NCBI RefSeq assembly: GCF_000426225.1
Contig: NZ_AUEY01000013.1
Location: 1-64,000, forward strand
DNA from: Desulforegula conservatrix Mb1Pa
GTDB taxonomy: Bacteria > Desulfobacterota > Desulfobacteria > Desulfobacterales > Desulforegulaceae
Direction of reading: 5' to 3'
DNA: 64,000 nucleotides
The notes beneath the pieces were generated by a model. The model saw only the letters and a list, made by a program, of their open reading frames with translations, ran no database searches and was not told where the DNA came from. The position numbers and the translations under genes are program-made. The number at the start of each line of letters is the position of its first letter. Positions within the stretch are counted from its first letter, which is position 1. Shown here piece after piece: positions 1-64,000 of this stretch.

Positions 1-2
1 CT

Positions 3-173
3 CCCGTTCGTAGAATGAGGCAGCTCCGCGATGAAGTCTTGTCATGCGGTATCCAACCCGCGTATATCAGGTTGATCAATCGTCGCTTAACCTGTTTCGC
101 CTCTGCCTATGCTCTGGGCATAATGTCCATTGCCACCACTAAAAAAGTGGATGGGAGATTATTATTCTCTTGA
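3..173 (+). CDS. C-terminal fragment of an unidentified reading frame (cut by window edge)
   Basis: Frame 3 is open from the window edge to a TGA at 171-173 and reads about 56 residues beginning PVRRMRQLRDEVLSCG and ending VDGRLLFS. The other five frames are closed by stops. The stretch uses CGT and CGC for several of its arginines, whereas neighbouring genes mostly use AGA and AGG, so it may be foreign. I recognise no family. It could also be a chance open stretch, because only 57 codons are visible and the upstream part lies outside the window. Confidence 0.3.
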   Translation, partial: PVRRMRQLRDEVLSCGIQPAYIRLINRRLTCFASAYALGIMSIATTKKVDGRLLFS

Positions 174-673
174 CTGGTGACAACCATATCAGGTCGGATT
201 AGGACGCCCTTTGTCCGTAATCCGACGTTAAGCCGAGTGCCTCCGGCGGGTCGCTTTTTGTAAAAAGCTCCGCAAAAACTTTACGGTTTTGTTAGTAGGC
301 AAAAAACCGATATTTTTAGATTTTCAAAAATATTAAGCCCATGAACTTTCAAGTGTTACTGAGAATTGAGCATAACCACAAAAACTTTTGGGTTTGTTGG
401 TGATTGGCCTTGTGCCCAGCTAACGCTCAATATTTCTCTGCCTTGCCTTACTTGAAAGCACAATGGCCAAATAAACTGAAAAGTTTTTGGGAAAGTTTTG
501 GAAAACACTTTTTACAAAAAGGGTTTTCCAAGAATAAAAATGTTAAGCTGAATAGTTAGAATTTTTTTTAAGAAGTGCGGGGAGTTTTTTTAAATCAGTT
601 CCCCACTGATTTTTAAAGATCGGGGCCTGAACAAAAAGTACAGTATTAGACAATATTCATAGTAACTTATAGA
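174..673. repeat. Intergenic composite repeat (modules B, A and C), no gene
   Basis: This 500 base gap holds no convincing gene. It carries a palindrome (module B) at 193-226, a GC-stem hairpin with a CAAAAACTTTA tail (module A) at about 246-290, and a long hairpin with GGAAAAC/GTTTTCC arms (module C) at 498-532. The order B, A, linker, C is repeated near 50670-51060, and the linker between A and C is also similar there. I take it as one copy of a dispersed composite repeat. Confidence 0.7.
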
Positions 674-1954
674 TCACAGCTCAAAAACAATCCTGCCATC
701 AACAATGGTCATGACAGCCCTGCCCTTCAGATCCCATCCGTTAAAAGGGGTATTCTTGCTCTTTCCTTGAAATTTCGAAGAATCAACTTTCCATTCGGCA
801 TCAGGATCAATAATTGCAATGTCTGCGTTATTTCCTGGCTTTAGGTGATTATCCTTTCCAAGAATTTCGGCCGGCCTTGTAGACATTAGCCTGACAAGGC
901 TTTCCATGCCGATTATACCGTCATGAACAAGCTTCATGCTGAGTCCAAGGGAGGTTTCAAGGCCACAGATGCCATTTGCGGCTTTGTCAAATTCAAGCTC
1001 TTTCTCAAGCACAGAATGCGGTGCGTGATCAGTGGCAATGATATCAAGCGTCCCGTCTTCAAGTCCCTTTATCACCGCAAGCCTGTCAGTCTCTGTTCTT
1101 AAAGGAGGATTCATCTTTGCATTTGTATCGTAATTGCCGACCGCCTCATCAGTGAGAGTAAAATAGTGAGGTGCTGTCTCTGCGGTTACCTTGATTCCCC
1201 TTTTCTTCCCTTCACGTATTGCATTTACAGACTCCCTTGCGCTGACATGGGCAATATGAACAGGAACACCCGTGAGATCTGAAAGCTCAATGTCCCTCAT
1301 GACCATTATACTCTCTGAAATATTGGGAATCCCGCGGAGCCCGAGCCTTGTGGATACAGAGCCTTCATTCATGCACCCGTTACAGGCAAGTTCATGATCC
1401 TCGCAATGAGCTATAGTGAGAAGCCCGAAACAGCTGGCATATTCCATGGCGTTCCTCATCAGTCTTCCACTTGATACAGGCATTCCGTCATCAGAAACCG
1501 CAATTGCTCCGGCTGTCTTTAATTCGGCATACTCAGCGAGTGAGTCTCCTTTAAGACCGAGGCTTATGGCAGCGACCGGATAAACCTTTGCAAGCCCGGC
1601 CTGCCTTGCTTTTTCAAGTATGAATGAAGTTATCTGGGCGTTGTCGTTTACAGGTTTTGTGTTCGGCATACAGCAAACAGCAGTAAAACCTCCTGCCACC
1701 GCTGCCTTAAGTCCAGTCTCAATGGTTTCCTTATATTCATGACCAGGTTCCCTCAAATGGACATGCATATCAATAAGGCCAGGAACAACGATCTTTCCGG
1801 CAGCATTAATGATTCTGTCAGGCGAAGAAGATTCCAGAGTGCCCTTGCCTTCTTCACAGACTTCAAATATGGATCCGTCCTTAATCCAGATATCCATTCT
1901 TGCATTTATATATCCAGGGTCAATCACATGACCGCCACTAATCTTCGTCAACAT
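674..1954 (-). CDS. pyrC: Dihydroorotase (class I, PyrC)
   Basis: A 426-residue amidohydrolase that closes carbamoyl-aspartate to dihydroorotate, step three of pyrimidine synthesis, in the cytoplasm. The metal-binding motif [10 protein letters not shown] sits at residues 62-71, followed by [11 protein letters not shown] near 90, HCEDH near 184 and ATDHAPH near 308, all typical of the bacterial class I enzyme of about 425 residues. It overlaps the end of pyrB by 17 bases on the same strand, which suggests translational coupling. It is the last gene of a minus-strand run that begins with the M23 peptidase. Nothing is unusual in length or active site. Confidence 0.96.
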
Positions 1955-2876
1955 TTTTCACCCCGCCTGAAAGTAAGAGGAAAAGAGCCATTCTGAGAGC
2001 AACCCCGTTTGAGACCTGCTCAAGAATTACAGATCTGCCGCAGTCAGCTATATCAGAAGAAATTTCAACCCCACGGTTCATAGGCCCCGGGTGCATAACA
2101 ATAGCGTCAGGAGCCGCTTTTTCAAGTCTTTTGGGATTGAGTCCGAACTCTCTGGCATATTCTCTTTCACTTGGAAAAAGAAAATCGCCCTGTCTTTCTT
2201 TCTGAATCCTCAGCATCATGACAACATCTGCGCCTTTAACTGCTTCGTCAGTCGAATAGGCGACCCTTGCGCCCATGGATTCTATGCCAATTGGAATCAT
2301 CGTGGGAGGCCCTGCAACAACTACTTCAGAACCCATTTTAGTAAATCCCTCTATATTTGACCTTGCGACTCTGCTATGGGCTATATCGCCTATAACAGCA
2401 ATTTTAAGGCCATCAAGCCGGCCTTTTTTCTGACGGACACTCATCATATCAAGGAGAGCCTGGGTAGGATGGGCATGCATGCCGTCTCCTCCGTTAATCA
2501 CAGAAGCCTTAAGATGCTTTGCTATAAAATGCGGAGCGCCTGAAGAAGAATGCCTGATAACAATAATATCAGGATTCATTGCCTCAAGAGTCTTCGCCGT
2601 ATCCAGAAGAGTTTCACCCTTTACCATACTGCTTGAGCTTGCTGCCATTGAAATACTGTCTGCGCTAAGCCTCTTTGCAGCAATATCAAATGAAAGCTTT
2701 GTTCTGGTGCTTGGTTCATGAAAAAAAAGAACTATGGTCTTGCCTTTGAGTGGCGGAACTTTTTTTACCGGCCGCTGGTTTATTTCTTTCATCCTTTCAG
2801 CCGTATCGAGAATAAGATTTATCTCGTCCATGCTGAGTGATGAAATATCCAATATATCTTTTCCTGAAAGCTGCAT
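1938..2876 (-). CDS. pyrB: Aspartate carbamoyltransferase catalytic subunit
   Basis: Transfers the carbamoyl group from carbamoyl phosphate to aspartate, the committed step of pyrimidine synthesis. The carbamoyl phosphate motif [12 protein letters not shown] is at residues 52-63, with [10 protein letters not shown] further on and MHPGPMNRG near the end. I place the start at the ATG at 2876 (312 residues) because it is preceded by AGGGGGATC and matches where PyrB proteins normally begin. An upstream in-frame ATG at 2933 would add 19 residues and has no good ribosome-binding site. No regulatory pyrI gene follows; pyrC overlaps the 3' end. Confidence 0.95.
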
Positions 2877-3066
2877 GATCCCCCTGTGGTTAACGCTGCC
2901 GTCATTAGTAAGGTTATCTCGCAAAAAATCCATCAGCAGGTCATAAATTCGATTAACCCCTGTCTTTTACATCCAGGATATCCCGAAACTTATTTTTTGC
3001 GGATGGATCTTTAATTTTTGTAACTGAAAAATTTCAAAAAATCAGTAAATCATATCTTGCAATAAA

Positions 3067-3765
3067 TCAACTGACCAGCTTGCCGATTCTGTTAAATCTT
3101 ACCCCAAAGTTTTCACTGTCCCATGACCAGTAAATAATGAATGCCTTGCCTTTAACTTCCTTGAGATTCACAAAGCCCCAGAATCTGCTGTCATGGCTGT
3201 TATCCCTGTTGTCCCCCATGACAAAAACGCTATCAGCAGGAACCTTGATGGGGCCGAAATTATCTTTGATCATTCTTGGATCAACATTGACTTCTCTGTT
3301 CAGCTGGATCTGATTGAGCCACCACTTTTCAAAAGCACTCGGAGGAATAGCTCCTGGCTTTGGCGAATCATCATCGAAGCGGGTAAATGTTTTTTCACCT
3401 TCCCACTGGCCATTGATATAAATAAGCCTGTCTTTAATCTCTATCGTATCTCCTGCCACTGCCACAACCCTTTTGATGAAATCCTTGGAAGGGTCTACAG
3501 GGTAGCTGAACACGATAATGTCGTCCTTTTTAGGATCAGAAAGAGGTAATATCGTTTTCCCTGTAAAAGGTATTTTTACACCATAGATGAATTTGCTTAC
3601 CAGGATATGGTCTCCGATCAGGAGGGTGTTTAGCATCGACCCCGATGGGATCTTAAAGGCCTGAACAATGAATGTTCTTATGAAGAGTGCAAGTACAAGT
3701 GCTATTACAACAGCCTCGATGTTTTCCTGCAAGCGGCTTTTAATTTTTTTCTTCGAGGTTTCCAA
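3067..3765 (-). CDS. lepB: Signal peptidase I
   Basis: Membrane-bound serine protease that removes signal peptides from exported proteins. One transmembrane segment lies at about residues 15-36. The catalytic serine is S43 in PSGSM and the general-base lysine is K98 in IKRVVAVAGD, and the late conserved box GDNRDNSHDSRFWG is present. The 232-residue length is usual for S26 enzymes with one membrane anchor. The start is a TTG with AAAGGAG seven bases upstream. It lies 30 bases after the homocysteine biosynthesis gene and is probably co-transcribed with it. Confidence 0.95.
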   Translation of the reverse strand: METSKKKIKSRLQENIEAVVIALVLALFIRTFIVQAFKIPSGSMLNTLLIGDHILVSKFIYGVKIPFTGKTILPLSDPKKDDIIVFSYPVDPSKDFIKRVVAVAGDTIEIKDRLIYINGQWEGEKTFTRFDDDSPKPGAIPPSAFEKWWLNQIQLNREVNVDPRMIKDNFGPIKVPADSVFVMGDNRDNSHDSRFWGFVNLKEVKGKAFIIYWSWDSENFGVRFNRIGKLVS

Positions 3766-3795
3766 AAGGAAACTCCTTTCTGTGTTTTTTGTTCT

Positions 3796-4962
3796 TTATA
3801 CAGGCAGAGTAAACTGGGGTTCGCCCAGCAAAAATCTGCCACCCTTTATCCAGTCCTTCAAGATGACTGATATCTCCTTTGCCTTGGAATAGCTAGAAAG
3901 AGGTACAGTCGGAATCTCCTTTCCATCAACAATTATAGATCCGCTTTTAAGCTGGGAGTAGCTTACCTGGGCGAGACTCCTTGCCTTTCCTGTAGGATAA
4001 TCCTCACCATAATCCACAACCTGGGTGAAAATATCATCGTCAGAAACACCGGCATACATAGCGATCTCCTCATTAAGCAAAGGAATTGGAACCCCGATGC
4101 CAACAAAGAGAGAAGTGCCGTATCCTCTTAGGCTTGCGCCTTTAAGCCATTTATCTGACATCTGCTTCATATCGCCCATTACCCATAACGTACCGGCAGG
4201 CGAAACAGGCATTCCTATTTCAGTTCTCTGAACTGAAGGACGATGCTGGGTGCCGCTCCATGTAACATATCCGATGCCACCACCCAGAAAAATCCTGGTT
4301 CCGAGACCTATTGTCATATAATAAGGATCATTGAATAAAGGACTGAGCTGGCCGGCGGAACAATAGGATGCGTTCCCCATCTTGGGCTTTAAAGTTCCCA
4401 TATAGGTGTATACAGTCTTGTTAGAGACGTTCACAGCACAGTTGTAATTCTGGTATGCGTTCCTGGGATTGCAAAGAGTCGCCTGGGGAATTTCCTCAAG
4501 CGTAACCTCTTTTTCTATCTCACGTTTGGGATAGCAGTCTGTTCCATATCCGGTTGCCCTGATGCGCACCTTGCGGCCGGCAACAAGATCTTCAATGACA
4601 TGACCACCGCCGTAATTAAAGAGACCTGGCCGTACCTTATTAAGAGGATCATCCACAGATGGTTCGGTAGCACCAATATAGCAGTCAACTGCAGCAAGGC
4701 CTCCATATGCAGGCACATTATTTATCCAGACCTGGGAAGCTTTTATCCCTGGCTGGGAATGGCCAAAATTAATAAAAGCGCCTGAAGAACACATTGGAGC
4801 GAAGGTTCCTGTGGTAACAACATCCACCTCCCTAGCGGCCTGTTCCGGCCCTTTCTCCTTCACGATCCCGATTATTTCCTCGGCAGTTACAACCACGGCC
4901 TTTCCGGATCTGATTTTTTCATTTATTTCCTGAAAGGTTTTATTTACCTTATATTTACTCAT
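3796..4962 (-). CDS. Homocysteine biosynthesis protein (DUF39/HcyBio family)
   Basis: A 388-residue DUF39 protein. The family is known from methanogens and sulfate reducers as the sulfur-inserting enzyme that makes homocysteine from aspartate semialdehyde with reduced sulfur, replacing the acetyl- or succinyl-homoserine routes. Several conserved cysteines are visible, including those in APMCSSGAF, GTDCYPKRE, TLCNPRNAYQNYNC and ASYCSAG, and the glycine-rich GLGTRIFLGGGIGYV is typical. No CBS pair or ferredoxin-like NIL partner is fused or adjacent. The neighbours are lepB and an M23 peptidase, so context says little. lysC elsewhere in the window would feed the same aspartate semialdehyde pool. 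Confidence 0.88.
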   Translation of the reverse strand: MSKYKVNKTFQEINEKIRSGKAVVVTAEEIIGIVKEKGPEQAAREVDVVTTGTFAPMCSSGAFINFGHSQPGIKASQVWINNVPAYGGLAAVDCYIGATEPSVDDPLNKVRPGLFNYGGGHVIEDLVAGRKVRIRATGYGTDCYPKREIEKEVTLEEIPQATLCNPRNAYQNYNCAVNVSNKTVYTYMGTLKPKMGNASYCSAGQLSPLFNDPYYMTIGLGTRIFLGGGIGYVTWSGTQHRPSVQRTEIGMPVSPAGTLWVMGDMKQMSDKWLKGASLRGYGTSLFVGIGVPIPLLNEEIAMYAGVSDDDIFTQVVDYGEDYPTGKARSLAQVSYSQLKSGSIIVDGKEIPTVPLSSYSKAKEISVILKDWIKGGRFLLGEPQFTLPV

Positions 4963-4994
4963 ATTTTCCGATTTTCCCTGAATTATTTTAAAAC

Positions 4995-6380
4995 CTATTT
5001 GATAAGACCTCGGGCCTCATCAATTTTAAGTTTCACATTATCCTGAATCCAGTGAGGATCCCACCACTCAATCGGGTTTACAAACATATCCTGGACAATC
5101 ATCGAAAAATGCAGATGATCTCCCTGCACTAGTCCTGTTTCCCCAGTAAGACCTATTCCCTGCCCTTTTTCCACGCTCTGGCCGACCTGAACGTCAATCT
5201 GGCTCAGATGGGAATAAAGGCTTAAAATTCCAAACCCGTGGTCAATTACTACGCTGTTGCCGTAAATACCAATATTTTCTGTTAAAACAACTTTTCCATT
5301 ATTGGCTGCCGGAACCTTTGATTTTGCAAGAGACGCTAGATCAGCGCCTAAATGGAACTGCCTGTCAACATTATTACCATTATAAGTATATATTCTCTCA
5401 TCAGCGAAACCAGCACGTGGAGCAGCATCAGGCAGCCTCATGAAAGGGCCTTTCCAAAGCATTGAACTCTCTGAATTCTGACCAGATGCAAAAATCTGCG
5501 CAGCATTTTTTGCTCTTAAATCTCTGTTTATAACCAGAAACTTGTCCAGCAGAGTTTTACCCTCCACAGGGAACTCAGAAAGCCTGGTTTCAAAAAAACG
5601 ATCAGTTAAAACAAGAGTATCAACTTTGAAAACCTTCTTTTTAAAAATAACCCGGAAAGCTGATTTCCCCTTATTCCCAGCCTGGTCAAATGCTTCTGCA
5701 TTAATTTCTCCCAAAGGCACAGGTTCATGGCTGGCAGCAAAAAAGCAGATATGAACATCTTGTCTGCCATCAAAATAACCTGGATATCCTTTAAAAAAAC
5801 GACCTCCAATATTTACGCCTGTTTTACTGCATGGCTCACTGGTCTTGTATACAACAAAACCGGTTCCTCCCTGATTCAGATAAATCTGTGTATTGAGTAC
5901 CGTGACCACAGGGGGTTTTGTATCAATAAGAACATTTTTTTCATACTCGACTTTATTGCCGTGGAACCAGCCATTCCATGAGCAGTCCCAACCTGTTACC
6001 CTCAGAACAGCAGCACCATCCTGGATATTTAGATCTTTAAGCTGTATTTTTATCTCGAAACTGTCTGAATTGACTCCGCTGTTTGACCAGAAAGCGCCAT
6101 TTGAATAATCCTTTTCAAGAAGCACCATTTCCTTGCCATCTTTGATAAGGACAGCTTTAAGCTTTCTCAGCCCGCTCTTTTCATCGGATATTGTTCCCTT
6201 CACTCCCTGATCCGAACCAATAGAATCCGAGGCCATAGTTAATTCAAGTACAGGTTTTTCCCATTCAAATCTGATAAACAGCCCGACAAAAATGGCCGCG
6301 ACCAGCAAAAAAAATAAAAACCCCAACAAAGTGCCGATTTTGCTTCTTTTTCTATTGAGCTGCAACTTCGTAAACTCCAA
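4995..6380 (-). CDS. M23-family metallopeptidase with N-terminal membrane anchor
   Basis: A 461-residue envelope protein. A single transmembrane segment lies near residues 17-38, followed by a large Ig-like extracytoplasmic region and a C-terminal LytM/M23 domain. The zinc ligands are visible in FHLGADLAS and in DHLHFSM, and GNSVVIDHGFGILSLYSHL is the core strand. Such proteins cleave peptidoglycan cross-bridges. The start is uncertain: TTG at 6380 has a poorly placed ribosome-binding site, while a second TTG five codons on (6365) has GGAG nine bases upstream. It heads the minus-strand run to pyrC, 32 bases before the DUF39 gene. Confidence 0.88.
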   Translation of the reverse strand: MEFTKLQLNRKRSKIGTLLGFLFFLLVAAIFVGLFIRFEWEKPVLELTMASDSIGSDQGVKGTISDEKSGLRKLKAVLIKDGKEMVLLEKDYSNGAFWSNSGVNSDSFEIKIQLKDLNIQDGAAVLRVTGWDCSWNGWFHGNKVEYEKNVLIDTKPPVVTVLNTQIYLNQGGTGFVVYKTSEPCSKTGVNIGGRFFKGYPGYFDGRQDVHICFFAASHEPVPLGEINAEAFDQAGNKGKSAFRVIFKKKVFKVDTLVLTDRFFETRLSEFPVEGKTLLDKFLVINRDLRAKNAAQIFASGQNSESSMLWKGPFMRLPDAAPRAGFADERIYTYNGNNVDRQFHLGADLASLAKSKVPAANNGKVVLTENIGIYGNSVVIDHGFGILSLYSHLSQIDVQVGQSVEKGQGIGLTGETGLVQGDHLHFSMIVQDMFVNPIEWWDPHWIQDNVKLKIDEARGLIK

Positions 6381-6815
6381 TTCCTATTTAATTATGTTTT
6401 TTGCCAAACCATGTTATTAACAACTTAGATCATGGCAGGCAAGCCGTTTTTCACAGCTTGACTTTTAAACAGACGCGGGTTAGCTTTGCTGGCTTGGGGT
6501 AAGGGTTGTTAAAACTCTTAAAGAGGATGGTAAAGAAATAAGGGTCTGCCCAATTTATTGATAAAGATCAGCATGGCAGACGGATTTTCATGAAAACTAA
6601 TTAATTTATGATGGGCCTGCAAAAAGGCAAATAAAAGCGTCAGCGTCATTACGAACCTGATCCGGCATCTTTGTATTTTTAAATACTTCTGAATTCCGGC
6701 CTGCGCCGTGATGAGGAAAATCGACTTTTTGCGACCTTGTCGGGTATAATTCGAAATAGTCTAAATAATTCGGATTCTCTAAAACATATTTTCCATAATA
6801 ATACGGTGCAGCAAT
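6381..6815. repeat. Intergenic region with MITE-like repeat D, copy 1
   Basis: No gene is seen in this 435 base divergent gap between the peptidase and kdsA. A copy of the dispersed palindromic element D lies at about 6620-6742: GTCATTACGAACCTGATCCGGCATC on its left side is read in 20-base-or-shorter blocks GTCATTACG and CCGGCATCTTTGTAT, with ATTCCGGCCTGCGCC and GACTTTTTGCGACCTTGTC on its right. A TATAAT hexamer at 6745-6750, just outside the element, could serve kdsA, but no good -35 box is spaced to it. Confidence 0.65.
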
Positions 6816-7640
6816 ATGAACAACAAAGTAACAATTTGTGAAGGTACTGAAATAGGCAGCGGCCTCCCCTTATGCATTATAGCAGGCCCATGTGTAATCG
6901 AGGAATATTCGATTACACTGAAAATAGCAAAAACACTCAAGGACATTACCACCAGACTCGGACTACCTTTTATATTCAAGGCGTCATACGACAAAGCCAA
7001 CAGAACCTCCATTTCATCCTTCAGGGGCCCGGGTATAGACGAAGGCCTCGAAATTCTAAACAGCATCAAAAAAGAAGTGGGGGTTCCTGTAACTTCTGAT
7101 ATCCATTTGATGGAAGAAGCAGAAAAAGCGTCAAAAGTACTTGATCTTATTCAAATCCCTGCTTTTTTGTGCAGGCAGACCGACTTCATACTCGCAGCAG
7201 CCAGAACAGGTAAACCTGTCAACATAAAAAAAGGGCAGTTCCTTGCACCATGGGATATGGCCAATGTGATCAAAAAAGCTGAATCAACGGGCAACAAAAA
7301 TCTTCTAATAACAGAAAGAGGAGCGTCCTTCGGCTATAACAACCTGGTTTCTGATATGAGATCAATACCAATAATGCAGAAAACAGGATGCCCTGTTGTT
7401 TTTGACGCCACACACAGCGTACAGCTGCCAGGTGGTCAGGGAGACAGCTCCGGAGGAAACAGAGAATTTGCGCCTGTGCTTGCAAGGGCAGCGGTTGCAG
7501 CAGGAGCCGACGCTGTATTCATGGAAATCCATCCCGATCCTGACAAGGCTTTATGCGATGGCCCAAATTCCCTGAGACTCGATGATGCTGAAAAGATAAT
7601 AGCCCAGCTTGCAATGATCCGTGACATTGTAATCAAATAG
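6816..7640 (+). CDS. kdsA: 3-deoxy-8-phosphooctulonate (Kdo-8-P) synthase
   Basis: Condenses arabinose 5-phosphate with phosphoenolpyruvate to Kdo-8-phosphate for the LPS inner core. The 274-residue length is usual. Visible motifs are IAGPCVIE near residue 22, [12 protein letters not shown] near 54, [17 protein letters not shown] near 166 and [14 protein letters not shown] near 192. It opens a plus-strand run in which kdsC follows after 12 bases and the lptCAB export genes come next, so synthesis of Kdo and LPS transport are grouped. The ribosome-binding site is weak. Confidence 0.96.
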
Positions 7641-7652
7641 GACAGCCTCAAT

Positions 7653-8168
7653 ATGAATGACGCCATTTTTAAAAAGATAAAAATGCTTCTGCTGGACGTG
7701 GACGGAGTGCTAACCGAGGGAGAAATAATCTATGGAAGCGATACTGAAATAAAAAAATTCAGTGTCAGGGACGGTCTTGGGATAAGGCTTCTGATGACCT
7801 CAGGCGTAATGGTCGGTATAGTAACTGCAAGAAAATCAGAAGCTCTCATTAAAAGATGCAAGGATCTCGGAATCGAAACCATATTCGATGGTGTCTCAGA
7901 CAAAGGCAAGATTCTTGAAAGAATATGCAAGGATACTGGATTTGCAGCCGAAGAGATTGCATTTATAGGGGATGATCTTCCGGACATCCCTCTTTTAAAA
8001 AGAGTGGGAATACCCCTGACTGTTGCTGATTCAGTAGATGAGGTAAAAAAGATTGCTGCTTTTGCAAGTAGTAAAAACGGCGGCAAAGGCGCTGTCAGAG
8101 AAATTTGTGAAGCAATCCTTAAGTCCCAGGGGCTTTGGGAAGCTGCCACAGAAAAGTTCTTTAAATAA
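7653..8168 (+). CDS. kdsC: Kdo-8-phosphate phosphatase (HAD superfamily)
   Basis: Removes phosphate from the KdsA product to give free Kdo. It is a cap-less HAD phosphatase of 171 residues. The nucleophile motif LLLDVDGVLTEG is at about residues 12-23, the threonine motif is GIVTARKS and the acidic motif is FIGDDLPD. It begins 12 bases after kdsA with AGGA nine bases upstream of its ATG. kdsB and waaA are not in the window. Confidence 0.95.
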   Translation: MNDAIFKKIKMLLLDVDGVLTEGEIIYGSDTEIKKFSVRDGLGIRLLMTSGVMVGIVTARKSEALIKRCKDLGIETIFDGVSDKGKILERICKDTGFAAEEIAFIGDDLPDIPLLKRVGIPLTVADSVDEVKKIAAFASSKNGGKGAVREICEAILKSQGLWEAATEKFFK

Positions 8169-8222
8169 AGCCTATTCAGATGGTGAATATAATAAATCTG
8201 ACTAAAAACAGGCGTGATATTT

Positions 8223-8374
8223 GACAAAGTCGCAAAAAGTCCGATTACCGTCATTCCGGCGGGGCCTGTCCCTGTGAAAATCGGGAGCCGGAATCCAGAA
8301 CTATTTGTAATTACTGGATGCCGTATCAAGTCCGGCGTGACGACACCGCCCATTTTTGACTTTTTGAGAGACCA
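8223..8374 (+). repeat. MITE-like repeat D, copy 2
   Basis: Copy of the dispersed palindrome between kdsC and lptC. Ends read CGCAAAAAGTCC on the left and TTTTTGACTTTTTGAGAG on the right, inverted to each other, with GTCATTCCGGCG and AAGTCCGGCGTGACG as inner inverted arms. This copy is longer than the others because of about 20 extra bases (GGGCCTGTCCCTGTGAAAAT) inside the left arm. Confidence 0.75.
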
Positions 8375-8396
8375 TCATATTTAATATAGCGTAATT

Positions 8397-8981
8397 ATGA
8401 CAATAGGCATGGATAACAGGACAATCAGAAGAATACTGGCTATAGCGGCATTAATTGTGCTTGCCGCAGTCATCATGTCCTTTGTTTTTTCACGTTTTAA
8501 AACGCCTGCAAAAAAACCGGACTCGTCAAACATCAATCCTGAAGCAACTCTTTCCGCATCTAGTATAAAGCATGAATCGATCAAGGACGGAATTAAGCAG
8601 TGGGGCCTTCAGGCAGACCGGGTTGATTATTTCGAAGCAGGCAAAATAGCCGTATTCACCGGAGCAAAGGCATCTTTTTTTAATAAAGACGGGAAAGAAG
8701 CAGGGCTGTCAGCTCAAAAATGCAGAATAAGTGCTGAAACCGGCGCAATCGAAGCAGAGGGTGATGTCTCCCTTACATATTTTGACCATACAATAACAAC
8801 TGCCAAGTTGAATTATGAAAGCAAACAGCATATAATAGAATCCAAAGAAAAGGTCAAAGTAACAGGATCGAGACTGAATATGACGGCTGACGGGTTCAGC
8901 CTGGATCTGAACGGAAGCGAAATCATATGCTCCGGACATGTAAAAGGGATTATTAATGACCTTTATTTCAAACAACCATAA
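8397..8981 (+). CDS. lptC: LPS export ABC transporter periplasmic protein LptC
   Basis: A 194-residue bitopic protein with one membrane helix at about residues 11-31 and a periplasmic OstA-like beta-jellyroll. LptC links the LptBFG transporter to the periplasmic LptA bridge. The repeated beta-strand pattern and the segment GAIEAEGDVSLTY fit the family. It overlaps lptA by 26 bases and sits in the standard kdsC-lptC-lptA-lptB order. An ATG four codons downstream (8409) is a possible alternative start. Confidence 0.9.
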   Translation: MTIGMDNRTIRRILAIAALIVLAAVIMSFVFSRFKTPAKKPDSSNINPEATLSASSIKHESIKDGIKQWGLQADRVDYFEAGKIAVFTGAKASFFNKDGKEAGLSAQKCRISAETGAIEAEGDVSLTYFDHTITTAKLNYESKQHIIESKEKVKVTGSRLNMTADGFSLDLNGSEIICSGHVKGIINDLYFKQP

Positions 8982-9522
8982 AACCGGAATCATTATAACT
9001 TTAGCAACTATCATATTTCTGGCCTGTCAGGGCGATGCATCATCACAGCAGAAACTGCCGGAATCCAAACCAGGCGTTCCAATCTCCTTCTCTGCAGACA
9101 AAGTGACGACCAACCTCAACCAGAAAATTGTAAATCTTATAGGAAAAGCCGTTATTTTCCAGGAAGACAAACAGATCAGCGCAGACCAGATTGAAATAGA
9201 TTTCTCAGGCTCAAAACCTGATACAAAACAGGGCGAATCTAAAAAAGAACCAACCGAAACCCAGCAGATTAAAAAAGTAACGGCCACTGGCAATGTAAAC
9301 ATAAGCATGGGAAAACGTCTGGCCATAACTGAAAAGGCAGTTTTTACAGCCGATGACAAGAAAATAATTCTTACTGGCAAGGACTCGACAGTAACTGGGC
9401 CAGAAGGAAAATTAACCTGCAATAAAATAGTTATTGACCAGAACACATCTATTTCGGAATGTATAGGCAGCGGCAAATCAAGGGCTTCGGGGCTTATTTT
9501 TTCTGACAAAAGCGGGTTTTGA
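8956..9522 (+). CDS. lptA: LPS transport periplasmic protein LptA
   Basis: A 188-residue protein with an N-terminal signal segment (hydrophobic residues about 11-24, TGIIITLATIIFLACQG) and an OstA/LptA domain from about residue 40 (PISFSADKVTTNLNQ). It forms the periplasmic bridge that carries LPS from LptC to the outer-membrane LptDE complex. The cysteine in FLACQGD could act as a lipobox, which would be unusual for LptA. The start ATG has AAGGG upstream and lies inside lptC; lptB begins four bases after the stop. Confidence 0.9.
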   Translation: MTFISNNHKTGIIITLATIIFLACQGDASSQQKLPESKPGVPISFSADKVTTNLNQKIVNLIGKAVIFQEDKQISADQIEIDFSGSKPDTKQGESKKEPTETQQIKKVTATGNVNISMGKRLAITEKAVFTADDKKIILTGKDSTVTGPEGKLTCNKIVIDQNTSISECIGSGKSRASGLIFSDKSGF

Positions 9523-9526
9523 TAAA

Positions 9527-10249
9527 ATGTCTGTGCTTTCGCTTCAAAAGCTTGTAAAGACCTATAATGGCAGAACAGTTGTAGACAGTGTCGATATAGA
9601 GGTGGAAAGCCGCAAGGTGGTTGGCCTTTTAGGGCCAAACGGAGCTGGCAAGACCACGACATTCTATATGGCGGCTGGACTGATAAGGCCCGAATCAGGC
9701 AGAGTGATTCTCGGAGATGAGGATATAACACCTTACCCGATACATATAAGGGCAAGAAAAGGGATTGGATATCTCCCCCAGGACGCTTCAATTTTCAGAA
9801 AGCTGAGCGTCAAAAACAATATAATGCTCATCCTTGAGACCCTTCCGCTCACCAATGCAGAAATGGAAACAAGGGCCGAAGATCTCATGAATGAACTTGG
9901 AATAAGGCATCTTTCGGAAAGCAGGGCTTCGGTTCTTTCGGGCGGAGAAAGAAGAAGACTCGAGATCACGAGGGTGCTTGCGACAAATCCTGAGTTTGTG
10001 CTCTTTGATGAACCCTTTGCAGGGGTAGATCCGCTTGCTGTAATCGATATCAGACAGATTATATCCCATCTCACAGACAAGGGCATTGGAGTTCTGATAT
10101 CAGATCATAATGTAAGGGAAACGCTCAGTGTATGTGACAATGCTTATATTATGAGTAATGGAAGAGTCATTGAGTCGGGTTCTCCCGAAAAAATAGCAAC
10201 CAGCGAGATAGCCAAAAAGAACTATTTAGGCGACACGTTCAAACTATAA
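9527..10249 (+). CDS. lptB: LPS export ABC transporter ATP-binding protein LptB
   Basis: Cytoplasmic ATPase of the LptB2FG complex, 240 residues, the family's usual size. Walker A GPNGAGKTT is at about residues 36-44, the Q-loop region is GYLPQDASIFRKL, the signature is LSGGERRR near 140 and Walker B is FVLFDEPFAGVDP near 158. The switch histidine is in ISDHNVRE. It lies directly upstream of rpoN (three bases), an order conserved across many proteobacteria. lptF and lptG are not in this window. Confidence 0.96.
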   Translation: MSVLSLQKLVKTYNGRTVVDSVDIEVESRKVVGLLGPNGAGKTTTFYMAAGLIRPESGRVILGDEDITPYPIHIRARKGIGYLPQDASIFRKLSVKNNIMLILETLPLTNAEMETRAEDLMNELGIRHLSESRASVLSGGERRRLEITRVLATNPEFVLFDEPFAGVDPLAVIDIRQIISHLTDKGIGVLISDHNVRETLSVCDNAYIMSNGRVIESGSPEKIATSEIAKKNYLGDTFKL

Positions 10250-10252
10250 ATT

Positions 10253-11707
10253 ATGGCAATGGAATTAAGGCAACAATTAAAACTTGCACAGCAGCTTGTG
10301 ATGACGCCACAGTTACAGATGGCCATCAAACTGCTTCAGCTTCCACAGCTTGAGCTGATTGACCATATCCGTCAGGAGCTTGAAGAAAATCCTACTTTGG
10401 AGGAATTGCAGGAGCCGTCCCTTGACATGAGCGGAGACGCAAGACTTGAACAGGCAGAAGAGCTTGCCAAGGCTTCCATGGACGCCCCCCTCGAAGAAGT
10501 AAAAATCGAGGAAAAACTCAAGGATGATTATACTGAATGGGAAGCATACTTTGACGATTATGGCGGATCCGGCAAGACAAGAAACGAAGGCGAGGAAAAA
10601 GAAGCTCCAAAATATGAATCTTTTATCGCAAAAAAGGACTCGTTAGAAGATCATCTGCTTTGGCAGCTGCTCATGTCTGCTCCTGATGAAATAGAAGAGA
10701 GGATAGGAAGCGCAATAATCGGCAGCCTGAACAAAGACGGCTATCTCGAGGCAAATATTGAAGAGATTTCAAAAATCGCCGGGGTGACCATTGAAGAAAC
10801 TGAAATTGTTTTAAAAAAAATACAGGCATTCGACCCTGTGGGCGTAGCATCAAGGGATCTGACCGAATGCCTGATGACCCAGCTAAGACACCTGAATATT
10901 GAAGATGAGCTTGTGGAAGCCATCATCAAAGACCATCTCAAGAATCTCGAAAACAGAAATCTTAAAGCAATTGCAAAAGCACTCAAGGTAGAAATTGAAG
11001 AGGTGGTTGAGGCCATAAGCATCATTAAATCCCTGGAGCCCAAGCCTGGCAGAGGCTTCAATGATGAAGATCCAATCTACATTGTTCCGGACATCTATGT
11101 TTACAAGCATGATGATGATTTCATTATTATGATGAACGATGACGGCATGCCGAGACTGCACATCAATTCGTATTACAGACAGGCCGCCTCAAGGGGCGGA
11201 GATATGACAAGCAGCACCAAAGAATACCTCCAGGAAAAGATACGCTCGGCCGCCTGGCTCATCAAAAGCATCCAGCAACGCCAAAAAACCATTTACAGCG
11301 TAATGGAGAGCATAATCAAATTTCAGAGGGAATTTTTTGAAAAAGGGGTTGCATATCTGAAACCCATGGTGCTAAGGGATGTGGCTCTTGATATAAACAT
11401 GCATGAGTCAACAATAAGCAGGGTGACATCAAACAAATATGCCAATACACCACAGGGCATATTTGAACTTAAGTATTTTTTCAACAGTTCCATAAACAGG
11501 GTGCATGGCGAGGCAATAGCTTCGGCTGCGGTACTTGAAAAAATAAAACAGATAATAGAAAGCGAGGACCCCAAGAATCCGTACAGCGACGACAGAATAG
11601 CTCAACTTCTAAAAACAGAGGCAAATGTGGACATAGCCCGTAGAACAGTAGCAAAATATCGGGAAATGATGAAAATCTTGCCTTCCAACAAACGCAAACA
11701 ATACTAA
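10253..11707 (+). CDS. rpoN: RNA polymerase sigma-54 factor
   Basis: A 484-residue sigma factor that recognises -24/-12 promoters and needs enhancer-binding ATPases. Region I is glutamine- and leucine-rich (LKLAQQLVMTPQLQMAIKLL), followed by an acidic linker, the core-binding region and a helix-turn-helix (MHESTISRVTSNKY). The RpoN box is seen as ARRTVAKYREMM near the C-terminus. Neighbours lptB, hpf, ptsN and rapZ are the classic set. A candidate sigma-54 promoter lies in this window at 23112-23127. Confidence 0.97.
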   Translation: MAMELRQQLKLAQQLVMTPQLQMAIKLLQLPQLELIDHIRQELEENPTLEELQEPSLDMSGDARLEQAEELAKASMDAPLEEVKIEEKLKDDYTEWEAYFDDYGGSGKTRNEGEEKEAPKYESFIAKKDSLEDHLLWQLLMSAPDEIEERIGSAIIGSLNKDGYLEANIEEISKIAGVTIEETEIVLKKIQAFDPVGVASRDLTECLMTQLRHLNIEDELVEAIIKDHLKNLENRNLKAIAKALKVEIEEVVEAISIIKSLEPKPGRGFNDEDPIYIVPDIYVYKHDDDFIIMMNDDGMPRLHINSYYRQAASRGGDMTSSTKEYLQEKIRSAAWLIKSIQQRQKTIYSVMESIIKFQREFFEKGVAYLKPMVLRDVALDINMHESTISRVTSNKYANTPQGIFELKYFFNSSINRVHGEAIASAAVLEKIKQIIESEDPKNPYSDDRIAQLLKTEANVDIARRTVAKYREMMKILPSNKRKQY

Positions 11708-11718
11708 GGAGGTAGATC

Positions 11719-12084
11719 ATGCAGATATCCGTAACCTTCAAAAACTTCGACTCCTCCGAAGCTTTAAGGTCCTATGTACAAACCAGACTTGAAAAACTTG
11801 ATAAACTTCTTGATGCGCCGGTAGAGGCGAATGTGGTTCTTTGCGTTGAAAAGATCAGGCACATTGCTGAAGTTACCCTGGTTGGTGACAAGCTTAGCCT
11901 TCATGCTACGGAAGAAAGTGAAAGCATGTATTCTTCAATCGACATGGCCGCAGACAAAATCAAGGCTCAGATCAAAAAGTCCAAGGAAAAAGTACGCGAA
12001 AGAAGGCCGGTTTCTAAAAATGGTATCAAGTCCGACAGTACAGAAGCTGGTATTGAGGACGAAGATATGGAATCAGAAAGCTAA
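11719..12084 (+). CDS. hpf: Ribosome hibernation promoting factor (short HPF/RaiA family)
   Basis: A 121-residue protein of the short HPF type, which binds the 30S decoding region and promotes dormant 100S or inactive 70S ribosomes. The beta-alpha-beta-beta-beta-alpha fold is suggested by ISVTFKNFDSSEALRSYV, by the central strands, and by the helix SIDMAADKIKAQIKKSKEKV. A charged tail replaces the extra domain of long HPF. It has an excellent AAGGAGG site and follows rpoN by 11 bases. Confidence 0.92.
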   Translation: MQISVTFKNFDSSEALRSYVQTRLEKLDKLLDAPVEANVVLCVEKIRHIAEVTLVGDKLSLHATEESESMYSSIDMAADKIKAQIKKSKEKVRERRPVSKNGIKSDSTEAGIEDEDMESES

Positions 12085-12251
12085 TCGGATTCATGTAAAT
12101 AAGCCGATGGATGTATGAAGTGGTTAGCATTTTCAAACCACAGACAATCCACTGATGGTGGTCAAAAACTCTGAAAATGGCCGGGCAAATATTTATCAGC
12201 TATGTAAAGATTGCTTTAGCTTAAGCCCGGCCAGTACAGGTCGATAAAAAA
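12085..12251. other. Spacer before ptsN with a long-loop inverted repeat
   Basis: The gap between hpf and ptsN contains a perfect eight-base inverted repeat, GGCCGGGC at 12179-12186 and GCCCGGCC at 12225-12232, enclosing 38 bases, ending 19 bases before the ptsN ATG. A second pair, TGGTT near 12121 and AACCA near 12136, is weaker. There is no T-run, so it is not a standard terminator; a role in processing or ptsN expression is only a guess. Confidence 0.4.
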
Positions 12252-12710
12252 ATGAAAGTATTAGACGCCCTGCATCCGGATGCAATCCTGATTGATCTGC
12301 AGTCCAGAACCAAAAAAGAGGTGCTGGAAGAAATTTCAAAGCCTATAGCCCGAATTCTCAAGGTCAAACACGAAGACCTCGTAAAAGTCCTCATTGAACG
12401 GGAACAGATGGGGAGCACTGGAATAGGCAAAGGGATAGCCATACCGCATGGAAGGCTTTCAGGGATAAATGACCTCGTTATTGGTTTTGGCCTTAGTCGC
12501 AAGGGTGCTCAGTTCGATTCCTTGGACGGAAAACCCGCGCACATTTTTTTTGTGCTGATAACGCCTGAGCATGCAACAGGACTGTATCTTAAATTCCTTG
12601 CAAGAATATCGAGAATGCTCAAAAACGAGGCAGTAAAAGAAAAGCTTCTTCATGCAAGGGAACTGAATGATATCATTTCAGCCATAAGAGATGAGGATGA
12701 AGATTCATAG
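12252..12710 (+). CDS. ptsN: PTS nitrogen-type EIIA protein (PtsN-like)
   Basis: A 152-residue cytoplasmic EIIA of the fructose/nitrogen type. The phosphorylated histidine is H66 in GIAIPHGRL. Proteins of this class act as phosphorylation-dependent regulators and not as sugar transporters. It sits in the conserved rpoN-hpf-ptsN-rapZ block. No EIIB or EIIC is nearby, which supports a regulatory role. The ribosome-binding site is weak and an inverted repeat precedes it. Confidence 0.93.
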   Translation: MKVLDALHPDAILIDLQSRTKKEVLEEISKPIARILKVKHEDLVKVLIEREQMGSTGIGKGIAIPHGRLSGINDLVIGFGLSRKGAQFDSLDGKPAHIFFVLITPEHATGLYLKFLARISRMLKNEAVKEKLLHARELNDIISAIRDEDEDS

Positions 12711-12727
12711 GCTAAAGGAACCAGAGA

Positions 12728-13609
12728 ATGCCGATAAACAGAATCTGCATAATAACCGGACTTTCCGGTTCCGGGAAAAGTACAGCCCTTGATGCTTTTG
12801 AAGACTCCGGCTTCTACTGCGTAGACAACATGCCTGTGGATCTGCTGCCCAAATTTCTTGAACTTCCAATGGAAAGCAATACTGAAATCAATGGTTTTGC
12901 ATTTGTAATGGATCTCAGGGAAAAAGGATTTCCTTCAAAATGCCAGTCAGTTTTCAACTATCTGAAAGAAAACGGACTCGATTTTGAAATAATTTTTCTT
13001 GAGGCAGATAAAAAAATACTTGTTCAGAGATTCAGTCAAACGAGACGGCACCATCCACTGACCCACGACTCAAGTCTTATGGATGGAATCACAGAGGAAA
13101 AAAGCAAACTCGAAAGTCTCAGAAATATTTCGGACAATGTGATTGACACCACAAACACAAATGTCCACGAGCTGAAAAGCATAGTAACAGCCATTGCCAG
13201 AAGGCATATAAAGACAGATCTGCTGCAGATAAGCATTCTTTCATTCGGCTTCAAATATGGCCTGCCACAGGGCATTGATTTGCTTATGGATGTAAGATTT
13301 CTGTCCAATCCTTATTTCGTCGCAGAGCTTAAGGATTTCAGCGGTAAGGATGAAGAGGTAAGAAATTTTGTACTTAATTCTCCCGAAACCCTGACTTTCA
13401 TGAAAAAATATACTGACATGCTTGACTATTTGATCCCTTTGTATAAAAGAGAGGGGAAAGTCTATTTAACAATAGCAATAGGTTGTACTGGAGGCAGACA
13501 CAGAAGCGTGGCGGTTGCAGATGAAATTGCCAAGCATATAAGAGAGTATTCGGCTCAAGTGTATGTCACCCACAGGGATCTGGACAGGGAAAAAAAACCC
13601 GGTTCATAA
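12728..13609 (+). CDS. rapZ: RNase adapter protein RapZ
   Basis: A 293-residue P-loop protein. In enterobacteria it binds the small RNA GlmZ and directs RNase E to it, linking cell-wall precursor supply to glmS expression. Walker A is GLSGSGKST at about residues 11-19, and the conserved C-terminal segment reads AIGCTGGRHRSV. It lies 17 bases after ptsN with AAGGA upstream. Whether a GlmZ-like RNA exists in this lineage cannot be told here. Confidence 0.93.
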   Translation: MPINRICIITGLSGSGKSTALDAFEDSGFYCVDNMPVDLLPKFLELPMESNTEINGFAFVMDLREKGFPSKCQSVFNYLKENGLDFEIIFLEADKKILVQRFSQTRRHHPLTHDSSLMDGITEEKSKLESLRNISDNVIDTTNTNVHELKSIVTAIARRHIKTDLLQISILSFGFKYGLPQGIDLLMDVRFLSNPYFVAELKDFSGKDEEVRNFVLNSPETLTFMKKYTDMLDYLIPLYKREGKVYLTIAIGCTGGRHRSVAVADEIAKHIREYSAQVYVTHRDLDREKKPGS

Positions 13610-13651
13610 ATGCCTGCAACGTCCAACTTCACCGGAACTGCGGGGAAGAAC

Positions 13652-14068
13652 ATGATCGGAATAGTAATAGTAACCCATGCACAGTTAGGGCACGCCCTTC
13701 TTGAAACCGCCGAGGCAATACTCGGTGAGAAAATAGAGAATTCGGCTGCCGTTTCCATAAACCTTACTGACGATGTTGATAATCTCAGAAATCTCATCGA
13801 CAAAGCCGTAAAAAAGGCGAAAAGCGAAAATGGCGTCCTGATACTGACGGACATGTTTGGGGGAACGCCATCGAATCTTAGCTATTCTTTTCTCGAGGAT
13901 GGCAAAATCGAAGTACTTTCAGGAGTCAACCTGCCTATTGTACTGAAAGCAATCAATCTCAGAAAAAAATTAACGTTGGCTGAAATGGCAATAAAGCTTG
14001 AAGAACAGGGGAAGAAAAGCATATCTCTTGCAAGTTCAATCCTGAAAGGCAACAAACGGAGCGTCTGA
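13652..14068 (+). CDS. PTS mannose-type EIIA domain protein
   Basis: A single-domain EIIA of the mannose family, 138 residues from the ATG at 13652. I prefer this start because GGGGAAG lies just upstream and MIGIVIVTHAQLG is the canonical N-terminus with the phosphorylated histidine H9. An ATG at 13610, directly after the rapZ stop, would add 14 atypical residues. The motif TDMFGGTPSN is present. No EIIB, EIIC or EIID genes are adjacent, so it is more likely part of a regulatory phosphorelay with ptsN than of a sugar permease. Confidence 0.88.
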   Translation: MIGIVIVTHAQLGHALLETAEAILGEKIENSAAVSINLTDDVDNLRNLIDKAVKKAKSENGVLILTDMFGGTPSNLSYSFLEDGKIEVLSGVNLPIVLKAINLRKKLTLAEMAIKLEEQGKKSISLASSILKGNKRSV

Positions 14069-14069
14069 A

Positions 14070-14528
14070 TTGGGTAAAACAAGGATCTCCGAATTTGACA
14101 CCAAATACATTGACCAGGTTATGGAAATTGAAAATAGTTCTTTTTCTGTACCCTGGGTCGAAAAAGGTTTTACAGAAGAGCTTGAAATACCGGGCTCTTT
14201 TAATTTTTTGGCGCTTGATGAATCTGACAATGTGGCAGGCTATATTGTTTTCAGGCTCCTTCTTGATGAAATACATCTTCTGAAAATTGCCGTCAAAAGC
14301 GATCAAAGAAGACTTGGCACAGGCATGAATCTTATGGAGAAACTCTTGAAAGTTTCTACTTCGAAAAATGCCTATGTAATCTATCTTGAAGTAAGTGCTG
14401 TCAACATGCCCGCAATCAGCCTTTATAAAACGACCGGATTCGTCGAGACTGGAAGAAGATATAAATACTACGGAGAAGAGGATGCCCTCAACATGGAACT
14501 GATCCTTGGTTCAAGGCATGCCTTGTAG
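14070..14528 (+). CDS. rimI: Ribosomal protein S18-alanine N-acetyltransferase (RimI-like GNAT)
   Basis: A 152-residue GNAT acetyltransferase. The acetyl-CoA loop reads QRRLGTGMNLM, and the C-terminal pattern LEVSAVNMPAISLYKTTGF followed by GRRYKYY and EDALNMEL is typical of RimI, which acetylates the N-terminal alanine of protein S18. The start is a TTG one base after the EIIA stop. Other GNAT substrates cannot be excluded from sequence alone. Confidence 0.85.
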   Translation: MGKTRISEFDTKYIDQVMEIENSSFSVPWVEKGFTEELEIPGSFNFLALDESDNVAGYIVFRLLLDEIHLLKIAVKSDQRRLGTGMNLMEKLLKVSTSKNAYVIYLEVSAVNMPAISLYKTTGFVETGRRYKYYGEEDALNMELILGSRHAL

Positions 14529-14575
14529 AATTCGCAAACCAAAAAAATACGCTGGTGATGCTCTTGGGAGGAAAA

Positions 14576-15580
14576 ATGAGTGTTAAGGTAGGTATAAACG
14601 GACTTGGAAGAATCGGCCGCATGATGCTGCGTGCATCTCTTAATAATCCAGATGTTGAAATTGCAGCTATAAACGATCTGACAGATCCGGCCACTCTGGC
14701 TCATCTCATTACATATGATTCCGTACATGGAAAAATCAATGCCGAAGTCAGGGCAAAAGACGGGGCGATTGAAATTAACGGCCGTATCATCCCTGTTACG
14801 TCAATCAGAGAGCCTGAAAAACTTAGATGGAAAGAATTCGGAGTGGATATCGCAGCGGAGTGTACTGGTGCATTCAGGGACAGAGAGAGTGCTGCCAAAC
14901 ATATGGCTGCAGGAGCTAAAAAGGTCATCATTTCTGCTCCAGCCAAAAATCCAGACGCGACAATAGTTCTCGGCGTTAATGAAAACACATATGACCCTGC
15001 ATCGCATCACATAATTTCAAATGCTTCTTGCACAACAAACTGTCTCGCACCTGTGGTCAAAGTAATCAAAGAAAAATTTGGTTTCATAAATGGCATGATG
15101 ACAACTGTTCATTCGTATACAAATGACCAGAGAATTCTTGACCTGCCCCACAAGGACTTAAGAAGAGCAAGAGCTGCAGCACTTTCAATGATCCCGACCA
15201 CAACCGGTGCCGCTAAAGCGGTTGCGCTTGTCATACCGGAGCTGAAAGGCAAACTGAACGGTCTTTCAATAAGAGTCCCTACTCCAAACGTATCGATTGT
15301 GGATCTTGTAGCAACTGTTGAAAAACAGGGAATTACAGCCGAAGAGGTCAATCAGGCACTTAAAGAAGCCTCGGAGACAAGTCTTAAGGGTATTCTTTCA
15401 TTCTGCGAACTTGAACTTGTTTCATCTGATTTCAACGGTTCCAGATTCTCTTCAATAGTTGATGGCCCAACCACGGATGTCATGGGCAATATGGTGAAAG
15501 TCCTGGCCTGGTATGACAACGAATCAGGGTATTCAAACCGCATGGTGGATCTTGCGGCCTTTATAGGCAAAAAGATTTAA
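14576..15580 (+). CDS. gap: Type I glyceraldehyde-3-phosphate dehydrogenase
   Basis: Glycolytic and gluconeogenic enzyme, 334 residues from the ATG at 14576, which has GGGAGGAAAA directly upstream. An in-frame ATG at 14555 would add seven atypical residues before the canonical VKVGINGLGRIGR. The catalytic cysteine is C152 in SNASCTTNCLAP, and the NAD-binding Rossmann motif is at the N-terminus. tpiA follows after 17 bases, so the two lower-glycolysis genes form an operon; pgk is absent here. Confidence 0.96.
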   Translation: MSVKVGINGLGRIGRMMLRASLNNPDVEIAAINDLTDPATLAHLITYDSVHGKINAEVRAKDGAIEINGRIIPVTSIREPEKLRWKEFGVDIAAECTGAFRDRESAAKHMAAGAKKVIISAPAKNPDATIVLGVNENTYDPASHHIISNASCTTNCLAPVVKVIKEKFGFINGMMTTVHSYTNDQRILDLPHKDLRRARAAALSMIPTTTGAAKAVALVIPELKGKLNGLSIRVPTPNVSIVDLVATVEKQGITAEEVNQALKEASETSLKGILSFCELELVSSDFNGSRFSSIVDGPTTDVMGNMVKVLAWYDNESGYSNRMVDLAAFIGKKI

Positions 15581-15597
15581 ACCAGGAGGCTTTATAA

Positions 15598-16365
15598 ATG
15601 AATTCTCGTGTCCCGCTAATAGCCGGAAACTGGAAAATGCATAAGGACTGCGTAGAAGCTATCGCATCTGCTGAAAAGCTGAAGGCTCTCTGCTCCGGTG
15701 TTTATTCTGACAGAGAGATAATGATAGCCCCGCCTTTCACAGCTCTCTACCCTTTAAGCAGCTGCCTGACTGGTACAGGAATCAAACTGGCAGGTCAAAA
15801 CGTTTACTGGGCCAAAGAAGGTGCTTATACCGGAGAAATATCGGCCAAAATGCTAAAAAGCGCTGGCTGCGAATACGTCATCATTGGTCACTCTGAAAGG
15901 CGTCAGATATTCGGGGAGACCGATACCGACATTAACAGCAAAATTAGGGCTTCCATTGAGGCTGGTCTGGCACCTGTTTTCTGTATAGGTGAGACTGATT
16001 CTGAAAAAGAAAACGGCAAAACATTTTTTGTTCTTGACAGACAACTCGAGAATGGACTAAAAGATGTTCCCGTTTCAGGGGTTAATTCGATTGTGATTGC
16101 TTATGAACCTGTTTGGGCAATTGGAACAGGTAAAACTGCGACCCCGGAGACAGCCCAGAAGGTTCACGCTTGGATTCGAAGCTTTCTGGAAAAAAAGTAC
16201 GGCGAAGCTCTTGCCAAATCAGTCAGAATCATATATGGAGGTAGCGTTAAACCTGACAATATATCTGGACTGATGCAACTCCCTGATTTAGATGGTGTAC
16301 TTGTGGGTGGAGCCAGCCTTGAACCTGAAAGCTTTTTCAGCATTTTAAGATATAATAAATTATGA
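15598..16365 (+). CDS. tpiA: Triosephosphate isomerase
   Basis: Interconverts dihydroxyacetone phosphate and glyceraldehyde 3-phosphate. It has 255 residues, the usual size. Motifs are AGNWKMHK near residue 8, the histidine box IGHSERRQIFGE near 97, the catalytic glutamate in AYEPVWAIGTGK near 169 and the phosphate loop GGSVKPDN near 214. The start has a strong CAGGAGG site. Its TGA overlaps the ATG of secG (ATGA), indicating coupled translation. Confidence 0.97.
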   Translation: MNSRVPLIAGNWKMHKDCVEAIASAEKLKALCSGVYSDREIMIAPPFTALYPLSSCLTGTGIKLAGQNVYWAKEGAYTGEISAKMLKSAGCEYVIIGHSERRQIFGETDTDINSKIRASIEAGLAPVFCIGETDSEKENGKTFFVLDRQLENGLKDVPVSGVNSIVIAYEPVWAIGTGKTATPETAQKVHAWIRSFLEKKYGEALAKSVRIIYGGSVKPDNISGLMQLPDLDGVLVGGASLEPESFFSILRYNKL

Positions 16366-16805
16366 TTTCAGCAATAATAATAGCAATTCATGTATTTGCC
16401 TGTGTAGCACTTATCCTTATAGTTCTCTTACAGGCAGGCAAAGGCGCAGAAATGGGAGTTTCCTTCGGTGGAGGTTCAAGCCAGGCACTGCTTGGTTCTT
16501 CCGGCGAAACCCCGATGATAGGGAAAATAACAACTGCGATTGCAATAATTTTTATGTTGACATCCCTTTCATTAGCATATATGTCAGGGCATCCTAAAAG
16601 CAAGTCTGTGATGGATAAATCCATGCCGGTTAAGACACAGACAGCTGAAGGTGAAAAGAAAGCCGAAACACCTGCTACGCAGACTCCGGCGCAAGAAGCA
16701 ACAAAACCAGAGCACACTGCAGCTCCAAAAGCTGAAGCGACAACCCAGGAAGCTCCGGTAGCAAAAGAAGCTACTCAGCCAAGTAGCGAAGCTGATAAAA
16801 AGTAA
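16362..16805 (+). CDS. secG: Preprotein translocase subunit SecG
   Basis: A 147-residue inner-membrane protein of the SecYEG channel. Two transmembrane segments lie at about residues 3-23 and 55-72, joined by the conserved cytoplasmic loop GGGSSQALLGSSG. The C-terminal 60 residues form a long hydrophilic tail rich in Ala, Pro, Lys, Glu and Thr, common in delta-proteobacterial SecG. It overlaps the tpiA stop and is followed by two tRNA-Leu genes, an arrangement often seen for secG. Confidence 0.93.
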   Translation: MISAIIIAIHVFACVALILIVLLQAGKGAEMGVSFGGGSSQALLGSSGETPMIGKITTAIAIIFMLTSLSLAYMSGHPKSKSVMDKSMPVKTQTAEGEKKAETPATQTPAQEATKPEHTAAPKAEATTQEAPVAKEATQPSSEADKK

Positions 16806-16810
16806 TAAAT

Positions 16811-16895
16811 GCCGAAGTGGTGAAATTGGTAGACACACTATCTTGAGGGGGTAGCGGGTAACTCCGTGTCGGTTCGAGTCCGACCTTCGGCACCA
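16811..16895 (+). tRNA. tRNA-Leu (anticodon GAG), copy 1
   Basis: An 85-base class II tRNA. The acceptor stem GCCGAAG pairs with CTTCGGC and the CCA end is encoded (ACCA). The anticodon stem CTATC/GGTAG encloses the loop TTGAGGG, giving anticodon GAG, which reads CUC and CUU. The T-arm contains GGTTCGAGTCC. It lies five bases after the secG stop and is probably processed from the same transcript. Confidence 0.95.
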
Positions 16896-16923
16896 TAAAT
16901 AAAGACAGCTTAAATACTGTCAA

Positions 16924-16956
16924 AGACCTCTGAAAAAATCAGGGGTCTTTTTTTTT
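16924..16956 (+). terminator. Rho-independent terminator after tRNA-Leu copy 1
   Basis: The ten-base arms AGACCTCTGA and TCAGGGGTCT pair with one G-T wobble around an A5 loop and are followed at once by eight T residues. It lies 28 bases after the first tRNA-Leu and before the second, so the second copy probably needs its own promoter or readthrough. Confidence 0.88.
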
Positions 16957-17007
16957 CTGAAGTACATTCAGCACAGCCGTATAATAAAGCGTATAAAAAA
17001 TTTTATT

Positions 17008-17092
17008 GCCGAAGTGGTGAAATTGGTAGACACACTATCTTGAGGGGGTAGCGGGTAATTCCGTGTCGGTTCGAGTCCGACCTTCGGCACCA
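17008..17092 (+). tRNA. tRNA-Leu (anticodon GAG), copy 2
   Basis: Same 85-base tRNA as the copy at 16811, with an identical acceptor stem, anticodon loop and T-arm. I see one difference: GGGTAATTCCG here against GGGTAACTCCG in copy 1, in the variable arm. The CCA end is encoded. A recent tandem duplication is the simplest origin. Confidence 0.95.
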
Positions 17093-17922
17093 TAAAATCA
17101 AAACCATCGTATAGCCAGACATCAAGACTATCAAGTCCATACACCAGCATTTTTTTAAAGCAAACCTTCAATAAAATTCAACGAATCCTATAAACCATCC
17201 TCTTATTCCATTTCTGTTTCAAAATATCATTTTTTGTATTTCAGATTTGATTTCTGGAAACCTTTTTGAAAAAGTATTGTATACTTGTCCTTCTACTGAT
17301 TAATGGATTCCAAATCATGAAAATTTCTGTGACGCATTTTTCAAAAAGCAGTCCGCCAGAGCGCTCTTAAAAATCGATCATATGAATTTATAAAAAAATA
17401 CTTTGAAATTGTTATAACTTTTTTATAAATAAACGTCTTATACCATTGTCAAATCAAAGATGAAATCAAGACAGCAAGGAGGAGGGCGCTACGCAATCGT
17501 ACGGTGTTTTTACGCTCCAGGAGCTGACGACGATGCCAAACCAACCCATATAATTAGCTATCGCTTTGATTTGGAATTGGTTTTAATCTTAAAAAATGGC
17601 TCTGTTCAAGTTAAGTGTGGAATACGTTATTATTCCTGTATCTAATTAATACTTTTAATAAAAATGCGGCCTAATGCGGGTTGCTTTTAGAAAAAGGTCA
17701 AAGACAGTCCAATTTCCGCCATTCCGGCTATAGCCTGCATCCAGAAGTACCTGAAAAACTGGATGCCGGATCATGCCATGCATGACGCAGATACCTTTTT
17801 GGACTTATTGCGAAGCCATCAATATTCAACTCCTTGGTTTTGAACAAATATATGGCAGAACGGCCATGCTGAAATTTAAATATACGGTATAAAAAAAATA
17901 CTATTTTCATTTTTTCTCTATA
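17093..17922. other. Gene-free region with inverted repeat and MITE-like repeat D, copy 3
   Basis: About 830 bases without a convincing gene. An imperfect inverted repeat (ACCATTGTCAAATCAAAG at about 17442-17459, and CTTTGATTTGGAATTGGT at about 17563-17580) encloses some 100 bases that are richer in G and C than the flanks. A copy of palindromic repeat D lies at about 17698-17820 (CGCCATTCCGGCTATAGCC on the left, GCCATGCATGACGCAG on the right). The rest is AT-rich and featureless to me. Confidence 0.6.
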
Positions 17923-19980
17923 GTGAACAAAAGACTTTCAAACATAATGAATCCCCTGATCAAACAAAAAACAACCGGACACCTGGTTAGAAACATATTT
18001 TTTTTCATGGCTGCAGTAACACCTTATGCCCTATTATGCATGAAAAGCGTGAGCAGACATATTTTGTTACCAGCTGTCATTTTAATTGCCGCAATTGCCG
18101 CTTTCTTTTTTTATGACAAAAAAAATATTAATAAAAAAGAAGCGTATGCGATTACTGCTTTCATGGCTTTAACTGCATTCCTTCTTTTATTGTCGGGTGA
18201 TAAGCCAACCGCTTTTATCTGGTTTCTATTCATAATACCCTATGATTCATCCCTGAAATCCAATAAGCCTGATACTGCGCTGATCACAGCCGCGACAGTA
18301 TCACTCTTTATACTGGGCACCTTGTCATCATCAATGATTAATGGATCATTCTCTATTAATATGGCCGAAATACTTGCGTACATAATCCAGCCATTGCTTC
18401 TTTTCACCGGCCTTCAGGCAATAAAATTTGCAGACGATGATCCAAGGGCTGATAAATCTTCGTACGTGCTGCCTTTCCCTTATCTTTCTCCACTGCTTCC
18501 TGATCCGAACAAAAACACAGACAGCCAGTTGTTCGGATTTCTTAACTCCCTGGAAGAAGGTATTTTTATAGCCAACCGGGAAGGAACAATAATCAACGCA
18601 AGCAGCCAGTTTGCATCTTTTTTCGACACAAGACCCGAAGAACTTGCAGGTTTCAGTATTTTTGACAAATACGCCCTTCCTGTAACGCATCAAAATAAAG
18701 CATACAGTCTGATTAAAAAGAACATGGATGGTCTCCCGTCAGGCCCGGATGAGTTCTATTTTGAGCTTAAAAACGGTAAAAAAACAAGACTGCTGATAAT
18801 GACAATGCCGATCATAATAGAATCGATCCCTTCAGTTATCGGCATAGCCAAACCTCTTCATAGAAATAAAGGCACGTTCCCCCACCAGCAGGCTGGACCA
18901 AAAGACAAATTCCAGACACTATCAGAGAATTCAACAGACATAATAATCAGATTTGACAGACAACTCAGGCATATTTACGCTAACTACGCGATAACTGGCT
19001 TGACCGGCATGGCAGTTGAAAATTTTCTTGGCAAGACCTGCCAGGAAACAAAATATCCCAAACAGATACTCGAAATTCTTGAAGAAAAGGTTTTAAAGGT
19101 TTTTGAGACTGGAGAGCCAATTGAAACTGAATTCTACAATGACTGGGGGACAGGAGAGGTATATTTTGACCTTCGCCTTATACCGGAAAAAGGATCGTCA
19201 GGCCGGGTCGAGACCGTCTTAAGCACGGCAAGGGATATAACGCCTCTTAAAAAGGCTCACATGACAATTCAGACTTTGACTCAGGAAATAATAAAGGCAC
19301 AGGAGCTTGAGAGAAACCGCATAGCTCTTGACCTCCATGACAACGTAGCCCAGACCCTAGCATCCCTCAAAATAGCCTGTGATACGATCCTTGATCAGGA
19401 GCCGGGCATTTCTGATCAGACAATAATGCGCTTCAAAAATTTTTCCGTTCTCCTTAAAGGCGGCATTGATTCTGTCAGAGAACTTGCTTACAATCTGAGA
19501 CCTCCTGGAATCGACCAGCTCGGAATAATCAAAACCCTGTCCCAATTATGTTCAGAGTTTACCGCAGCATATAAAATCAAGGCGGATTTCCAGTCATGGG
19601 GCATTGAAGGGCTTAAACTGTCTTCTGACACTCAGATAAATCTGTACAGACTCCTTCAGGAGGCATTGAGCAATGTCAAAAAGCATTCCGGCGCCAAAAA
19701 TATCAATGTAAAACTAGTATCATCACATCCAAACATCATACTCAGAGTTGAAGACGACGGAAAAGGCTTTAATGTCGACACAAGATCCCAGGAGGCCATA
19801 AATGAAAAAAGAATGGGACTTCAGGGCATGCACGAAAGAGCAAGGATGCTGGGGGGAAGGATGAAGATAATATCAAGACGCGGTGAAGGCACGAAGGTTA
19901 TTATAGAAGTACCTATATCTGCGGCCGAAGATAAGGATTTAAGCAATTGTTTTACAATATCGGAAAGCATTAGCCTGTAG
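17923..19980 (+). CDS. Membrane PAS sensor histidine kinase (NarX/DegS type)
   Basis: A 685-residue sensor kinase. Several hydrophobic segments fill residues 21-165, then two PAS-like domains (about 205-315 and 330-445), a HisKA_3 dimerisation region with H472 in ALDLHDNVAQ, and a HATPase domain with EALSNVKKHSGA and DDGKGFN. The C-terminal segment MGLQGMHERARMLGG is characteristic of the family that pairs with LuxR/NarL-type response regulators. No response regulator is adjacent, so it is an orphan. The start is GTG; an ATG eight codons later (17947) is possible. Confidence 0.9.
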   Translation: MNKRLSNIMNPLIKQKTTGHLVRNIFFFMAAVTPYALLCMKSVSRHILLPAVILIAAIAAFFFYDKKNINKKEAYAITAFMALTAFLLLLSGDKPTAFIWFLFIIPYDSSLKSNKPDTALITAATVSLFILGTLSSSMINGSFSINMAEILAYIIQPLLLFTGLQAIKFADDDPRADKSSYVLPFPYLSPLLPDPNKNTDSQLFGFLNSLEEGIFIANREGTIINASSQFASFFDTRPEELAGFSIFDKYALPVTHQNKAYSLIKKNMDGLPSGPDEFYFELKNGKKTRLLIMTMPIIIESIPSVIGIAKPLHRNKGTFPHQQAGPKDKFQTLSENSTDIIIRFDRQLRHIYANYAITGLTGMAVENFLGKTCQETKYPKQILEILEEKVLKVFETGEPIETEFYNDWGTGEVYFDLRLIPEKGSSGRVETVLSTARDITPLKKAHMTIQTLTQEIIKAQELERNRIALDLHDNVAQTLASLKIACDTILDQEPGISDQTIMRFKNFSVLLKGGIDSVRELAYNLRPPGIDQLGIIKTLSQLCSEFTAAYKIKADFQSWGIEGLKLSSDTQINLYRLLQEALSNVKKHSGAKNINVKLVSSHPNIILRVEDDGKGFNVDTRSQEAINEKRMGLQGMHERARMLGGRMKIISRRGEGTKVIIEVPISAAEDKDLSNCFTISESISL

Positions 19981-20194
19981 ATTCCACAATGATTAAAAAT
20001 CATGTGACATCTAAAAAAAGCAAGCGTCATTAGATATATTTTTCAGCTCATAAAAAGACATTAATAACTGAAATTACATATGATTACGTTTCATAGGCAT
20101 TTCAACCCACCTAGTTTACTTGACTACAAATGCTAATCGATATAAGTGGATAATTTAAATGAATAAAATACATTGACAAGGAGTGTATCTCAAT

Positions 20195-21478
20195 ATGGCA
20201 AACATTTCTGACTTTAACAGGGCGATTGAAGTAGGAAGACCGCCTAACATAAAAAGTCTGTTCCCAAATTCAAAGGCATTAATAGTCAGCGGCAAATATA
20301 TCGACAATGCAATGATCGCAAAAGGCAAAGCAATGACAATTGCTGCCAATGCGCGCAGTAACATAGTCATAAGAGGCGTACTTAAAGCAGCCCAGAGAGC
20401 AAACTCTGCCATAATAATTGAAATTGCACGATCAGAGGGCGGCATTGACGCTTATTGCCCGGTAAGCCTCTGGAACATGGCCCGTCAGGTGGATGCAATA
20501 TGTAATGAATTAGGAATTACTGTTCCTGTGGCAATACACGCAGACCACTTTGGCATTAAAAAGGAGTCAGATCTTCCAAGGGCATTAATCGAAATCCCCA
20601 CAATTTTCGAAGCCGGAATCACCTCGATAGCCATAGATGCCTCGCATATGCCGGATGATAAAAATCTTCTCGCCAATATAGAAATATGCAAGGCATGTAT
20701 TCCTGCCTGGGCCGGTCTTGAAACTGAGATTGGAGAGATCAAGGGCAATCAGGGACTTTCAAACCCTGAAGAGGCCCTTTTCCTGATACAGGGCCTTAAC
20801 GCCCATGATATTTTCCCGAACTGGATAGCCCTTAACAATGGAACGACCCACGGCATTGAAGTTAATGAGCTTGGCATCCAGATTGAGCTGACAGCAAAAA
20901 TTCATCAGGCAATTGCAAAATACAAAGTTTCAGGCGCTCAGCACGGAACATCCGGAAACAGCAGCGAAAGACTTCGCAGAATAGCGTCTGAAACAAATAC
21001 AACCAAGGCAAATGTCGCCACAGCTCTTCAGATGGCCGGATGGGGCATAGACATAAATGATTATGGAAATGCCAATCAGGATGAGAACGGAAATCTCAAG
21101 AAGATCAAGGGAGAAGGCCTGACCGAAGAACTATGGGCTGAAATGCTCGAATTCGCTGAATCCAAAAAAATAAAGGGCAATGATTACAAAAAGCTGAATC
21201 TTCCTTTTGAAAACAAGGTTCTTTCCCAGCCCAAAGCCGTAAGAGACAGAATGGAAAAAAGAATTGAGGAATTCAGCTATAACCTTCTGGCTAATGTCTT
21301 TAATGCCACAGACACAGCTGATATGGCCATTGCAGAAATCAACAGGGCTCTTTCCCATGATCCTGGCGCGAAAGCCTCAAGAATTGAGTCTCCTGCCGAC
21401 TGGACAAAAGAAAAAATCATCCAGAAAGCGGCTCTGTTGAGCACAGACAAAGGACCGGACGGCAATTTTGACGACTGA
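20195..21478 (+). CDS. Class II (zinc-dependent) aldolase family protein
   Basis: A 427-residue protein of the class II fructose-bisphosphate/tagatose-bisphosphate aldolase fold, longer than the common 300-350 residues. The zinc-ligand segment is VAIHADHFG, followed by IDASHMP, NNGTTHG and GAQHGTSGNS, which match the metal and phosphate sites. Substrate is not certain; fructose bisphosphate is the default. I take the ATG at 20195, 11 bases after AAGGAG, over a GTG four codons upstream. The 3' end overlaps the Nudix gene by 11 bases. Confidence 0.75.
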   Translation: MANISDFNRAIEVGRPPNIKSLFPNSKALIVSGKYIDNAMIAKGKAMTIAANARSNIVIRGVLKAAQRANSAIIIEIARSEGGIDAYCPVSLWNMARQVDAICNELGITVPVAIHADHFGIKKESDLPRALIEIPTIFEAGITSIAIDASHMPDDKNLLANIEICKACIPAWAGLETEIGEIKGNQGLSNPEEALFLIQGLNAHDIFPNWIALNNGTTHGIEVNELGIQIELTAKIHQAIAKYKVSGAQHGTSGNSSERLRRIASETNTTKANVATALQMAGWGIDINDYGNANQDENGNLKKIKGEGLTEELWAEMLEFAESKKIKGNDYKKLNLPFENKVLSQPKAVRDRMEKRIEEFSYNLLANVFNATDTADMAIAEINRALSHDPGAKASRIESPADWTKEKIIQKAALLSTDKGPDGNFDD

Positions 21479-22001
21479 CAAGGTCCCCCAAAAACAATTC
21501 TGCCATTTTTGCGGCTCGCGGCTTTCGAAAAAATATTTCGAGGGCCGCGACCGGCTCTTTTGTGAAGAATGTTCTGTTCCAATTTATGAAAACCCGGTAC
21601 CTGCTGCATGCGTAATTGCATGTGATGAAAAAAGCAGAATCCTTCTTGTAAAAAGAAATGAAGAGCCTAAAAAAGGATTCTGGTGTCTTCCCGGCGGTTT
21701 CATGGAAATTGGGGAAACACCTGAAGAAGCGGCATTAAGAGAATTTCATGAAGAAACGGGTCTTAAGGGCAAGATCGAAAGACTTATCGGAATTGTCACG
21801 CACAAAAGCCCGAGATATGGCAGTATTCTTGTAGTAGGCTTTATTGCTGGCTGCCTGGAGGGGAAAATGAATCCAGGTGACGATGCTTCGGATGCCAGAT
21901 TTTTTTCTATGGAAGAATTGCCAGAACTTGCATTTGACAGCCATCTTTTTTTTATAAGATCATTTTATTCGGCTTATGTTTCAAGTCCGTTCCAGAACTG
22001 A
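21468..22001 (+). CDS. Nudix hydrolase with N-terminal zinc ribbon
   Basis: A 177-residue protein. An N-terminal zinc ribbon has paired cysteines in FCHFCGS and FCEECSV, and the Nudix box is complete: GGFMEIGETPEEAALREF then HEETGL. Similar proteins hydrolyse NAD(H), ADP-ribose or related nucleotides; the exact substrate cannot be assigned. The only plausible start is a TTG inside the end of the aldolase gene, since no ATG occurs before the Nudix box. Confidence 0.85.
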   Translation: MTTDKVPQKQFCHFCGSRLSKKYFEGRDRLFCEECSVPIYENPVPAACVIACDEKSRILLVKRNEEPKKGFWCLPGGFMEIGETPEEAALREFHEETGLKGKIERLIGIVTHKSPRYGSILVVGFIAGCLEGKMNPGDDASDARFFSMEELPELAFDSHLFFIRSFYSAYVSSPFQN

Positions 22002-22177
22002 ATAGTTTTCATTATAATGACGATAATAAGTACAGGCTGCCCCTATTTTCTATTTTTTATTATTTTGATCTTGGCCCTTCATCGGCCATTAGTGAGCAAG
22101 ACAGGCCTTGAAGTTCATGATGGGTTTGCCTAAACAGGAAAATAATTGTTTTTTTTTACGTTATACGTTTTTTCGTC

Positions 22178-22205
22178 TAAAGTTTTTTAATACAGTTGAC
22201 GATAT
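22178..22205 (+). promoter_or_regulatory. Candidate sigma-28 (FliA) promoter
   Basis: TAAAGTTT at 22178-22185, then 12 bases, then GACGATAT at 22198-22205, compared with the enteric consensus TAAAGTTT and GCCGATAA spaced by 11. The -35 is perfect and the -10 matches six of eight. It ends 23 bases before the start of the FlgM-associated gene, which is where a class 3 flagellar promoter would be expected. Confidence 0.55.
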
Positions 22206-22228
22206 GAGGCTCAAGGAGAAGAGGGTCT

Positions 22229-22657
22229 ATGGATATACCATCATACCAAATACATAATGTAATGAAGGTATACAGCAGGCAGATAAGCCAGGGCAAATTT
22301 ATTGGCCGGGGTATAGATGCCTACAGACCTTCTTCCATGGATAAAATAACTCTTTCCTCTGAAGGCAGAAGGCAGGAAATAATCGACCGTGTGGCAACGA
22401 GTATCGTTGACAGAATCGCAAGACACGGTCCGAGTAATCCTGAGGAAAGAGAAATTGTCGACAGACTTGAAGAGGAAATTGGCCAGAAGCTTTCTTTCGG
22501 AACAGAATCAACCGGTGAATTTGTTTTCAATATAATTGACAAAGAAAACAATAAGACCACCGGAAAACTGTCCATAGAAGATACAGGATTTGTTCTGAAA
22601 AAACTGGAAGAGCTTGCCAAGAAGTCTGTTGACAAGAATATGGAATCGCCTTCGTAA
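22229..22657 (+). CDS. FlgM-associated protein (DVU0524-like)
   Basis: A 142-residue soluble protein without signal peptide or membrane segment. It resembles the small protein that lies directly upstream of flgM in Desulfovibrio (DVU0524 family), by size, the N-terminal PSYQIHNVMKVYSRQ and its position. The function is unknown. AAGGAG lies 11 bases before the ATG, and a candidate sigma-28 promoter lies upstream. flgM starts ten bases after its stop. Confidence 0.75.
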   Translation: MDIPSYQIHNVMKVYSRQISQGKFIGRGIDAYRPSSMDKITLSSEGRRQEIIDRVATSIVDRIARHGPSNPEEREIVDRLEEEIGQKLSFGTESTGEFVFNIIDKENNKTTGKLSIEDTGFVLKKLEELAKKSVDKNMESPS

Positions 22658-22667
22658 GGAGAGTCCC

Positions 22668-22988
22668 ATGGCTATTAACAACATAGGCGAAAAAATATTT
22701 CTAAAGGATCTGTCAGGATCAAAATATTCAGATGGTGTCAGAAAAAAGACCTCTGATACTCCTAAAGAATCTTCAAAAACTGACACGGTAAGCCTGTCAA
22801 GCGACTCAAGAGACATGCTTGTCGCAAGGGAAGCCGTGAGTGCGGCTGATATGACTCCTGTAGCCGATCCTGCGCGCGAAGAAAAAGTATCCAAGCTGCG
22901 GACCATGTATCTTAGCGACCAGTATAAGGTTGAGCCTGATAAAATTGCCGAAAAGCTCATAGGTACCCACCTGAGTGAGATTGTTTAA
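22668..22988 (+). CDS. flgM: Flagellar anti-sigma-28 factor FlgM
   Basis: A 106-residue protein with the FlgM layout: a disordered N-terminal half rich in Ser, Lys and Asp and a helical C-terminal half (EEKVSKLRTMYLSDQYKV then PDKIAEKLIGTHL) that binds sigma-28. FlgM holds FliA inactive until the hook is complete and FlgM is exported. The ATG at 22668 has TAAGGAGAG upstream; a longer frame from 22614 overlaps the previous gene and lacks support. The candidate sigma-28 promoter upstream would give feedback control. Confidence 0.85.
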   Translation: MAINNIGEKIFLKDLSGSKYSDGVRKKTSDTPKESSKTDTVSLSSDSRDMLVAREAVSAADMTPVADPAREEKVSKLRTMYLSDQYKVEPDKIAEKLIGTHLSEIV

Positions 22989-23111
22989 AGATCGTTCTTG
23001 CTAAGGAAAAAAATTCCTTATAAAAGCGGCAAAGGGAAAAAAGTTAAGGAAGAAAATGCCCTAAAGCAAAATTTTAATAGCCAATAAACCGGAATCTCCA
23101 ATTTTTCAATC

Positions 23112-23127
23112 TGGCCCGTTTCTTGCT
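23112..23127 (+). promoter_or_regulatory. Candidate sigma-54 promoter
   Basis: TGGCCCGTTTCTTGCT matches the -24/-12 consensus TGGCAC-N5-TTGCT, with GG and GC at the required ten-base separation. The predicted transcription start would be about 25 bases before the ATG at 23164. rpoN is encoded in this window, and flagellar genes are common sigma-54 targets. Confidence 0.7.
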
Positions 23128-23163
23128 TTAATTATTTGCAAATAACAGAAACGGAGGGGTGCC

Positions 23164-23646
23164 ATGACAAAGATAAATAATATACCTGAACAATTAGCAG
23201 CCATCAGACAAAAAGCTGCCGTTAGCAATACACAGAACAGCAGCGATGCTTTCAGTAAGGCACTTAGAGATGTAATGTCCGGTACCAAAGTGCCAGAAAC
23301 ATCATCGGAAATTACTCCTGAAGCTACAGGGCCAGTTTTAAAATCGACTGGTATAAATCCTTCTTTCATGAGGCTCAATGATTCAACCACGATATCCGAG
23401 GTGATGAGCCAGACAGACCAGCTACTGACAAGACTCGACGATTATGCCAAACTGCTGGAGGATCCTTCAAGCACCCTGAAGGATATGGAGCCGGTTATCG
23501 ACTCAATCAAAAAGGATGCCGATGCCCTGAATGCTGACGCTGAAAAAAAGCTTCCCGAAGGTTCAGGGATTAAGAAAGTCGTGAGGGAGTTTGCCATAGC
23601 GGCAAATGCGGAATACTTCAGATTTAAACGCGGAGATTATGCATAG
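23164..23646 (+). CDS. Hypothetical protein, likely flagellum-related
   Basis: A 160-residue acidic soluble protein that I do not recognise. The first 60 residues are Ser/Thr-rich and probably disordered; the rest is helical (ISEVMSQTDQLLTRLDDYAK, then MEPVIDSIKKDADALNADA) and ends in REFAIAANAEYFRFKRGDY. It has an ACGGAGG site and a candidate sigma-54 promoter. Its place after flgM suggests a flagellar role, which is inference from context and promoter type. Confidence 0.7.
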   Translation: MTKINNIPEQLAAIRQKAAVSNTQNSSDAFSKALRDVMSGTKVPETSSEITPEATGPVLKSTGINPSFMRLNDSTTISEVMSQTDQLLTRLDDYAKLLEDPSSTLKDMEPVIDSIKKDADALNADAEKKLPEGSGIKKVVREFAIAANAEYFRFKRGDYA

Positions 23647-23795
23647 CTGGGTTCCATATAAATTCAACAGATCCCAGCCATAAGCCCTTTTAAGATCTTT
23701 TATTCAAATTCGTCAGGCCGGAGCCCTAATACTGTAAGCTTAAAAAAACAGGGCTCCTGACACAAAGAGCTACCTTTCCCCCCCCAAAAAAAACA

Positions 23796-24575
23796 CTACC
23801 AGTTCCTGCGTACTCTTACACCCTTCTCATCCAGATAATTTTTTATCTGCGGGACAGTATAATCGCCGTAATGAACCATAGAAGCTATAAGAGCAGCATC
23901 AGCAGAGCCTTCAGTAAGAACTTCCGCAAGATGCTGGGGAATCCCGGCGCCTCCTGAAGCAATTACAGGAATGCGTACACTTCTTGAAATAAGGGAAGTA
24001 ATCTCAAGATCATACCCGGTTTTCATGCCATCTGCATCTATGGAGTTGAGACAGATCTCCCCTGCCCCGAGAAATTCTCCCCGCAGAGCCCATTCCAGGG
24101 CATCCATGCCCATATGCTTTCTGCCACCGTTTATTACAACCTCATATCCTGAAGGAAATTTCTCGCTCTTGCTAACATTTTTCACATCCATACCAAGAAC
24201 TATGCACTGGTTACCGAAAGCATCAGCTCCTTCAGAAATGATATCAGGATTAAGAACTGCCGCAGAATTAACACTAACTTTTTCAGCTCCGGCAAGAAGT
24301 ACGTCGCGCATGTCCGAAACTGTACGTATTCCTCCGCCTACTGAAAAAGGAATAAATATTGTCTCAGCGACACGTCTTACCACATCTATCATTATGCCGC
24401 GTTTTTCATGGGAAGCGGTTATATCATAAAACACAATCTCGTCGGCGCCTTCTTCATAATACATACGCGCCATGTCGACGGGATCGCCTATGTCCACGTT
24501 GTTCATGAACTTGATGCCCTTGGTTGTCCTGCCTTCCCTCACATCAAGACACGGTATGATTCTTTTGCTTAGCAT
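23796..24575 (-). CDS. hisF: Imidazole glycerol phosphate synthase subunit HisF
   Basis: The cyclase subunit of IGP synthase in histidine synthesis. It is a TIM barrel of 259 residues from the ATG at 24575. The N-terminus [12 protein letters not shown] is canonical with the catalytic aspartate, and [10 protein letters not shown] and ASGGAG are the phosphate loops. A GTG three codons upstream (24584) is less likely; GCGGGTGGA precedes the ATG. It overlaps hisH by seven bases. The remaining his genes are elsewhere. Confidence 0.96.
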
Positions 24576-25198
24576 GGTTTCCACCCGCAGAAATTCTTAA
24601 GTATTCTAAGCCCAGGCCGTCCGCTCTTTTCAGGATGAAACTGGGTCGCCACAAGATTTTCAAAACCCATCACAGACGAAAAAACTATTCCATATTCTGT
24701 CTCGGCAAGAACATGGGAAGGGTCCGCAGCCTGGGGATAATATCCGTGAACAAAATAAAACTCGTCATCAGCATTAAGACCTTCAAGGACAGGATGGGCT
24801 TTCTTTATTTTTATTTTGTTCCAGCCCATCTGAGGAACTTTAAGAACGCCCCCGTTCTCAGAAGGCATGTCGCCAGGAAATCTTGTCACCCTTCCCTTTA
24901 TAAGACCAAGACAAGGGGTATCATTTTCCTCGCTGTATTCGGTGATTATCTGGGTACCAAGGCATATTCCCATCAAAGGCCTTCCTGTTGACAGAAAATC
25001 CCGAATGGCCGAATCAAGACCTAATTTAATCAGGCTTTCCATGGCAGAACCTGCGGCTCCGACTCCAGGGAATATGACCCTTTCGGCGTCCATTATTTTA
25101 GATGGTTCCCGCGTTATTTCAAAAGACTCGCCAATATTTGATATCGCCCTTGCAACACTTGTCAGGTTACCAGCTTCATAATCTATTATTGTTATCAT
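24569..25198 (-). CDS. hisH: Imidazole glycerol phosphate synthase glutaminase subunit HisH
   Basis: The glutaminase subunit that feeds ammonia to HisF. It is a class I amidotransferase of 209 residues with the nucleophile cysteine in MGICLGTQ and the His-Glu pair in TQFHPEKSG. The oxyanion segment [11 protein letters not shown] is present. It overlaps hisF, so the two subunits are made together, and mazG lies 11 bases upstream. Confidence 0.96.
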
Positions 25199-25209
25199 TA
25201 AAAAAATCC

Positions 25210-26010
25210 CTATTTCTCATGGATCTTGACAGAATCCCAAAGGCTTTCAACTTCATCCCTTGGGATATCTTCTAAGGTCAGGCCTTTTTCATGGACAATA
25301 TCTTCCATTTTTCTGAATCTTGATTCGAATTTAGCAGTCGAAGAAACAAGAGCTATTTCAGGATCAAATTCCGCCCATCTTGCAACATTTACAAGAGTGA
25401 AAAGAATGTCCCCGAACTCCATTTTTGCGGATTCCTTATCGCCTTCTTTAAGGGCCTGACCAAATTCAGACCATTCCTCTGCCGTTTTATTCATGACAGA
25501 TGGGAGATCAGGCCAGTCAAAATTGCATTTTGCCGCCTTTTCTGAAACCTGAAAAGCCCTTAAAAGAGCTGGCATGTTTTTGGGAATCCTGTCTAAAACC
25601 GAACGCTTTTCATTGGGATCTTTCTCGCCCTTTTTAATTTTGCCCCACTGTGCAACTGCTTCTTCGGCAGTAGCGCAAAAGCCTTCTCCAAAGACGTGTG
25701 GATGTCTTCTTATCATTTTTTCAGCGCTTGCCTTAATTATATCTTCAAAGGCAAAAATCTTTTTTTCGTCATAAAGAACAGCAATGAAAAGAAGCTGGAA
25801 AAGAACATCGCCAATTTCCTCTACAATGTTTTCTATGTCGTTTTTTTCAATACCTTCGGCAAGCTCGTAAGTTTCCTCAAGAAGACAGGACATCATGCTG
25901 TGTTCAGTCTGTACACGATCCCATGGGCATCCGTTTTCACTCCTAAGGAGCCTTATGATGTCCCTTATTCTTTCGACGCCTGACGGCGCTAATCTTTCCT
26001 CAAGTCCCAA
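25210..26010 (-). CDS. mazG: Nucleoside triphosphate pyrophosphohydrolase MazG
   Basis: A 266-residue full-length MazG with two tandem all-alpha domains that hydrolyse (d)NTPs to monophosphates, a housekeeping function. The first domain carries CPWDRVQTEHSM, EETYELAEGIE and EEIGDVLFQLLF; the second repeats the EEWSEFGQALKEGD and EFGDILFTLVN pattern. The start is TTG with GAGG six bases upstream. It overlaps the CvpA-like gene by 22 bases. The related enzyme HisE shares the fold, but the double domain favours MazG. Confidence 0.92.
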   Translation of the reverse strand: MGLEERLAPSGVERIRDIIRLLRSENGCPWDRVQTEHSMMSCLLEETYELAEGIEKNDIENIVEEIGDVLFQLLFIAVLYDEKKIFAFEDIIKASAEKMIRRHPHVFGEGFCATAEEAVAQWGKIKKGEKDPNEKRSVLDRIPKNMPALLRAFQVSEKAAKCNFDWPDLPSVMNKTAEEWSEFGQALKEGDKESAKMEFGDILFTLVNVARWAEFDPEIALVSSTAKFESRFRKMEDIVHEKGLTLEDIPRDEVESLWDSVKIHEK

Positions 26011-26528
26011 ATTTTCCTCACTCCCTTAATTTTGTTTCTGAATTCTGTCTTAAATTCCTGGGGGACAACCCTTATCATGGTTTCTGATAGAGAGGTAATA
26101 TACGGGGCTGTTTTTGAACCGGCCAGAGTAGGGCTGTCTGAAGGCAGAAATGTAGTAAGGGCAATAAGAATAACGGAAGATATCATGATTGCCTTTATTC
26201 CGCCAAAAACAGCTCCTGAAAGACGATCTGCCCATCCGAGCAGAGCTATGTTAAGAACATACCTGATCCCGGTGCCGATGAGATTTATAACACCGAAAAC
26301 TACCGAGAACACGAGCAGAAAGCCGGCAATATTTGCATACGCCGGGGTTGTAATATAAAGCGCAAGCTTTTTTGCTGCCAGGCCATAATAGGTATAAGAG
26401 CAGTAGAAACCAGCTATTACACCTATGATTGCAGAAGCTTCTTTTATTATCCCTCTGAAAATCCCCCTGAGCACACAATATGAAAGTATGGAAAGAGAAA
26501 CAACATCGAACAGATTCATGGTTTCCAT
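25989..26528 (-). CDS. CvpA family membrane protein
   Basis: A 179-residue protein with four predicted transmembrane helices, beginning MNLFDVVSLSILSY after a short METleader and continuing with GIFRGIIKEASAIIGVIAG, typical of the CvpA family. CvpA is linked to colicin V production and envelope integrity in E. coli; its exact function is unsettled. Two ATGs, 26528 and 26519, are possible starts and neither has a strong ribosome-binding site. It heads the run cvpA-mazG-hisH-hisF. Confidence 0.85.
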   Translation of the reverse strand: METMNLFDVVSLSILSYCVLRGIFRGIIKEASAIIGVIAGFYCSYTYYGLAAKKLALYITTPAYANIAGFLLVFSVVFGVINLIGTGIRYVLNIALLGWADRLSGAVFGGIKAIMISSVILIALTTFLPSDSPTLAGSKTAPYITSLSETMIRVVPQEFKTEFRNKIKGVRKIWDLRKD

Positions 26529-26826
26529 AATAAAGGCGTTTCCTTTTTGGGTTCGGCAAAACAGATTTGTATCAAACTCTTAAATAAATATGAGCGAAAG
26601 ATTTTGAATAACAAAGCGGCTTTTTTTGCGCAAGTTTTTTCAGGCTTTTACGGGTACAAACATAGTTGGAATAGATTTGCCAAAAAAAAATAAAGTGTGC
26701 TATGAATCAGCATCAGCGTAAATGCTGAAAATATTCAAAAAAAATAATAAGGCCCAATCACCTTGAGTGTTTATAAATTAGGTGTCACGGGCTTTTGCAG
26801 CTGATTGCGTAATTAAATTTTTTTTT
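26529..26826. other. Divergent intergenic region, nothing recognised
   Basis: This AT-rich gap between the divergent cvpA-like gene and phoH must hold promoters for both directions, but I could not pick a convincing pair of boxes. Just before the phoH ribosome-binding site it ends in a run of T residues (AAATTTTTTTTT), which could act as an S1-type ribosome standby site. Confidence 0.4.
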
Positions 26827-26868
26827 AAGGAGGAACGGATTAATACCAAGGTATAAATCCGGATTATG
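26827..26868 (+). promoter_or_regulatory. Hairpin-bridged ribosome-binding site of phoH
   Basis: AAGGAGG at 26827-26833 is 32 bases from the phoH ATG at 26866, too far for normal use. The bases between form an inverted repeat, CGGATTAATACC at 26836-26847 and GGTATAAATCCG at 26850-26861, with one mismatch. Folding this hairpin leaves only two bases before and four after it, an effective spacing of six. No other acceptable site precedes the ATG. Confidence 0.6.
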
Positions 26869-27867
26869 GCTTCATATTCAGAAATGATAAGGGAAACCCT
26901 GGTTTTTGAGGATATAAACCTCGCTCGCCAGCTTTTCGGGGAACAAAACAGCAACCTTAAAAAAGTGGCTGACACACTTGAGATAAATATCCAGGCGAGG
27001 GGCAACACTGTACACATCGAAGGCGACAGCATAAGTACAAAACTTGCTGACAACATACTGAATCAGCTTTACGCCCTTCTCAAAGAACAATATCCCATAT
27101 ACCCCAATGACATAGACTTTGCCATACGAACCCTGAGCGGAGACAACAAAGTCAACCTAAAAGATATATTCCTGGACACAGTCTATATCACCGCAAAAAA
27201 AAGAGCCATAACACCAAAAAATACGGCGCAGAAAGCTTATATTGAAGCTGCAAGAAACAATGACATGGTTTTCGGCATAGGACCTGCCGGCACAGGCAAA
27301 ACCTACCTTGCCATGGCCATAGCAGTCTCGGCTCTGACCAAGGGGCTGGTAAGCAGAATAATTCTGACAAGGCCGGCTGTAGAGGCAGGAGAAAGCCTCG
27401 GATTTCTTCCGGGAGATCTGGCTGAAAAGGTTGATCCATACCTAAGACCACTTTACGACGCGCTTCATGACATGATGAAATTTGAAAAAGCAAGCGCGCT
27501 TCTTCAGCAGGGTGTTATTGAAGTGGCCCCACTTGCTTTCATGAGGGGCAGAACCCTTAATGACGCGTTCATAATCCTTGACGAGGCACAGAACACGACG
27601 AGCGAACAGATGAAAATGTTTCTGACAAGAATAGGATTCAACTCAAAGGCCATCATTACCGGGGACATCACCCAGATAGATCTTAAGCCGGGCAGAATAT
27701 CAGGACTTGTTGAAGCAAAAGAAATCCTCCAGGGCATAGATGGTATAGAATTTGTATATTTCTCCAAAAAAGATGTTGTTAGGCATCGACTGGTTCACAA
27801 AATAATATCTGCTTATGAAGTAAAGGATCAACTGAAAAAATCCCAGCAGAGAAACGAATCCGAATAA
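26866..27867 (+). CDS. PhoH family ATPase
   Basis: A 333-residue P-loop ATPase of the PhoH/PhoH2 class. Walker A is GPAGTGKTYLA near residue 143 and Walker B is FIILDEAQN near 232. The N-terminal segment with IQARGNTVHIEGDS is KH-like, suggesting RNA binding. The function is thought to lie in RNA metabolism, in keeping with the downstream ybeY. The order phoH, HD phosphodiesterase, ybeY is widely conserved. Its translation start is unusual (see the hairpin-bridged site). Confidence 0.93.
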   Translation: MASYSEMIRETLVFEDINLARQLFGEQNSNLKKVADTLEINIQARGNTVHIEGDSISTKLADNILNQLYALLKEQYPIYPNDIDFAIRTLSGDNKVNLKDIFLDTVYITAKKRAITPKNTAQKAYIEAARNNDMVFGIGPAGTGKTYLAMAIAVSALTKGLVSRIILTRPAVEAGESLGFLPGDLAEKVDPYLRPLYDALHDMMKFEKASALLQQGVIEVAPLAFMRGRTLNDAFIILDEAQNTTSEQMKMFLTRIGFNSKAIITGDITQIDLKPGRISGLVEAKEILQGIDGIEFVYFSKKDVVRHRLVHKIISAYEVKDQLKKSQQRNESE

Positions 27868-27892
27868 TATGGAGAAGCAATAATTTTAAGCC

Positions 27893-30274
27893 ATGTTTAA
27901 AATAGACAAAAGAACCTTCTGGATTTTTATGGGAACCAACAGGTGCATCAGAATCGCTTTGGCACTTGTGATAACCCTGATCTTCACAATCTTCCTTTAT
28001 CCAAGCCTCACAGTGGTCGCCCCGGAGTACAGGCCCGGAGACATAGCAACCAGGAATATCAAGGCTCCTGTTGACTTTTTTATTGAAGACAGCGCAGCCA
28101 CTGAAGCAAACAGGAAGCTTGCTATTGAATCTGCCCTCGCAGTATTTGATCTTGACGAGGAACTGCTTCCTTTAACAATCGAAAAAATTAACGCTTCATT
28201 TGCAATGGGCGCAGCAATATTCAAAAACAGCTCAGATCCTGCTCAGTCAGGCGAGGCTCTCCAGGAACAACCTAACTATGAACAAGCAGCTCTTGAAAAA
28301 AAACCGGAGTTTGAAAGAATACTTGGAATAGAAGTCAGTGACGCCACTTACGAAGCTTTTGTCAAAAGCGGTTTTTCCAAAGAAGCGGCAAACGCAGCAA
28401 TAAATATACTGGCCGAATTACTAAAAACCGGCGTAATTTCCAACCAGGAATATATAAAATCCCAGACAGAAAAAAGCCTTATTCTGATCAATCTTAAAAC
28501 CGGGGTTGAAAAAATTATTGATCCTCCACAAAAGTTCTATTGGCCAGAAAAAGCAAAGGAAATGATAACAAGCATTGGCCACAGCTATCTGAAAGAAATA
28601 CCTGCAAGCTCCGCAAACGCAGTAATTGAAATGACTCTTAAGCTGATTTCTCCAAATATTACTCCAAACAGAAGTGAATCCGAAAAAAGAATCAAAGACG
28701 CGGCTGACAGTGTCAAACCTGTGCTATATCAGATAAAAACGGGCGAAATGCTTCTAAGGGAAGGAGAGCGAGTCAGCCCTGATCATATCATGAAGCTAAG
28801 AACACTTCAGGATCAGACAAAACGAGAAAACATGCTCTCCAATTCAGTCGGCACAGGTCTTACCATAATAATAATGTTTCTGATTTTTTACAGACTTCAC
28901 ATTCCAAAAACAGAGGCAGAATCAAGACAGCATAATAAGACCCTGCTTTTCATGGCCACCATCCTGCTGTCATTTCTTATCCTAGCCAAGCTGTTTTTGT
29001 CGTGGTCAAGCTATTTCACTGGAGCGGCATATTTTTCAATGGACTCCGCTGCGATTTACTTCGGTCTGCCAATGGCGGCAGGCCCAATGATAGTCTGTCT
29101 CTTTTTCGGTTTAAGCAACGCTCTTCCCTTTGCTCTGGTGCTCTCACTTCTTTCATCGATCATTTTTTCAAACAATATGGAAATATTCATATTCTATCTC
29201 TTAAGCGGAGCCATGGGAGCATTCTGGGTAAGGGACTGCAGGGAAAGAAAGGTGTTCATAAAAGCCGCCCTTAAACTCGGTCTTCTTAATATGCTCCTTG
29301 CAGCTGCGACATCAATGCACATTGCATTTCTTTCGCCCCAGAAGCTATTAATAAGCCTTGCCGCAGGTTTTTCAGGCGGATTTCTTGCAGGCATTGCGAC
29401 TTCAGGGATTGTCCCTCTCATAGAAGTTGCGTTTAACTACACCACGGACATAAAACTGCTGGAACTGGCCAACCCTGATCAGCCGATACTAAGGAAGCTT
29501 ATGCTGGAAGCTCCGGGAACATACAATCATTCAATGATAGTTGGTACTCTGGCAGAAGCGGCAGCTTCCGAAATTGACGCTAACCCCCTTCTTGCAAGAG
29601 TCGGCGGATATTATCATGATATTGGCAAGATCAATAAGCCTTTCTATTTCATTGAAAACATCAGAAACATGAAAAACAAACATGACAAGCTCGCTCCGTC
29701 CATGAGCGCACTCATACTTACGTCTCATGTCAAAGATGGGGCCAATCTTTCAAAAAAATACAAGCTTGGGAAAGCAATTACGGACATAATCAGACAACAT
29801 CACGGAACCAGCCTGATAAGATATTTCTATGACAAGGCAAGACAGATCAAGGGAGATGATGCTGTAAATCCGAATGATTTCAGATATCAGGGGCCATCGC
29901 CCCAGACAAAGGAAGCCGCCATCGTAATGCTGGCAGACGTTGTGGAAGCTGCCTCAAGAACACTTGAAAACCCGACCCAGGCAAGGCTCCAGGGCCTTAT
30001 CCTGAATCTGATAAACAAAATATTTGCCGATCATCAGTTAGACGGATGCGATCTGACACTCAAGGATCTTCACAGAATCGCAAAAAGCTTTACCAAGATT
30101 CTGACAGGCATCTACCACAGTCGCATCGAATATTCTGAACCTGCGGCACCATCATCGGAAGGAAAACAAAAAAATGACGGTACTGATAGACAACCGCCAG
30201 ACAAACCATCAAATCCGGATGGAAGTGATGGAGACCAGGGCTCAGGACATCTTAAACGTCTTGGGTTATCCTGA
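27893..30274 (+). CDS. 7TM-HD phosphodiesterase (PgpH/YqfF family)
   Basis: A 793-residue membrane enzyme. After an N-terminal helix (about 22-40) come an extracytoplasmic 7TMR-HDED domain (to about 315), a block of seven helices (about 320-515) and a cytoplasmic HD domain starting near 540 with YNHSMIVGTLAEAA, GGYYHDIGK and RQHHGTSL. Characterised relatives degrade cyclic di-AMP. The last 33 residues are a hydrophilic Pro/Asp/Gly-rich tail that overlaps ybeY in another frame. No diadenylate cyclase is in the window. Confidence 0.9.
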   Translation: MFKIDKRTFWIFMGTNRCIRIALALVITLIFTIFLYPSLTVVAPEYRPGDIATRNIKAPVDFFIEDSAATEANRKLAIESALAVFDLDEELLPLTIEKINASFAMGAAIFKNSSDPAQSGEALQEQPNYEQAALEKKPEFERILGIEVSDATYEAFVKSGFSKEAANAAINILAELLKTGVISNQEYIKSQTEKSLILINLKTGVEKIIDPPQKFYWPEKAKEMITSIGHSYLKEIPASSANAVIEMTLKLISPNITPNRSESEKRIKDAADSVKPVLYQIKTGEMLLREGERVSPDHIMKLRTLQDQTKRENMLSNSVGTGLTIIIMFLIFYRLHIPKTEAESRQHNKTLLFMATILLSFLILAKLFLSWSSYFTGAAYFSMDSAAIYFGLPMAAGPMIVCLFFGLSNALPFALVLSLLSSIIFSNNMEIFIFYLLSGAMGAFWVRDCRERKVFIKAALKLGLLNMLLAAATSMHIAFLSPQKLLISLAAGFSGGFLAGIATSGIVPLIEVAFNYTTDIKLLELANPDQPILRKLMLEAPGTYNHSMIVGTLAEAAASEIDANPLLARVGGYYHDIGKINKPFYFIENIRNMKNKHDKLAPSMSALILTSHVKDGANLSKKYKLGKAITDIIRQHHGTSLIRYFYDKARQIKGDDAVNPNDFRYQGPSPQTKEAAIVMLADVVEAASRTLENPTQARLQGLILNLINKIFADHQLDGCDLTLKDLHRIAKSFTKILTGIYHSRIEYSEPAAPSSEGKQKNDGTDRQPPDKPSNPDGSDGDQGSGHLKRLGLS

Positions 30275-30638
30275 CGCCGAACTTTCCATATCCATTGTGG
30301 ATGACACTGAAATAAGAAATCTCAACAGAGATTACAGAGGCAAGGACAAAGCAACAAATGTCCTGTCATTTGCCATGAATGAGGGTGATTTTGACTCAAT
30401 CAACCCTGAAATATTAGGTGATGTTGTAATTTCAGCGGATACTACCCAAACCGAAAGTGCTGAGTATGGCATGTCATTTGACGACAGACTCTTTCAACTT
30501 CTTATCCACGGAGTCCTTCACCTTGTCGGCTATGATCATGAACAGGGTGACGAGGAATCTGCCATTATGGAAAAAAAAAGCGATGAAATAATGTCAAAAG
30601 TCTTTCCTGAAACCGTTGTAAAGGGATGGATAGGATAA
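30174..30638 (+). CDS. ybeY: Endoribonuclease / rRNA maturation factor YbeY
   Basis: A 154-residue metalloprotein needed for 16S rRNA 3' end maturation and ribosome quality control. The zinc motif HGVLHLVGYDH (H3-H5-H pattern) is complete, and RDYRGKDKATNVLSF is the conserved upstream segment. The start MTVLIDNRQ matches the family's N-terminus, so the 101-base overlap with the preceding HD gene seems real. It is probably translated by coupling to that gene. Confidence 0.95.
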   Translation: MTVLIDNRQTNHQIRMEVMETRAQDILNVLGYPDAELSISIVDDTEIRNLNRDYRGKDKATNVLSFAMNEGDFDSINPEILGDVVISADTTQTESAEYGMSFDDRLFQLLIHGVLHLVGYDHEQGDEESAIMEKKSDEIMSKVFPETVVKGWIG

Positions 30639-30995
30639 TTCAATTCCTCCTTGACTATCACAACCAGTTAATTATTCTTTTTCATTAAACACCTTTTTTA
30701 ACTGAAACGTTGGGGATTTTAAAATCTCGCCACACCCCCGTAAATTTTATGAATTCAGATCTTATTAGCAGGCAGTAATTCAAGTCGATGTTTGGCAGGC
30801 TTAACGATAAACCATAAAGTTTTTGCGGAGCTTTTTCCAAAAAGCGACCCGCCGACATTCGGATCAATGTCGAATTACGAGCAAAGGACTCTCTAATCCG
30901 ACGAATCCATAAAAGGCACCACCGGGGCACCGACAGCTTGTTTTTGACAGTTACGATGAATAGTAGCTTACAAAAAATTATATAAGGAGGCATTA
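30639..30995. repeat. Intergenic region with inverted copies of modules A and B
   Basis: No gene is seen between ybeY and pdxJ. Module A occurs in reverse orientation at about 30819-30851 (AAAGTTTTTGCGGAGC and AAAAAGCGACCCGCC), followed by a diverged module B at 30869-30902 (GTCGAATTACG and CTAATCCGAC). A good AAGGAGG for pdxJ lies at the right end. Confidence 0.7.
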
Positions 30996-31715
30996 ATGGC
31001 CAGTTTGGCAGTGAATGTGGATCATGTTGCAACTTTAAGAGAGGCCAGAAAAATAAATTATCCTGATCCTGTAATTGCAGCTGCGGCAGCGGAACTTGCA
31101 GGAGCGGACGGAGTTGTCGTCCACCTGCGTGAGGACAGACGTCACATCCAGGACAGGGATGTATACCTGCTGAGACAGACGGTTCAGACCAAGCTTATTC
31201 TTGAAATGGCTGCCACGGATGAAATGACAAAAATAGCCCTTGAGATCATACCAGACCTTGTCACACTTGTTCCTGAAAAAAGACAGGAAATCACAACCGA
31301 AGGTGGCCTGGACATTATAAATAACAGAGACAGAATAGCTGAAACCATAGACACTCTGAAGCAGGCCGGAGTCCCTGTGAGTCTTTTCCTGAATCCTAGT
31401 CTGAAGCATGTTGAGCTGGCAAAGAGTCTGGGGGCTGACAAGATTGAAATCCACACCGGAATTTTCTGCGAGGCAGAATCCCCTATGCAGCAGTCTGCGG
31501 CCATGAGCGATATAATAGACGCTGCAAAACTTGCAAAGGAGATGGGGCTTGGAGTAAACGCCGGCCACGGAATCTGCTACAAAAATATAAAGGCCTTCAA
31601 AGGAATAAAAGAAATAGACGAATTCAGCATTGGTCACAGCATAGTATCCAGGTCCATAATGGTCGGAATGGAAAATGCTGTTCGTGAAATGATCAGACTC
31701 ATTGAATCACTCTGA
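30996..31715 (+). CDS. pdxJ: Pyridoxine 5'-phosphate synthase
   Basis: Makes pyridoxine phosphate from deoxyxylulose phosphate and aminoacetone phosphate in the DXP-dependent vitamin B6 route. A 239-residue TIM barrel with NVDHVATLREAR at the N-terminus, HLREDRRHIQDRD near 46, LVPEKRQEITTEGG near 91 and VNAGHGICYKN near 190. The ribosome-binding site is AAGGAGG. The epimerase/dehydratase gene follows almost at once. Confidence 0.96.
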   Translation: MASLAVNVDHVATLREARKINYPDPVIAAAAAELAGADGVVVHLREDRRHIQDRDVYLLRQTVQTKLILEMAATDEMTKIALEIIPDLVTLVPEKRQEITTEGGLDIINNRDRIAETIDTLKQAGVPVSLFLNPSLKHVELAKSLGADKIEIHTGIFCEAESPMQQSAAMSDIIDAAKLAKEMGLGVNAGHGICYKNIKAFKGIKEIDEFSIGHSIVSRSIMVGMENAVREMIRLIESL

Positions 31716-31716
31716 T

Positions 31717-33330
31717 ATGTATATAGTATCTCCAGCAGAAATGGCTGAAATGGACCGCCGAACAATACAGGAATTCGGAGTACCTGGTCACACTCTCATG
31801 GAAAATGCCGGCCGGGGGGCTGTGGAGGTTTTCTCAAATCATTTCCCTGATTTCAGAACGAAAAAAATCTGCGTGATTTGCGGAAAGGGCAATAACGGAG
31901 GGGACGGTCTGGTCATGGCCAGGTATATAGCCGCTCATATACAAGAATCAGGCGGCTCGGTTAAAGTATTTCTTTTGGGATCAAAGGATTTGGTTCAAGG
32001 AGATGCTGGAATAAACCTTCATCTGCTTGAAAAAACCGGTATTACAGTTAATGAAATTCTTACGGAGAAAGACCTGTCTTTTTTTGAATCACAAGCAAAG
32101 GGACAGGATATTTTCATAGACGCAATTTTCGGTACAGGTCTTAATGCGCCTGTTAAAGGAATTGCGGAAAATATCATTTGTTTTCTGAATAAAACAAATG
32201 CCAACGTCTTTTCCGTTGATATACCGTCAGGGCTTGATTCAGAAACAGGAAAACCACTTGGAACCGCTATTAAGGCTTCGGTTACAGCGACCTTCGGTTT
32301 CCCGAAAATAGGTCATGCTGTTTATCCAGGAGCCTCATATTGCGGAAAAACAGAGATTATAGACATTGGGATACCTAAGTGTATTTCTGAAAGTCTTGCA
32401 CCCATTCATGAACTTGTAACTGAAAAATACGTTTCTGGCCTTTTTAAAAAAAGACACCCTGAAACCCACAAAGGAACAAACGGTCACGTGCTGGTGGCAG
32501 GCGGGTCTCCGGGTAAATCAGGCGCGCCAATAATGACCGCAGTAGCTGCTCTTAGAACCGGGGCAGGACTCGTGACACTTGCCCTACCCCTCAGCCTCAG
32601 ACCTTTCGCAGAAATATCCTCTTTTGAAATAATGACAGAAGCTATTCCTGAAACTGCCGAAGGATGTATAGCCAATATTTCAGAGAGTTATCTTGATAAT
32701 GTATTGAACGGCAAACAAGTCATGGCTGTCGGCCCGGGAATGGATGAAGGGCCTGAGACAAAAGAGTTTCTTTCCCAAATAATCAAAACAGCTGAAATCC
32801 CCCTCGTAATTGACGCAGGAGCTCTTAACATAATTGCCAGAAACCCTGATATCCTGAGAACACTCAAAACTCCAGCCATTCTTACCCCGCATCCCGGAGA
32901 AATGGCAAGGCTTGCAAAAAAAACGACGTCTGAAATCCAGGAAGACAGAATTAATGTTGCATCATCCTTTGCAAGGGAATATGGAATTTACCTTGTTCTT
33001 AAAGGCGCCGGAACTGTGATTGCCTCTCCTGACGGAAGAATAATGATAAACAGAACCGGGAATCCTGGTCTTGCAACAGCAGGAACCGGGGATGTGCTGA
33101 CCGGAATAATTGCAGGCCTTGTTGCCCAGGGATTAAAACCCCTTGATGCGGCAGCAGCTGGTGTTTACATTCACGGAAAAACAGCTGACAGGGTTGCCGC
33201 TTCAATGGGACCATTCGGTTTTATAGCTACAGATATAATCTCAGCCATTCCATCTTGCATTGCTGGTCTGGTTTTAAATAATAACGTTTATGATTTCGGA
33301 TTCATAAAGAGTTTTGAGAGTCTTTTTTAA
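31717..33330 (+). CDS. nnr: Bifunctional NAD(P)H-hydrate epimerase / dehydratase
   Basis: Repairs hydrated NADH and NADPH. The N-terminal YjeF_N epimerase domain (about 1-210) carries HTLMENAGRGA, GKGNNGGDGLVMAR and FSVDIPSGLD. The C-terminal ADP-dependent dehydratase domain (about 230-530) carries GHVLVAGGSPGKSGAP, LTPHPGEMARL and ATAGTGDVLTG. The fused length of 537 residues is usual. I choose the ATG at 31717, one base after the pdxJ stop; an upstream TTG at 31702 overlaps pdxJ. Confidence 0.94.
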   Translation: MYIVSPAEMAEMDRRTIQEFGVPGHTLMENAGRGAVEVFSNHFPDFRTKKICVICGKGNNGGDGLVMARYIAAHIQESGGSVKVFLLGSKDLVQGDAGINLHLLEKTGITVNEILTEKDLSFFESQAKGQDIFIDAIFGTGLNAPVKGIAENIICFLNKTNANVFSVDIPSGLDSETGKPLGTAIKASVTATFGFPKIGHAVYPGASYCGKTEIIDIGIPKCISESLAPIHELVTEKYVSGLFKKRHPETHKGTNGHVLVAGGSPGKSGAPIMTAVAALRTGAGLVTLALPLSLRPFAEISSFEIMTEAIPETAEGCIANISESYLDNVLNGKQVMAVGPGMDEGPETKEFLSQIIKTAEIPLVIDAGALNIIARNPDILRTLKTPAILTPHPGEMARLAKKTTSEIQEDRINVASSFAREYGIYLVLKGAGTVIASPDGRIMINRTGNPGLATAGTGDVLTGIIAGLVAQGLKPLDAAAAGVYIHGKTADRVAASMGPFGFIATDIISAIPSCIAGLVLNNNVYDFGFIKSFESLF

Positions 33331-33864
33331 ATGAAAAGCCGTAATATGAATGAAATGAACAGACAGGATGCCCCCGTGTTCGAAGTAACGACAGCCACAC
33401 CTGAACACACCAGAGCATTAGCTGAAATGCTTGGCAATCTTATAAACGGCAAAACAGTCATAGGCCTGAACGGAGAACTCGGAGCCGGAAAAACCGAATT
33501 TGTAAAGGGTCTTGCCCTTGGATCAGGCGTCTCAAAAGACAGTTACATAACCAGTCCTACTTATTCCATAATAAATCATTACAATGGCAGGATCGCCTTT
33601 TATCATCTTGATCTCTACAGGCTTTCGGGCCCTGATGAGCTTTACGATACAGGCATTGAAGATATTCTATCTGAAAATGCGGTCATTGTTGTAGAATGGC
33701 CTGAAATCATGCAGAAAATGTCGGATTTCAACGTGGAGATTAATATTCAAGTTACCGGAATAACAGAAAGAAAAATTAGTTTTTTTGCGTATGGACTTGC
33801 AAATTCAAATCTGATAAAAGAGCTGGCAAATCAATATAAGGAGAAAATTACAACATGGGACTAA
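33331..33864 (+). CDS. tsaE: tRNA threonylcarbamoyladenosine biosynthesis ATPase TsaE
   Basis: A P-loop ATPase that works with TsaB and TsaD to form t6A37 on tRNAs that read ANN codons. Walker A GELGAGKTEFVKG is near residue 50, with SPTYSIINHY and FYHLDLYRL as family motifs and VVEWPE later. At 177 residues it is slightly longer than usual, because the first 15 residues may be extra: ATGs at 33346 and 33355 are alternatives. nnr-tsaE is a common pair; lysC overlaps its end by 10 bases. Confidence 0.93.
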   Translation: MKSRNMNEMNRQDAPVFEVTTATPEHTRALAEMLGNLINGKTVIGLNGELGAGKTEFVKGLALGSGVSKDSYITSPTYSIINHYNGRIAFYHLDLYRLSGPDELYDTGIEDILSENAVIVVEWPEIMQKMSDFNVEINIQVTGITERKISFFAYGLANSNLIKELANQYKEKITTWD

Positions 33865-35084
33865 TCGTTCAGAAATTCGGCGGCACATCTGTGGGCGATT
33901 TGGACCGAATCCGTAACGTTGCAAAAAAGGTGGCCAAAACCTACGACGAAGGTCATGACGTCGTTGTTGTTCTTTCGGCCATGTCAGGCGTAACGGACGG
34001 TCTTATCGCCATGGCCAAAAAAATAGATGAAATGCCTGACAAAAGAGAGCTCGACGTTCTTCTTTCCACAGGCGAACAGACCACGGTTGCGATTCTTGCA
34101 ATGATACTCAAAACCATGGGCTACAAGGCTAATTCCCTTCTTGGCTTCCAGGCCGACATAAGGACAGACAGGATGTCCGGCAGCGCAAGAATACAGAGCA
34201 TAGGGGCGGAACGCATACGAAATATGCTCAGGGAAAGAACAATCGCAGTTGTTGCGGGCTTCCAGGGCCATGATGATTTCGGCAATATAACAACCCTTGG
34301 AAGGGGGGGCTCAGACACCTCTGCCGTGGCCATTGCCGCTGCAATAGGAGCAGACATATGCGAGATATACACAGACGTTGATGGTGTATATACAACTGAT
34401 CCTAACATGTGCAAAAAGGCCAGAAAGCTCTCAAAGGTATCCTATGATGAGATGCTTGAGATGGCCAGCCTTGGAGCGAAGGTTCTTCAGATCCGTTCGG
34501 TGGCATTTGCTAAAAAATTCAACGTGCCAGTCCATGTTCGTTCGTCGTTTAACGAAGAGGAAGGCACAATGGTCGTAAATGAGGATGCAGATATGGAACG
34601 TTTGGTTGTTTCAGGTGTTACATACAACAGAAATGAAGCAAGAATAACTCTGAAAAATGTTAAGGATGAGCCAGGCATTGCATCCAAAATCCTTGCGCCG
34701 GTTGCTGACGCCGGAATCGTAGTTGACATGATTATCCAGAACACAAGGGCGTCAGGCCTAACAGATTTCACCTTCACTGTTCCAAAAACAGATTTTAAAC
34801 AGGCAATGGAAATTCAAAAAGAACTTTCCAAAATGATAGGGGCCGAAGACGTTATCGGAGACGATAATATTGCCAAGGTTTCGGTAATCGGCGTGGGAAT
34901 GAAAAACCATTCTGGTGTTGCCACAAAAATGTTCCAGACCCTTGCGACCGAAAACATTAATATTATCATGATAAGCACATCGGAAATCAGAATTTCATGC
35001 ATAATAGACGAAAAATATACGGAGCTTGCAGTAAGATCATTGCACACAGCATTTGGCCTTGATGCAGAAGCAAAGGTTGAATAA
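33855..35084 (+). CDS. lysC: Aspartate kinase
   Basis: Phosphorylates aspartate, the first step towards lysine, threonine, methionine and aspartate semialdehyde. The 409-residue length with the N-terminal KFGGTSVGD, the STGEQTT segment, GRGGSDTSAVAIA and two C-terminal ACT domains (from about 265) fits the monofunctional lysine- or threonine-sensitive class. AAGGAG lies 12 bases upstream, inside tsaE. Its product could supply the DUF39 homocysteine enzyme encoded at 3796-4962. Confidence 0.95.
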   Translation: MGLIVQKFGGTSVGDLDRIRNVAKKVAKTYDEGHDVVVVLSAMSGVTDGLIAMAKKIDEMPDKRELDVLLSTGEQTTVAILAMILKTMGYKANSLLGFQADIRTDRMSGSARIQSIGAERIRNMLRERTIAVVAGFQGHDDFGNITTLGRGGSDTSAVAIAAAIGADICEIYTDVDGVYTTDPNMCKKARKLSKVSYDEMLEMASLGAKVLQIRSVAFAKKFNVPVHVRSSFNEEEGTMVVNEDADMERLVVSGVTYNRNEARITLKNVKDEPGIASKILAPVADAGIVVDMIIQNTRASGLTDFTFTVPKTDFKQAMEIQKELSKMIGAEDVIGDDNIAKVSVIGVGMKNHSGVATKMFQTLATENINIIMISTSEIRISCIIDEKYTELAVRSLHTAFGLDAEAKVE

Positions 35085-35482
35085 TTCAAATAAGATGGTC
35101 TCGCAAAATAAGGCTGATAAAAAAAATGAATGAAAATCAGCTGATATTTGTACTTTTTGCGGCCTTGTTTTGCATGGCTGCAATCTTTCTGCGATAAAAA
35201 TATGTGGGGCTTTTTTGTAAAAAGCCCCACCTCCCCTCAAAAACTTTATGAATATTTAGCAATAACAGGCCGATATCATATATTAGCATTCCTGATTCTC
35301 GTTATTTAAAAGTTTTTGCGGAGCTTTTTCCAAAAAGCGACCCGCCGGAGGCACCCTGCTTAACGTCGGATTACAGACAAAGGGCGTCCTAATCCGACCT
35401 ACAACTTGGCCCTTTTTTAGTTATTAATATCAGAATGTTATTCTATAAAATACTTTTCCACACTTAAAGAGAACATAGCCAT
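35085..35482. repeat. Intergenic region with module A hairpins and inverted module B
   Basis: No gene. A perfect hairpin at 35204-35230 has arms GTGGGGCTTTTT and AAAAAGCCCCAC followed by CTCAAAAACTTTATG, the module A tail. A reverse copy of module A lies at about 35311-35345 (AGTTTTTGCGGAGC, AAAAAGCGACCCGCCGG), followed by a reverse module B palindrome at 35365-35398 (GTCGGATTACAG and TCCTAATCCGAC). Confidence 0.7.
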
Positions 35483-35532
35483 TAAAAAAGCCTGAAAAAC
35501 CGCCTTTTTCAAAAGGCGATTCTCCAGGCTTT
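35483..35532 (-). terminator. Rho-independent terminator for the two-repeat lipoprotein gene
   Basis: Read on the minus strand, AAAGCCTG and CAGGCTTT form the outer stem and CGCCTTTT and AAAAGGCG the inner stem, with a small internal loop, followed by a T-run (TTTTTTAAT). It starts about 65 bases after the stop of the lipoprotein gene. Confidence 0.8.
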
Positions 35533-35596
35533 ACGGTCTATTTGTAACTGCTCGTCCTGAGATTTGTTTCAAGGGTAACAGAAACTTTATTAATTA

Positions 35597-36295
35597 CTAT
35601 TTTTTCTTTGCATCTTTTTTCTTGGAAGCAGCTTTAACCTGAAGAGCCACTGATTCAGTATAGATGATCTCTATTCTGTCGCCTACCTTGACCTTATCAA
35701 GGTTTTCAGGATGTTTAACATCTACAAGATAGCTTTTTCCATCAACAAGCTTGAGAGTTGCCTTGGATTTTTTCTTGTCAATGTTCATTATTGTTGCAGT
35801 TGTCTTTACCTGTGCAGTCGCAATTCCAGCCGGTTTCTGACCTATAGGAGCAGCAACCACAGATTCGCTCGCAGCCTGAGGAATTTCCGGCTCGTCAGCT
35901 TTCAATACCCTGATTGAGATGGATTCATAATACTTGGTGGTAACTTCATCGCCAACCTTAACCTGGGGAAGATTCTTCACTTTGGCATCGGCGATTATTG
36001 AAAACTCTTCACCACCTGGTTTCTTCAGGGTAACAAGTCTTTTTTTCATATCTATGGCAGATACAGTTGCGGTAAGGGTACGCACTTCGCCCCGTCCAAA
36101 TACAACCGGAGGCTCTTCAGGCACAACTGCTTTCTGTGGCTCTGGCTTAACTTCCGGCTTTACTTCTGCCTTGGCTTCTGCTTCCATTTTAGGGGCCGGA
36201 TCAGCATTTTTCTTTGCGCAGGCCACAAAATTCATTGTCATCAATAAAGTAATGGCCAATGTTGAAGCTACGGCAAAACAACTACTTCTCTTCAT
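35597..36295 (-). CDS. Hypothetical lipoprotein with duplicated beta domain
   Basis: A 232-residue secreted protein that I do not recognise. The N-terminus MKRSSCFAVASTLAITLL is a signal sequence ending in NFVAC, a plausible lipobox with the lipidated cysteine at position 26. A Pro/Glu/Lys/Ala linker (about 30-65) follows. Two related modules of about 55 residues come next: TATVSAIDMKKRLVTLKK through DEVTTKYYESISIRV, and TATIMNIDKKKSKATLKL through DRIEIIYTESVALQV. The tail is lysine-rich. It has its own AAGGAG site and terminator, so it is probably a single-gene unit. Confidence 0.8.
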   Translation of the reverse strand: MKRSSCFAVASTLAITLLMTMNFVACAKKNADPAPKMEAEAKAEVKPEVKPEPQKAVVPEEPPVVFGRGEVRTLTATVSAIDMKKRLVTLKKPGGEEFSIIADAKVKNLPQVKVGDEVTTKYYESISIRVLKADEPEIPQAASESVVAAPIGQKPAGIATAQVKTTATIMNIDKKKSKATLKLVDGKSYLVDVKHPENLDKVKVGDRIEIIYTESVALQVKAASKKKDAKKK

Positions 36296-36477
36296 CAGTT
36301 ATCTCCTTTTTTGTTAAAAAACACTTTTAGATAATAAGTTTGGCGGGCGCTTGAAGTATCAACTTACAAGACATCGTTTACTACCAAAAATTCAGAAAAT
36401 ACACCATCTTAAAATGAGACAATCAAACATCTTATATAGGCAAAGGGAGTTCTGATCAGACCTAAGAATGGCCTTTT

Positions 36478-37188
36478 TTATAGAACTGCAGCAATTTCAT
36501 CAGCAATTCTCAAGGCCGAAGCCCTTGGGTCCGATGCCCTGCTTATGGGTCTTCCTATTACAAGATAATCGCTGCCTTCTGATACAGCCCTCGCCGGAGT
36601 CATTATTCTGGACTGGTCATCTTCTTTAACAACCTCCCATGAAGGCCTGATTCCAGGGGTGACAAGATAAAAATCATTACCGATCCTTTGCCTTATCATG
36701 GACGCTTCGAGGGCCGAACACACAACTCCGCTGCATCCGGCATTTTTCGCCAGCTGAGCCCTCATCACAACAAGGGACTCAGTATTTATGGATTTGTCAT
36801 GGCCAGTCTCTGCAAGATCAGACGCTGAAGTGCTTGTAAGGACAGTAACTGCGAGAAGATCCAGATTCCCCGATGCTCCTGCGGCTGCCCCAAGCATTTT
36901 TGTTCCTCCTGAGGCATGCAGGGTTGTAAAGCGCACATCAAGGCCTGATATTACTGAAACTGACTTTTTAACGGTTTCAGGAATATCATGGAGCTTAAGA
37001 TCCAAAAAGATCTCGGCGCCTGAAATTTCCCTGATCATTTTTATTATGTCCGGGCCTGTCCTTATGAAAAGCTCGAGACCTATCTTGAACATTCCGACAG
37101 TCCCTGAAAGAAGCCTAGCAAAATGGCTTGCTTTTTCCATTGAATCAACGTCCAGAGCAAAAATAATATAATCAGAAGGTTTTTTCAT
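36478..37188 (-). CDS. pyrF: Orotidine 5'-phosphate decarboxylase
   Basis: Decarboxylates OMP to UMP, the last step of de novo pyrimidine nucleotide synthesis. A 236-residue TIM barrel with FALDVDSMEKA at the N-terminus, the catalytic DLKLHDIPETV near residue 63, VTPGIRP near 180 and DYLVIGRPI near 208. It is separated from pyrB and pyrC by 34 kb and stands alone on the minus strand. The ribosome-binding site is weak. Confidence 0.95.
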   Translation of the reverse strand: MKKPSDYIIFALDVDSMEKASHFARLLSGTVGMFKIGLELFIRTGPDIIKMIREISGAEIFLDLKLHDIPETVKKSVSVISGLDVRFTTLHASGGTKMLGAAAGASGNLDLLAVTVLTSTSASDLAETGHDKSINTESLVVMRAQLAKNAGCSGVVCSALEASMIRQRIGNDFYLVTPGIRPSWEVVKEDDQSRIMTPARAVSEGSDYLVIGRPISRASDPRASALRIADEIAAVL

Positions 37189-37412
37189 TCTTATTATGAA
37201 ACTCCATAAAAAGCTTAAAATTCTGTATCGTATGTTTGAAAGATTTCACTGCTATAAAGCTGATATGCCAAATATCCAAAGCGAGGAAGTAAAAAAACAG
37301 TTTTTTTAGCCCATAAACAAGATTTTATTTTGATTTTAAGCATTCAGACGCTAATAATGAATTCCAAAAAAATATAAACCATAGAATAATTGAATCCGGC
37401 AACCAAATAATT

Positions 37413-38762
37413 ATGAATGAAATTAGAATAGTACCCTCTGGCAGCTTCTTCTGCGGGAAAAAACAGCCGGTAGTGCTTCAGGCCTTTCTTGGCTCTTGCG
37501 TCGGCGTGGCAATTTATGACAAGGCGGCAAAGGTAGGAGGAATTGCACATTTTCTTCTGCCAGCGCCAATATCATCTTCTGAATACATAAACCCGGATAA
37601 ATATGCGTCAACCGGACTGCCAGTTTTTCTGGAAGCTCTCAGGGAACTTGGCGCGACAAACAGGAATATGGCTGTGACCATAGCCGGAGGTGCAATGGTT
37701 GGCTCAATCAGCGAGCTTGACATGTCCCTCAATATTGGTGGTCGTACAGCTGAGGTTGTAAAAAAAATCCTGTCCGAAGATGGTATGCAGATAAATTTTG
37801 CGGAAACCGGAGGACTCATAGCCTGCAGGCTTGATCTTGATCTTGATACAGGCAAGGCGTCTGCACAGCCGACGCTTTCAGGCCCTGATAAAACTTTCAT
37901 GGAGTTCATAAAGCCGGATCCTGCCGAAATCAATAATACTATTACTAATGTCAGACCCATACCCCAGGTGGCCCTGAAAATTCTCAGAATGATAAACGAG
38001 GGTGAATACGAGGTACGCCAGCTTTCAAGCGAAATAAAAAAAGACCAGATTATAAGCGCAAAGACTCTTCAGCTATGCAATACCGCTTTTTTTAACAGGA
38101 GGGGCAGCATAGATTCTCTGGAGGACGCGATAATAATACTTGGGCAGGATGCAATCATAAAATCCGTAATTTCAGTATGCGTGCGGCAGTTCTTCGTTCA
38201 GTCAAAATCAAGCTATTCGCTTTGCCAGGGAGATCTTTACCACCACGCCCTTGGAACGGCAATAATATGCGAAAGACTGGCAGCAAAAACAGGCATTGCC
38301 CACCCTTCGTCAGCATACACGGCAGGACTTCTTCACGACATTGGCATGGTGGTCATAGATCAGCATATGCCGCCTGAATCCTCTCTTTTTTATAAAAAAA
38401 TGAGGGAACAGAAATCAGGAATAGTCATGGCAGAAAGAAAAATTTTAGGCATAGACCACTGCGAAGCAGGGGCAAGGCTGGCGAATGCATGGGGACTTCC
38501 TGCGACGCTTGAATGCTGTATCACCCATCACCATATTCCTGAAAAATCGGAAAACAGGTGCCCAATGGTTCACCTTGTGTATATTGCGGATTTTCTTATG
38601 GCAAGATTCTACACTGGAATGGAAATAGAGCTCATAGATGTCAAACATTTGAAAAACCGCCTGAATGCGATTGGTCTTGCACCTGGTGAATTTGTCGAAC
38701 TTGTTGACATGATACCAACACGGATACTGAGGGCAGTTCCTGAACTCGCCATGAGTCTTTGA
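37413..38762 (+). CDS. CheD-HDOD fusion protein
   Basis: A 449-residue fusion. Residues 1-155 are a CheD-type glutamine deamidase domain: the catalytic cysteine is C29 in LGSCVGVAIYD and the histidine is H46 in GGIAHFLLP, as in chemoreceptor deamidases. Residues about 175-390 are an HDOD domain (RPIPQVALKILRMI, AKTLQLCNTAFF, TAGLLHDIGMVVID). The HD metal site is partly kept, with LLHDIG and CCITHHH. No other che gene is in the window. selA follows after 19 bases, so they are probably co-transcribed. The function is inferred to be signalling, possibly in chemotaxis. Confidence 0.85.
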   Translation: MNEIRIVPSGSFFCGKKQPVVLQAFLGSCVGVAIYDKAAKVGGIAHFLLPAPISSSEYINPDKYASTGLPVFLEALRELGATNRNMAVTIAGGAMVGSISELDMSLNIGGRTAEVVKKILSEDGMQINFAETGGLIACRLDLDLDTGKASAQPTLSGPDKTFMEFIKPDPAEINNTITNVRPIPQVALKILRMINEGEYEVRQLSSEIKKDQIISAKTLQLCNTAFFNRRGSIDSLEDAIIILGQDAIIKSVISVCVRQFFVQSKSSYSLCQGDLYHHALGTAIICERLAAKTGIAHPSSAYTAGLLHDIGMVVIDQHMPPESSLFYKKMREQKSGIVMAERKILGIDHCEAGARLANAWGLPATLECCITHHHIPEKSENRCPMVHLVYIADFLMARFYTGMEIELIDVKHLKNRLNAIGLAPGEFVELVDMIPTRILRAVPELAMSL

Positions 38763-38781
38763 AGCAGCAGGTTTTATTCAG

Positions 38782-40221
38782 ATGAAAAAACATTCCTTAA
38801 AAAACGAGATTCTTAAAAAACTGCCAAAAGTTGACGGCGTTCTTCTTGAAATCCTTGAAAACAGCGAATTTGATGCAATCCCAAGATCAGTTATTCTTAA
38901 ATCTGCAAGGGAAACCATTGAGACTGAACGAAGGCGCATCATTGAAACTGCGGACGAATCTACTTTAAAAAATATTGATCATGATTTTATCATTAATGAA
39001 ATAATGGCAAAATCCCTGAAGGCCATGAAGCCAAATCTTATTCCGTTAGTGAACGCAACTGGTGTGGTGATTCATACAAACCTCGGGAGATCGCCTTTAT
39101 GCAGGGATGCCCTTGACCAGATCATGCTGGTTGCCAGAGGTTTTTCAAATCTTGAATTCAACCTTGCAACCGGTAAAAGAGGTATCAGGTACGCAGCAGT
39201 CGAGGAGCTCGTCTGCGAGATAAGCGGAGCAGAGGCTGCAATGGCTGTCAACAACAATGCCGCAGCTGTGATGCTTTGCCTAGACACCCTTGCTAGGGGA
39301 AGAGAAGCCATTGTGTCAAGGGGTGAGCTTGTCGAAATTGGCGGTTCTTTCAGAATTCCGGATGTAATGACAAAAAGCGGCGCAATCCTCAGGGAAATAG
39401 GAACAACAAACAGAACCCATTTGAGGGACTACGAAGCCGCAATAAATGAAAATACGGCCCTTATACTAAAAGTGCACACCAGCAATTTTGCAGTCATGGG
39501 CTTTACTTCAAACGTGCCTCTTTCCGAGCTTTCAGACCTTGGCAAAAAGCAAGGAATACCTGTCATGGAAGATCTTGGAAGCGGAACATTCATAGATTTT
39601 TCAAAATACGGCATGGTATATGAACCAACGGTTCAGGAATCCGTGGCTTCAGGAGCAGATGTAATATCATTCAGCGGAGACAAACTCTTAGGCGGCCCCC
39701 AGGCAGGAATCATAGTGGGGAAAAAGGAAATCATAGCTGAAATCAGGAAAAACCCTCTGACAAGGGCACTAAGAATAGACAAGATGACACTTGCTGGTCT
39801 TGAGGCTACTCTCAGGCATTACAGGGAGGAAAAGGATGCGGTATCAAAGATCCCTACCTTAAGAATGCTGACCATGCCTGTGGAAACCATAGAGGCCAAA
39901 GCCCTCGCCCTAAAAAATGAAATTGATGGATTAAACCATCCCGATCTTGAAGCCAGAATTCTTCCGCTTTCATCAAAAGCCGGTGGAGGTTCGCTTCCGG
40001 CTCAGAACCTGCCGTCCAAAGGAATAGGACTTTCCATAAAAAATATGTCCGCAAACAGAATTGAAAAAGAGATGCGCGGAAACACCCCTCCAGTGATAGG
40101 CCGTATCGAAGAAGATCTGTTCATCATGGACTTAAGAACCATAGAGCCGGATGAATTCGATACTATAAAGGAAGCTTTAGCCCTCATCCTCCAAAAATAC
40201 AAGGGAATGCCCCATGTCTAA
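38782..40221 (+). CDS. selA: L-seryl-tRNA(Sec) selenium transferase
   Basis: A PLP enzyme of 479 residues that converts seryl-tRNA(Sec) to selenocysteyl-tRNA(Sec). The PLP lysine is K301 in FSGDKLLGGPQAG. Other motifs are VNATGVVIHTNLGRSPL near 92 and LEFNLATGKRG near 128. It shows that the organism makes selenoproteins. selB, selD and tRNA-Sec are not seen in the window. It overlaps the next gene by eight bases. Confidence 0.96.
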   Translation: MKKHSLKNEILKKLPKVDGVLLEILENSEFDAIPRSVILKSARETIETERRRIIETADESTLKNIDHDFIINEIMAKSLKAMKPNLIPLVNATGVVIHTNLGRSPLCRDALDQIMLVARGFSNLEFNLATGKRGIRYAAVEELVCEISGAEAAMAVNNNAAAVMLCLDTLARGREAIVSRGELVEIGGSFRIPDVMTKSGAILREIGTTNRTHLRDYEAAINENTALILKVHTSNFAVMGFTSNVPLSELSDLGKKQGIPVMEDLGSGTFIDFSKYGMVYEPTVQESVASGADVISFSGDKLLGGPQAGIIVGKKEIIAEIRKNPLTRALRIDKMTLAGLEATLRHYREEKDAVSKIPTLRMLTMPVETIEAKALALKNEIDGLNHPDLEARILPLSSKAGGGSLPAQNLPSKGIGLSIKNMSANRIEKEMRGNTPPVIGRIEEDLFIMDLRTIEPDEFDTIKEALALILQKYKGMPHV

Positions 40222-41512
40222 GGAAAACATCCATACCTGCACTTGCTCTGATGAACTGATCCCAGATCTTGAACTTGGCTGGAAAGAATTCAGCAAAAAT
40301 GGGAAAAACAGAGAAAGCTGCCCTCACAAAATCGGTGAATTTTCAGGTCAGGCCTTAAATGATGACGTCAGATGCAAAATAAGTAATCTTGAAGAATTCA
40401 CGGTTCTTGCAATCAAGCCTTCTTTGGCTGCCCAGGTTTCAGGCGAAGCAGTCAATACATTCAGAAGAATTCTTGAATCAGAAGCTTCGAAGCATGCCTG
40501 GATTATTTCCGAAGGCGGACATTCCATGTTTTTCTGCGTTGTCCCAGGCAAAGACAGCGCAGTAGCAGCAGAGCACTCCCAAAGATTAAGAAGCATGCTT
40601 TTTGATGCTACAGGCAGGTATTCAACCGTTGGTATTGCAATGTTCCCATTTACTGATTATTCAAGGGAAGATGTTTTCGAAAACGCGGTAAAAGCCTATT
40701 ATCACGCTCTTTTTTATGGTGAAGACAGCCATGCCGAGTTTGATTCCACAAGTCTCAATATCAGCGGTGATCTGTTTTATCAGGCAGGAGAAATAAAAAA
40801 CGCCATATTTGAATACAAAAAAGGGCTTGAGATAAACCCTGACAACACCAATATCATGAACAGCCTGGGTGTCTGTCTTGCACATGAAAAGAATTATGCG
40901 GCTGCTTTGATGGAATTTGAAAAAGCCTCGAACATGAATCCGTCAGAATACCTTGCAATTTATAATTCAGGAGTAGCCTGTGTATTCACAGGTGACATCG
41001 AAAAAGCAAGAAACCTCTTCATTAAAGCTGCGGAAACCGATGACACAGACATCAAAATAGTCTTCCAGGCAGGAAAAGCTGCTCTTGAAAAAGGAGCAAC
41101 CGAGACAGCTGAAAAACTTCTTGAAAAGGCAATATGCCTTAATAACGAAAAGAGTGAGCCTTACAGATATCTTGGCGAAACATACTTCAAAAATGGTAAA
41201 GCAGAAAAGGCCATAGAAGCTTTCAAAAAAGCCGTAAAGCTTAATCCATGCGATGCCCAGTCTTTTTCAGCTCTGGGCGAACTTTTTGCCGAAACCGGGG
41301 AAAACCTTGAAATTGCGCTTGTTTTCTGTAACCAGAGCATTGCACTGTCCCCCAATAACGGACTCATGCACTACAGGACAGGAAAAACCTTGCTAAAGAA
41401 AAACGAACCTGATCTCGCCCTTGAATCATTCAAAAAAGCCCATGAATTAGGCTATGATTCTTCAGGAGAAATCGAAGTTCTTGAAAAAGAACCTATGGGA
41501 AAGGCTTCCTGA
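40214..41512 (+). CDS. TPR protein with degenerate GGDEF-like domain
   Basis: A 432-residue cytoplasmic protein. After a Cys-containing N-terminus (about 1-55), residues 60-180 resemble a GGDEF domain that has lost its catalytic motif: GGHSMFFCVVPG stands where GGDEF would be, and STVGIAMFP then AYYHALFYGE matches the second half. Residues 183-425 are about seven TPR repeats (NIMNSLGVCLAHEKNYAAAL, PYRYLGETYFKNGKAEKAI). It cannot be a diguanylate cyclase as it stands; protein-protein interaction is likely. It overlaps selA by eight bases, which ties it to that operon. Confidence 0.75.
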   Translation: MSKENIHTCTCSDELIPDLELGWKEFSKNGKNRESCPHKIGEFSGQALNDDVRCKISNLEEFTVLAIKPSLAAQVSGEAVNTFRRILESEASKHAWIISEGGHSMFFCVVPGKDSAVAAEHSQRLRSMLFDATGRYSTVGIAMFPFTDYSREDVFENAVKAYYHALFYGEDSHAEFDSTSLNISGDLFYQAGEIKNAIFEYKKGLEINPDNTNIMNSLGVCLAHEKNYAAALMEFEKASNMNPSEYLAIYNSGVACVFTGDIEKARNLFIKAAETDDTDIKIVFQAGKAALEKGATETAEKLLEKAICLNNEKSEPYRYLGETYFKNGKAEKAIEAFKKAVKLNPCDAQSFSALGELFAETGENLEIALVFCNQSIALSPNNGLMHYRTGKTLLKKNEPDLALESFKKAHELGYDSSGEIEVLEKEPMGKAS

Positions 41513-41851
41513 TAATAAGGTTGCCAGCACTTATGATTACAAGGAAAAGCAGATAGCAAAACAAAACGACTGCGCCATATGTCCGCTGCAAGTTAAAAAT
41601 ATCGGATGAATAGTTTCCTTTAAAAAATGATGGACTCGCAAAAAGTCAGATTTACGTCATTCCGGCGAAGGCTGGAATCCAGAAGTAATTGAAAATACAA
41701 AGATGCCGGATAAAGTCCGGCATGACGCCGACGCATTTTTTTGACTTTTTGCTGCCTTGTCAAAAAATAAAGTTACTTGCTTTATAAAAATTTTATGATT
41801 ATTTTCATGAACTTTAAAAATGCCGGTGTAATTTTTCCCAGGAGATTTGAA
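41513..41851. repeat. Intergenic region with MITE-like repeat D, copy 4
   Basis: No gene is seen before the zinc-ribbon gene. Repeat D lies at about 41630-41763 and is the cleanest copy: the ends GACTCGCAAAAAGTC and GACTTTTTGCTGCCTTGTC are inverted, and the inner arms are GTCATTCCGGCG and GTCCGGCATGACG. AGGAG at 41840-41844 serves the next gene. Confidence 0.75.
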
Positions 41852-42094
41852 ATGCCTATATACGAATACAAATGCGATACCTGCAACAAAAGCTTCGAGC
41901 TGCTTGTTTTAGGATCAGACCAGCCGACGTGTCCCACATGCGGAACCCCTGAAATAAAAAGACTCATGTCCTGCTGCGGATTTGTAAGCAAAGGTTCAGG
42001 AGCACCCGGTGAAGCTCCGACATTTAAATCATCGGCTGGTATGTCAGGCTGCGCTGGCTGCTCTTCAACGAATTGCGGGAGCTGCGGGATCTGA
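41852..42094 (+). CDS. FmdB-type zinc ribbon protein
   Basis: An 80-residue protein with the FmdB/CxxC zinc ribbon at the N-terminus: MPIYEYKCDTCNKSFEL followed by PTCPTCG. The C-terminal part is rich in Cys, Gly and Ser (MSGCAGCSSTNCGSCGI). Such proteins are called putative regulators from one early case in methylotrophs; real function is unknown. The start at 41852 has AGGAG seven bases upstream. Its TGA overlaps the ATG of hemC. Confidence 0.88.
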   Translation: MPIYEYKCDTCNKSFELLVLGSDQPTCPTCGTPEIKRLMSCCGFVSKGSGAPGEAPTFKSSAGMSGCAGCSSTNCGSCGI

Positions 42095-43023
42095 TGACTT
42101 CCAACCTTATTATAGGAACAAGGGGCAGCCAGCTTGCTCTTTGGCAGGCCAACTGGGTCAAGTCGGAAATTGAAAGAAAATTTCCTGGAAGCACTGTAAG
42201 TTTGAATATTATCAAGACAAAAGGTGATAAGATCCTTGATGTTCCCCTCGCAAAAGTAGGCGGCAAAGGTCTTTTTGTAAAGGAGATAGAAGACGCCCTG
42301 CTTGAGAAAAGGGTGGATATTGCTGTTCACAGCATGAAGGACATGCCTGCCGAAATTCCTGAAGGACTCTGTATTGCAGCTATTCCTGAAAGGGAAAACC
42401 CCCTTGATGTGCTTATATCAAAAAACGGCTTTAAGCTGGATGAGCTTCCCAAAGGCGCAAAAATCGGCACAAGCAGCTTAAGACGTATGTCCCAGATTTC
42501 TGCCAGAAGACCTGATCTTGAAATAGTGTCGCTCAGGGGCAACCTTGATACAAGAATAAAAAAGCTGGAAGCAGGCGAATTCGATGCAATCGTACTTGCG
42601 GCCGCCGGAGTTCACAGGCTTGGGCTCTCTTCAAAAATCACCCAGTACATAGACCCTGAAATAATGCTTCCCGCATCAGGTCAGGGTGCACTTTGTATAG
42701 AAACAAGGGAAAATGATCCCAAAACTTCCGACATTATCAAAAGCCTTAACCATGCGACAACAGCAACCGCAGTCATTGCTGAAAGAGCTTTTCTTCACAG
42801 ACTCGAAGGCGGATGTCAGGTTCCAATTGCGGCACATGCCAAAGTGAACGGCGATATGGTAGAAATGGAAGGCCTTGTCTCTGATGTCAAAGGCTCCATA
42901 ATTTTCAAAAGCGCTCTTTCCGGCAAGATCTCAGAAGCTGCACAAATCGGCAAAAAACTGGCTGAAGCACTTCTTGAAAAAGGCGCGAAAAAAATTCTTG
43001 ATGAGATTTATTCTGAAAAATGA
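42094..43023 (+). CDS. hemC: Porphobilinogen deaminase (hydroxymethylbilane synthase)
   Basis: Polymerises four porphobilinogens into hydroxymethylbilane for haem, sirohaem and corrinoids. The 309-residue length is usual. IGTRGSQLALWQ is at the N-terminus, HSMKDMPAE near 78, GTSSLRR near 125, SLRGNLDTRIKKL near 142, and the dipyrromethane cofactor cysteine is C241 in EGGCQVPIAAH. I take the ATG at 42094, overlapping the previous stop by one base. It overlaps the next gene by an ATGA. Confidence 0.96.
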   Translation: MTSNLIIGTRGSQLALWQANWVKSEIERKFPGSTVSLNIIKTKGDKILDVPLAKVGGKGLFVKEIEDALLEKRVDIAVHSMKDMPAEIPEGLCIAAIPERENPLDVLISKNGFKLDELPKGAKIGTSSLRRMSQISARRPDLEIVSLRGNLDTRIKKLEAGEFDAIVLAAAGVHRLGLSSKITQYIDPEIMLPASGQGALCIETRENDPKTSDIIKSLNHATTATAVIAERAFLHRLEGGCQVPIAAHAKVNGDMVEMEGLVSDVKGSIIFKSALSGKISEAAQIGKKLAEALLEKGAKKILDEIYSEK

Positions 43024-44546
43024 AAAATAATAAGAATACAGGCAAAATATATCTGATAGGCGCAGGCCCTGGAGATCCGGGACTTATAACAGTCAAAGGA
43101 CTTCAGTGCATCCAGGAAGCTGATGTAATTGTTTATGATTATCTTGCTTCTCCCCGCCTGATGCGCCATGCCCGCAAAGACGCCGAAAAAATATATGTCG
43201 GAAAGATGGGCGGCAACCACACCCTTTCCCAGGATGGGATCAACAACCTGCTTGTGGAAAAAGGAAAATCAGGCCTTAAAGTGGCAAGACTCAAAGGCGG
43301 AGATCCTTTTGTATTCGGAAGAGGCGGAGAAGAAGCCCAGGTTCTTAAAAAAGCCGGAGTTGCCTTTGAAATAGTTCCTGGTGTTACATCGGCTGTCGCT
43401 GCCCCTGCTTACGCTGGAATTCCGATCACCCACAGGGATCACACAACCTCAGTAACATTTGTGACAGGCCATGAAGATCCGACCAAAGCCCAGTCTACAA
43501 TCAACTGGAACAGCCTTGTAACAGGTACGGTTGTATTTTTCATGGGCGTTAAAAATCTTGCCATGATAGTTGAGAATCTCGTCAGGGCAGGAAGATCACC
43601 TGAAACGCCAGCAGCACTCATAAGATGGGGAACAACAGCCAAACAGAAAACAGTCACAGGAATTCTTTCAAATATAAAGGAAGTTGCCGACAAGGCGGGA
43701 ATAACAGCTCCAGCATTAATCGTTGTGGGTGAAGTTGTAACCCTGAGGGAGGAACTCGCCTGGTTTGAAACTGCCCCTCTGTTCGGAAAACGGATCGCAG
43801 TCACAAGATCCCGTGAGCAGGCAAGCGCTCTTGTGGAAAAACTTTCCGAACTTGGCGCTGACTGCGTGGAATGCCCGACAATCAAAATAGAACCTGTTAA
43901 AGACAATTCAAGGCTTCAAAACGCTATTAAAAACCTAAAAAGCTTTGAATGGTTAATTTTCACAAGCGTAAACGGAGTAGCCTGTTTCTTTGATACTTTG
44001 TTTGATATGGGCCTTGACTCAAGGACGCTTGGTGGCGTCAAGACAGCCGTAATCGGCCCTGCAACCTTAGAAAGACTGCTTTCTTTTGGGATAAGAGCTG
44101 ATGTTATTCCGGAAAGCTATGTTGCTGAATCAGTAATAGAGGCCTTCAAATCAGAAGAAGTTAAAGGAAAAAAATTCCTTCTCCCAAGGGCAAAGGACGC
44201 GAGATCCGTCCTGCCTGTCCAGCTTGCTGAAATGGGCGGAATTGTCGACGAGATCATAACCTATGAAGCAGTAGAAGACACCGAACAATCAGCCGAAATA
44301 ACCGGTCTGCTTGAAAAAGGTGAAATAGACATGGTGACTTTTACAAGCTCGTCAACAGTCTCAAATTTTGTAAAAAACATCCCTGAAGGCAGGCTTGCTG
44401 AGCTGATGAAGGATGTAAAGGTCGCAAGCATTGGCCCCATCACCAGCGAAACAGCCAAAAGCCTTGGCCTTGGAATTGACATAGAAGCAGACGTTTTCAC
44501 CATCCCGGGCCTTTGTGACGCAATCCTGAAATTCTACAACGAATAA
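43020..44546 (+). CDS. cobA-hemD: Fused uroporphyrinogen-III C-methyltransferase / uroporphyrinogen-III synthase
   Basis: A 508-residue fusion that closes hydroxymethylbilane to uroporphyrinogen III and methylates it to precorrin-2, steering flux to sirohaem and cobalamin. The N-terminal SUMT domain (1-245) shows YLIGAGPGDPGLIT, RLKGGDPFVFGRGGEEA and VVPGVTS-like IVPGVTSAVAAPA. The C-terminal HemD domain (about 250-505) starts GKRIAVTRSREQA and has FTSVNGV and TFTSSSTVSNF. Its position after hemC with an ATGA overlap matches clostridial and sulfate-reducer clusters. Confidence 0.95.
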   Translation: MKNNKNTGKIYLIGAGPGDPGLITVKGLQCIQEADVIVYDYLASPRLMRHARKDAEKIYVGKMGGNHTLSQDGINNLLVEKGKSGLKVARLKGGDPFVFGRGGEEAQVLKKAGVAFEIVPGVTSAVAAPAYAGIPITHRDHTTSVTFVTGHEDPTKAQSTINWNSLVTGTVVFFMGVKNLAMIVENLVRAGRSPETPAALIRWGTTAKQKTVTGILSNIKEVADKAGITAPALIVVGEVVTLREELAWFETAPLFGKRIAVTRSREQASALVEKLSELGADCVECPTIKIEPVKDNSRLQNAIKNLKSFEWLIFTSVNGVACFFDTLFDMGLDSRTLGGVKTAVIGPATLERLLSFGIRADVIPESYVAESVIEAFKSEEVKGKKFLLPRAKDARSVLPVQLAEMGGIVDEIITYEAVEDTEQSAEITGLLEKGEIDMVTFTSSSTVSNFVKNIPEGRLAELMKDVKVASIGPITSETAKSLGLGIDIEADVFTIPGLCDAILKFYNE

Positions 44547-44564
44547 AAACAAAAAAATGAGGAT

Positions 44565-44599
44565 AAAGACGCGTGCCATCATTTGCACGCGTCTTTTTT
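44565..44599 (+). terminator. Rho-independent terminator after cobA-hemD
   Basis: The perfect 12-base arms AAAGACGCGTGC (44565-44576) and GCACGCGTCTTT (44585-44596) enclose eight bases and run into six T residues, 18 bases after the cobA-hemD stop. Confidence 0.92.
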
Positions 44600-44606
44600 A
44601 TATAAA

Positions 44607-44644
44607 GTCTGGAAAGCATCTTTTAAAAAAGATGTTTTCCAGAC
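44607..44644. repeat. Module C long hairpin
   Basis: GTCTGGAAAGCATCTTTT and AAAAGATGTTTTCCAGAC pair over 18 bases with one G-T wobble around a two-base loop. It belongs to the module C family of hairpins with GGAAAN and TTTTCC arms, like those at 498-532 and 51028-51059. It follows a true terminator, so it is not needed for termination. Confidence 0.7.
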
Positions 44645-44711
44645 CTCTTCTGAAAACCTTCTATTTTTTTGCTTCATCCTGTTTCATTATTTTTGAACCA
44701 AATCTTAATCT

Positions 44712-44848
44712 TGACAAGTCCCCAAAAAGTCCGATTTCCGTCATTCCGGCGCAGGCTGGAATCCAGAAGTGGCTGAAATTACAAAGATGCCGTATCAAGT
44801 CCGGCATGACGCTAAAGCCATTTTTTGTTTTTTTACGACTCCATCAAC
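44712..44848 (+). repeat. MITE-like repeat D, copy 5
   Basis: Same orientation as the copy at 41630. Left end CCCCAAAAAGTCCGATT with GTCATTCCGGCGCAGG; right side GTCCGGCATGACG, then a T-rich end and ACGACTCCATC. It lies just upstream of the hypothetical gene at 44940, which has an opposite-facing copy after its stop. Confidence 0.78.
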
Positions 44849-44939
44849 CTTTAATTCCTTTTTATTCTGTTTAAAAAATGCCAGTATGCAAAGTAATAAA
44901 AAAATAATAATCAGTTTTTAATCAAAGGAAAATCAACAA

Positions 44940-45392
44940 ATGAAAATGGATCTTACAAAAGAAGAATTCAGAGGTCTTCTGGATATTGTCTTTCTTGGTG
45001 ACTGGGTTTTGAGTGCCTATGAGACTGCCGAAGAGAGTAACCCTGAAAAAGAAAAATACAAGGCAATAGTCCAGAAGATATACTCCTTTGCCAAAGATTT
45101 TGGTCTTGGAGAGCTGATTGAACACACCCCTGAGCTGAATCTTTATCATGAAACTCCTGAGTTCGAAGAATCAGAAGTTCAGGACTACATAGCAGAATAT
45201 GAAGAAAACACTTTCTGGGAAAAACTCATCAGCTCACTTGCAGGCAGAGACGCTCTGAAAGATGTCAGCCCTGAAAAAGTCAAAAAAATGTCCGATGATG
45301 AAAGATTCACTCTCATGCTTAAATATGAAGAAAAATGGGCGGAAGAATTTGACAATCACGGTCTGGACAGGCTCGACATAAAAAAGAAGTGA
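44940..45392 (+). CDS. Hypothetical acidic soluble protein
   Basis: A 150-residue protein that I do not recognise. It is highly charged and helical, with no signal peptide, membrane segment or cysteine. Visible segments include FRGLLDIVFLGDWVLSAYE near the N-terminus and ERFTLMLKYEEKWAEEF near the C-terminus. AAGGAAAA lies upstream of the ATG. It stands alone between two inverted copies of repeat D (44712-44848 and 45401-45537), and codon use looks like its neighbours. Confidence 0.75.
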   Translation: MKMDLTKEEFRGLLDIVFLGDWVLSAYETAEESNPEKEKYKAIVQKIYSFAKDFGLGELIEHTPELNLYHETPEFEESEVQDYIAEYEENTFWEKLISSLAGRDALKDVSPEKVKKMSDDERFTLMLKYEEKWAEEFDNHGLDRLDIKKK

Positions 45393-45400
45393 TTCAGATT

Positions 45401-45537
45401 ATGATGGACTCGCAAAAAAACAAAAAATGGCTTTAGTGTCATGCCGGACTTGATCAGGCATCTTTGTATTATCAGCCAGTTCTGGATTCCGGCCTGCGCC
45501 GGAATGACCGAAATCAGACTTTTTGCGACCTTGTCAG
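45401..45537 (-). repeat. MITE-like repeat D, copy 6 (inverted)
   Basis: Opposite orientation to copies 4 and 5. It starts GACTCGCAAAAAAAC, with GTCATGCCGGACTTGATC, then ATTCCGGCCTGCGCC and GGAATGACC, and ends CAGACTTTTTGCGACCTTG. It lies eight bases after the stop of the hypothetical gene and may help terminate its transcript. Confidence 0.78.
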
Positions 45538-45678
45538 ATTATAAGTGGCCTGCACAGATTTTTTTCCTGGGCAGGCCCATCCAAATACAAGAATTCCCCT
45601 ATTCTATTTTTTCTTTCCGGCCTTTAATCCTTTCATGATAAATGGTTTTCATCTTTTAATATTTATTGGAGCAAAAAG

Positions 45679-46860
45679 ATGGAAAAGACCGATGTAATCG
45701 TCATCGGAGCAGGAGCTTCGGGTCTCATGTGCGCAATTGAGGCAGGCAAACGCGGCAGAAGAGTTATTATACTTGATCATGCTGACAAGCCGGGTAAGAA
45801 AATCCTGATGTCAGGCGGAGGTCGCTGCAATTTTACGAATAACGATATAAGCCCTGCAAATTATATTTCCCGCAATCCCAACTTCTGTAAATCAGCCTTG
45901 AGCAGATTTAATCAATGGAATTTTCTGGATCTTATTCAAAAATACAAAATACCGTTTCATGAAAGAGAGCACGGCCAGCTGTTCTGCGACAACAGTTCTA
46001 AAGACATTCTTGATATGCTCCTTTCTGAATGCAAGAAAACCAAAGTGTCGATCAGACTGAATACAGTCATTAAAAAAATTAAACGCAGCGATGACGGCTT
46101 TTTCATAATTGAATCAAATCAAAACATTTTCTCATGCGAATCTCTGGTTGTTGCAACAGGTGGGTTATCAATCCCTACTTCTGGGGCAAGTCCTTTTGGT
46201 TATAAAACTGCCGAACAGTTTGGAATAAGAATCTGGCCCACAGCAGCAGGTCTGGTTCCATTAACTTTAAGGCCGGATGACAAGGAAAAACTGTCGCCTT
46301 TATCAGGCATAGCTGTTGAGTGCATAGTTTCTAACAAATTAAAAAGCTTCAGAGAAAATGTATTATTCACCCACAGAGGACTGAGCGGCCCCGCAATTTT
46401 ACAGATATCATCATATTGGCAGCCAGGAGATATTATAACCGTCAATTTGCTGCCAGACATCAATCTGAACGAAGAATTGAAAAATGCCCAGAAGCAGAGA
46501 TCCCAGCTAAAACTTAAAACATTTCTTGGCGAATATCTTCCAAAACGCCTTGTGGCAACCATTATTCATGATGAAACTATAGAAAAGCCTCTCCAAGAAA
46601 TTTCCCATAAAATATTTACTGAAATAGCCGCCCATATTCATGAATGGAATGTCAAACCTAATGGCACTGAAGGATATAGGACAGCTGAGGTGACCTGCGG
46701 AGGAGTTGACTGCAATGCCATTTCTTCTAAAACCATGGAGAGCAAGGAACATCCCGGCCTTTTTTTCACTGGTGAAGTTCTTGATGTGACAGGATGGCTT
46801 GGCGGATACAATCTGCAATGGGCATGGTCTTCTGGATGGTGTGCAGGGCAGTATGTTTAG
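45679..46860 (+). CDS. BaiN/HI0933-family FAD-dependent oxidoreductase
   Basis: A 393-residue flavoprotein of the HI0933/YhiN family. The FAD-binding Rossmann motif VIGAGASGLMCAIEAG is at residues 8-23, KPGKKILMSGGGRCNFTN near 40, ATGGLSIPTSGA near 158, and the C-terminal FAD contact FTGEVLDVTGWLGGYNLQWA near 365. Family members include BaiN, which reduces bile-acid intermediates; most have unknown substrates. GGAG lies seven bases before the ATG. It is flanked by non-coding repeats and seems to be a single-gene unit. Confidence 0.9.
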   Translation: MEKTDVIVIGAGASGLMCAIEAGKRGRRVIILDHADKPGKKILMSGGGRCNFTNNDISPANYISRNPNFCKSALSRFNQWNFLDLIQKYKIPFHEREHGQLFCDNSSKDILDMLLSECKKTKVSIRLNTVIKKIKRSDDGFFIIESNQNIFSCESLVVATGGLSIPTSGASPFGYKTAEQFGIRIWPTAAGLVPLTLRPDDKEKLSPLSGIAVECIVSNKLKSFRENVLFTHRGLSGPAILQISSYWQPGDIITVNLLPDINLNEELKNAQKQRSQLKLKTFLGEYLPKRLVATIIHDETIEKPLQEISHKIFTEIAAHIHEWNVKPNGTEGYRTAEVTCGGVDCNAISSKTMESKEHPGLFFTGEVLDVTGWLGGYNLQWAWSSGWCAGQYV

Positions 46861-46906
46861 AACTTAAATCATGCCATTTTGATCTTTGCCAATATTTAAA
46901 ATTTGC

Positions 46907-46952
46907 CTTCGGCGAGTCGCTTTTTTGAAAAAAAGCTCCGCAAAAAACTTTT
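46907..46952 (+). repeat. Module A hairpin
   Basis: GGCGAGTCGCTTTTTTG then AAAAAAAGCTCCGC and AAAAAACTTTTATAAT: the module A pattern of a GC stem with T/A inner arms and a CAAAAAACTTT tail, 46 bases after the flavoprotein stop. Confidence 0.65.
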
Positions 46953-47014
46953 ATAATGCCGCAAGTTCAACTCATCAATCATTTTTTATGCTGACAAAGT
47001 AGATACTTGAATGC

Positions 47015-47051
47015 TTTTGGGAAACACCTTTTGAAGGGTGTTTTCCCAAAA
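47015..47051. terminator. Symmetric hairpin (module C), possible bidirectional terminator
   Basis: TTTTGGGAAACACC and GGGTGTTTTCCCAAAA pair around a short loop, with a T-run on either strand. It lies between convergent genes, the flavoprotein (plus) and the secreted hypothetical protein (minus), where a shared terminator would be expected. By sequence it belongs to the module C family. Confidence 0.6.
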
Positions 47052-47071
47052 TGCCCAGTCCAATTCAAATA

Positions 47072-47923
47072 TCATTCACCAGTTATGCCTGATTTATAAG
47101 AAATTGAAGTATGAAAAGCCGCGCTTTTCATCTCATCAAGGCACTGCACCCAGGTGCTCCAGGTGTCTTTGTTCATTTCATCGACATATTTCTGAGCATC
47201 TTTTGGGATCCCTGGCCCTGTTTTGTTTTTCTGAGCCATGTTCATTATTCCGGCAATATCACCCTTTGCTTTCATTTCCTGCATCTGTTTTCTCATATCC
47301 GCAGCTTTTGCTTTTCCTGCCTGATACTCTGCGGAATCATCAGAATGGGAAGAAGACTTTGAAAGCTCTGGATTGGCAGTCTGAAGATATTTTTTGTATA
47401 TTATTTCCGATTCGCTTCTATTATTTCCGTCGGGTGATTTAACCCTCCTGAAATATGCTGATTTAAGATCCGAGTAGGAGTTTTCTATGGCCTGCAATTC
47501 TGACTCGGAATGCATCCCTCTCATTGCCATTGCTTTGAGCTGGCCAAAAGCATTGGCAACATGGGTATCTGCTTTTGTTCTAACCATCATTGTCACAAGC
47601 TGGAACCTCTTGCCCATTGTTTCCGTCACAAGCTGACTGCCCTTCTGATCAACTTCTGAGTATGGTTCCAGCTTATCTTCAGTTTTTTTCTTGGATTCAA
47701 AAAAAGATCTAACCTCATTTATATTATCTTTTGTAAGATCATTACCATGCTTTGTGGATTCTTCACTGACAGGGACACCTCCGGGGTAAAGATCAACCGG
47801 ATGAGAAACAGCAATACCCTTCCCATCACCATCTGCATAAACCTTTGAAAAAACCGGGACAAAGCATAAAGCCAGCAACATAATAAGACATAAACCAGAT
47901 CTATTCTTTTTAAGCATAATCAT
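47072..47923 (-). CDS. Hypothetical secreted protein
   Basis: A 283-residue protein with a clear signal peptide: LKKNRSG, then a hydrophobic stretch LCLIMLLALCFVPVFS, then a likely cleavage after KVYADG. The mature part is hydrophilic and mostly helical (SESELQAIENSYSDLKSAY, AADMRKQMQEMKAKGDIAGI). I recognise no family. A start at the ATG at 47917 is equally possible. It lies downstream of the stress protein gene on the same strand and may be co-transcribed with it. Confidence 0.8.
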   Translation of the reverse strand: MIMLKKNRSGLCLIMLLALCFVPVFSKVYADGDGKGIAVSHPVDLYPGGVPVSEESTKHGNDLTKDNINEVRSFFESKKKTEDKLEPYSEVDQKGSQLVTETMGKRFQLVTMMVRTKADTHVANAFGQLKAMAMRGMHSESELQAIENSYSDLKSAYFRRVKSPDGNNRSESEIIYKKYLQTANPELSKSSSHSDDSAEYQAGKAKAADMRKQMQEMKAKGDIAGIMNMAQKNKTGPGIPKDAQKYVDEMNKDTWSTWVQCLDEMKSAAFHTSISYKSGITGE

Positions 47924-47988
47924 CCCTGCCCTCTAAAAATGTTAATAATGATAAGCTGCGTAATAAAATATTTCCGACAGCATGAGTT

Positions 47989-48897
47989 TCACTCTTTCTT
48001 CTCCACAGGAACAAGCAGCAGTGGCGCCCTGCAAAGACTGCATATTTTATGGGCCATACTTCCGGCCCAAATGGCCTGCATCCCTGATTTTCCATGTGTT
48101 GCAAGAACGATTAGATCTACGCCAGACTTACTTACAGATTCAGCCACAAGATCGGCGGGATCGCCCCTCAGTACATGTGCGCTGGCCTGAAATCCTCTTT
48201 CCTTCAGATCAGCAAGACGCTCTCCAAGGTACTCGTCAGCATTCTGTTTTAAAATATCCAGCATTCTTGAAGTAGCGGCTGGCTGAAATCTGCTTTGAAC
48301 GGCCATTTTACCTGGGATGCTGGTAAAAACGGGTATTACCATCAAAAGATGAAGAGTCGAACCGCATAACCCGGCAATTTCCTCGGAAACAGGAAGGGCA
48401 CCGCCATGGGCAGGATCTCCGTCAAGAGGCACCAAAATAGATCTGCATGAGAATTCCCTGATATTTTTTGTTTCATCAGGCTGAATAAGAAGAACCGGAA
48501 CTGTTCCAATGGCTATTACATTCTGTGCTATGCAGCCCAAAAGAAGATGAAGCGCCCTGCCCCGCCCGTGGGAACACATTATTACAAGATCATGCTTAAA
48601 TTCACAACGATGCTCGACAATACTTTCCGCCACATCATCAACTTCAGAGGTATGAACATGGCATTCAACCACCAAATTTTCCCTAAACCATGATTTGGAT
48701 ATTTTCTCAAGATACGCCGAGGCCTCCACCGCATTTTTGATATGATGCTGGCCATGAACCTCAGAAGGAGGATTCTTTTCTATTATATGGATTAGGGTCA
48801 CCCTTGCTTTCAATTTTTCAGCCAGAAATACTGCTGCTGGCAAAGAAGATTCGGCAAGCCCTGATCCGTCTAACGGGACAAGAATATGATTAAACAT
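47989..48897 (-). CDS. Tandem universal stress protein (UspA family)
   Basis: A 302-residue protein with two UspA domains (about 1-145 and 150-300). Both keep the nucleotide-binding pattern: CSHGRGRALHLLLGC in the first, somewhat altered, and ATHGKSGMQAIWAGSMAHK in the second. It begins two bases after the mntH stop with GAGGG upstream, so it is almost certainly translated with the transporter. Such pairs suggest that the Usp domain modulates or senses the state linked to metal import, which is inference. Confidence 0.93.
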   Translation of the reverse strand: MFNHILVPLDGSGLAESSLPAAVFLAEKLKARVTLIHIIEKNPPSEVHGQHHIKNAVEASAYLEKISKSWFRENLVVECHVHTSEVDDVAESIVEHRCEFKHDLVIMCSHGRGRALHLLLGCIAQNVIAIGTVPVLLIQPDETKNIREFSCRSILVPLDGDPAHGGALPVSEEIAGLCGSTLHLLMVIPVFTSIPGKMAVQSRFQPAATSRMLDILKQNADEYLGERLADLKERGFQASAHVLRGDPADLVAESVSKSGVDLIVLATHGKSGMQAIWAGSMAHKICSLCRAPLLLVPVEKKE

Positions 48898-48899
48898 GA

Positions 48900-50186
48900 T
48901 TATCCCTCAAAAACTGTCTGATAAATAAGATAAATGTTAAGAGCAATAATAAGAGCAGCAATCATTGAAACAACAACAGTTGTCAGAGCTCTGTTAGTCA
49001 GGTCACCCATTATGTCTTTTCTGCTTGTAAACATAACAAGAGGAATGATTGCAAAAGGAAGCCCGAAACTCAAAACAACCTGACTGACCACAAGCGTACT
49101 TGTTGGATCAAGTCCCAAGCCTATAACAAGAAGGGAAGGAGCGATTGTAACCAGCCGCCTGACCCATACAGGAATATGTCTTTGCAGAAAGCCCTGCATT
49201 ATTACCTGGCCAGCGCTGGTTCCCACTGTCGAAGAAGAGAGCCCTGCCACAAGAAGAGAGACTCCGAAAATCCATTTTGCGGCCTTGCCAAAAAGAGGTT
49301 CCAACGTCCGATGAGCCTCTTCTATTGAAGCTATATGGGTCAGACCTGTCTTGTAAAATGCGGTTGCAGCCATTATGAGCATGGCAATATTCACAAGACC
49401 GGCTATCCCCATTGCAATGACCACGTCAGCAATCTGAAACCTGAAAAGGCGTCTGAGCTGTTCCTTGTTTTTTACGACAATCCTGTTCTGAGTTAATGCT
49501 GAATGGAGAAATATGACATGCGGCATCACGGTTGCTCCGATAATTCCTGAGGCAAGAATAACACTTTCAGAGCCTGAAAACTGCGGAACTACTGCATGAT
49601 AAGCGATCTGACCCCAATCAGGCTTACCGATCAGGGTCTCTATGAGATAGCAGAGAGCAATGATCCCAAGCATCCCTGAAATTACGGCTTCAAGTGGTCT
49701 GAAACCGTATCGTTCGAGTCCGAGAATAAGAAGAGTTGCAATTGCCGTTAAAAAAGCCCCGGCCAGAAGAGGAATTCCAAAAAGGAGATAGAAACCAAGG
49801 GCAGCGCCCAGGAACTCAGCAAGATCAGTTGCAATTGCAACAAGTTCCATTATAAACCACATCAGCCAGACAACAGGCTTAGGAAACTGGTTGCGACAAT
49901 GCTCAGCAAGGTTCTGTCCAGTGGCGATCCCAAGTTTTGCGGACATGGTCTGGATAAGCATTGCCATAAGATTACTGGCAACAATCACCCAGATCAGCAT
50001 GTATCCGAATTTGGCGCCGCCTTGAATATTGGTCGCAAAGTTACCAGGATCGATATATGCAACACTCGCTATGAACGCAGGGCCAAGAAAAGGAAGCATT
50101 CTGGACAGCCGATTCTGTTTTCCTTTGCTCCCAAGGATATCAAGGGCTGACTCCACGGTTTTTGCGTCCGGATTCTTATTATTCAT
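48900..50186 (-). CDS. mntH: Nramp family divalent metal transporter (MntH-like)
   Basis: A 428-residue inner-membrane proton-coupled Mn(II)/Fe(II) importer with about 11 transmembrane helices. The metal-binding helix 1 motif is DPGNFATNIQGG near residue 46 and the helix 6 motif is MPHVIFLHSALTQ near 218. It is followed at two bases by a tandem Usp gene. No MntR site or Mn riboswitch was recognised upstream; the long 5' gap is filled with repeats. Confidence 0.93.
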   Translation of the reverse strand: MNNKNPDAKTVESALDILGSKGKQNRLSRMLPFLGPAFIASVAYIDPGNFATNIQGGAKFGYMLIWVIVASNLMAMLIQTMSAKLGIATGQNLAEHCRNQFPKPVVWLMWFIMELVAIATDLAEFLGAALGFYLLFGIPLLAGAFLTAIATLLILGLERYGFRPLEAVISGMLGIIALCYLIETLIGKPDWGQIAYHAVVPQFSGSESVILASGIIGATVMPHVIFLHSALTQNRIVVKNKEQLRRLFRFQIADVVIAMGIAGLVNIAMLIMAATAFYKTGLTHIASIEEAHRTLEPLFGKAAKWIFGVSLLVAGLSSSTVGTSAGQVIMQGFLQRHIPVWVRRLVTIAPSLLVIGLGLDPTSTLVVSQVVLSFGLPFAIIPLVMFTSRKDIMGDLTNRALTTVVVSMIAALIIALNIYLIYQTVFEG

Positions 50187-51322
50187 GATTTTTCTTTTTT
50201 ACGAAGATAGAATTCAAAACTGACTCCGATTTACCGAGTTTTATGAAATCATTATAATTCAAAAAAATGATATAAAAAAAGAAGCTGTGTACTAAAGAAG
50301 GATCGATCAATGGCTTAAAAAATCATCACCTACGCAGCCAATGATAAAAAAACGGATTTTTTTTGACAGGCAATTAATAGCACATGACAATCTTATTTGC
50401 AAAGAGCTACAAATCATGAAGAAATTGTCACAGCAACTACTGAAATTGTTGAATAACAGGGCATAACAAGATCCATAAATGAGACATCTCCAAAAGCACT
50501 TTCATGAAAACTATTATACTTCAGGTCGTCATAAATTGAACCCTTCTGTTAGATGAAAGGTCAAAGGCCGCTTTTTGAAAAAAGCTTGGCAAAAACTTTT
50601 GTGGCTCTGCCTGATTTTCAGTTAAGAAGTGCCTTTTATGGTTAATTTGCCATCAAAAAAGGGTGATGCGTCGGATTAGGACACCCTTTGTCCGTAATCC
50701 GACGTTAAGCCGAGTGCCTCCGGCGAGGCTTTATAACCCAATAGACCAAAGTCAGACGAAGCGTATTCTTTCGGCTGTTTTGAAGTTGCTAGGGGGAGTG
50801 CCTCGAGCGGGTCGCTTTTTGTAAAAAGCTCCGCAAAAACTTTATGGTTTTTTTAGTAGGCAAAAAACTGATATTTTTAGAGTTTTAAAAATGTTAAGCC
50901 CATTAACTTTCAAATGTTACTGAGAATTGAGCATAACCACAAAAACTTTTCTATTATAGATTCTTTTGCTTGAAAAACAGATGTTATCAACTCGTAATAA
51001 AAAAACCATAAAAAGTTTTGGGAAAGGTCTGGAAAACCCTTTTTCAAAAGGGTTTTCCAGAAATGATGCAACAACAGCCTTGCCATTTAAACTGCCTGAC
51101 TAATTTCAAATGTTCAAGCTGTGGCATTGTTGAGTATGGTCAGGCAATAAAAGGTCTTATTCTGAATATTTATTCCGTTTATAGATGTTGATTCAGTCAA
51201 CCTGATTTGTTAAGTAAGCTTTCGAATGAATAAGACTCTAATATTCCAGTGTGCATACTTTAAAGCCAAATCTTGAAGCAATATATGCATACCGGAATCA
51301 ATAATATTTTTAAGGATTTAAA
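50187..51322. repeat. Long gene-free region with composite repeats A, B and C
   Basis: About 1.1 kb without a gene between the divergent mntH and resB. The modules are: A at about 50567-50599 (AAAAAAGCTTGGCAAAAACTTTT variant, given here in parts: CCGCTTTTTG and GCTTGGCAAAAACTTTT), B palindrome at 50670-50703, A again at 50811-50850 and C at 51028-51059 (CTGGAAAACCCTTTT and AAAAGGGTTTTCCAG). About 140 bases after the second A closely match 290-395 of the window. AAGGA at the right end serves resB. Confidence 0.72.
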
Positions 51323-52684
51323 ATGTCTCATCCTCCCAAAAAAACCGGCAATCCGGCGTGGCGGTTCTTTGCATCCATAAAACTTTCTGTTGTTACACTT
51401 TTTCTGCTTGCCGCATTTTCCGTCACAGGGACTTTCATCCCCCAGGGCAATCCGGCCGAATTCTACATCCATAAATACCCCTCAGCAGGAAAGCTCATTC
51501 TGGGACTGGACATGCATCATCTGTATTCTTCGTGGTGGTTCAGAGGAATGCTGCTCGTTCTTTGCGTGAATATAATTGTCTGTTCAATAGACAGATTGTC
51601 AAGAACATGGAGAATCATATTTCCAGGCAAAAAAGGGGTTAATCCGGAAAGAATCAGAAAAGCCAAGGATATCATCAGATTCGAATCTTCCTCATCCATG
51701 GAAGAAATGGTCAAAGCAGCACAAATTCTGCTTGCATCAGGCAAAGGAAGATCAGAAGCAAAACAGATTGGAGATGAATCCTTTATATTCGCAGAATCCG
51801 GCAGATGGACAAGACTCGGAGTTTATATAGTCCACGCAAGCGTCCTTCTCCTTCTTACAGGAGGCCTTATCGGGTCTATATACGGATTCAGGGGCAATAT
51901 GAATATAACTGAAGGTGAGCAGAGCGACGAGGTGATGCTCGACTCAGGGAAGCAGATCAATATCCCCTTCATGATAAAATGTGATGATTTCGACGTTTCA
52001 TTTTATGAATCAGGCATGCCCAAGGAATTCAGATCAAAAATAGCACTCATCGAAAACGGCAAAGAAATTCTGAAAAAAGACGTTCTTGTGAATACGCCAT
52101 TAAGATATAAGGGACTCAGTTTTTTTCAGTCATCATACGGAGTTGCCGGAGCTTCTGACATAAAATTCGAAATCACCACCAAGACAGGAAACAAATTTGA
52201 AAAGACCGCCAACATAGGTGAAACGGTCGAGCTCCCCGAAGGATTAGGCCAGTTCACGGTATCAGGGTTTGAAGATACTTTCCAGGTCAGGGGTCATGCT
52301 CTCAAAGAGGTTTTCACATGCTTCATGGTGGAAAATGGCCAGCCATCCGATGTTTTCATAATTCCGGCGAGCATGCCAGGATTCGACAAGATGAGGGGCA
52401 AGGACTTTTACATCAACGTCAAGGAATACAATAAAATATGGTATACCGGTCTTCAGGTAACAAAAGATCCTGGAGTCCCCCTCGTATATGCAGGCTTTTT
52501 GCTCATGATTGCAGGCTGCATAGTTTCTTTTTTCATGGCCCACAGGCAGTTCGGAATTTTTGTAAAACCCAAGGATTCAGGGTGCGAGGTATGCATATGC
52601 GGTGTTTCATCAAGAAAAAACCCGCTTTTTGAAGAAATAATAAAAAATATGGCTGAAAAATTAGGCGGCACCGATATTAACTAG
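51323..52684 (+). CDS. resB: Cytochrome c biogenesis protein ResB (Ccs1)
   Basis: A 453-residue membrane protein of the system II cytochrome c maturation pathway, which with CcsA/CcsB exports haem and ligates it to apocytochromes. Four transmembrane segments are visible: about 17-36, 72-92, 168-190 and 390-412, with a large periplasmic domain between the last two. The opening WRFFASIKLSVVTLFLLAAF and the segment LRYKGLSFFQSSYG are typical. ccsB follows after 46 bases. Confidence 0.92.
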   Translation: MSHPPKKTGNPAWRFFASIKLSVVTLFLLAAFSVTGTFIPQGNPAEFYIHKYPSAGKLILGLDMHHLYSSWWFRGMLLVLCVNIIVCSIDRLSRTWRIIFPGKKGVNPERIRKAKDIIRFESSSSMEEMVKAAQILLASGKGRSEAKQIGDESFIFAESGRWTRLGVYIVHASVLLLLTGGLIGSIYGFRGNMNITEGEQSDEVMLDSGKQINIPFMIKCDDFDVSFYESGMPKEFRSKIALIENGKEILKKDVLVNTPLRYKGLSFFQSSYGVAGASDIKFEITTKTGNKFEKTANIGETVELPEGLGQFTVSGFEDTFQVRGHALKEVFTCFMVENGQPSDVFIIPASMPGFDKMRGKDFYINVKEYNKIWYTGLQVTKDPGVPLVYAGFLLMIAGCIVSFFMAHRQFGIFVKPKDSGCEVCICGVSSRKNPLFEEIIKNMAEKLGGTDIN

Positions 52685-52730
52685 ACTATAAGCGGCATTT
52701 AAGGCCGAATGAACATACAAGGAAATAGAC

Positions 52731-53750
52731 ATGGATAACAGCATAAATACCCTGATCATATCAATTTCAGGTTACGTATTCGGTTTTGCCGGCCTTATAT
52801 ATCTTGCGGCCTGGGTTTTCAAAAAACCCCGCCTCTATATTCCGGCCATGCTTGCGGCAATTTCAGGCGCAATTACAAACGCGGCGGGAATAGGGATAAG
52901 ATGGCACGAATCATATAAAATGGGAATGGGCCATGCTCCCCTTTCAAATATGTATGAATCCCTGGTTTTCTTTTCATTTGCCCTTGCAGTTGTTTACCTT
53001 ATTTATGAAAACAGGATGAAAATCAGGGCTTTCGGCGCTATTGCCCTGCCCATGTGCTTTTTCATAATAATGTACGCTGAACTGTCTCCAAATGTTTCAG
53101 GAGAAATAAAACCGCTTCTGCCTGCCCTTAAAAGTGACTGGCTAATTGCCCATGTCATTTCATGTTTCATCGGGTATGCTGCGTTTGCAATAGCATTTGG
53201 GCTCAGCACCATTTATCTTATGAAGACATATATAAAAACAGTGGAAAGCATAAATGCAGATGCAATAATGAAAATGTTTTTGTTCCTCTGTCTTCCTCTT
53301 TCGTCAGGGCTTTTTCTGGCTTTTGTTGGCTCATCTCTCAAAGCAGGACTCCTTGCCGCATGGGCCGGATTAGGATCAGGGGTCATTATTATCTTCATAA
53401 TAAAGATTTCTGGTTCAAAAATTGTTGATATGCTTTCGAGTCTTCCAGATATTAAGAATCTTGATGTCCTGACATACAGGGTGATTGCCTTCGGCTTTCT
53501 TTTCCTGACTGCAGGAATCATAACAGGATCAGTATGGGCTAACTCGGCATGGGGTTCATACTGGAGCTGGGATCCAAAGGAAACCTGGTCACTCATTACA
53601 TGGTTCGTATATGCAGGGCTTATTCACACAAGACTCATGGCAGGATGGGCAGGAGAAAGAATAGCCTGGCTCTCCATATTAGGCTTCATGGCAGTGATTT
53701 TCACATATTTCGGCGTTAATCTGCTTCCGGGTCTGCACAGTTATTCATAG
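52731..53750 (+). CDS. ccsB: Cytochrome c biogenesis protein CcsB (CcsA/ResC family)
   Basis: A 339-residue membrane haem-handling protein with eight or so helices. The tryptophan-rich WWD-like motif is WGSYWSWDPKETWSLITWF near residue 270, and conserved histidines are in RWHESYKMG, DWLIAHVISCF and GLIHTRL. It partners ResB in system II. The thiol-reducing partner (CcsX/ResA) is not in the window. AAGGAAATAGAC precedes the ATG. Confidence 0.95.
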   Translation: MDNSINTLIISISGYVFGFAGLIYLAAWVFKKPRLYIPAMLAAISGAITNAAGIGIRWHESYKMGMGHAPLSNMYESLVFFSFALAVVYLIYENRMKIRAFGAIALPMCFFIIMYAELSPNVSGEIKPLLPALKSDWLIAHVISCFIGYAAFAIAFGLSTIYLMKTYIKTVESINADAIMKMFLFLCLPLSSGLFLAFVGSSLKAGLLAAWAGLGSGVIIIFIIKISGSKIVDMLSSLPDIKNLDVLTYRVIAFGFLFLTAGIITGSVWANSAWGSYWSWDPKETWSLITWFVYAGLIHTRLMAGWAGERIAWLSILGFMAVIFTYFGVNLLPGLHSYS

Positions 53751-53778
53751 ATATAATTAGTATAAGGATTTGTTTTAA

Positions 53779-55038
53779 ATGGATAGAATTATAGTGGAAG
53801 GCGGAAGAAGGCTTTCCGGAGAAGTAAGGGCAAGCGGAGCCAAGAATGCGGCGCTTCCGATTCTTGTTTCATCTATGCTGACTGACGGGCCATGCGTTTA
53901 TGACAACGTACCAGCCTTAAAGGATATAGAAAGCATTTGTCTGCTGCTCGAAGATCTCGGAGCTAAGGTCGAAACTTCAGGCAGCAAAGTTCAGATTGAC
54001 GCAAAAGGAATTTTCAAACACGAAGCAAGCTATGAACTTGTAAGAAAGATGAGGGCTTCGGTTCTTGTTCTTGGGCCTCTTGTCGCACGCATGGGAAGAG
54101 CAAGGGTTTCGCTTCCGGGCGGATGCGCGATAGGCGCACGTCCTGTTGATCTGCATCTCAAGGGTCTTGAGCTGCTCGGCGCTGAAATCAAGATCGAACA
54201 TGGATATATAGATGCCATTGCACCCAAGCTCAAGGGTGCTGTCATATACCTTGACACTGTCACAGTGACAGGCACAGAGAACCTCATGATGGCGGCCGTA
54301 CTCGCAGAAGGCGAGACAATTCTCCAGAATGCTGCCATGGAGCCTGAAGTTGTTGCGCTTGCAGATGTTCTTAAAGGAATGGGAGCTGATATAGAAGGCG
54401 CTGGAACTCCGGAAATAAGAATTCGCGGAAAGGCCTCACTTTCTCCTGTAAAAGCTTCCATTATTCCTGACCGCATCGAAGTCGGAACATATATGGTGGC
54501 AGCCGCTCTAACAGGAGGTGATGTGACTGTTACTGGCTGCAATCCTCATCATATGATGAGCGTCATGGATAAGCTCAGGCAGACAGGAATAAAAGTTGAT
54601 GTTGTCGGAGACAGTGCCGTCAGAATCAACGGAAACGGGCATATCAAAAGCATAGACATCAAAACCGTGCCGTATCCGGGATTTCCTACAGACATGCAGG
54701 CCCAGTTCATGGTTTTAATGTCTGTTGCGGACGGTCGCAGCGTAATAACAGAAACAATATTTGAAAACAGATTCATACACGTCAGCGAGCTAAAAAGGCT
54801 TGGGGCAGACATAACAATAACATCAGGCAGCACTGCTGTAGTCAAAGGAGTACCCGGACTTTCAGGAGCCCCTGTCATGGCATCAGACTTAAGAGCAAGC
54901 GCCTCACTTATTCTCGCTGGACTTGTCGCTTCCGGAGAAACAGAAGTCAACCGAGTCTATCATCTGGACAGAGGATATGAGAAGATTGAAAGCAAGTTTG
55001 AAGGTCTGGGAGCTGCGATAAGAAGGGTAAGAGAATAG
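53779..55038 (+). CDS. murA: UDP-N-acetylglucosamine 1-carboxyvinyltransferase
   Basis: Catalyses the first committed step of peptidoglycan synthesis. A 419-residue enolpyruvyl transferase with the catalytic C116 in LPGGCAIGARPVDLH, so it should be fosfomycin-sensitive. The N-terminal SGAKNAALPIL and the late FPTDMQAQFM are also conserved. AAGGA lies 11 bases upstream. It sits 28 bases after ccsB, which may reflect co-transcription. Confidence 0.96.
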   Translation: MDRIIVEGGRRLSGEVRASGAKNAALPILVSSMLTDGPCVYDNVPALKDIESICLLLEDLGAKVETSGSKVQIDAKGIFKHEASYELVRKMRASVLVLGPLVARMGRARVSLPGGCAIGARPVDLHLKGLELLGAEIKIEHGYIDAIAPKLKGAVIYLDTVTVTGTENLMMAAVLAEGETILQNAAMEPEVVALADVLKGMGADIEGAGTPEIRIRGKASLSPVKASIIPDRIEVGTYMVAAALTGGDVTVTGCNPHHMMSVMDKLRQTGIKVDVVGDSAVRINGNGHIKSIDIKTVPYPGFPTDMQAQFMVLMSVADGRSVITETIFENRFIHVSELKRLGADITITSGSTAVVKGVPGLSGAPVMASDLRASASLILAGLVASGETEVNRVYHLDRGYEKIESKFEGLGAAIRRVRE

Positions 55039-55484
55039 ACAGATTGTTGATTCGTCATCTTACCCAATTCAGTTTATAGGCGTTTTAGTTTGGGGAACTT
55101 TTTGTAAAAAGTTCCCCTACCCCCTCAAAAACTTCATTTTTTGTAACCGTTCACCAGAATTTTAAAGCGATTTTTTTTATGAAAGGTCACTTTTTTGAAA
55201 AAAAGCTTGGCAAAAAACTTATGGTTTTTATGGGATGCTCTACTACATCTTCAACCAGCAAGATAGTGTCATAAATTGCAGCACATATCCTGAACAGGAG
55301 ATAGATACCAACATCCGAAGGGTTTGAGGGAAAAGGGTTTTCCAAGGATAAGTATAGCAAGTTGAATTTTACCAGTTTTTTATTATTTAAGCGCAGACGG
55401 CTCTGTGTTTTGCCTATGCTATGTCATAATATCTAAAAATTTTTGCGGAGCTTAAAAAAAACGGCCCGCTGGAGGCAATTTTAG
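55039..55484. repeat. Intergenic region with module A hairpins
   Basis: No gene. A hairpin at about 55092-55136 (GGGGAACTTTTT and AAAAAGTTCCCC, then CCTCAAAAACTTC), a module A variant at about 55188-55222 (AAAAAAAGCTTGGC and AAAAAACTTATGG), and a diverged reverse module A at about 55440-55476 (TTTTTGCGGAGC, GGCCCGCTGGAGGCA). The last one provides the GGAGG in front of comEC. Confidence 0.68.
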
Positions 55485-55487
55485 CTG
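55471..55487 (+). promoter_or_regulatory. Repeat-derived ribosome-binding site and CTG start of comEC
   Basis: GGAGG at 55471-55475 lies nine bases before an in-frame CTG at 55485. An in-frame TAG at 55482 closes the frame just upstream, and no ATG, GTG or TTG occurs in frame before 55854. The GGAGG belongs to the end of a reverse module A repeat (GCTGGAGGCA). Confidence 0.6.
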
Positions 55488-57974
55488 AATAGCTGTAACG
55501 AATCCCCAAGAATAAAAATCTCCAGGCCATTTATTCCGGTTCTTTTTTCATTTGCGGCGGGCATAGTTTCAGCAGAATATATTCCTGGCCAAACTTTTAC
55601 TGCATGGATTTTCACGGCTTGCTGTTTCTCATTTATCCTGCTTATTCTCGCTGGTTCAGATAAAAACAGAAAAACATTCATAGCCCCTCTGATCCTTTTC
55701 ACTTCCCTAGGTTATATTTCAGCATCCCAGTATATTAAGTTTGATTCAAATAATCCTGAAGATCTTATCAACCATGCTGATGGTGAAAAAAAAAGAATAA
55801 CAGGATATGTAGATTCGCTCCCAAGGGTTTATGATGATGGCTCAAGCTTCATAATGAATGTTGAAAAAATTGAGGCAAACAGCAATACACAGAAAATCAA
55901 GGGGCAGATCCAGGTCTCGCTGGATGGAACATCCATACCGCCTTCCCCTGGGAACAGAATCTCGTTCATTTCAACAATAGGGAAGATAAGAAGCTTCAAA
56001 AATCCTGGATGCTATGATTATGCAAGGCACATGCTTTTTGAAGGCATTAAGACAAGATGCAGCGTAAAGGCTGGGTCGATCGGTTTTCTTGAGCCTGAAA
56101 AAAGAAGCGCCATGATCATGGCCGACAGGTTCAGACTGAAAGCCGGAAAAGCAATGGATAATGCTATTCCAGATGATTCTGCGGTTGTAAAAGCGCTCAT
56201 CACGGGTGATACTTCAGGGATATCATCTAAACTCAGGTATGCTTTTAACAGAACAGGCGCTGGTCATCTGATAGCAATTTCAGGACTGAATATCGGAATA
56301 ATTGCGGCAGTTTCTTTTTTTACGGCAAGATATTTTCTGTCCTTCTGGCCATTCATTCTTAAAAAAGGAATACTTATCAGATGCGCCTCATTTGCTGCGA
56401 TATTTCCAGTTATTTTTTACGGGCTCATTTCTGGTCTTGAGCCGTCAGCTTTACGGGCGGTAATAATGGCTTCGGTAATTCTTTCAGCTGGCGTATTCTC
56501 AAGGGAAAGCGATATTCTTAATTCAATCGCAGCATCAGCATTTATGATTCTTGCAGTGATGCCTGGCAGCCTCTTCAGTATTTCATTCATACTGTCATAT
56601 ATGGCCGTACTTTTTCTGATTCTTTCTGCTCCGGTTTCAGAAATGATCAGACAAAAATTCTCGAACTCAGGAAAGTCTGGGAAAATAATATCATGGACAC
56701 TTCTTTCTCTGACGGTTTCTGTGTTTGCCACACTTGGAACAGCCCCTTTCGTAATGCACTATTTCGGCAATTTTTCTCCGGTTGGAATTCTTGCAAATCT
56801 TATACTTGTACCTCTTTTCGGAGCCGTGGCAGTAGCACCAGGCCTTTTGGCGGTTCTTTTTCTGCCTTTTTCAGAGTCTGCTTTCATCTTTCTAATTAAA
56901 ATTGCGGCTCTGCCTGTAAGAATTGGAACGGTCATTATTGAATATCTGGCAGAATTCAAATATTCATCTTTTCAGACAATCTTTCCTGATATTTTTGAGG
57001 TCTTTCTATTATATGCAATACTCTTATCAGGCTTAGTCGTATTGAATAACCGGATAAAAAAGACTCCAACCACAGACTTCAAGAACAGAGCCATTATCCA
57101 TATTTTTGTATTATCCTGTTTCCTTATGCTTATTGACGCTGGAATCTGCATTAAACAAAGATTTTTCAATAAGGATCTATATATAAGCATACTCGATGTT
57201 GGACACGGGAATTCGGCTCTTGCGGAACTTCCTGGAGGGAAAACCATGCTGATTGATGGAGGTGGTTTTCAGGGAAAAGGCGGACTTGATACAGGCAAAG
57301 ATATAATCACTCCGTTTCTGAAGCGTAAAAAAATCCTCAATATTGATTATATGGTACTGACCCATCCAGACACCGACCATATTAAAGGGCTTTTGCATAT
57401 TGCTGAGAATTTCAGTCCTGAAGAATTCTGGAAAGGCCCGGACAAGAGTGATTCGCCAGATTATATAAGGCTGATGGAAATTCTCAAAGAAAATGGCACA
57501 AAAATCATTGAACTCACTGATAGCGATGAAAACAGGAGTATTAATGACGTAAAAATAGAATTTCTGAATCCATCAAAAAATAACGGAGAAGATCAGAAAA
57601 GAGAATCCACAAATGATGAGTCTCTTGTCCTGAAGCTTAATTTCAAGGACAAGGCATTTCTTTTTACCGGTGACATCTCTGAAAAAGCCGAAGTAAAAAT
57701 GACGAAATCATATCCAGAAAAACTTCAGGCAAATCTTATACTTATGCCCCACCACGGAAGCAATGGATCTGGCTCAGTAGTTTTTCTGGACAATGTCAAG
57801 CCAGAAGCAGCATTAATATCTGCGGGCAGAAAGGGATTGCCAGGCAAAGAGCTGTTGCAAAGACTAAAGCAAAGAAATATAAGCACCTGGCGGACAGATT
57901 TAAACGGCTGCATTACGGTTGGTATGGGCAGTAATGGTTACTCGATAAAGGCATTCACAGATGTTCAAAAATAA
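55485..57974 (+). CDS. comEC: DNA internalization protein ComEC/Rec2, likely CTG start
   Basis: An inner-membrane channel for DNA uptake. From the CTG at 55485 it has 829 residues, the usual size. The first 123 residues contain the typical start SRPFIPVLFSFAAGIVSAEY and two membrane segments plus GYVDSLPRVYDDG of the DUF4131 region, so they are clearly coding. The central competence domain (GAGHLIAISGLNIGI) and a C-terminal metallo-beta-lactamase-like domain (DVGHGNSA, LTHPDTDHIKG, LMPHHGSNGS) follow. Starting at the first ATG (55854) would lose the N-terminal part. The 3' end overlaps the next gene by 14 bases. No comEA is nearby. Confidence 0.88.
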   Translation: MNSCNESPRIKISRPFIPVLFSFAAGIVSAEYIPGQTFTAWIFTACCFSFILLILAGSDKNRKTFIAPLILFTSLGYISASQYIKFDSNNPEDLINHADGEKKRITGYVDSLPRVYDDGSSFIMNVEKIEANSNTQKIKGQIQVSLDGTSIPPSPGNRISFISTIGKIRSFKNPGCYDYARHMLFEGIKTRCSVKAGSIGFLEPEKRSAMIMADRFRLKAGKAMDNAIPDDSAVVKALITGDTSGISSKLRYAFNRTGAGHLIAISGLNIGIIAAVSFFTARYFLSFWPFILKKGILIRCASFAAIFPVIFYGLISGLEPSALRAVIMASVILSAGVFSRESDILNSIAASAFMILAVMPGSLFSISFILSYMAVLFLILSAPVSEMIRQKFSNSGKSGKIISWTLLSLTVSVFATLGTAPFVMHYFGNFSPVGILANLILVPLFGAVAVAPGLLAVLFLPFSESAFIFLIKIAALPVRIGTVIIEYLAEFKYSSFQTIFPDIFEVFLLYAILLSGLVVLNNRIKKTPTTDFKNRAIIHIFVLSCFLMLIDAGICIKQRFFNKDLYISILDVGHGNSALAELPGGKTMLIDGGGFQGKGGLDTGKDIITPFLKRKKILNIDYMVLTHPDTDHIKGLLHIAENFSPEEFWKGPDKSDSPDYIRLMEILKENGTKIIELTDSDENRSINDVKIEFLNPSKNNGEDQKRESTNDESLVLKLNFKDKAFLFTGDISEKAEVKMTKSYPEKLQANLILMPHHGSNGSGSVVFLDNVKPEAALISAGRKGLPGKELLQRLKQRNISTWRTDLNGCITVGMGSNGYSIKAFTDVQK

Positions 57975-58752
57975 AAAAAAATTAAAGGAAAAACTTGAAG
58001 AGCTTTATTTAAAATACAACAGGCGTGAATTCGTTCATCCTGACCCACTCGAGTTCCTTTATAATTACGACAAACCTGAAGACAGGGAAATTGCTGCCCT
58101 CTTTGCGTCATCCCTCGCTTATGGCAGGGTCGAGCAGATCCTCAAGACCGTTGAAAGAATAATGACAATCATGGGCAAAAATCCCTTTGATTACATATGT
58201 TCTGGCAGCAAAGATAGATTCGGAAAGGATTTTGAAGGCATAGTTCACAGATTTGCCACAGGGGTTAAAATTGCGGCCCTTGCAACAGGAGCTTCGGGAA
58301 TGCTTTCAGAATATGGATCGCTCGAAGCCTGTTTCATGAAATATATGCTTCCAGACGCGCCTAATGTTCATAATGCCCTTGCCCAGTTTGCTAAAGAGCT
58401 TAGAAGACATGGAATACCTGATGGGGATCATCTTATACCCATGCCTGAAAAAGGAGGGGCAAGCAAAAGGCTTCATCTTATGCTGAGATGGATGACAAGA
58501 TCTGATGATGTCGATCCTGGCGGATGGTCACACCTGCCTGCTTCAAAACTGATTATACCCCTTGACGTTCATATGCACAGAATATCTGGTATTATCGGGC
58601 TTACTGATAGAAAACAGGCCAATCTTAAAGCTTCTCTTGAGATTACGTCAGCCTTTGCAGAAATCCAGCCCGAAGACCCTGTAAAATATGATTTTGCGCT
58701 TACAAGGCTGGGCATAAGAAGGGACTCTGACATAGCAGAGCTTTTTGAATAG
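57961..58752 (+). CDS. TIGR02757 (DUF2400) family protein
   Basis: A 263-residue protein of the conserved TIGR02757/DUF2400 family, of unknown function, with a helix-hairpin-helix DNA glycosylase-like flavour. It shows EFVHPDPLEFLYNY near residue 21, REIAALFASSLAYGRVEQI near 44, LHLMLRWMTRSDDVDPG near 171 and PLDVHMHRIS near 201. The ATG lies within the end of comEC. It is the last plus-strand gene before the CRISPR array. Confidence 0.85.
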   Translation: MFKNKKKLKEKLEELYLKYNRREFVHPDPLEFLYNYDKPEDREIAALFASSLAYGRVEQILKTVERIMTIMGKNPFDYICSGSKDRFGKDFEGIVHRFATGVKIAALATGASGMLSEYGSLEACFMKYMLPDAPNVHNALAQFAKELRRHGIPDGDHLIPMPEKGGASKRLHLMLRWMTRSDDVDPGGWSHLPASKLIIPLDVHMHRISGIIGLTDRKQANLKASLEITSAFAEIQPEDPVKYDFALTRLGIRRDSDIAELFE

Positions 58753-58841
58753 GCAAACGCCTTAAATTCATTATCAAAACCGAAGTCTGCCAGATTAATC
58801 ATGAACCAATAAAATCCATTCTCTGTTTATACGATCTGGCC

Positions 58842-62107
<3,266 letters not shown>

Positions 62108-62333
62108 TACAACAATACAACTATCTGGTACTATTCAAAAAAAAGAGCAATTTACGCGAACCCTTTTATGAACATTATAAAAACCAGAAAAACACCTAAA
62201 ACAATCTCTCTGAAATCAATTATTTCAACAGGTTATCTACACCGCGAATCTCATACCAGCCAATGAAGCAAAACTTAATGATTGTCTTTAGATCAAGCAC
62301 CATATAAAAAATCAAGCTTACGGTTCGCAGACA
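62108..62333 (-). promoter_or_regulatory. CRISPR leader
   Basis: A 226-base AT-rich gene-free stretch between cas2 and the first (leader-proximal) repeat. On the minus strand it holds a TATAAT hexamer at 62174-62179, 67 bases before the array, with a weak TTGTTT 19 bases upstream of it. The position and composition fit a leader that carries the array promoter and adaptation signals; the promoter boxes are tentative. Confidence 0.7.
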
Positions 62334-62624
62334 TCAAAATATAAGTGGGCCTTCCTGATCTATTCCAGGCTTTGCCCCAAGATGTTCCACTCTTCTTTCC
62401 CAGTTCGATCCTAAAAAATAAAATCTCAGGCTGTCCTTTTCAGGATCAATTTCGGAAAACAATCTCTGCCTAAGCTTTACCCACTGGGCAGGATCGATAA
62501 TGCACTCAAAAACAGAATACTGAACCCTCTGACCATAATCCTTGCAGGCTTTTGCCACCCGACGAAGCCGTCTTTGCCCACCATAATCTTCAAGAGATAC
62601 GTCATATGTTATCAGAACAAACAT
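62334..62624 (-). CDS. cas2: CRISPR-associated endonuclease Cas2
   Basis: A 96-residue ferredoxin-like protein of the Cas1-Cas2 spacer integration complex. The conserved aspartate is D8 in MFVLITYDVS, followed by RRLRRVAKACKDYG and QYSVFECII, typical of subtype I-C Cas2. AGGAGAGG lies just upstream of the ATG, and the gene begins nine bases after the cas1 stop. It is the cas gene nearest the array, as expected for I-C loci. Confidence 0.97.
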   Translation of the reverse strand: MFVLITYDVSLEDYGGQRRLRRVAKACKDYGQRVQYSVFECIIDPAQWVKLRQRLFSEIDPEKDSLRFYFLGSNWERRVEHLGAKPGIDQEGPLIF

Positions 62625-62633
62625 TGGCCTCTC

Positions 62634-63665
62634 CTATTTCCATATAAAAGGCGGATAAGCATCAATATCACCACGCATAAACCGGGCAAGAAGCATGGCC
62701 TGTATATGAAAAACAAGGCCAAGGGTAATCTTTTCATCTATAAACGGATGATAAATTTCTTCCTGCTTACGTTTCTGATATGCGACAAGAAGAGCTTTTC
62801 TGGTTTCATCATCCATCAGAACTGCTCCCGATTCTGTTGTCTTAAACCCTGAAGGCTTGATTTGCGACAGATTTATAAGTGATAGAGCCAGACGATCGGC
62901 AAAATAGGGTCTGAATTCTTCCATCATATCAAGAGCAAGCCCTGGTCTTCCCGGCCTGTCCCTGTGAAGAAAACCAACTGCCGGATCAAGCCCGACAGTT
63001 TCGAGGGCAGATCGGACATCATGCAAAAGCAGGGTATAAATAAATGAAATCAAACAGTTTACCTTATCAAGCGGAGGCCTTCTGCTTCTTCCGTTAAATT
63101 TGAACTCGTCTTTTCTTGAAAGGATGAGATGATCAAAAACACTGAAATAATTTTTGGCGGACTCTCCTTCAATCCCACGCAGAGAATCAAGATCACTCGT
63201 CTGCCTCAACGAATCAAGGCTTGATTTAAGCCTTACTGAAGCAGATGAAAGCTCTTCCGAAGCTATTTTTTCTCCGTGATCCCTCAAAACCCTGTCCAAG
63301 ACTCTTCTGCAATTTGATATTTTGCCCATTATGAAAAACCGGGCAAGGCTTGCCGAATCTGTTTTGCTGTCAGCCATTCTGTACTGGGTTCTTCTAAGCA
63401 GCACATTCCCGGAAACAGGGCCACGAACAGAAGCGAGAAATCTGCCGTACTCGCTAAGAAAAGTCACAGCCACATCGTTTTCCGCACAGAAACCCATAAG
63501 CGGAGGACTCATGGAAACCCTGCCGAAACAGACAATTCCGCCGATGGTATGGACGGGAATATATCCTTTGATTTCGTTTTCAACTTTTATCTGGACGGTC
63601 TCGCCTTCCTTATGAAGATAAGTTCCCTGGGTTGTTACAAACATTGTGTTAAGATGCTTCTTCAA
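62634..63665 (-). CDS. cas1: CRISPR-associated integrase Cas1 (subtype I-C)
   Basis: The spacer integrase, 343 residues from a TTG at 63665. This start gives KKHLNTMFVTTQG, the usual I-C N-terminus, and has AAGGAGG eight bases upstream; a longer frame from 63698 adds 11 unusual residues. The metal-site region is complete: EGESAKNYFSVFDHL near residue 155, then GFLHRDRPGRPGLALDMMEE near 235. The start overlaps the end of cas4 by 17 bases. Nothing suggests loss of activity. Confidence 0.96.
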   Translation of the reverse strand: MKKHLNTMFVTTQGTYLHKEGETVQIKVENEIKGYIPVHTIGGIVCFGRVSMSPPLMGFCAENDVAVTFLSEYGRFLASVRGPVSGNVLLRRTQYRMADSKTDSASLARFFIMGKISNCRRVLDRVLRDHGEKIASEELSSASVRLKSSLDSLRQTSDLDSLRGIEGESAKNYFSVFDHLILSRKDEFKFNGRSRRPPLDKVNCLISFIYTLLLHDVRSALETVGLDPAVGFLHRDRPGRPGLALDMMEEFRPYFADRLALSLINLSQIKPSGFKTTESGAVLMDDETRKALLVAYQKRKQEEIYHPFIDEKITLGLVFHIQAMLLARFMRGDIDAYPPFIWK

Positions 63666-64000
63666 AGTTTTCACCTCCTTCAAAAACAGCTTTTTCAAGC
63701 CATTTCAGGGCAGACCTTTTCTTTCCGATTACAAGGGGCATACATTTTTCAAGAAATGAACAGGAGTCGCACTTCTTTTTTTCATAGACAGGCTGAGGAG
63801 TTATGCCTGAATCAACAAGCCTGTGAAATGATTCGGCTGCTTTCCGGGTTTCATTTCTGAGATATTCATCAAAGACAACATCCTCGCGCCTTCGTGGCTG
63901 ACCATAAAAAAGAGCGCCAGCAGGAACAGAAACACAAAGCATTTCCTCAAGACACATAGCCTGGGCACAAAGCTGAACCTTGTCAGTGAGATCTTTTTTA
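63649..64000 (-). CDS. cas4: CRISPR-associated exonuclease Cas4 (5' part outside window)
   Basis: The C-terminal 116 codons of a RecB-like Cas4, open to the window edge. LTDKVQLCAQAMCLEEM, GALFYGQPRRRE and the C-terminal iron-sulfur cysteines in KKCDSCSFLEKCMP are typical of I-C Cas4, which trims prespacers and sets PAM choice. An internal ATG at 63957 is not the start, since the family reading continues upstream. cas7, cas8c, cas5 and cas3 should lie beyond the window in the same direction. Confidence 0.92.
   Translation of the reverse strand, partial: KKDLTDKVQLCAQAMCLEEMLCVSVPAGALFYGQPRRREDVVFDEYLRNETRKAAESFHRLVDSGITPQPVYEKKKCDSCSFLEKCMPLVIGKKRSALKWLEKAVFEGGENFEEAS

Follow-up and report, generated by a model that had tools for sequence, protein, structure and literature searches.

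The comEC frame and the start positions of its relatives

Where does translation of comEC begin in Desulforegula conservatrix Mb1Pa, when its reading frame offers no canonical start codon until deep inside the coding sequence? In the window, by which we mean the whole 64,000-nucleotide stretch of DNA that was analysed, the full-length comEC frame is open on the plus strand from 55485 to 57974, comprising 829 codons without an internal stop. Codons 1-123 contain no in-frame ATG, GTG or TTG, and the first canonical codon is the ATG at 55854-55856, codon 124. Directly 5' of the first codon, a CTG, stands an in-frame TAG stop (55482-55484). An earlier note on this DNA had described 123 codons of ComEC-type coding sequence ahead of the first ATG, and a CTG just after the closing stop with GGAGG nine bases upstream; the sequence agrees on both counts, with the CTG at 55485 and the GGAGG at 55471-55475. 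The window holds 43 stop-to-stop frames of at least 200 codons, and of these comEC has the longest wait for a canonical start, the next longest being 94 and 32 codons.

By its domain content the comEC product is assigned to the ComEC/Rec2 DNA-uptake channel family, with uptake itself as its predicted function. Pfam matches were obtained to Competence (PF03772, E value 4.4e-57), DUF4131 (1e-24, residues 37-197) and metallo-beta-lactamase (4.8e-13) domains. The product co-aligns with ten relatives along its length and keeps the HPxxDH and PHHGS motifs, and conservation in this alignment sets in at residue 14. Further along the window, past comEC and the gene that follows it, short direct repeats separated by spacers at 58956-60221 resemble a CRISPR array and show as repeated peptides in the list of open reading frames.

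For comEC the comparison drew on loci from 29 genomes of this order together with 80 named loci, mainly from Desulfobacterales and other deltaproteobacteria; the nearest named relatives by comEC are mostly Desulfobacterales. Counting the 102 relatives whose comEC match reaches the N-terminal part, a canonical start stands before a conserved RP motif in 99 (ATG in 74, GTG in 15, TTG in 10), most often 7 codons before the Arg of the motif and mostly 6-8. The earlier note had proposed a comparison with orthologues and had allowed that these might truly begin at the later ATG; none of the 99 starts anywhere near ATG 55854, which lies inside DUF4131 and is not the orthologous start. Of the three exceptions, two lie at contig ends and the third, from a metagenome assembly, has an apparent frameshift: a 29-nt tandem duplication at its comEC start, which may be genuine or an artefact of the assembly, seems to displace the frame. 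Most aligned relatives begin at residues 6-8 of the window ComEC, so the native start would fall at the codons GAA TCC CCA, which include no start codon.

Dispersed repeats in the murA-comEC junction

The direct 5' neighbour of comEC in many relatives is murA (UDP-N-acetylglucosamine 1-carboxyvinyltransferase), and the plus-strand gene at 53779-55038 is taken to be murA. Tblastn with its protein gave upstream matches at 64-76% identity in most of the comEC loci that extend far enough. Same-strand murA lies upstream of comEC in 57 relative loci, and nearly all of the gaps range from an overlap to a few hundred bases, with a 4-nt murA/comEC overlap in five cases. In the window the gap is 446 nt (55039-55484), a length that alone is not unique to this genome because some relatives also have long gaps. 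Much of it consists of dispersed repeat modules, with 63 matching places in the same genome, the gap itself included. It also holds an inverted repeat at 55092-55117, and a consensus scan of the gap detected no sigma-70-like promoter and no terminator.

The GGAGG at 55471-55475, the putative Shine-Dalgarno sequence of comEC, sits inside the conserved part of one of these multi-copy repeats, the hairpin-like module A, whose consensus is approximately AAAGTTTTTGCGGAGCTTTTTTCAAAAAGCGACCCGCCGGAGGCA and which is present in at least 131 copies in this genome. The module A pattern GCGACYCGCYSGAGGCA, with at most one mismatch, was found in 131 copies, and the reversed control pattern in none. Across 61 copies conservation is strong through GGAGGCA and then vanishes, which sets the end of the comEC copy (55433-55477, plus strand) at 55477. 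The earlier assignment of the GGAGG to the end of a module A repeat is therefore upheld by the copy number and by this conservation edge. The comEC CTG was ruled out as part of module A, since conservation ends 8 nt before it. The comEC copy is about 80% identical to the consensus, with the GGAGG kept, and this divergence suggests that it is probably old; 31 sampled copies are 81 to 100% identical to the consensus, which was written down from copies, in a sample that favours those with an intact motif. A search of Rfam with the comEC start region gave no match.

A diverged copy of a second repeat, module B (AAAAGGGTTTTCCAAGGATAAGTATAGCAAGTTGAAT...), was placed at 55331-55374 on the plus strand by the family listing, with a 97% match over 37 nt to C20:11284-11320. 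Pieces of module B (AAAAGGGTTTTCCAAGAATAAAAATGTTAAGCTGAATAGTTAC) also occur, in swapped order, at the comEC start itself, with AGCTGAATAG at 55483-55492 and CCAAGAATAAAAAT at 55506-55519, making 55483-55519 (plus strand, codons 1-12) a probable repeat-derived segment. In a post hoc test none of 2000 shuffles equalled this match, nor did any of 2966 other segments of the window; the match is only suggestive because the test was set after it had been seen. It fits the alignment, in which conservation is gained at residue 14. The resemblance of the first 12 or so codons to pieces of a second repeat suggests that the native start was probably overwritten. The earlier reading was right about the repeat origin of the GGAGG and had overlooked that repeats part comEC from murA and that these codons, too, resemble repeat sequence.

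Module A copies stand before other genes as well. At least seven long frames in this genome open with an ATG that has a module A GGAGG 5-10 nt upstream, and an eighth such frame came from the pattern search. At one further copy a CTG lies at Shine-Dalgarno distance and is probably no start, because a canonical ATG follows in frame ten codons later. Of 40 long-frame starts, seven lie 4-12 nt downstream of GGAGG and the next three 9-nt bins hold 3, 1 and 3, a modest excess (Poisson p about 0.01). Raw counts of ATG at Shine-Dalgarno distance after the repeat gave no enrichment, either here or in a second genus. General selection of the repeat as a ribosome-binding site is unsupported by a shifted control, in which ATG 9-16 nt after GGAGGCA was commoner than ATG 1-8 nt after it in three genomes of the other genus.

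In this genome the 12-mer CCGCCGGAGGCA has 57 occurrences. Four genomes of one other genus of the order carry 329 to 1147 each, three further genomes carry 47 to 64, and the four others that were checked have one or two. In the genus rich in it, the 12-mer is the 3' tail of several different hairpins, and some of these hairpin repeats end 4-10 nt before gene starts. Some genes start at Shine-Dalgarno distance after CCGCCGGAGGCA, among them presumable ispF and endonuclease IV genes, named from their N-terminal sequences. Judged by position, the repeat would provide the Shine-Dalgarno sequence in some cases, and nowhere do we infer selection for that role. The literature searched offered no direct precedent for repeats as suppliers of ribosome-binding sites. 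A broader proposal is that hairpin repeats ending in CCGCCGGAGGCA, present in hundreds of copies in some genomes of the order, are portable ribosome-binding sites, and that the comEC start region (Shine-Dalgarno sequence, CTG and first codons) was taken wholly from repeats to yield an IF3-sensitive competence gene. We regard this proposal as speculative and rather unlikely to hold as a whole.

Candidate start codons and rival explanations

Shine-Dalgarno pairing was compared across the in-frame candidates with a standard anti-Shine-Dalgarno sequence, which was assumed because this draft yielded no 16S sequence. The duplex energy is -9.3 kcal/mol for the CTG at 55485-55487, the first codon of the open frame and 9 nt after the GGAGG, compared with -0.9 for ATA 55512, -1.4 for ATC 55518, -2.5 for ATT 55533 and -1.8 for ATG 55854. 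Because its pairing is the strongest among the in-frame near-cognate codons, CTG 55485 is the best candidate for the comEC start on sequence grounds. In the predicted RNA fold the GGAGG is partly paired, and the stability of the start region is no better than that of shuffles (z 0.32). The earlier reading that comEC appears to start at this CTG thus gains partial support from the missing canonical start, the upstream starts of relatives and the best Shine-Dalgarno pairing; the use of the CTG by ribosomes is what we infer from them.

Near-cognate starts appear to be used in this cell, as the sole start of infC in the same genome (locus L204, contig C3, minus strand) is an ATC. The infC frame has no canonical start before codon 62, and its conserved sequence opens at the ATC (about position 2013), seven nt after AGGAGG; automatic annotation would misplace this start too. 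The infC gene is known to use an AUU or AUC start, with autoregulation by IF3, and non-canonical starts are repressed by IF3 (PMC5472188). CUG is an inefficient bacterial start codon, on which initiation complexes are less stable (PMC11497404), and bacterial CUG initiation has been found for N-terminal proteoforms of Salmonella, in four cases by Ribo-RET (PMC11005335). Non-AUG starts are already known, and the unusual part of the comEC case is the start region supplied by repeats.

We consider initiation of comEC at a non-canonical codon, the CTG or another near-cognate, to be likely. With somewhat less confidence, we favour the view that repeats replaced the native comEC start and that full-length ComEC now begins at CTG 55485 by means of the module A GGAGG. 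Ancestrally, comEC would have followed murA with an ordinary start codon. A cluster of dispersed repeats would then have spread into the junction and replaced the native start codon and the first few codons. The GGAGG at the 3' end of module A would place fMet-tRNA at CTG 55485, the first 12 or so codons would be read from repeat-derived DNA, and native sequence would resume near Ser13-Arg14-Pro15. Expression of ComEC would be expected to be low and repressed by IF3; control of comEC by IF3 is perhaps to be expected from the behaviour of other non-canonical starts. Against the CTG stand its distance of 5-7 codons upstream of most orthologous starts, the inefficiency of CUG as a bacterial start codon and the errors that a draft assembly can carry in a repeat-rich junction.

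A rival reading is a start at another near-cognate codon, chiefly the ATA at 55512-55514 (codon 10; MKISRPF...), which is the near-cognate candidate closest to the orthologous start position. The conserved Arg of the RP motif is 4 codons downstream of the ATA, as against 13 for the CTG and a mode of 7 in relatives. The absence of a Shine-Dalgarno sequence upstream of the ATA, set against the strong pairing before the CTG, leaves it only a slim chance. A second rival is a sequencing or assembly error: the true genome would open the frame with a canonical codon, at codon 1 or 10 for instance, or run in frame from the TTG at 55443. The draft genome has 178 contigs and the junction is rich in repeats, and a one-base change at the CTG, at ATA 55512 or at the TAG would be enough to yield an ordinary start. 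However, the remainder of the 829-codon frame bears no sign of error and base errors are rare in assembled genomes; furthermore, both other frames are closed by stops at 55486-55513, so no single indel just 3' of the start can join a canonical start to the frame. We therefore judge such an error improbable.

About equally improbable, in our estimate, is that the repeats silenced the gene, so that ATG 55854 would yield a truncated protein at most. The loss of the native start, the separation from murA and the lack of a sigma-70-like promoter in the gap would suit silencing, but the frame has stayed open over 829 codons beside a repeat copy that has itself diverged, which suggests continued translation. 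The truncated form would moreover be missing more than half of DUF4131 as well as the hydrophobic segments at the N-terminus, and its ATG has no Shine-Dalgarno sequence. Readthrough of the TAG at 55482 from a short frame starting at TTG 55443 seems very improbable: the TTG is in frame and the base after the TAG is C, but by eye no clear Shine-Dalgarno sequence precedes the TTG and the relatives show no precedent.

A search of genome contigs with the single protein returned no comEC relatives, and a profile search returned 80 loci at 30-38% identity, none close enough for the pre-repeat state to be visible. Among the genomes searched, in which the host family is a singleton, no close relative with the pre-insertion state was found.

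Implications and comparison with known systems

Gene finders limited to ATG, GTG and TTG would place the comEC start at codon 124 or treat the gene as broken. If CTG initiation is true, mobile intergenic repeats can swap the start region of a gene without killing it, and comEC expression becomes a candidate for control by IF3. The infC and module A cases of the same genome provide ready controls.

The AUU and AUC starts of infC resemble the proposed comEC start in placing a near-cognate codon behind a strong Shine-Dalgarno sequence. They differ in being autoregulatory and conserved, whereas the comEC start has been found in this genome alone, with a Shine-Dalgarno sequence derived from a repeat. 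The GTC start of Streptomyces sigR, which is repressed by IF3, is likewise a rare start of a single gene missed by annotation (PMC5472188). Unlike that of comEC, it was shown by experiment and is common to streptomycetes, and no repeat is mentioned in the passages on it (PMC5472188). The CUG-initiated proteoforms of Salmonella share bacterial initiation at CUG with the comEC model (PMC11005335), but they are extra products made beside an annotated start, whereas the comEC CTG would be the sole route to the full-length protein. Module A is similar to REP, BOX and MITE-like repeats in being short and palindromic, and REPs exceed 100 copies per genome (PMC2817692, PMC3049150). BOX elements are able to supply a start codon, and BOX-encoded frames are without good Shine-Dalgarno candidates (PMC2817692, PMC3049150). 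Module A differs from all of these in belonging to another sequence family and in carrying GGAGG at its 3' edge.
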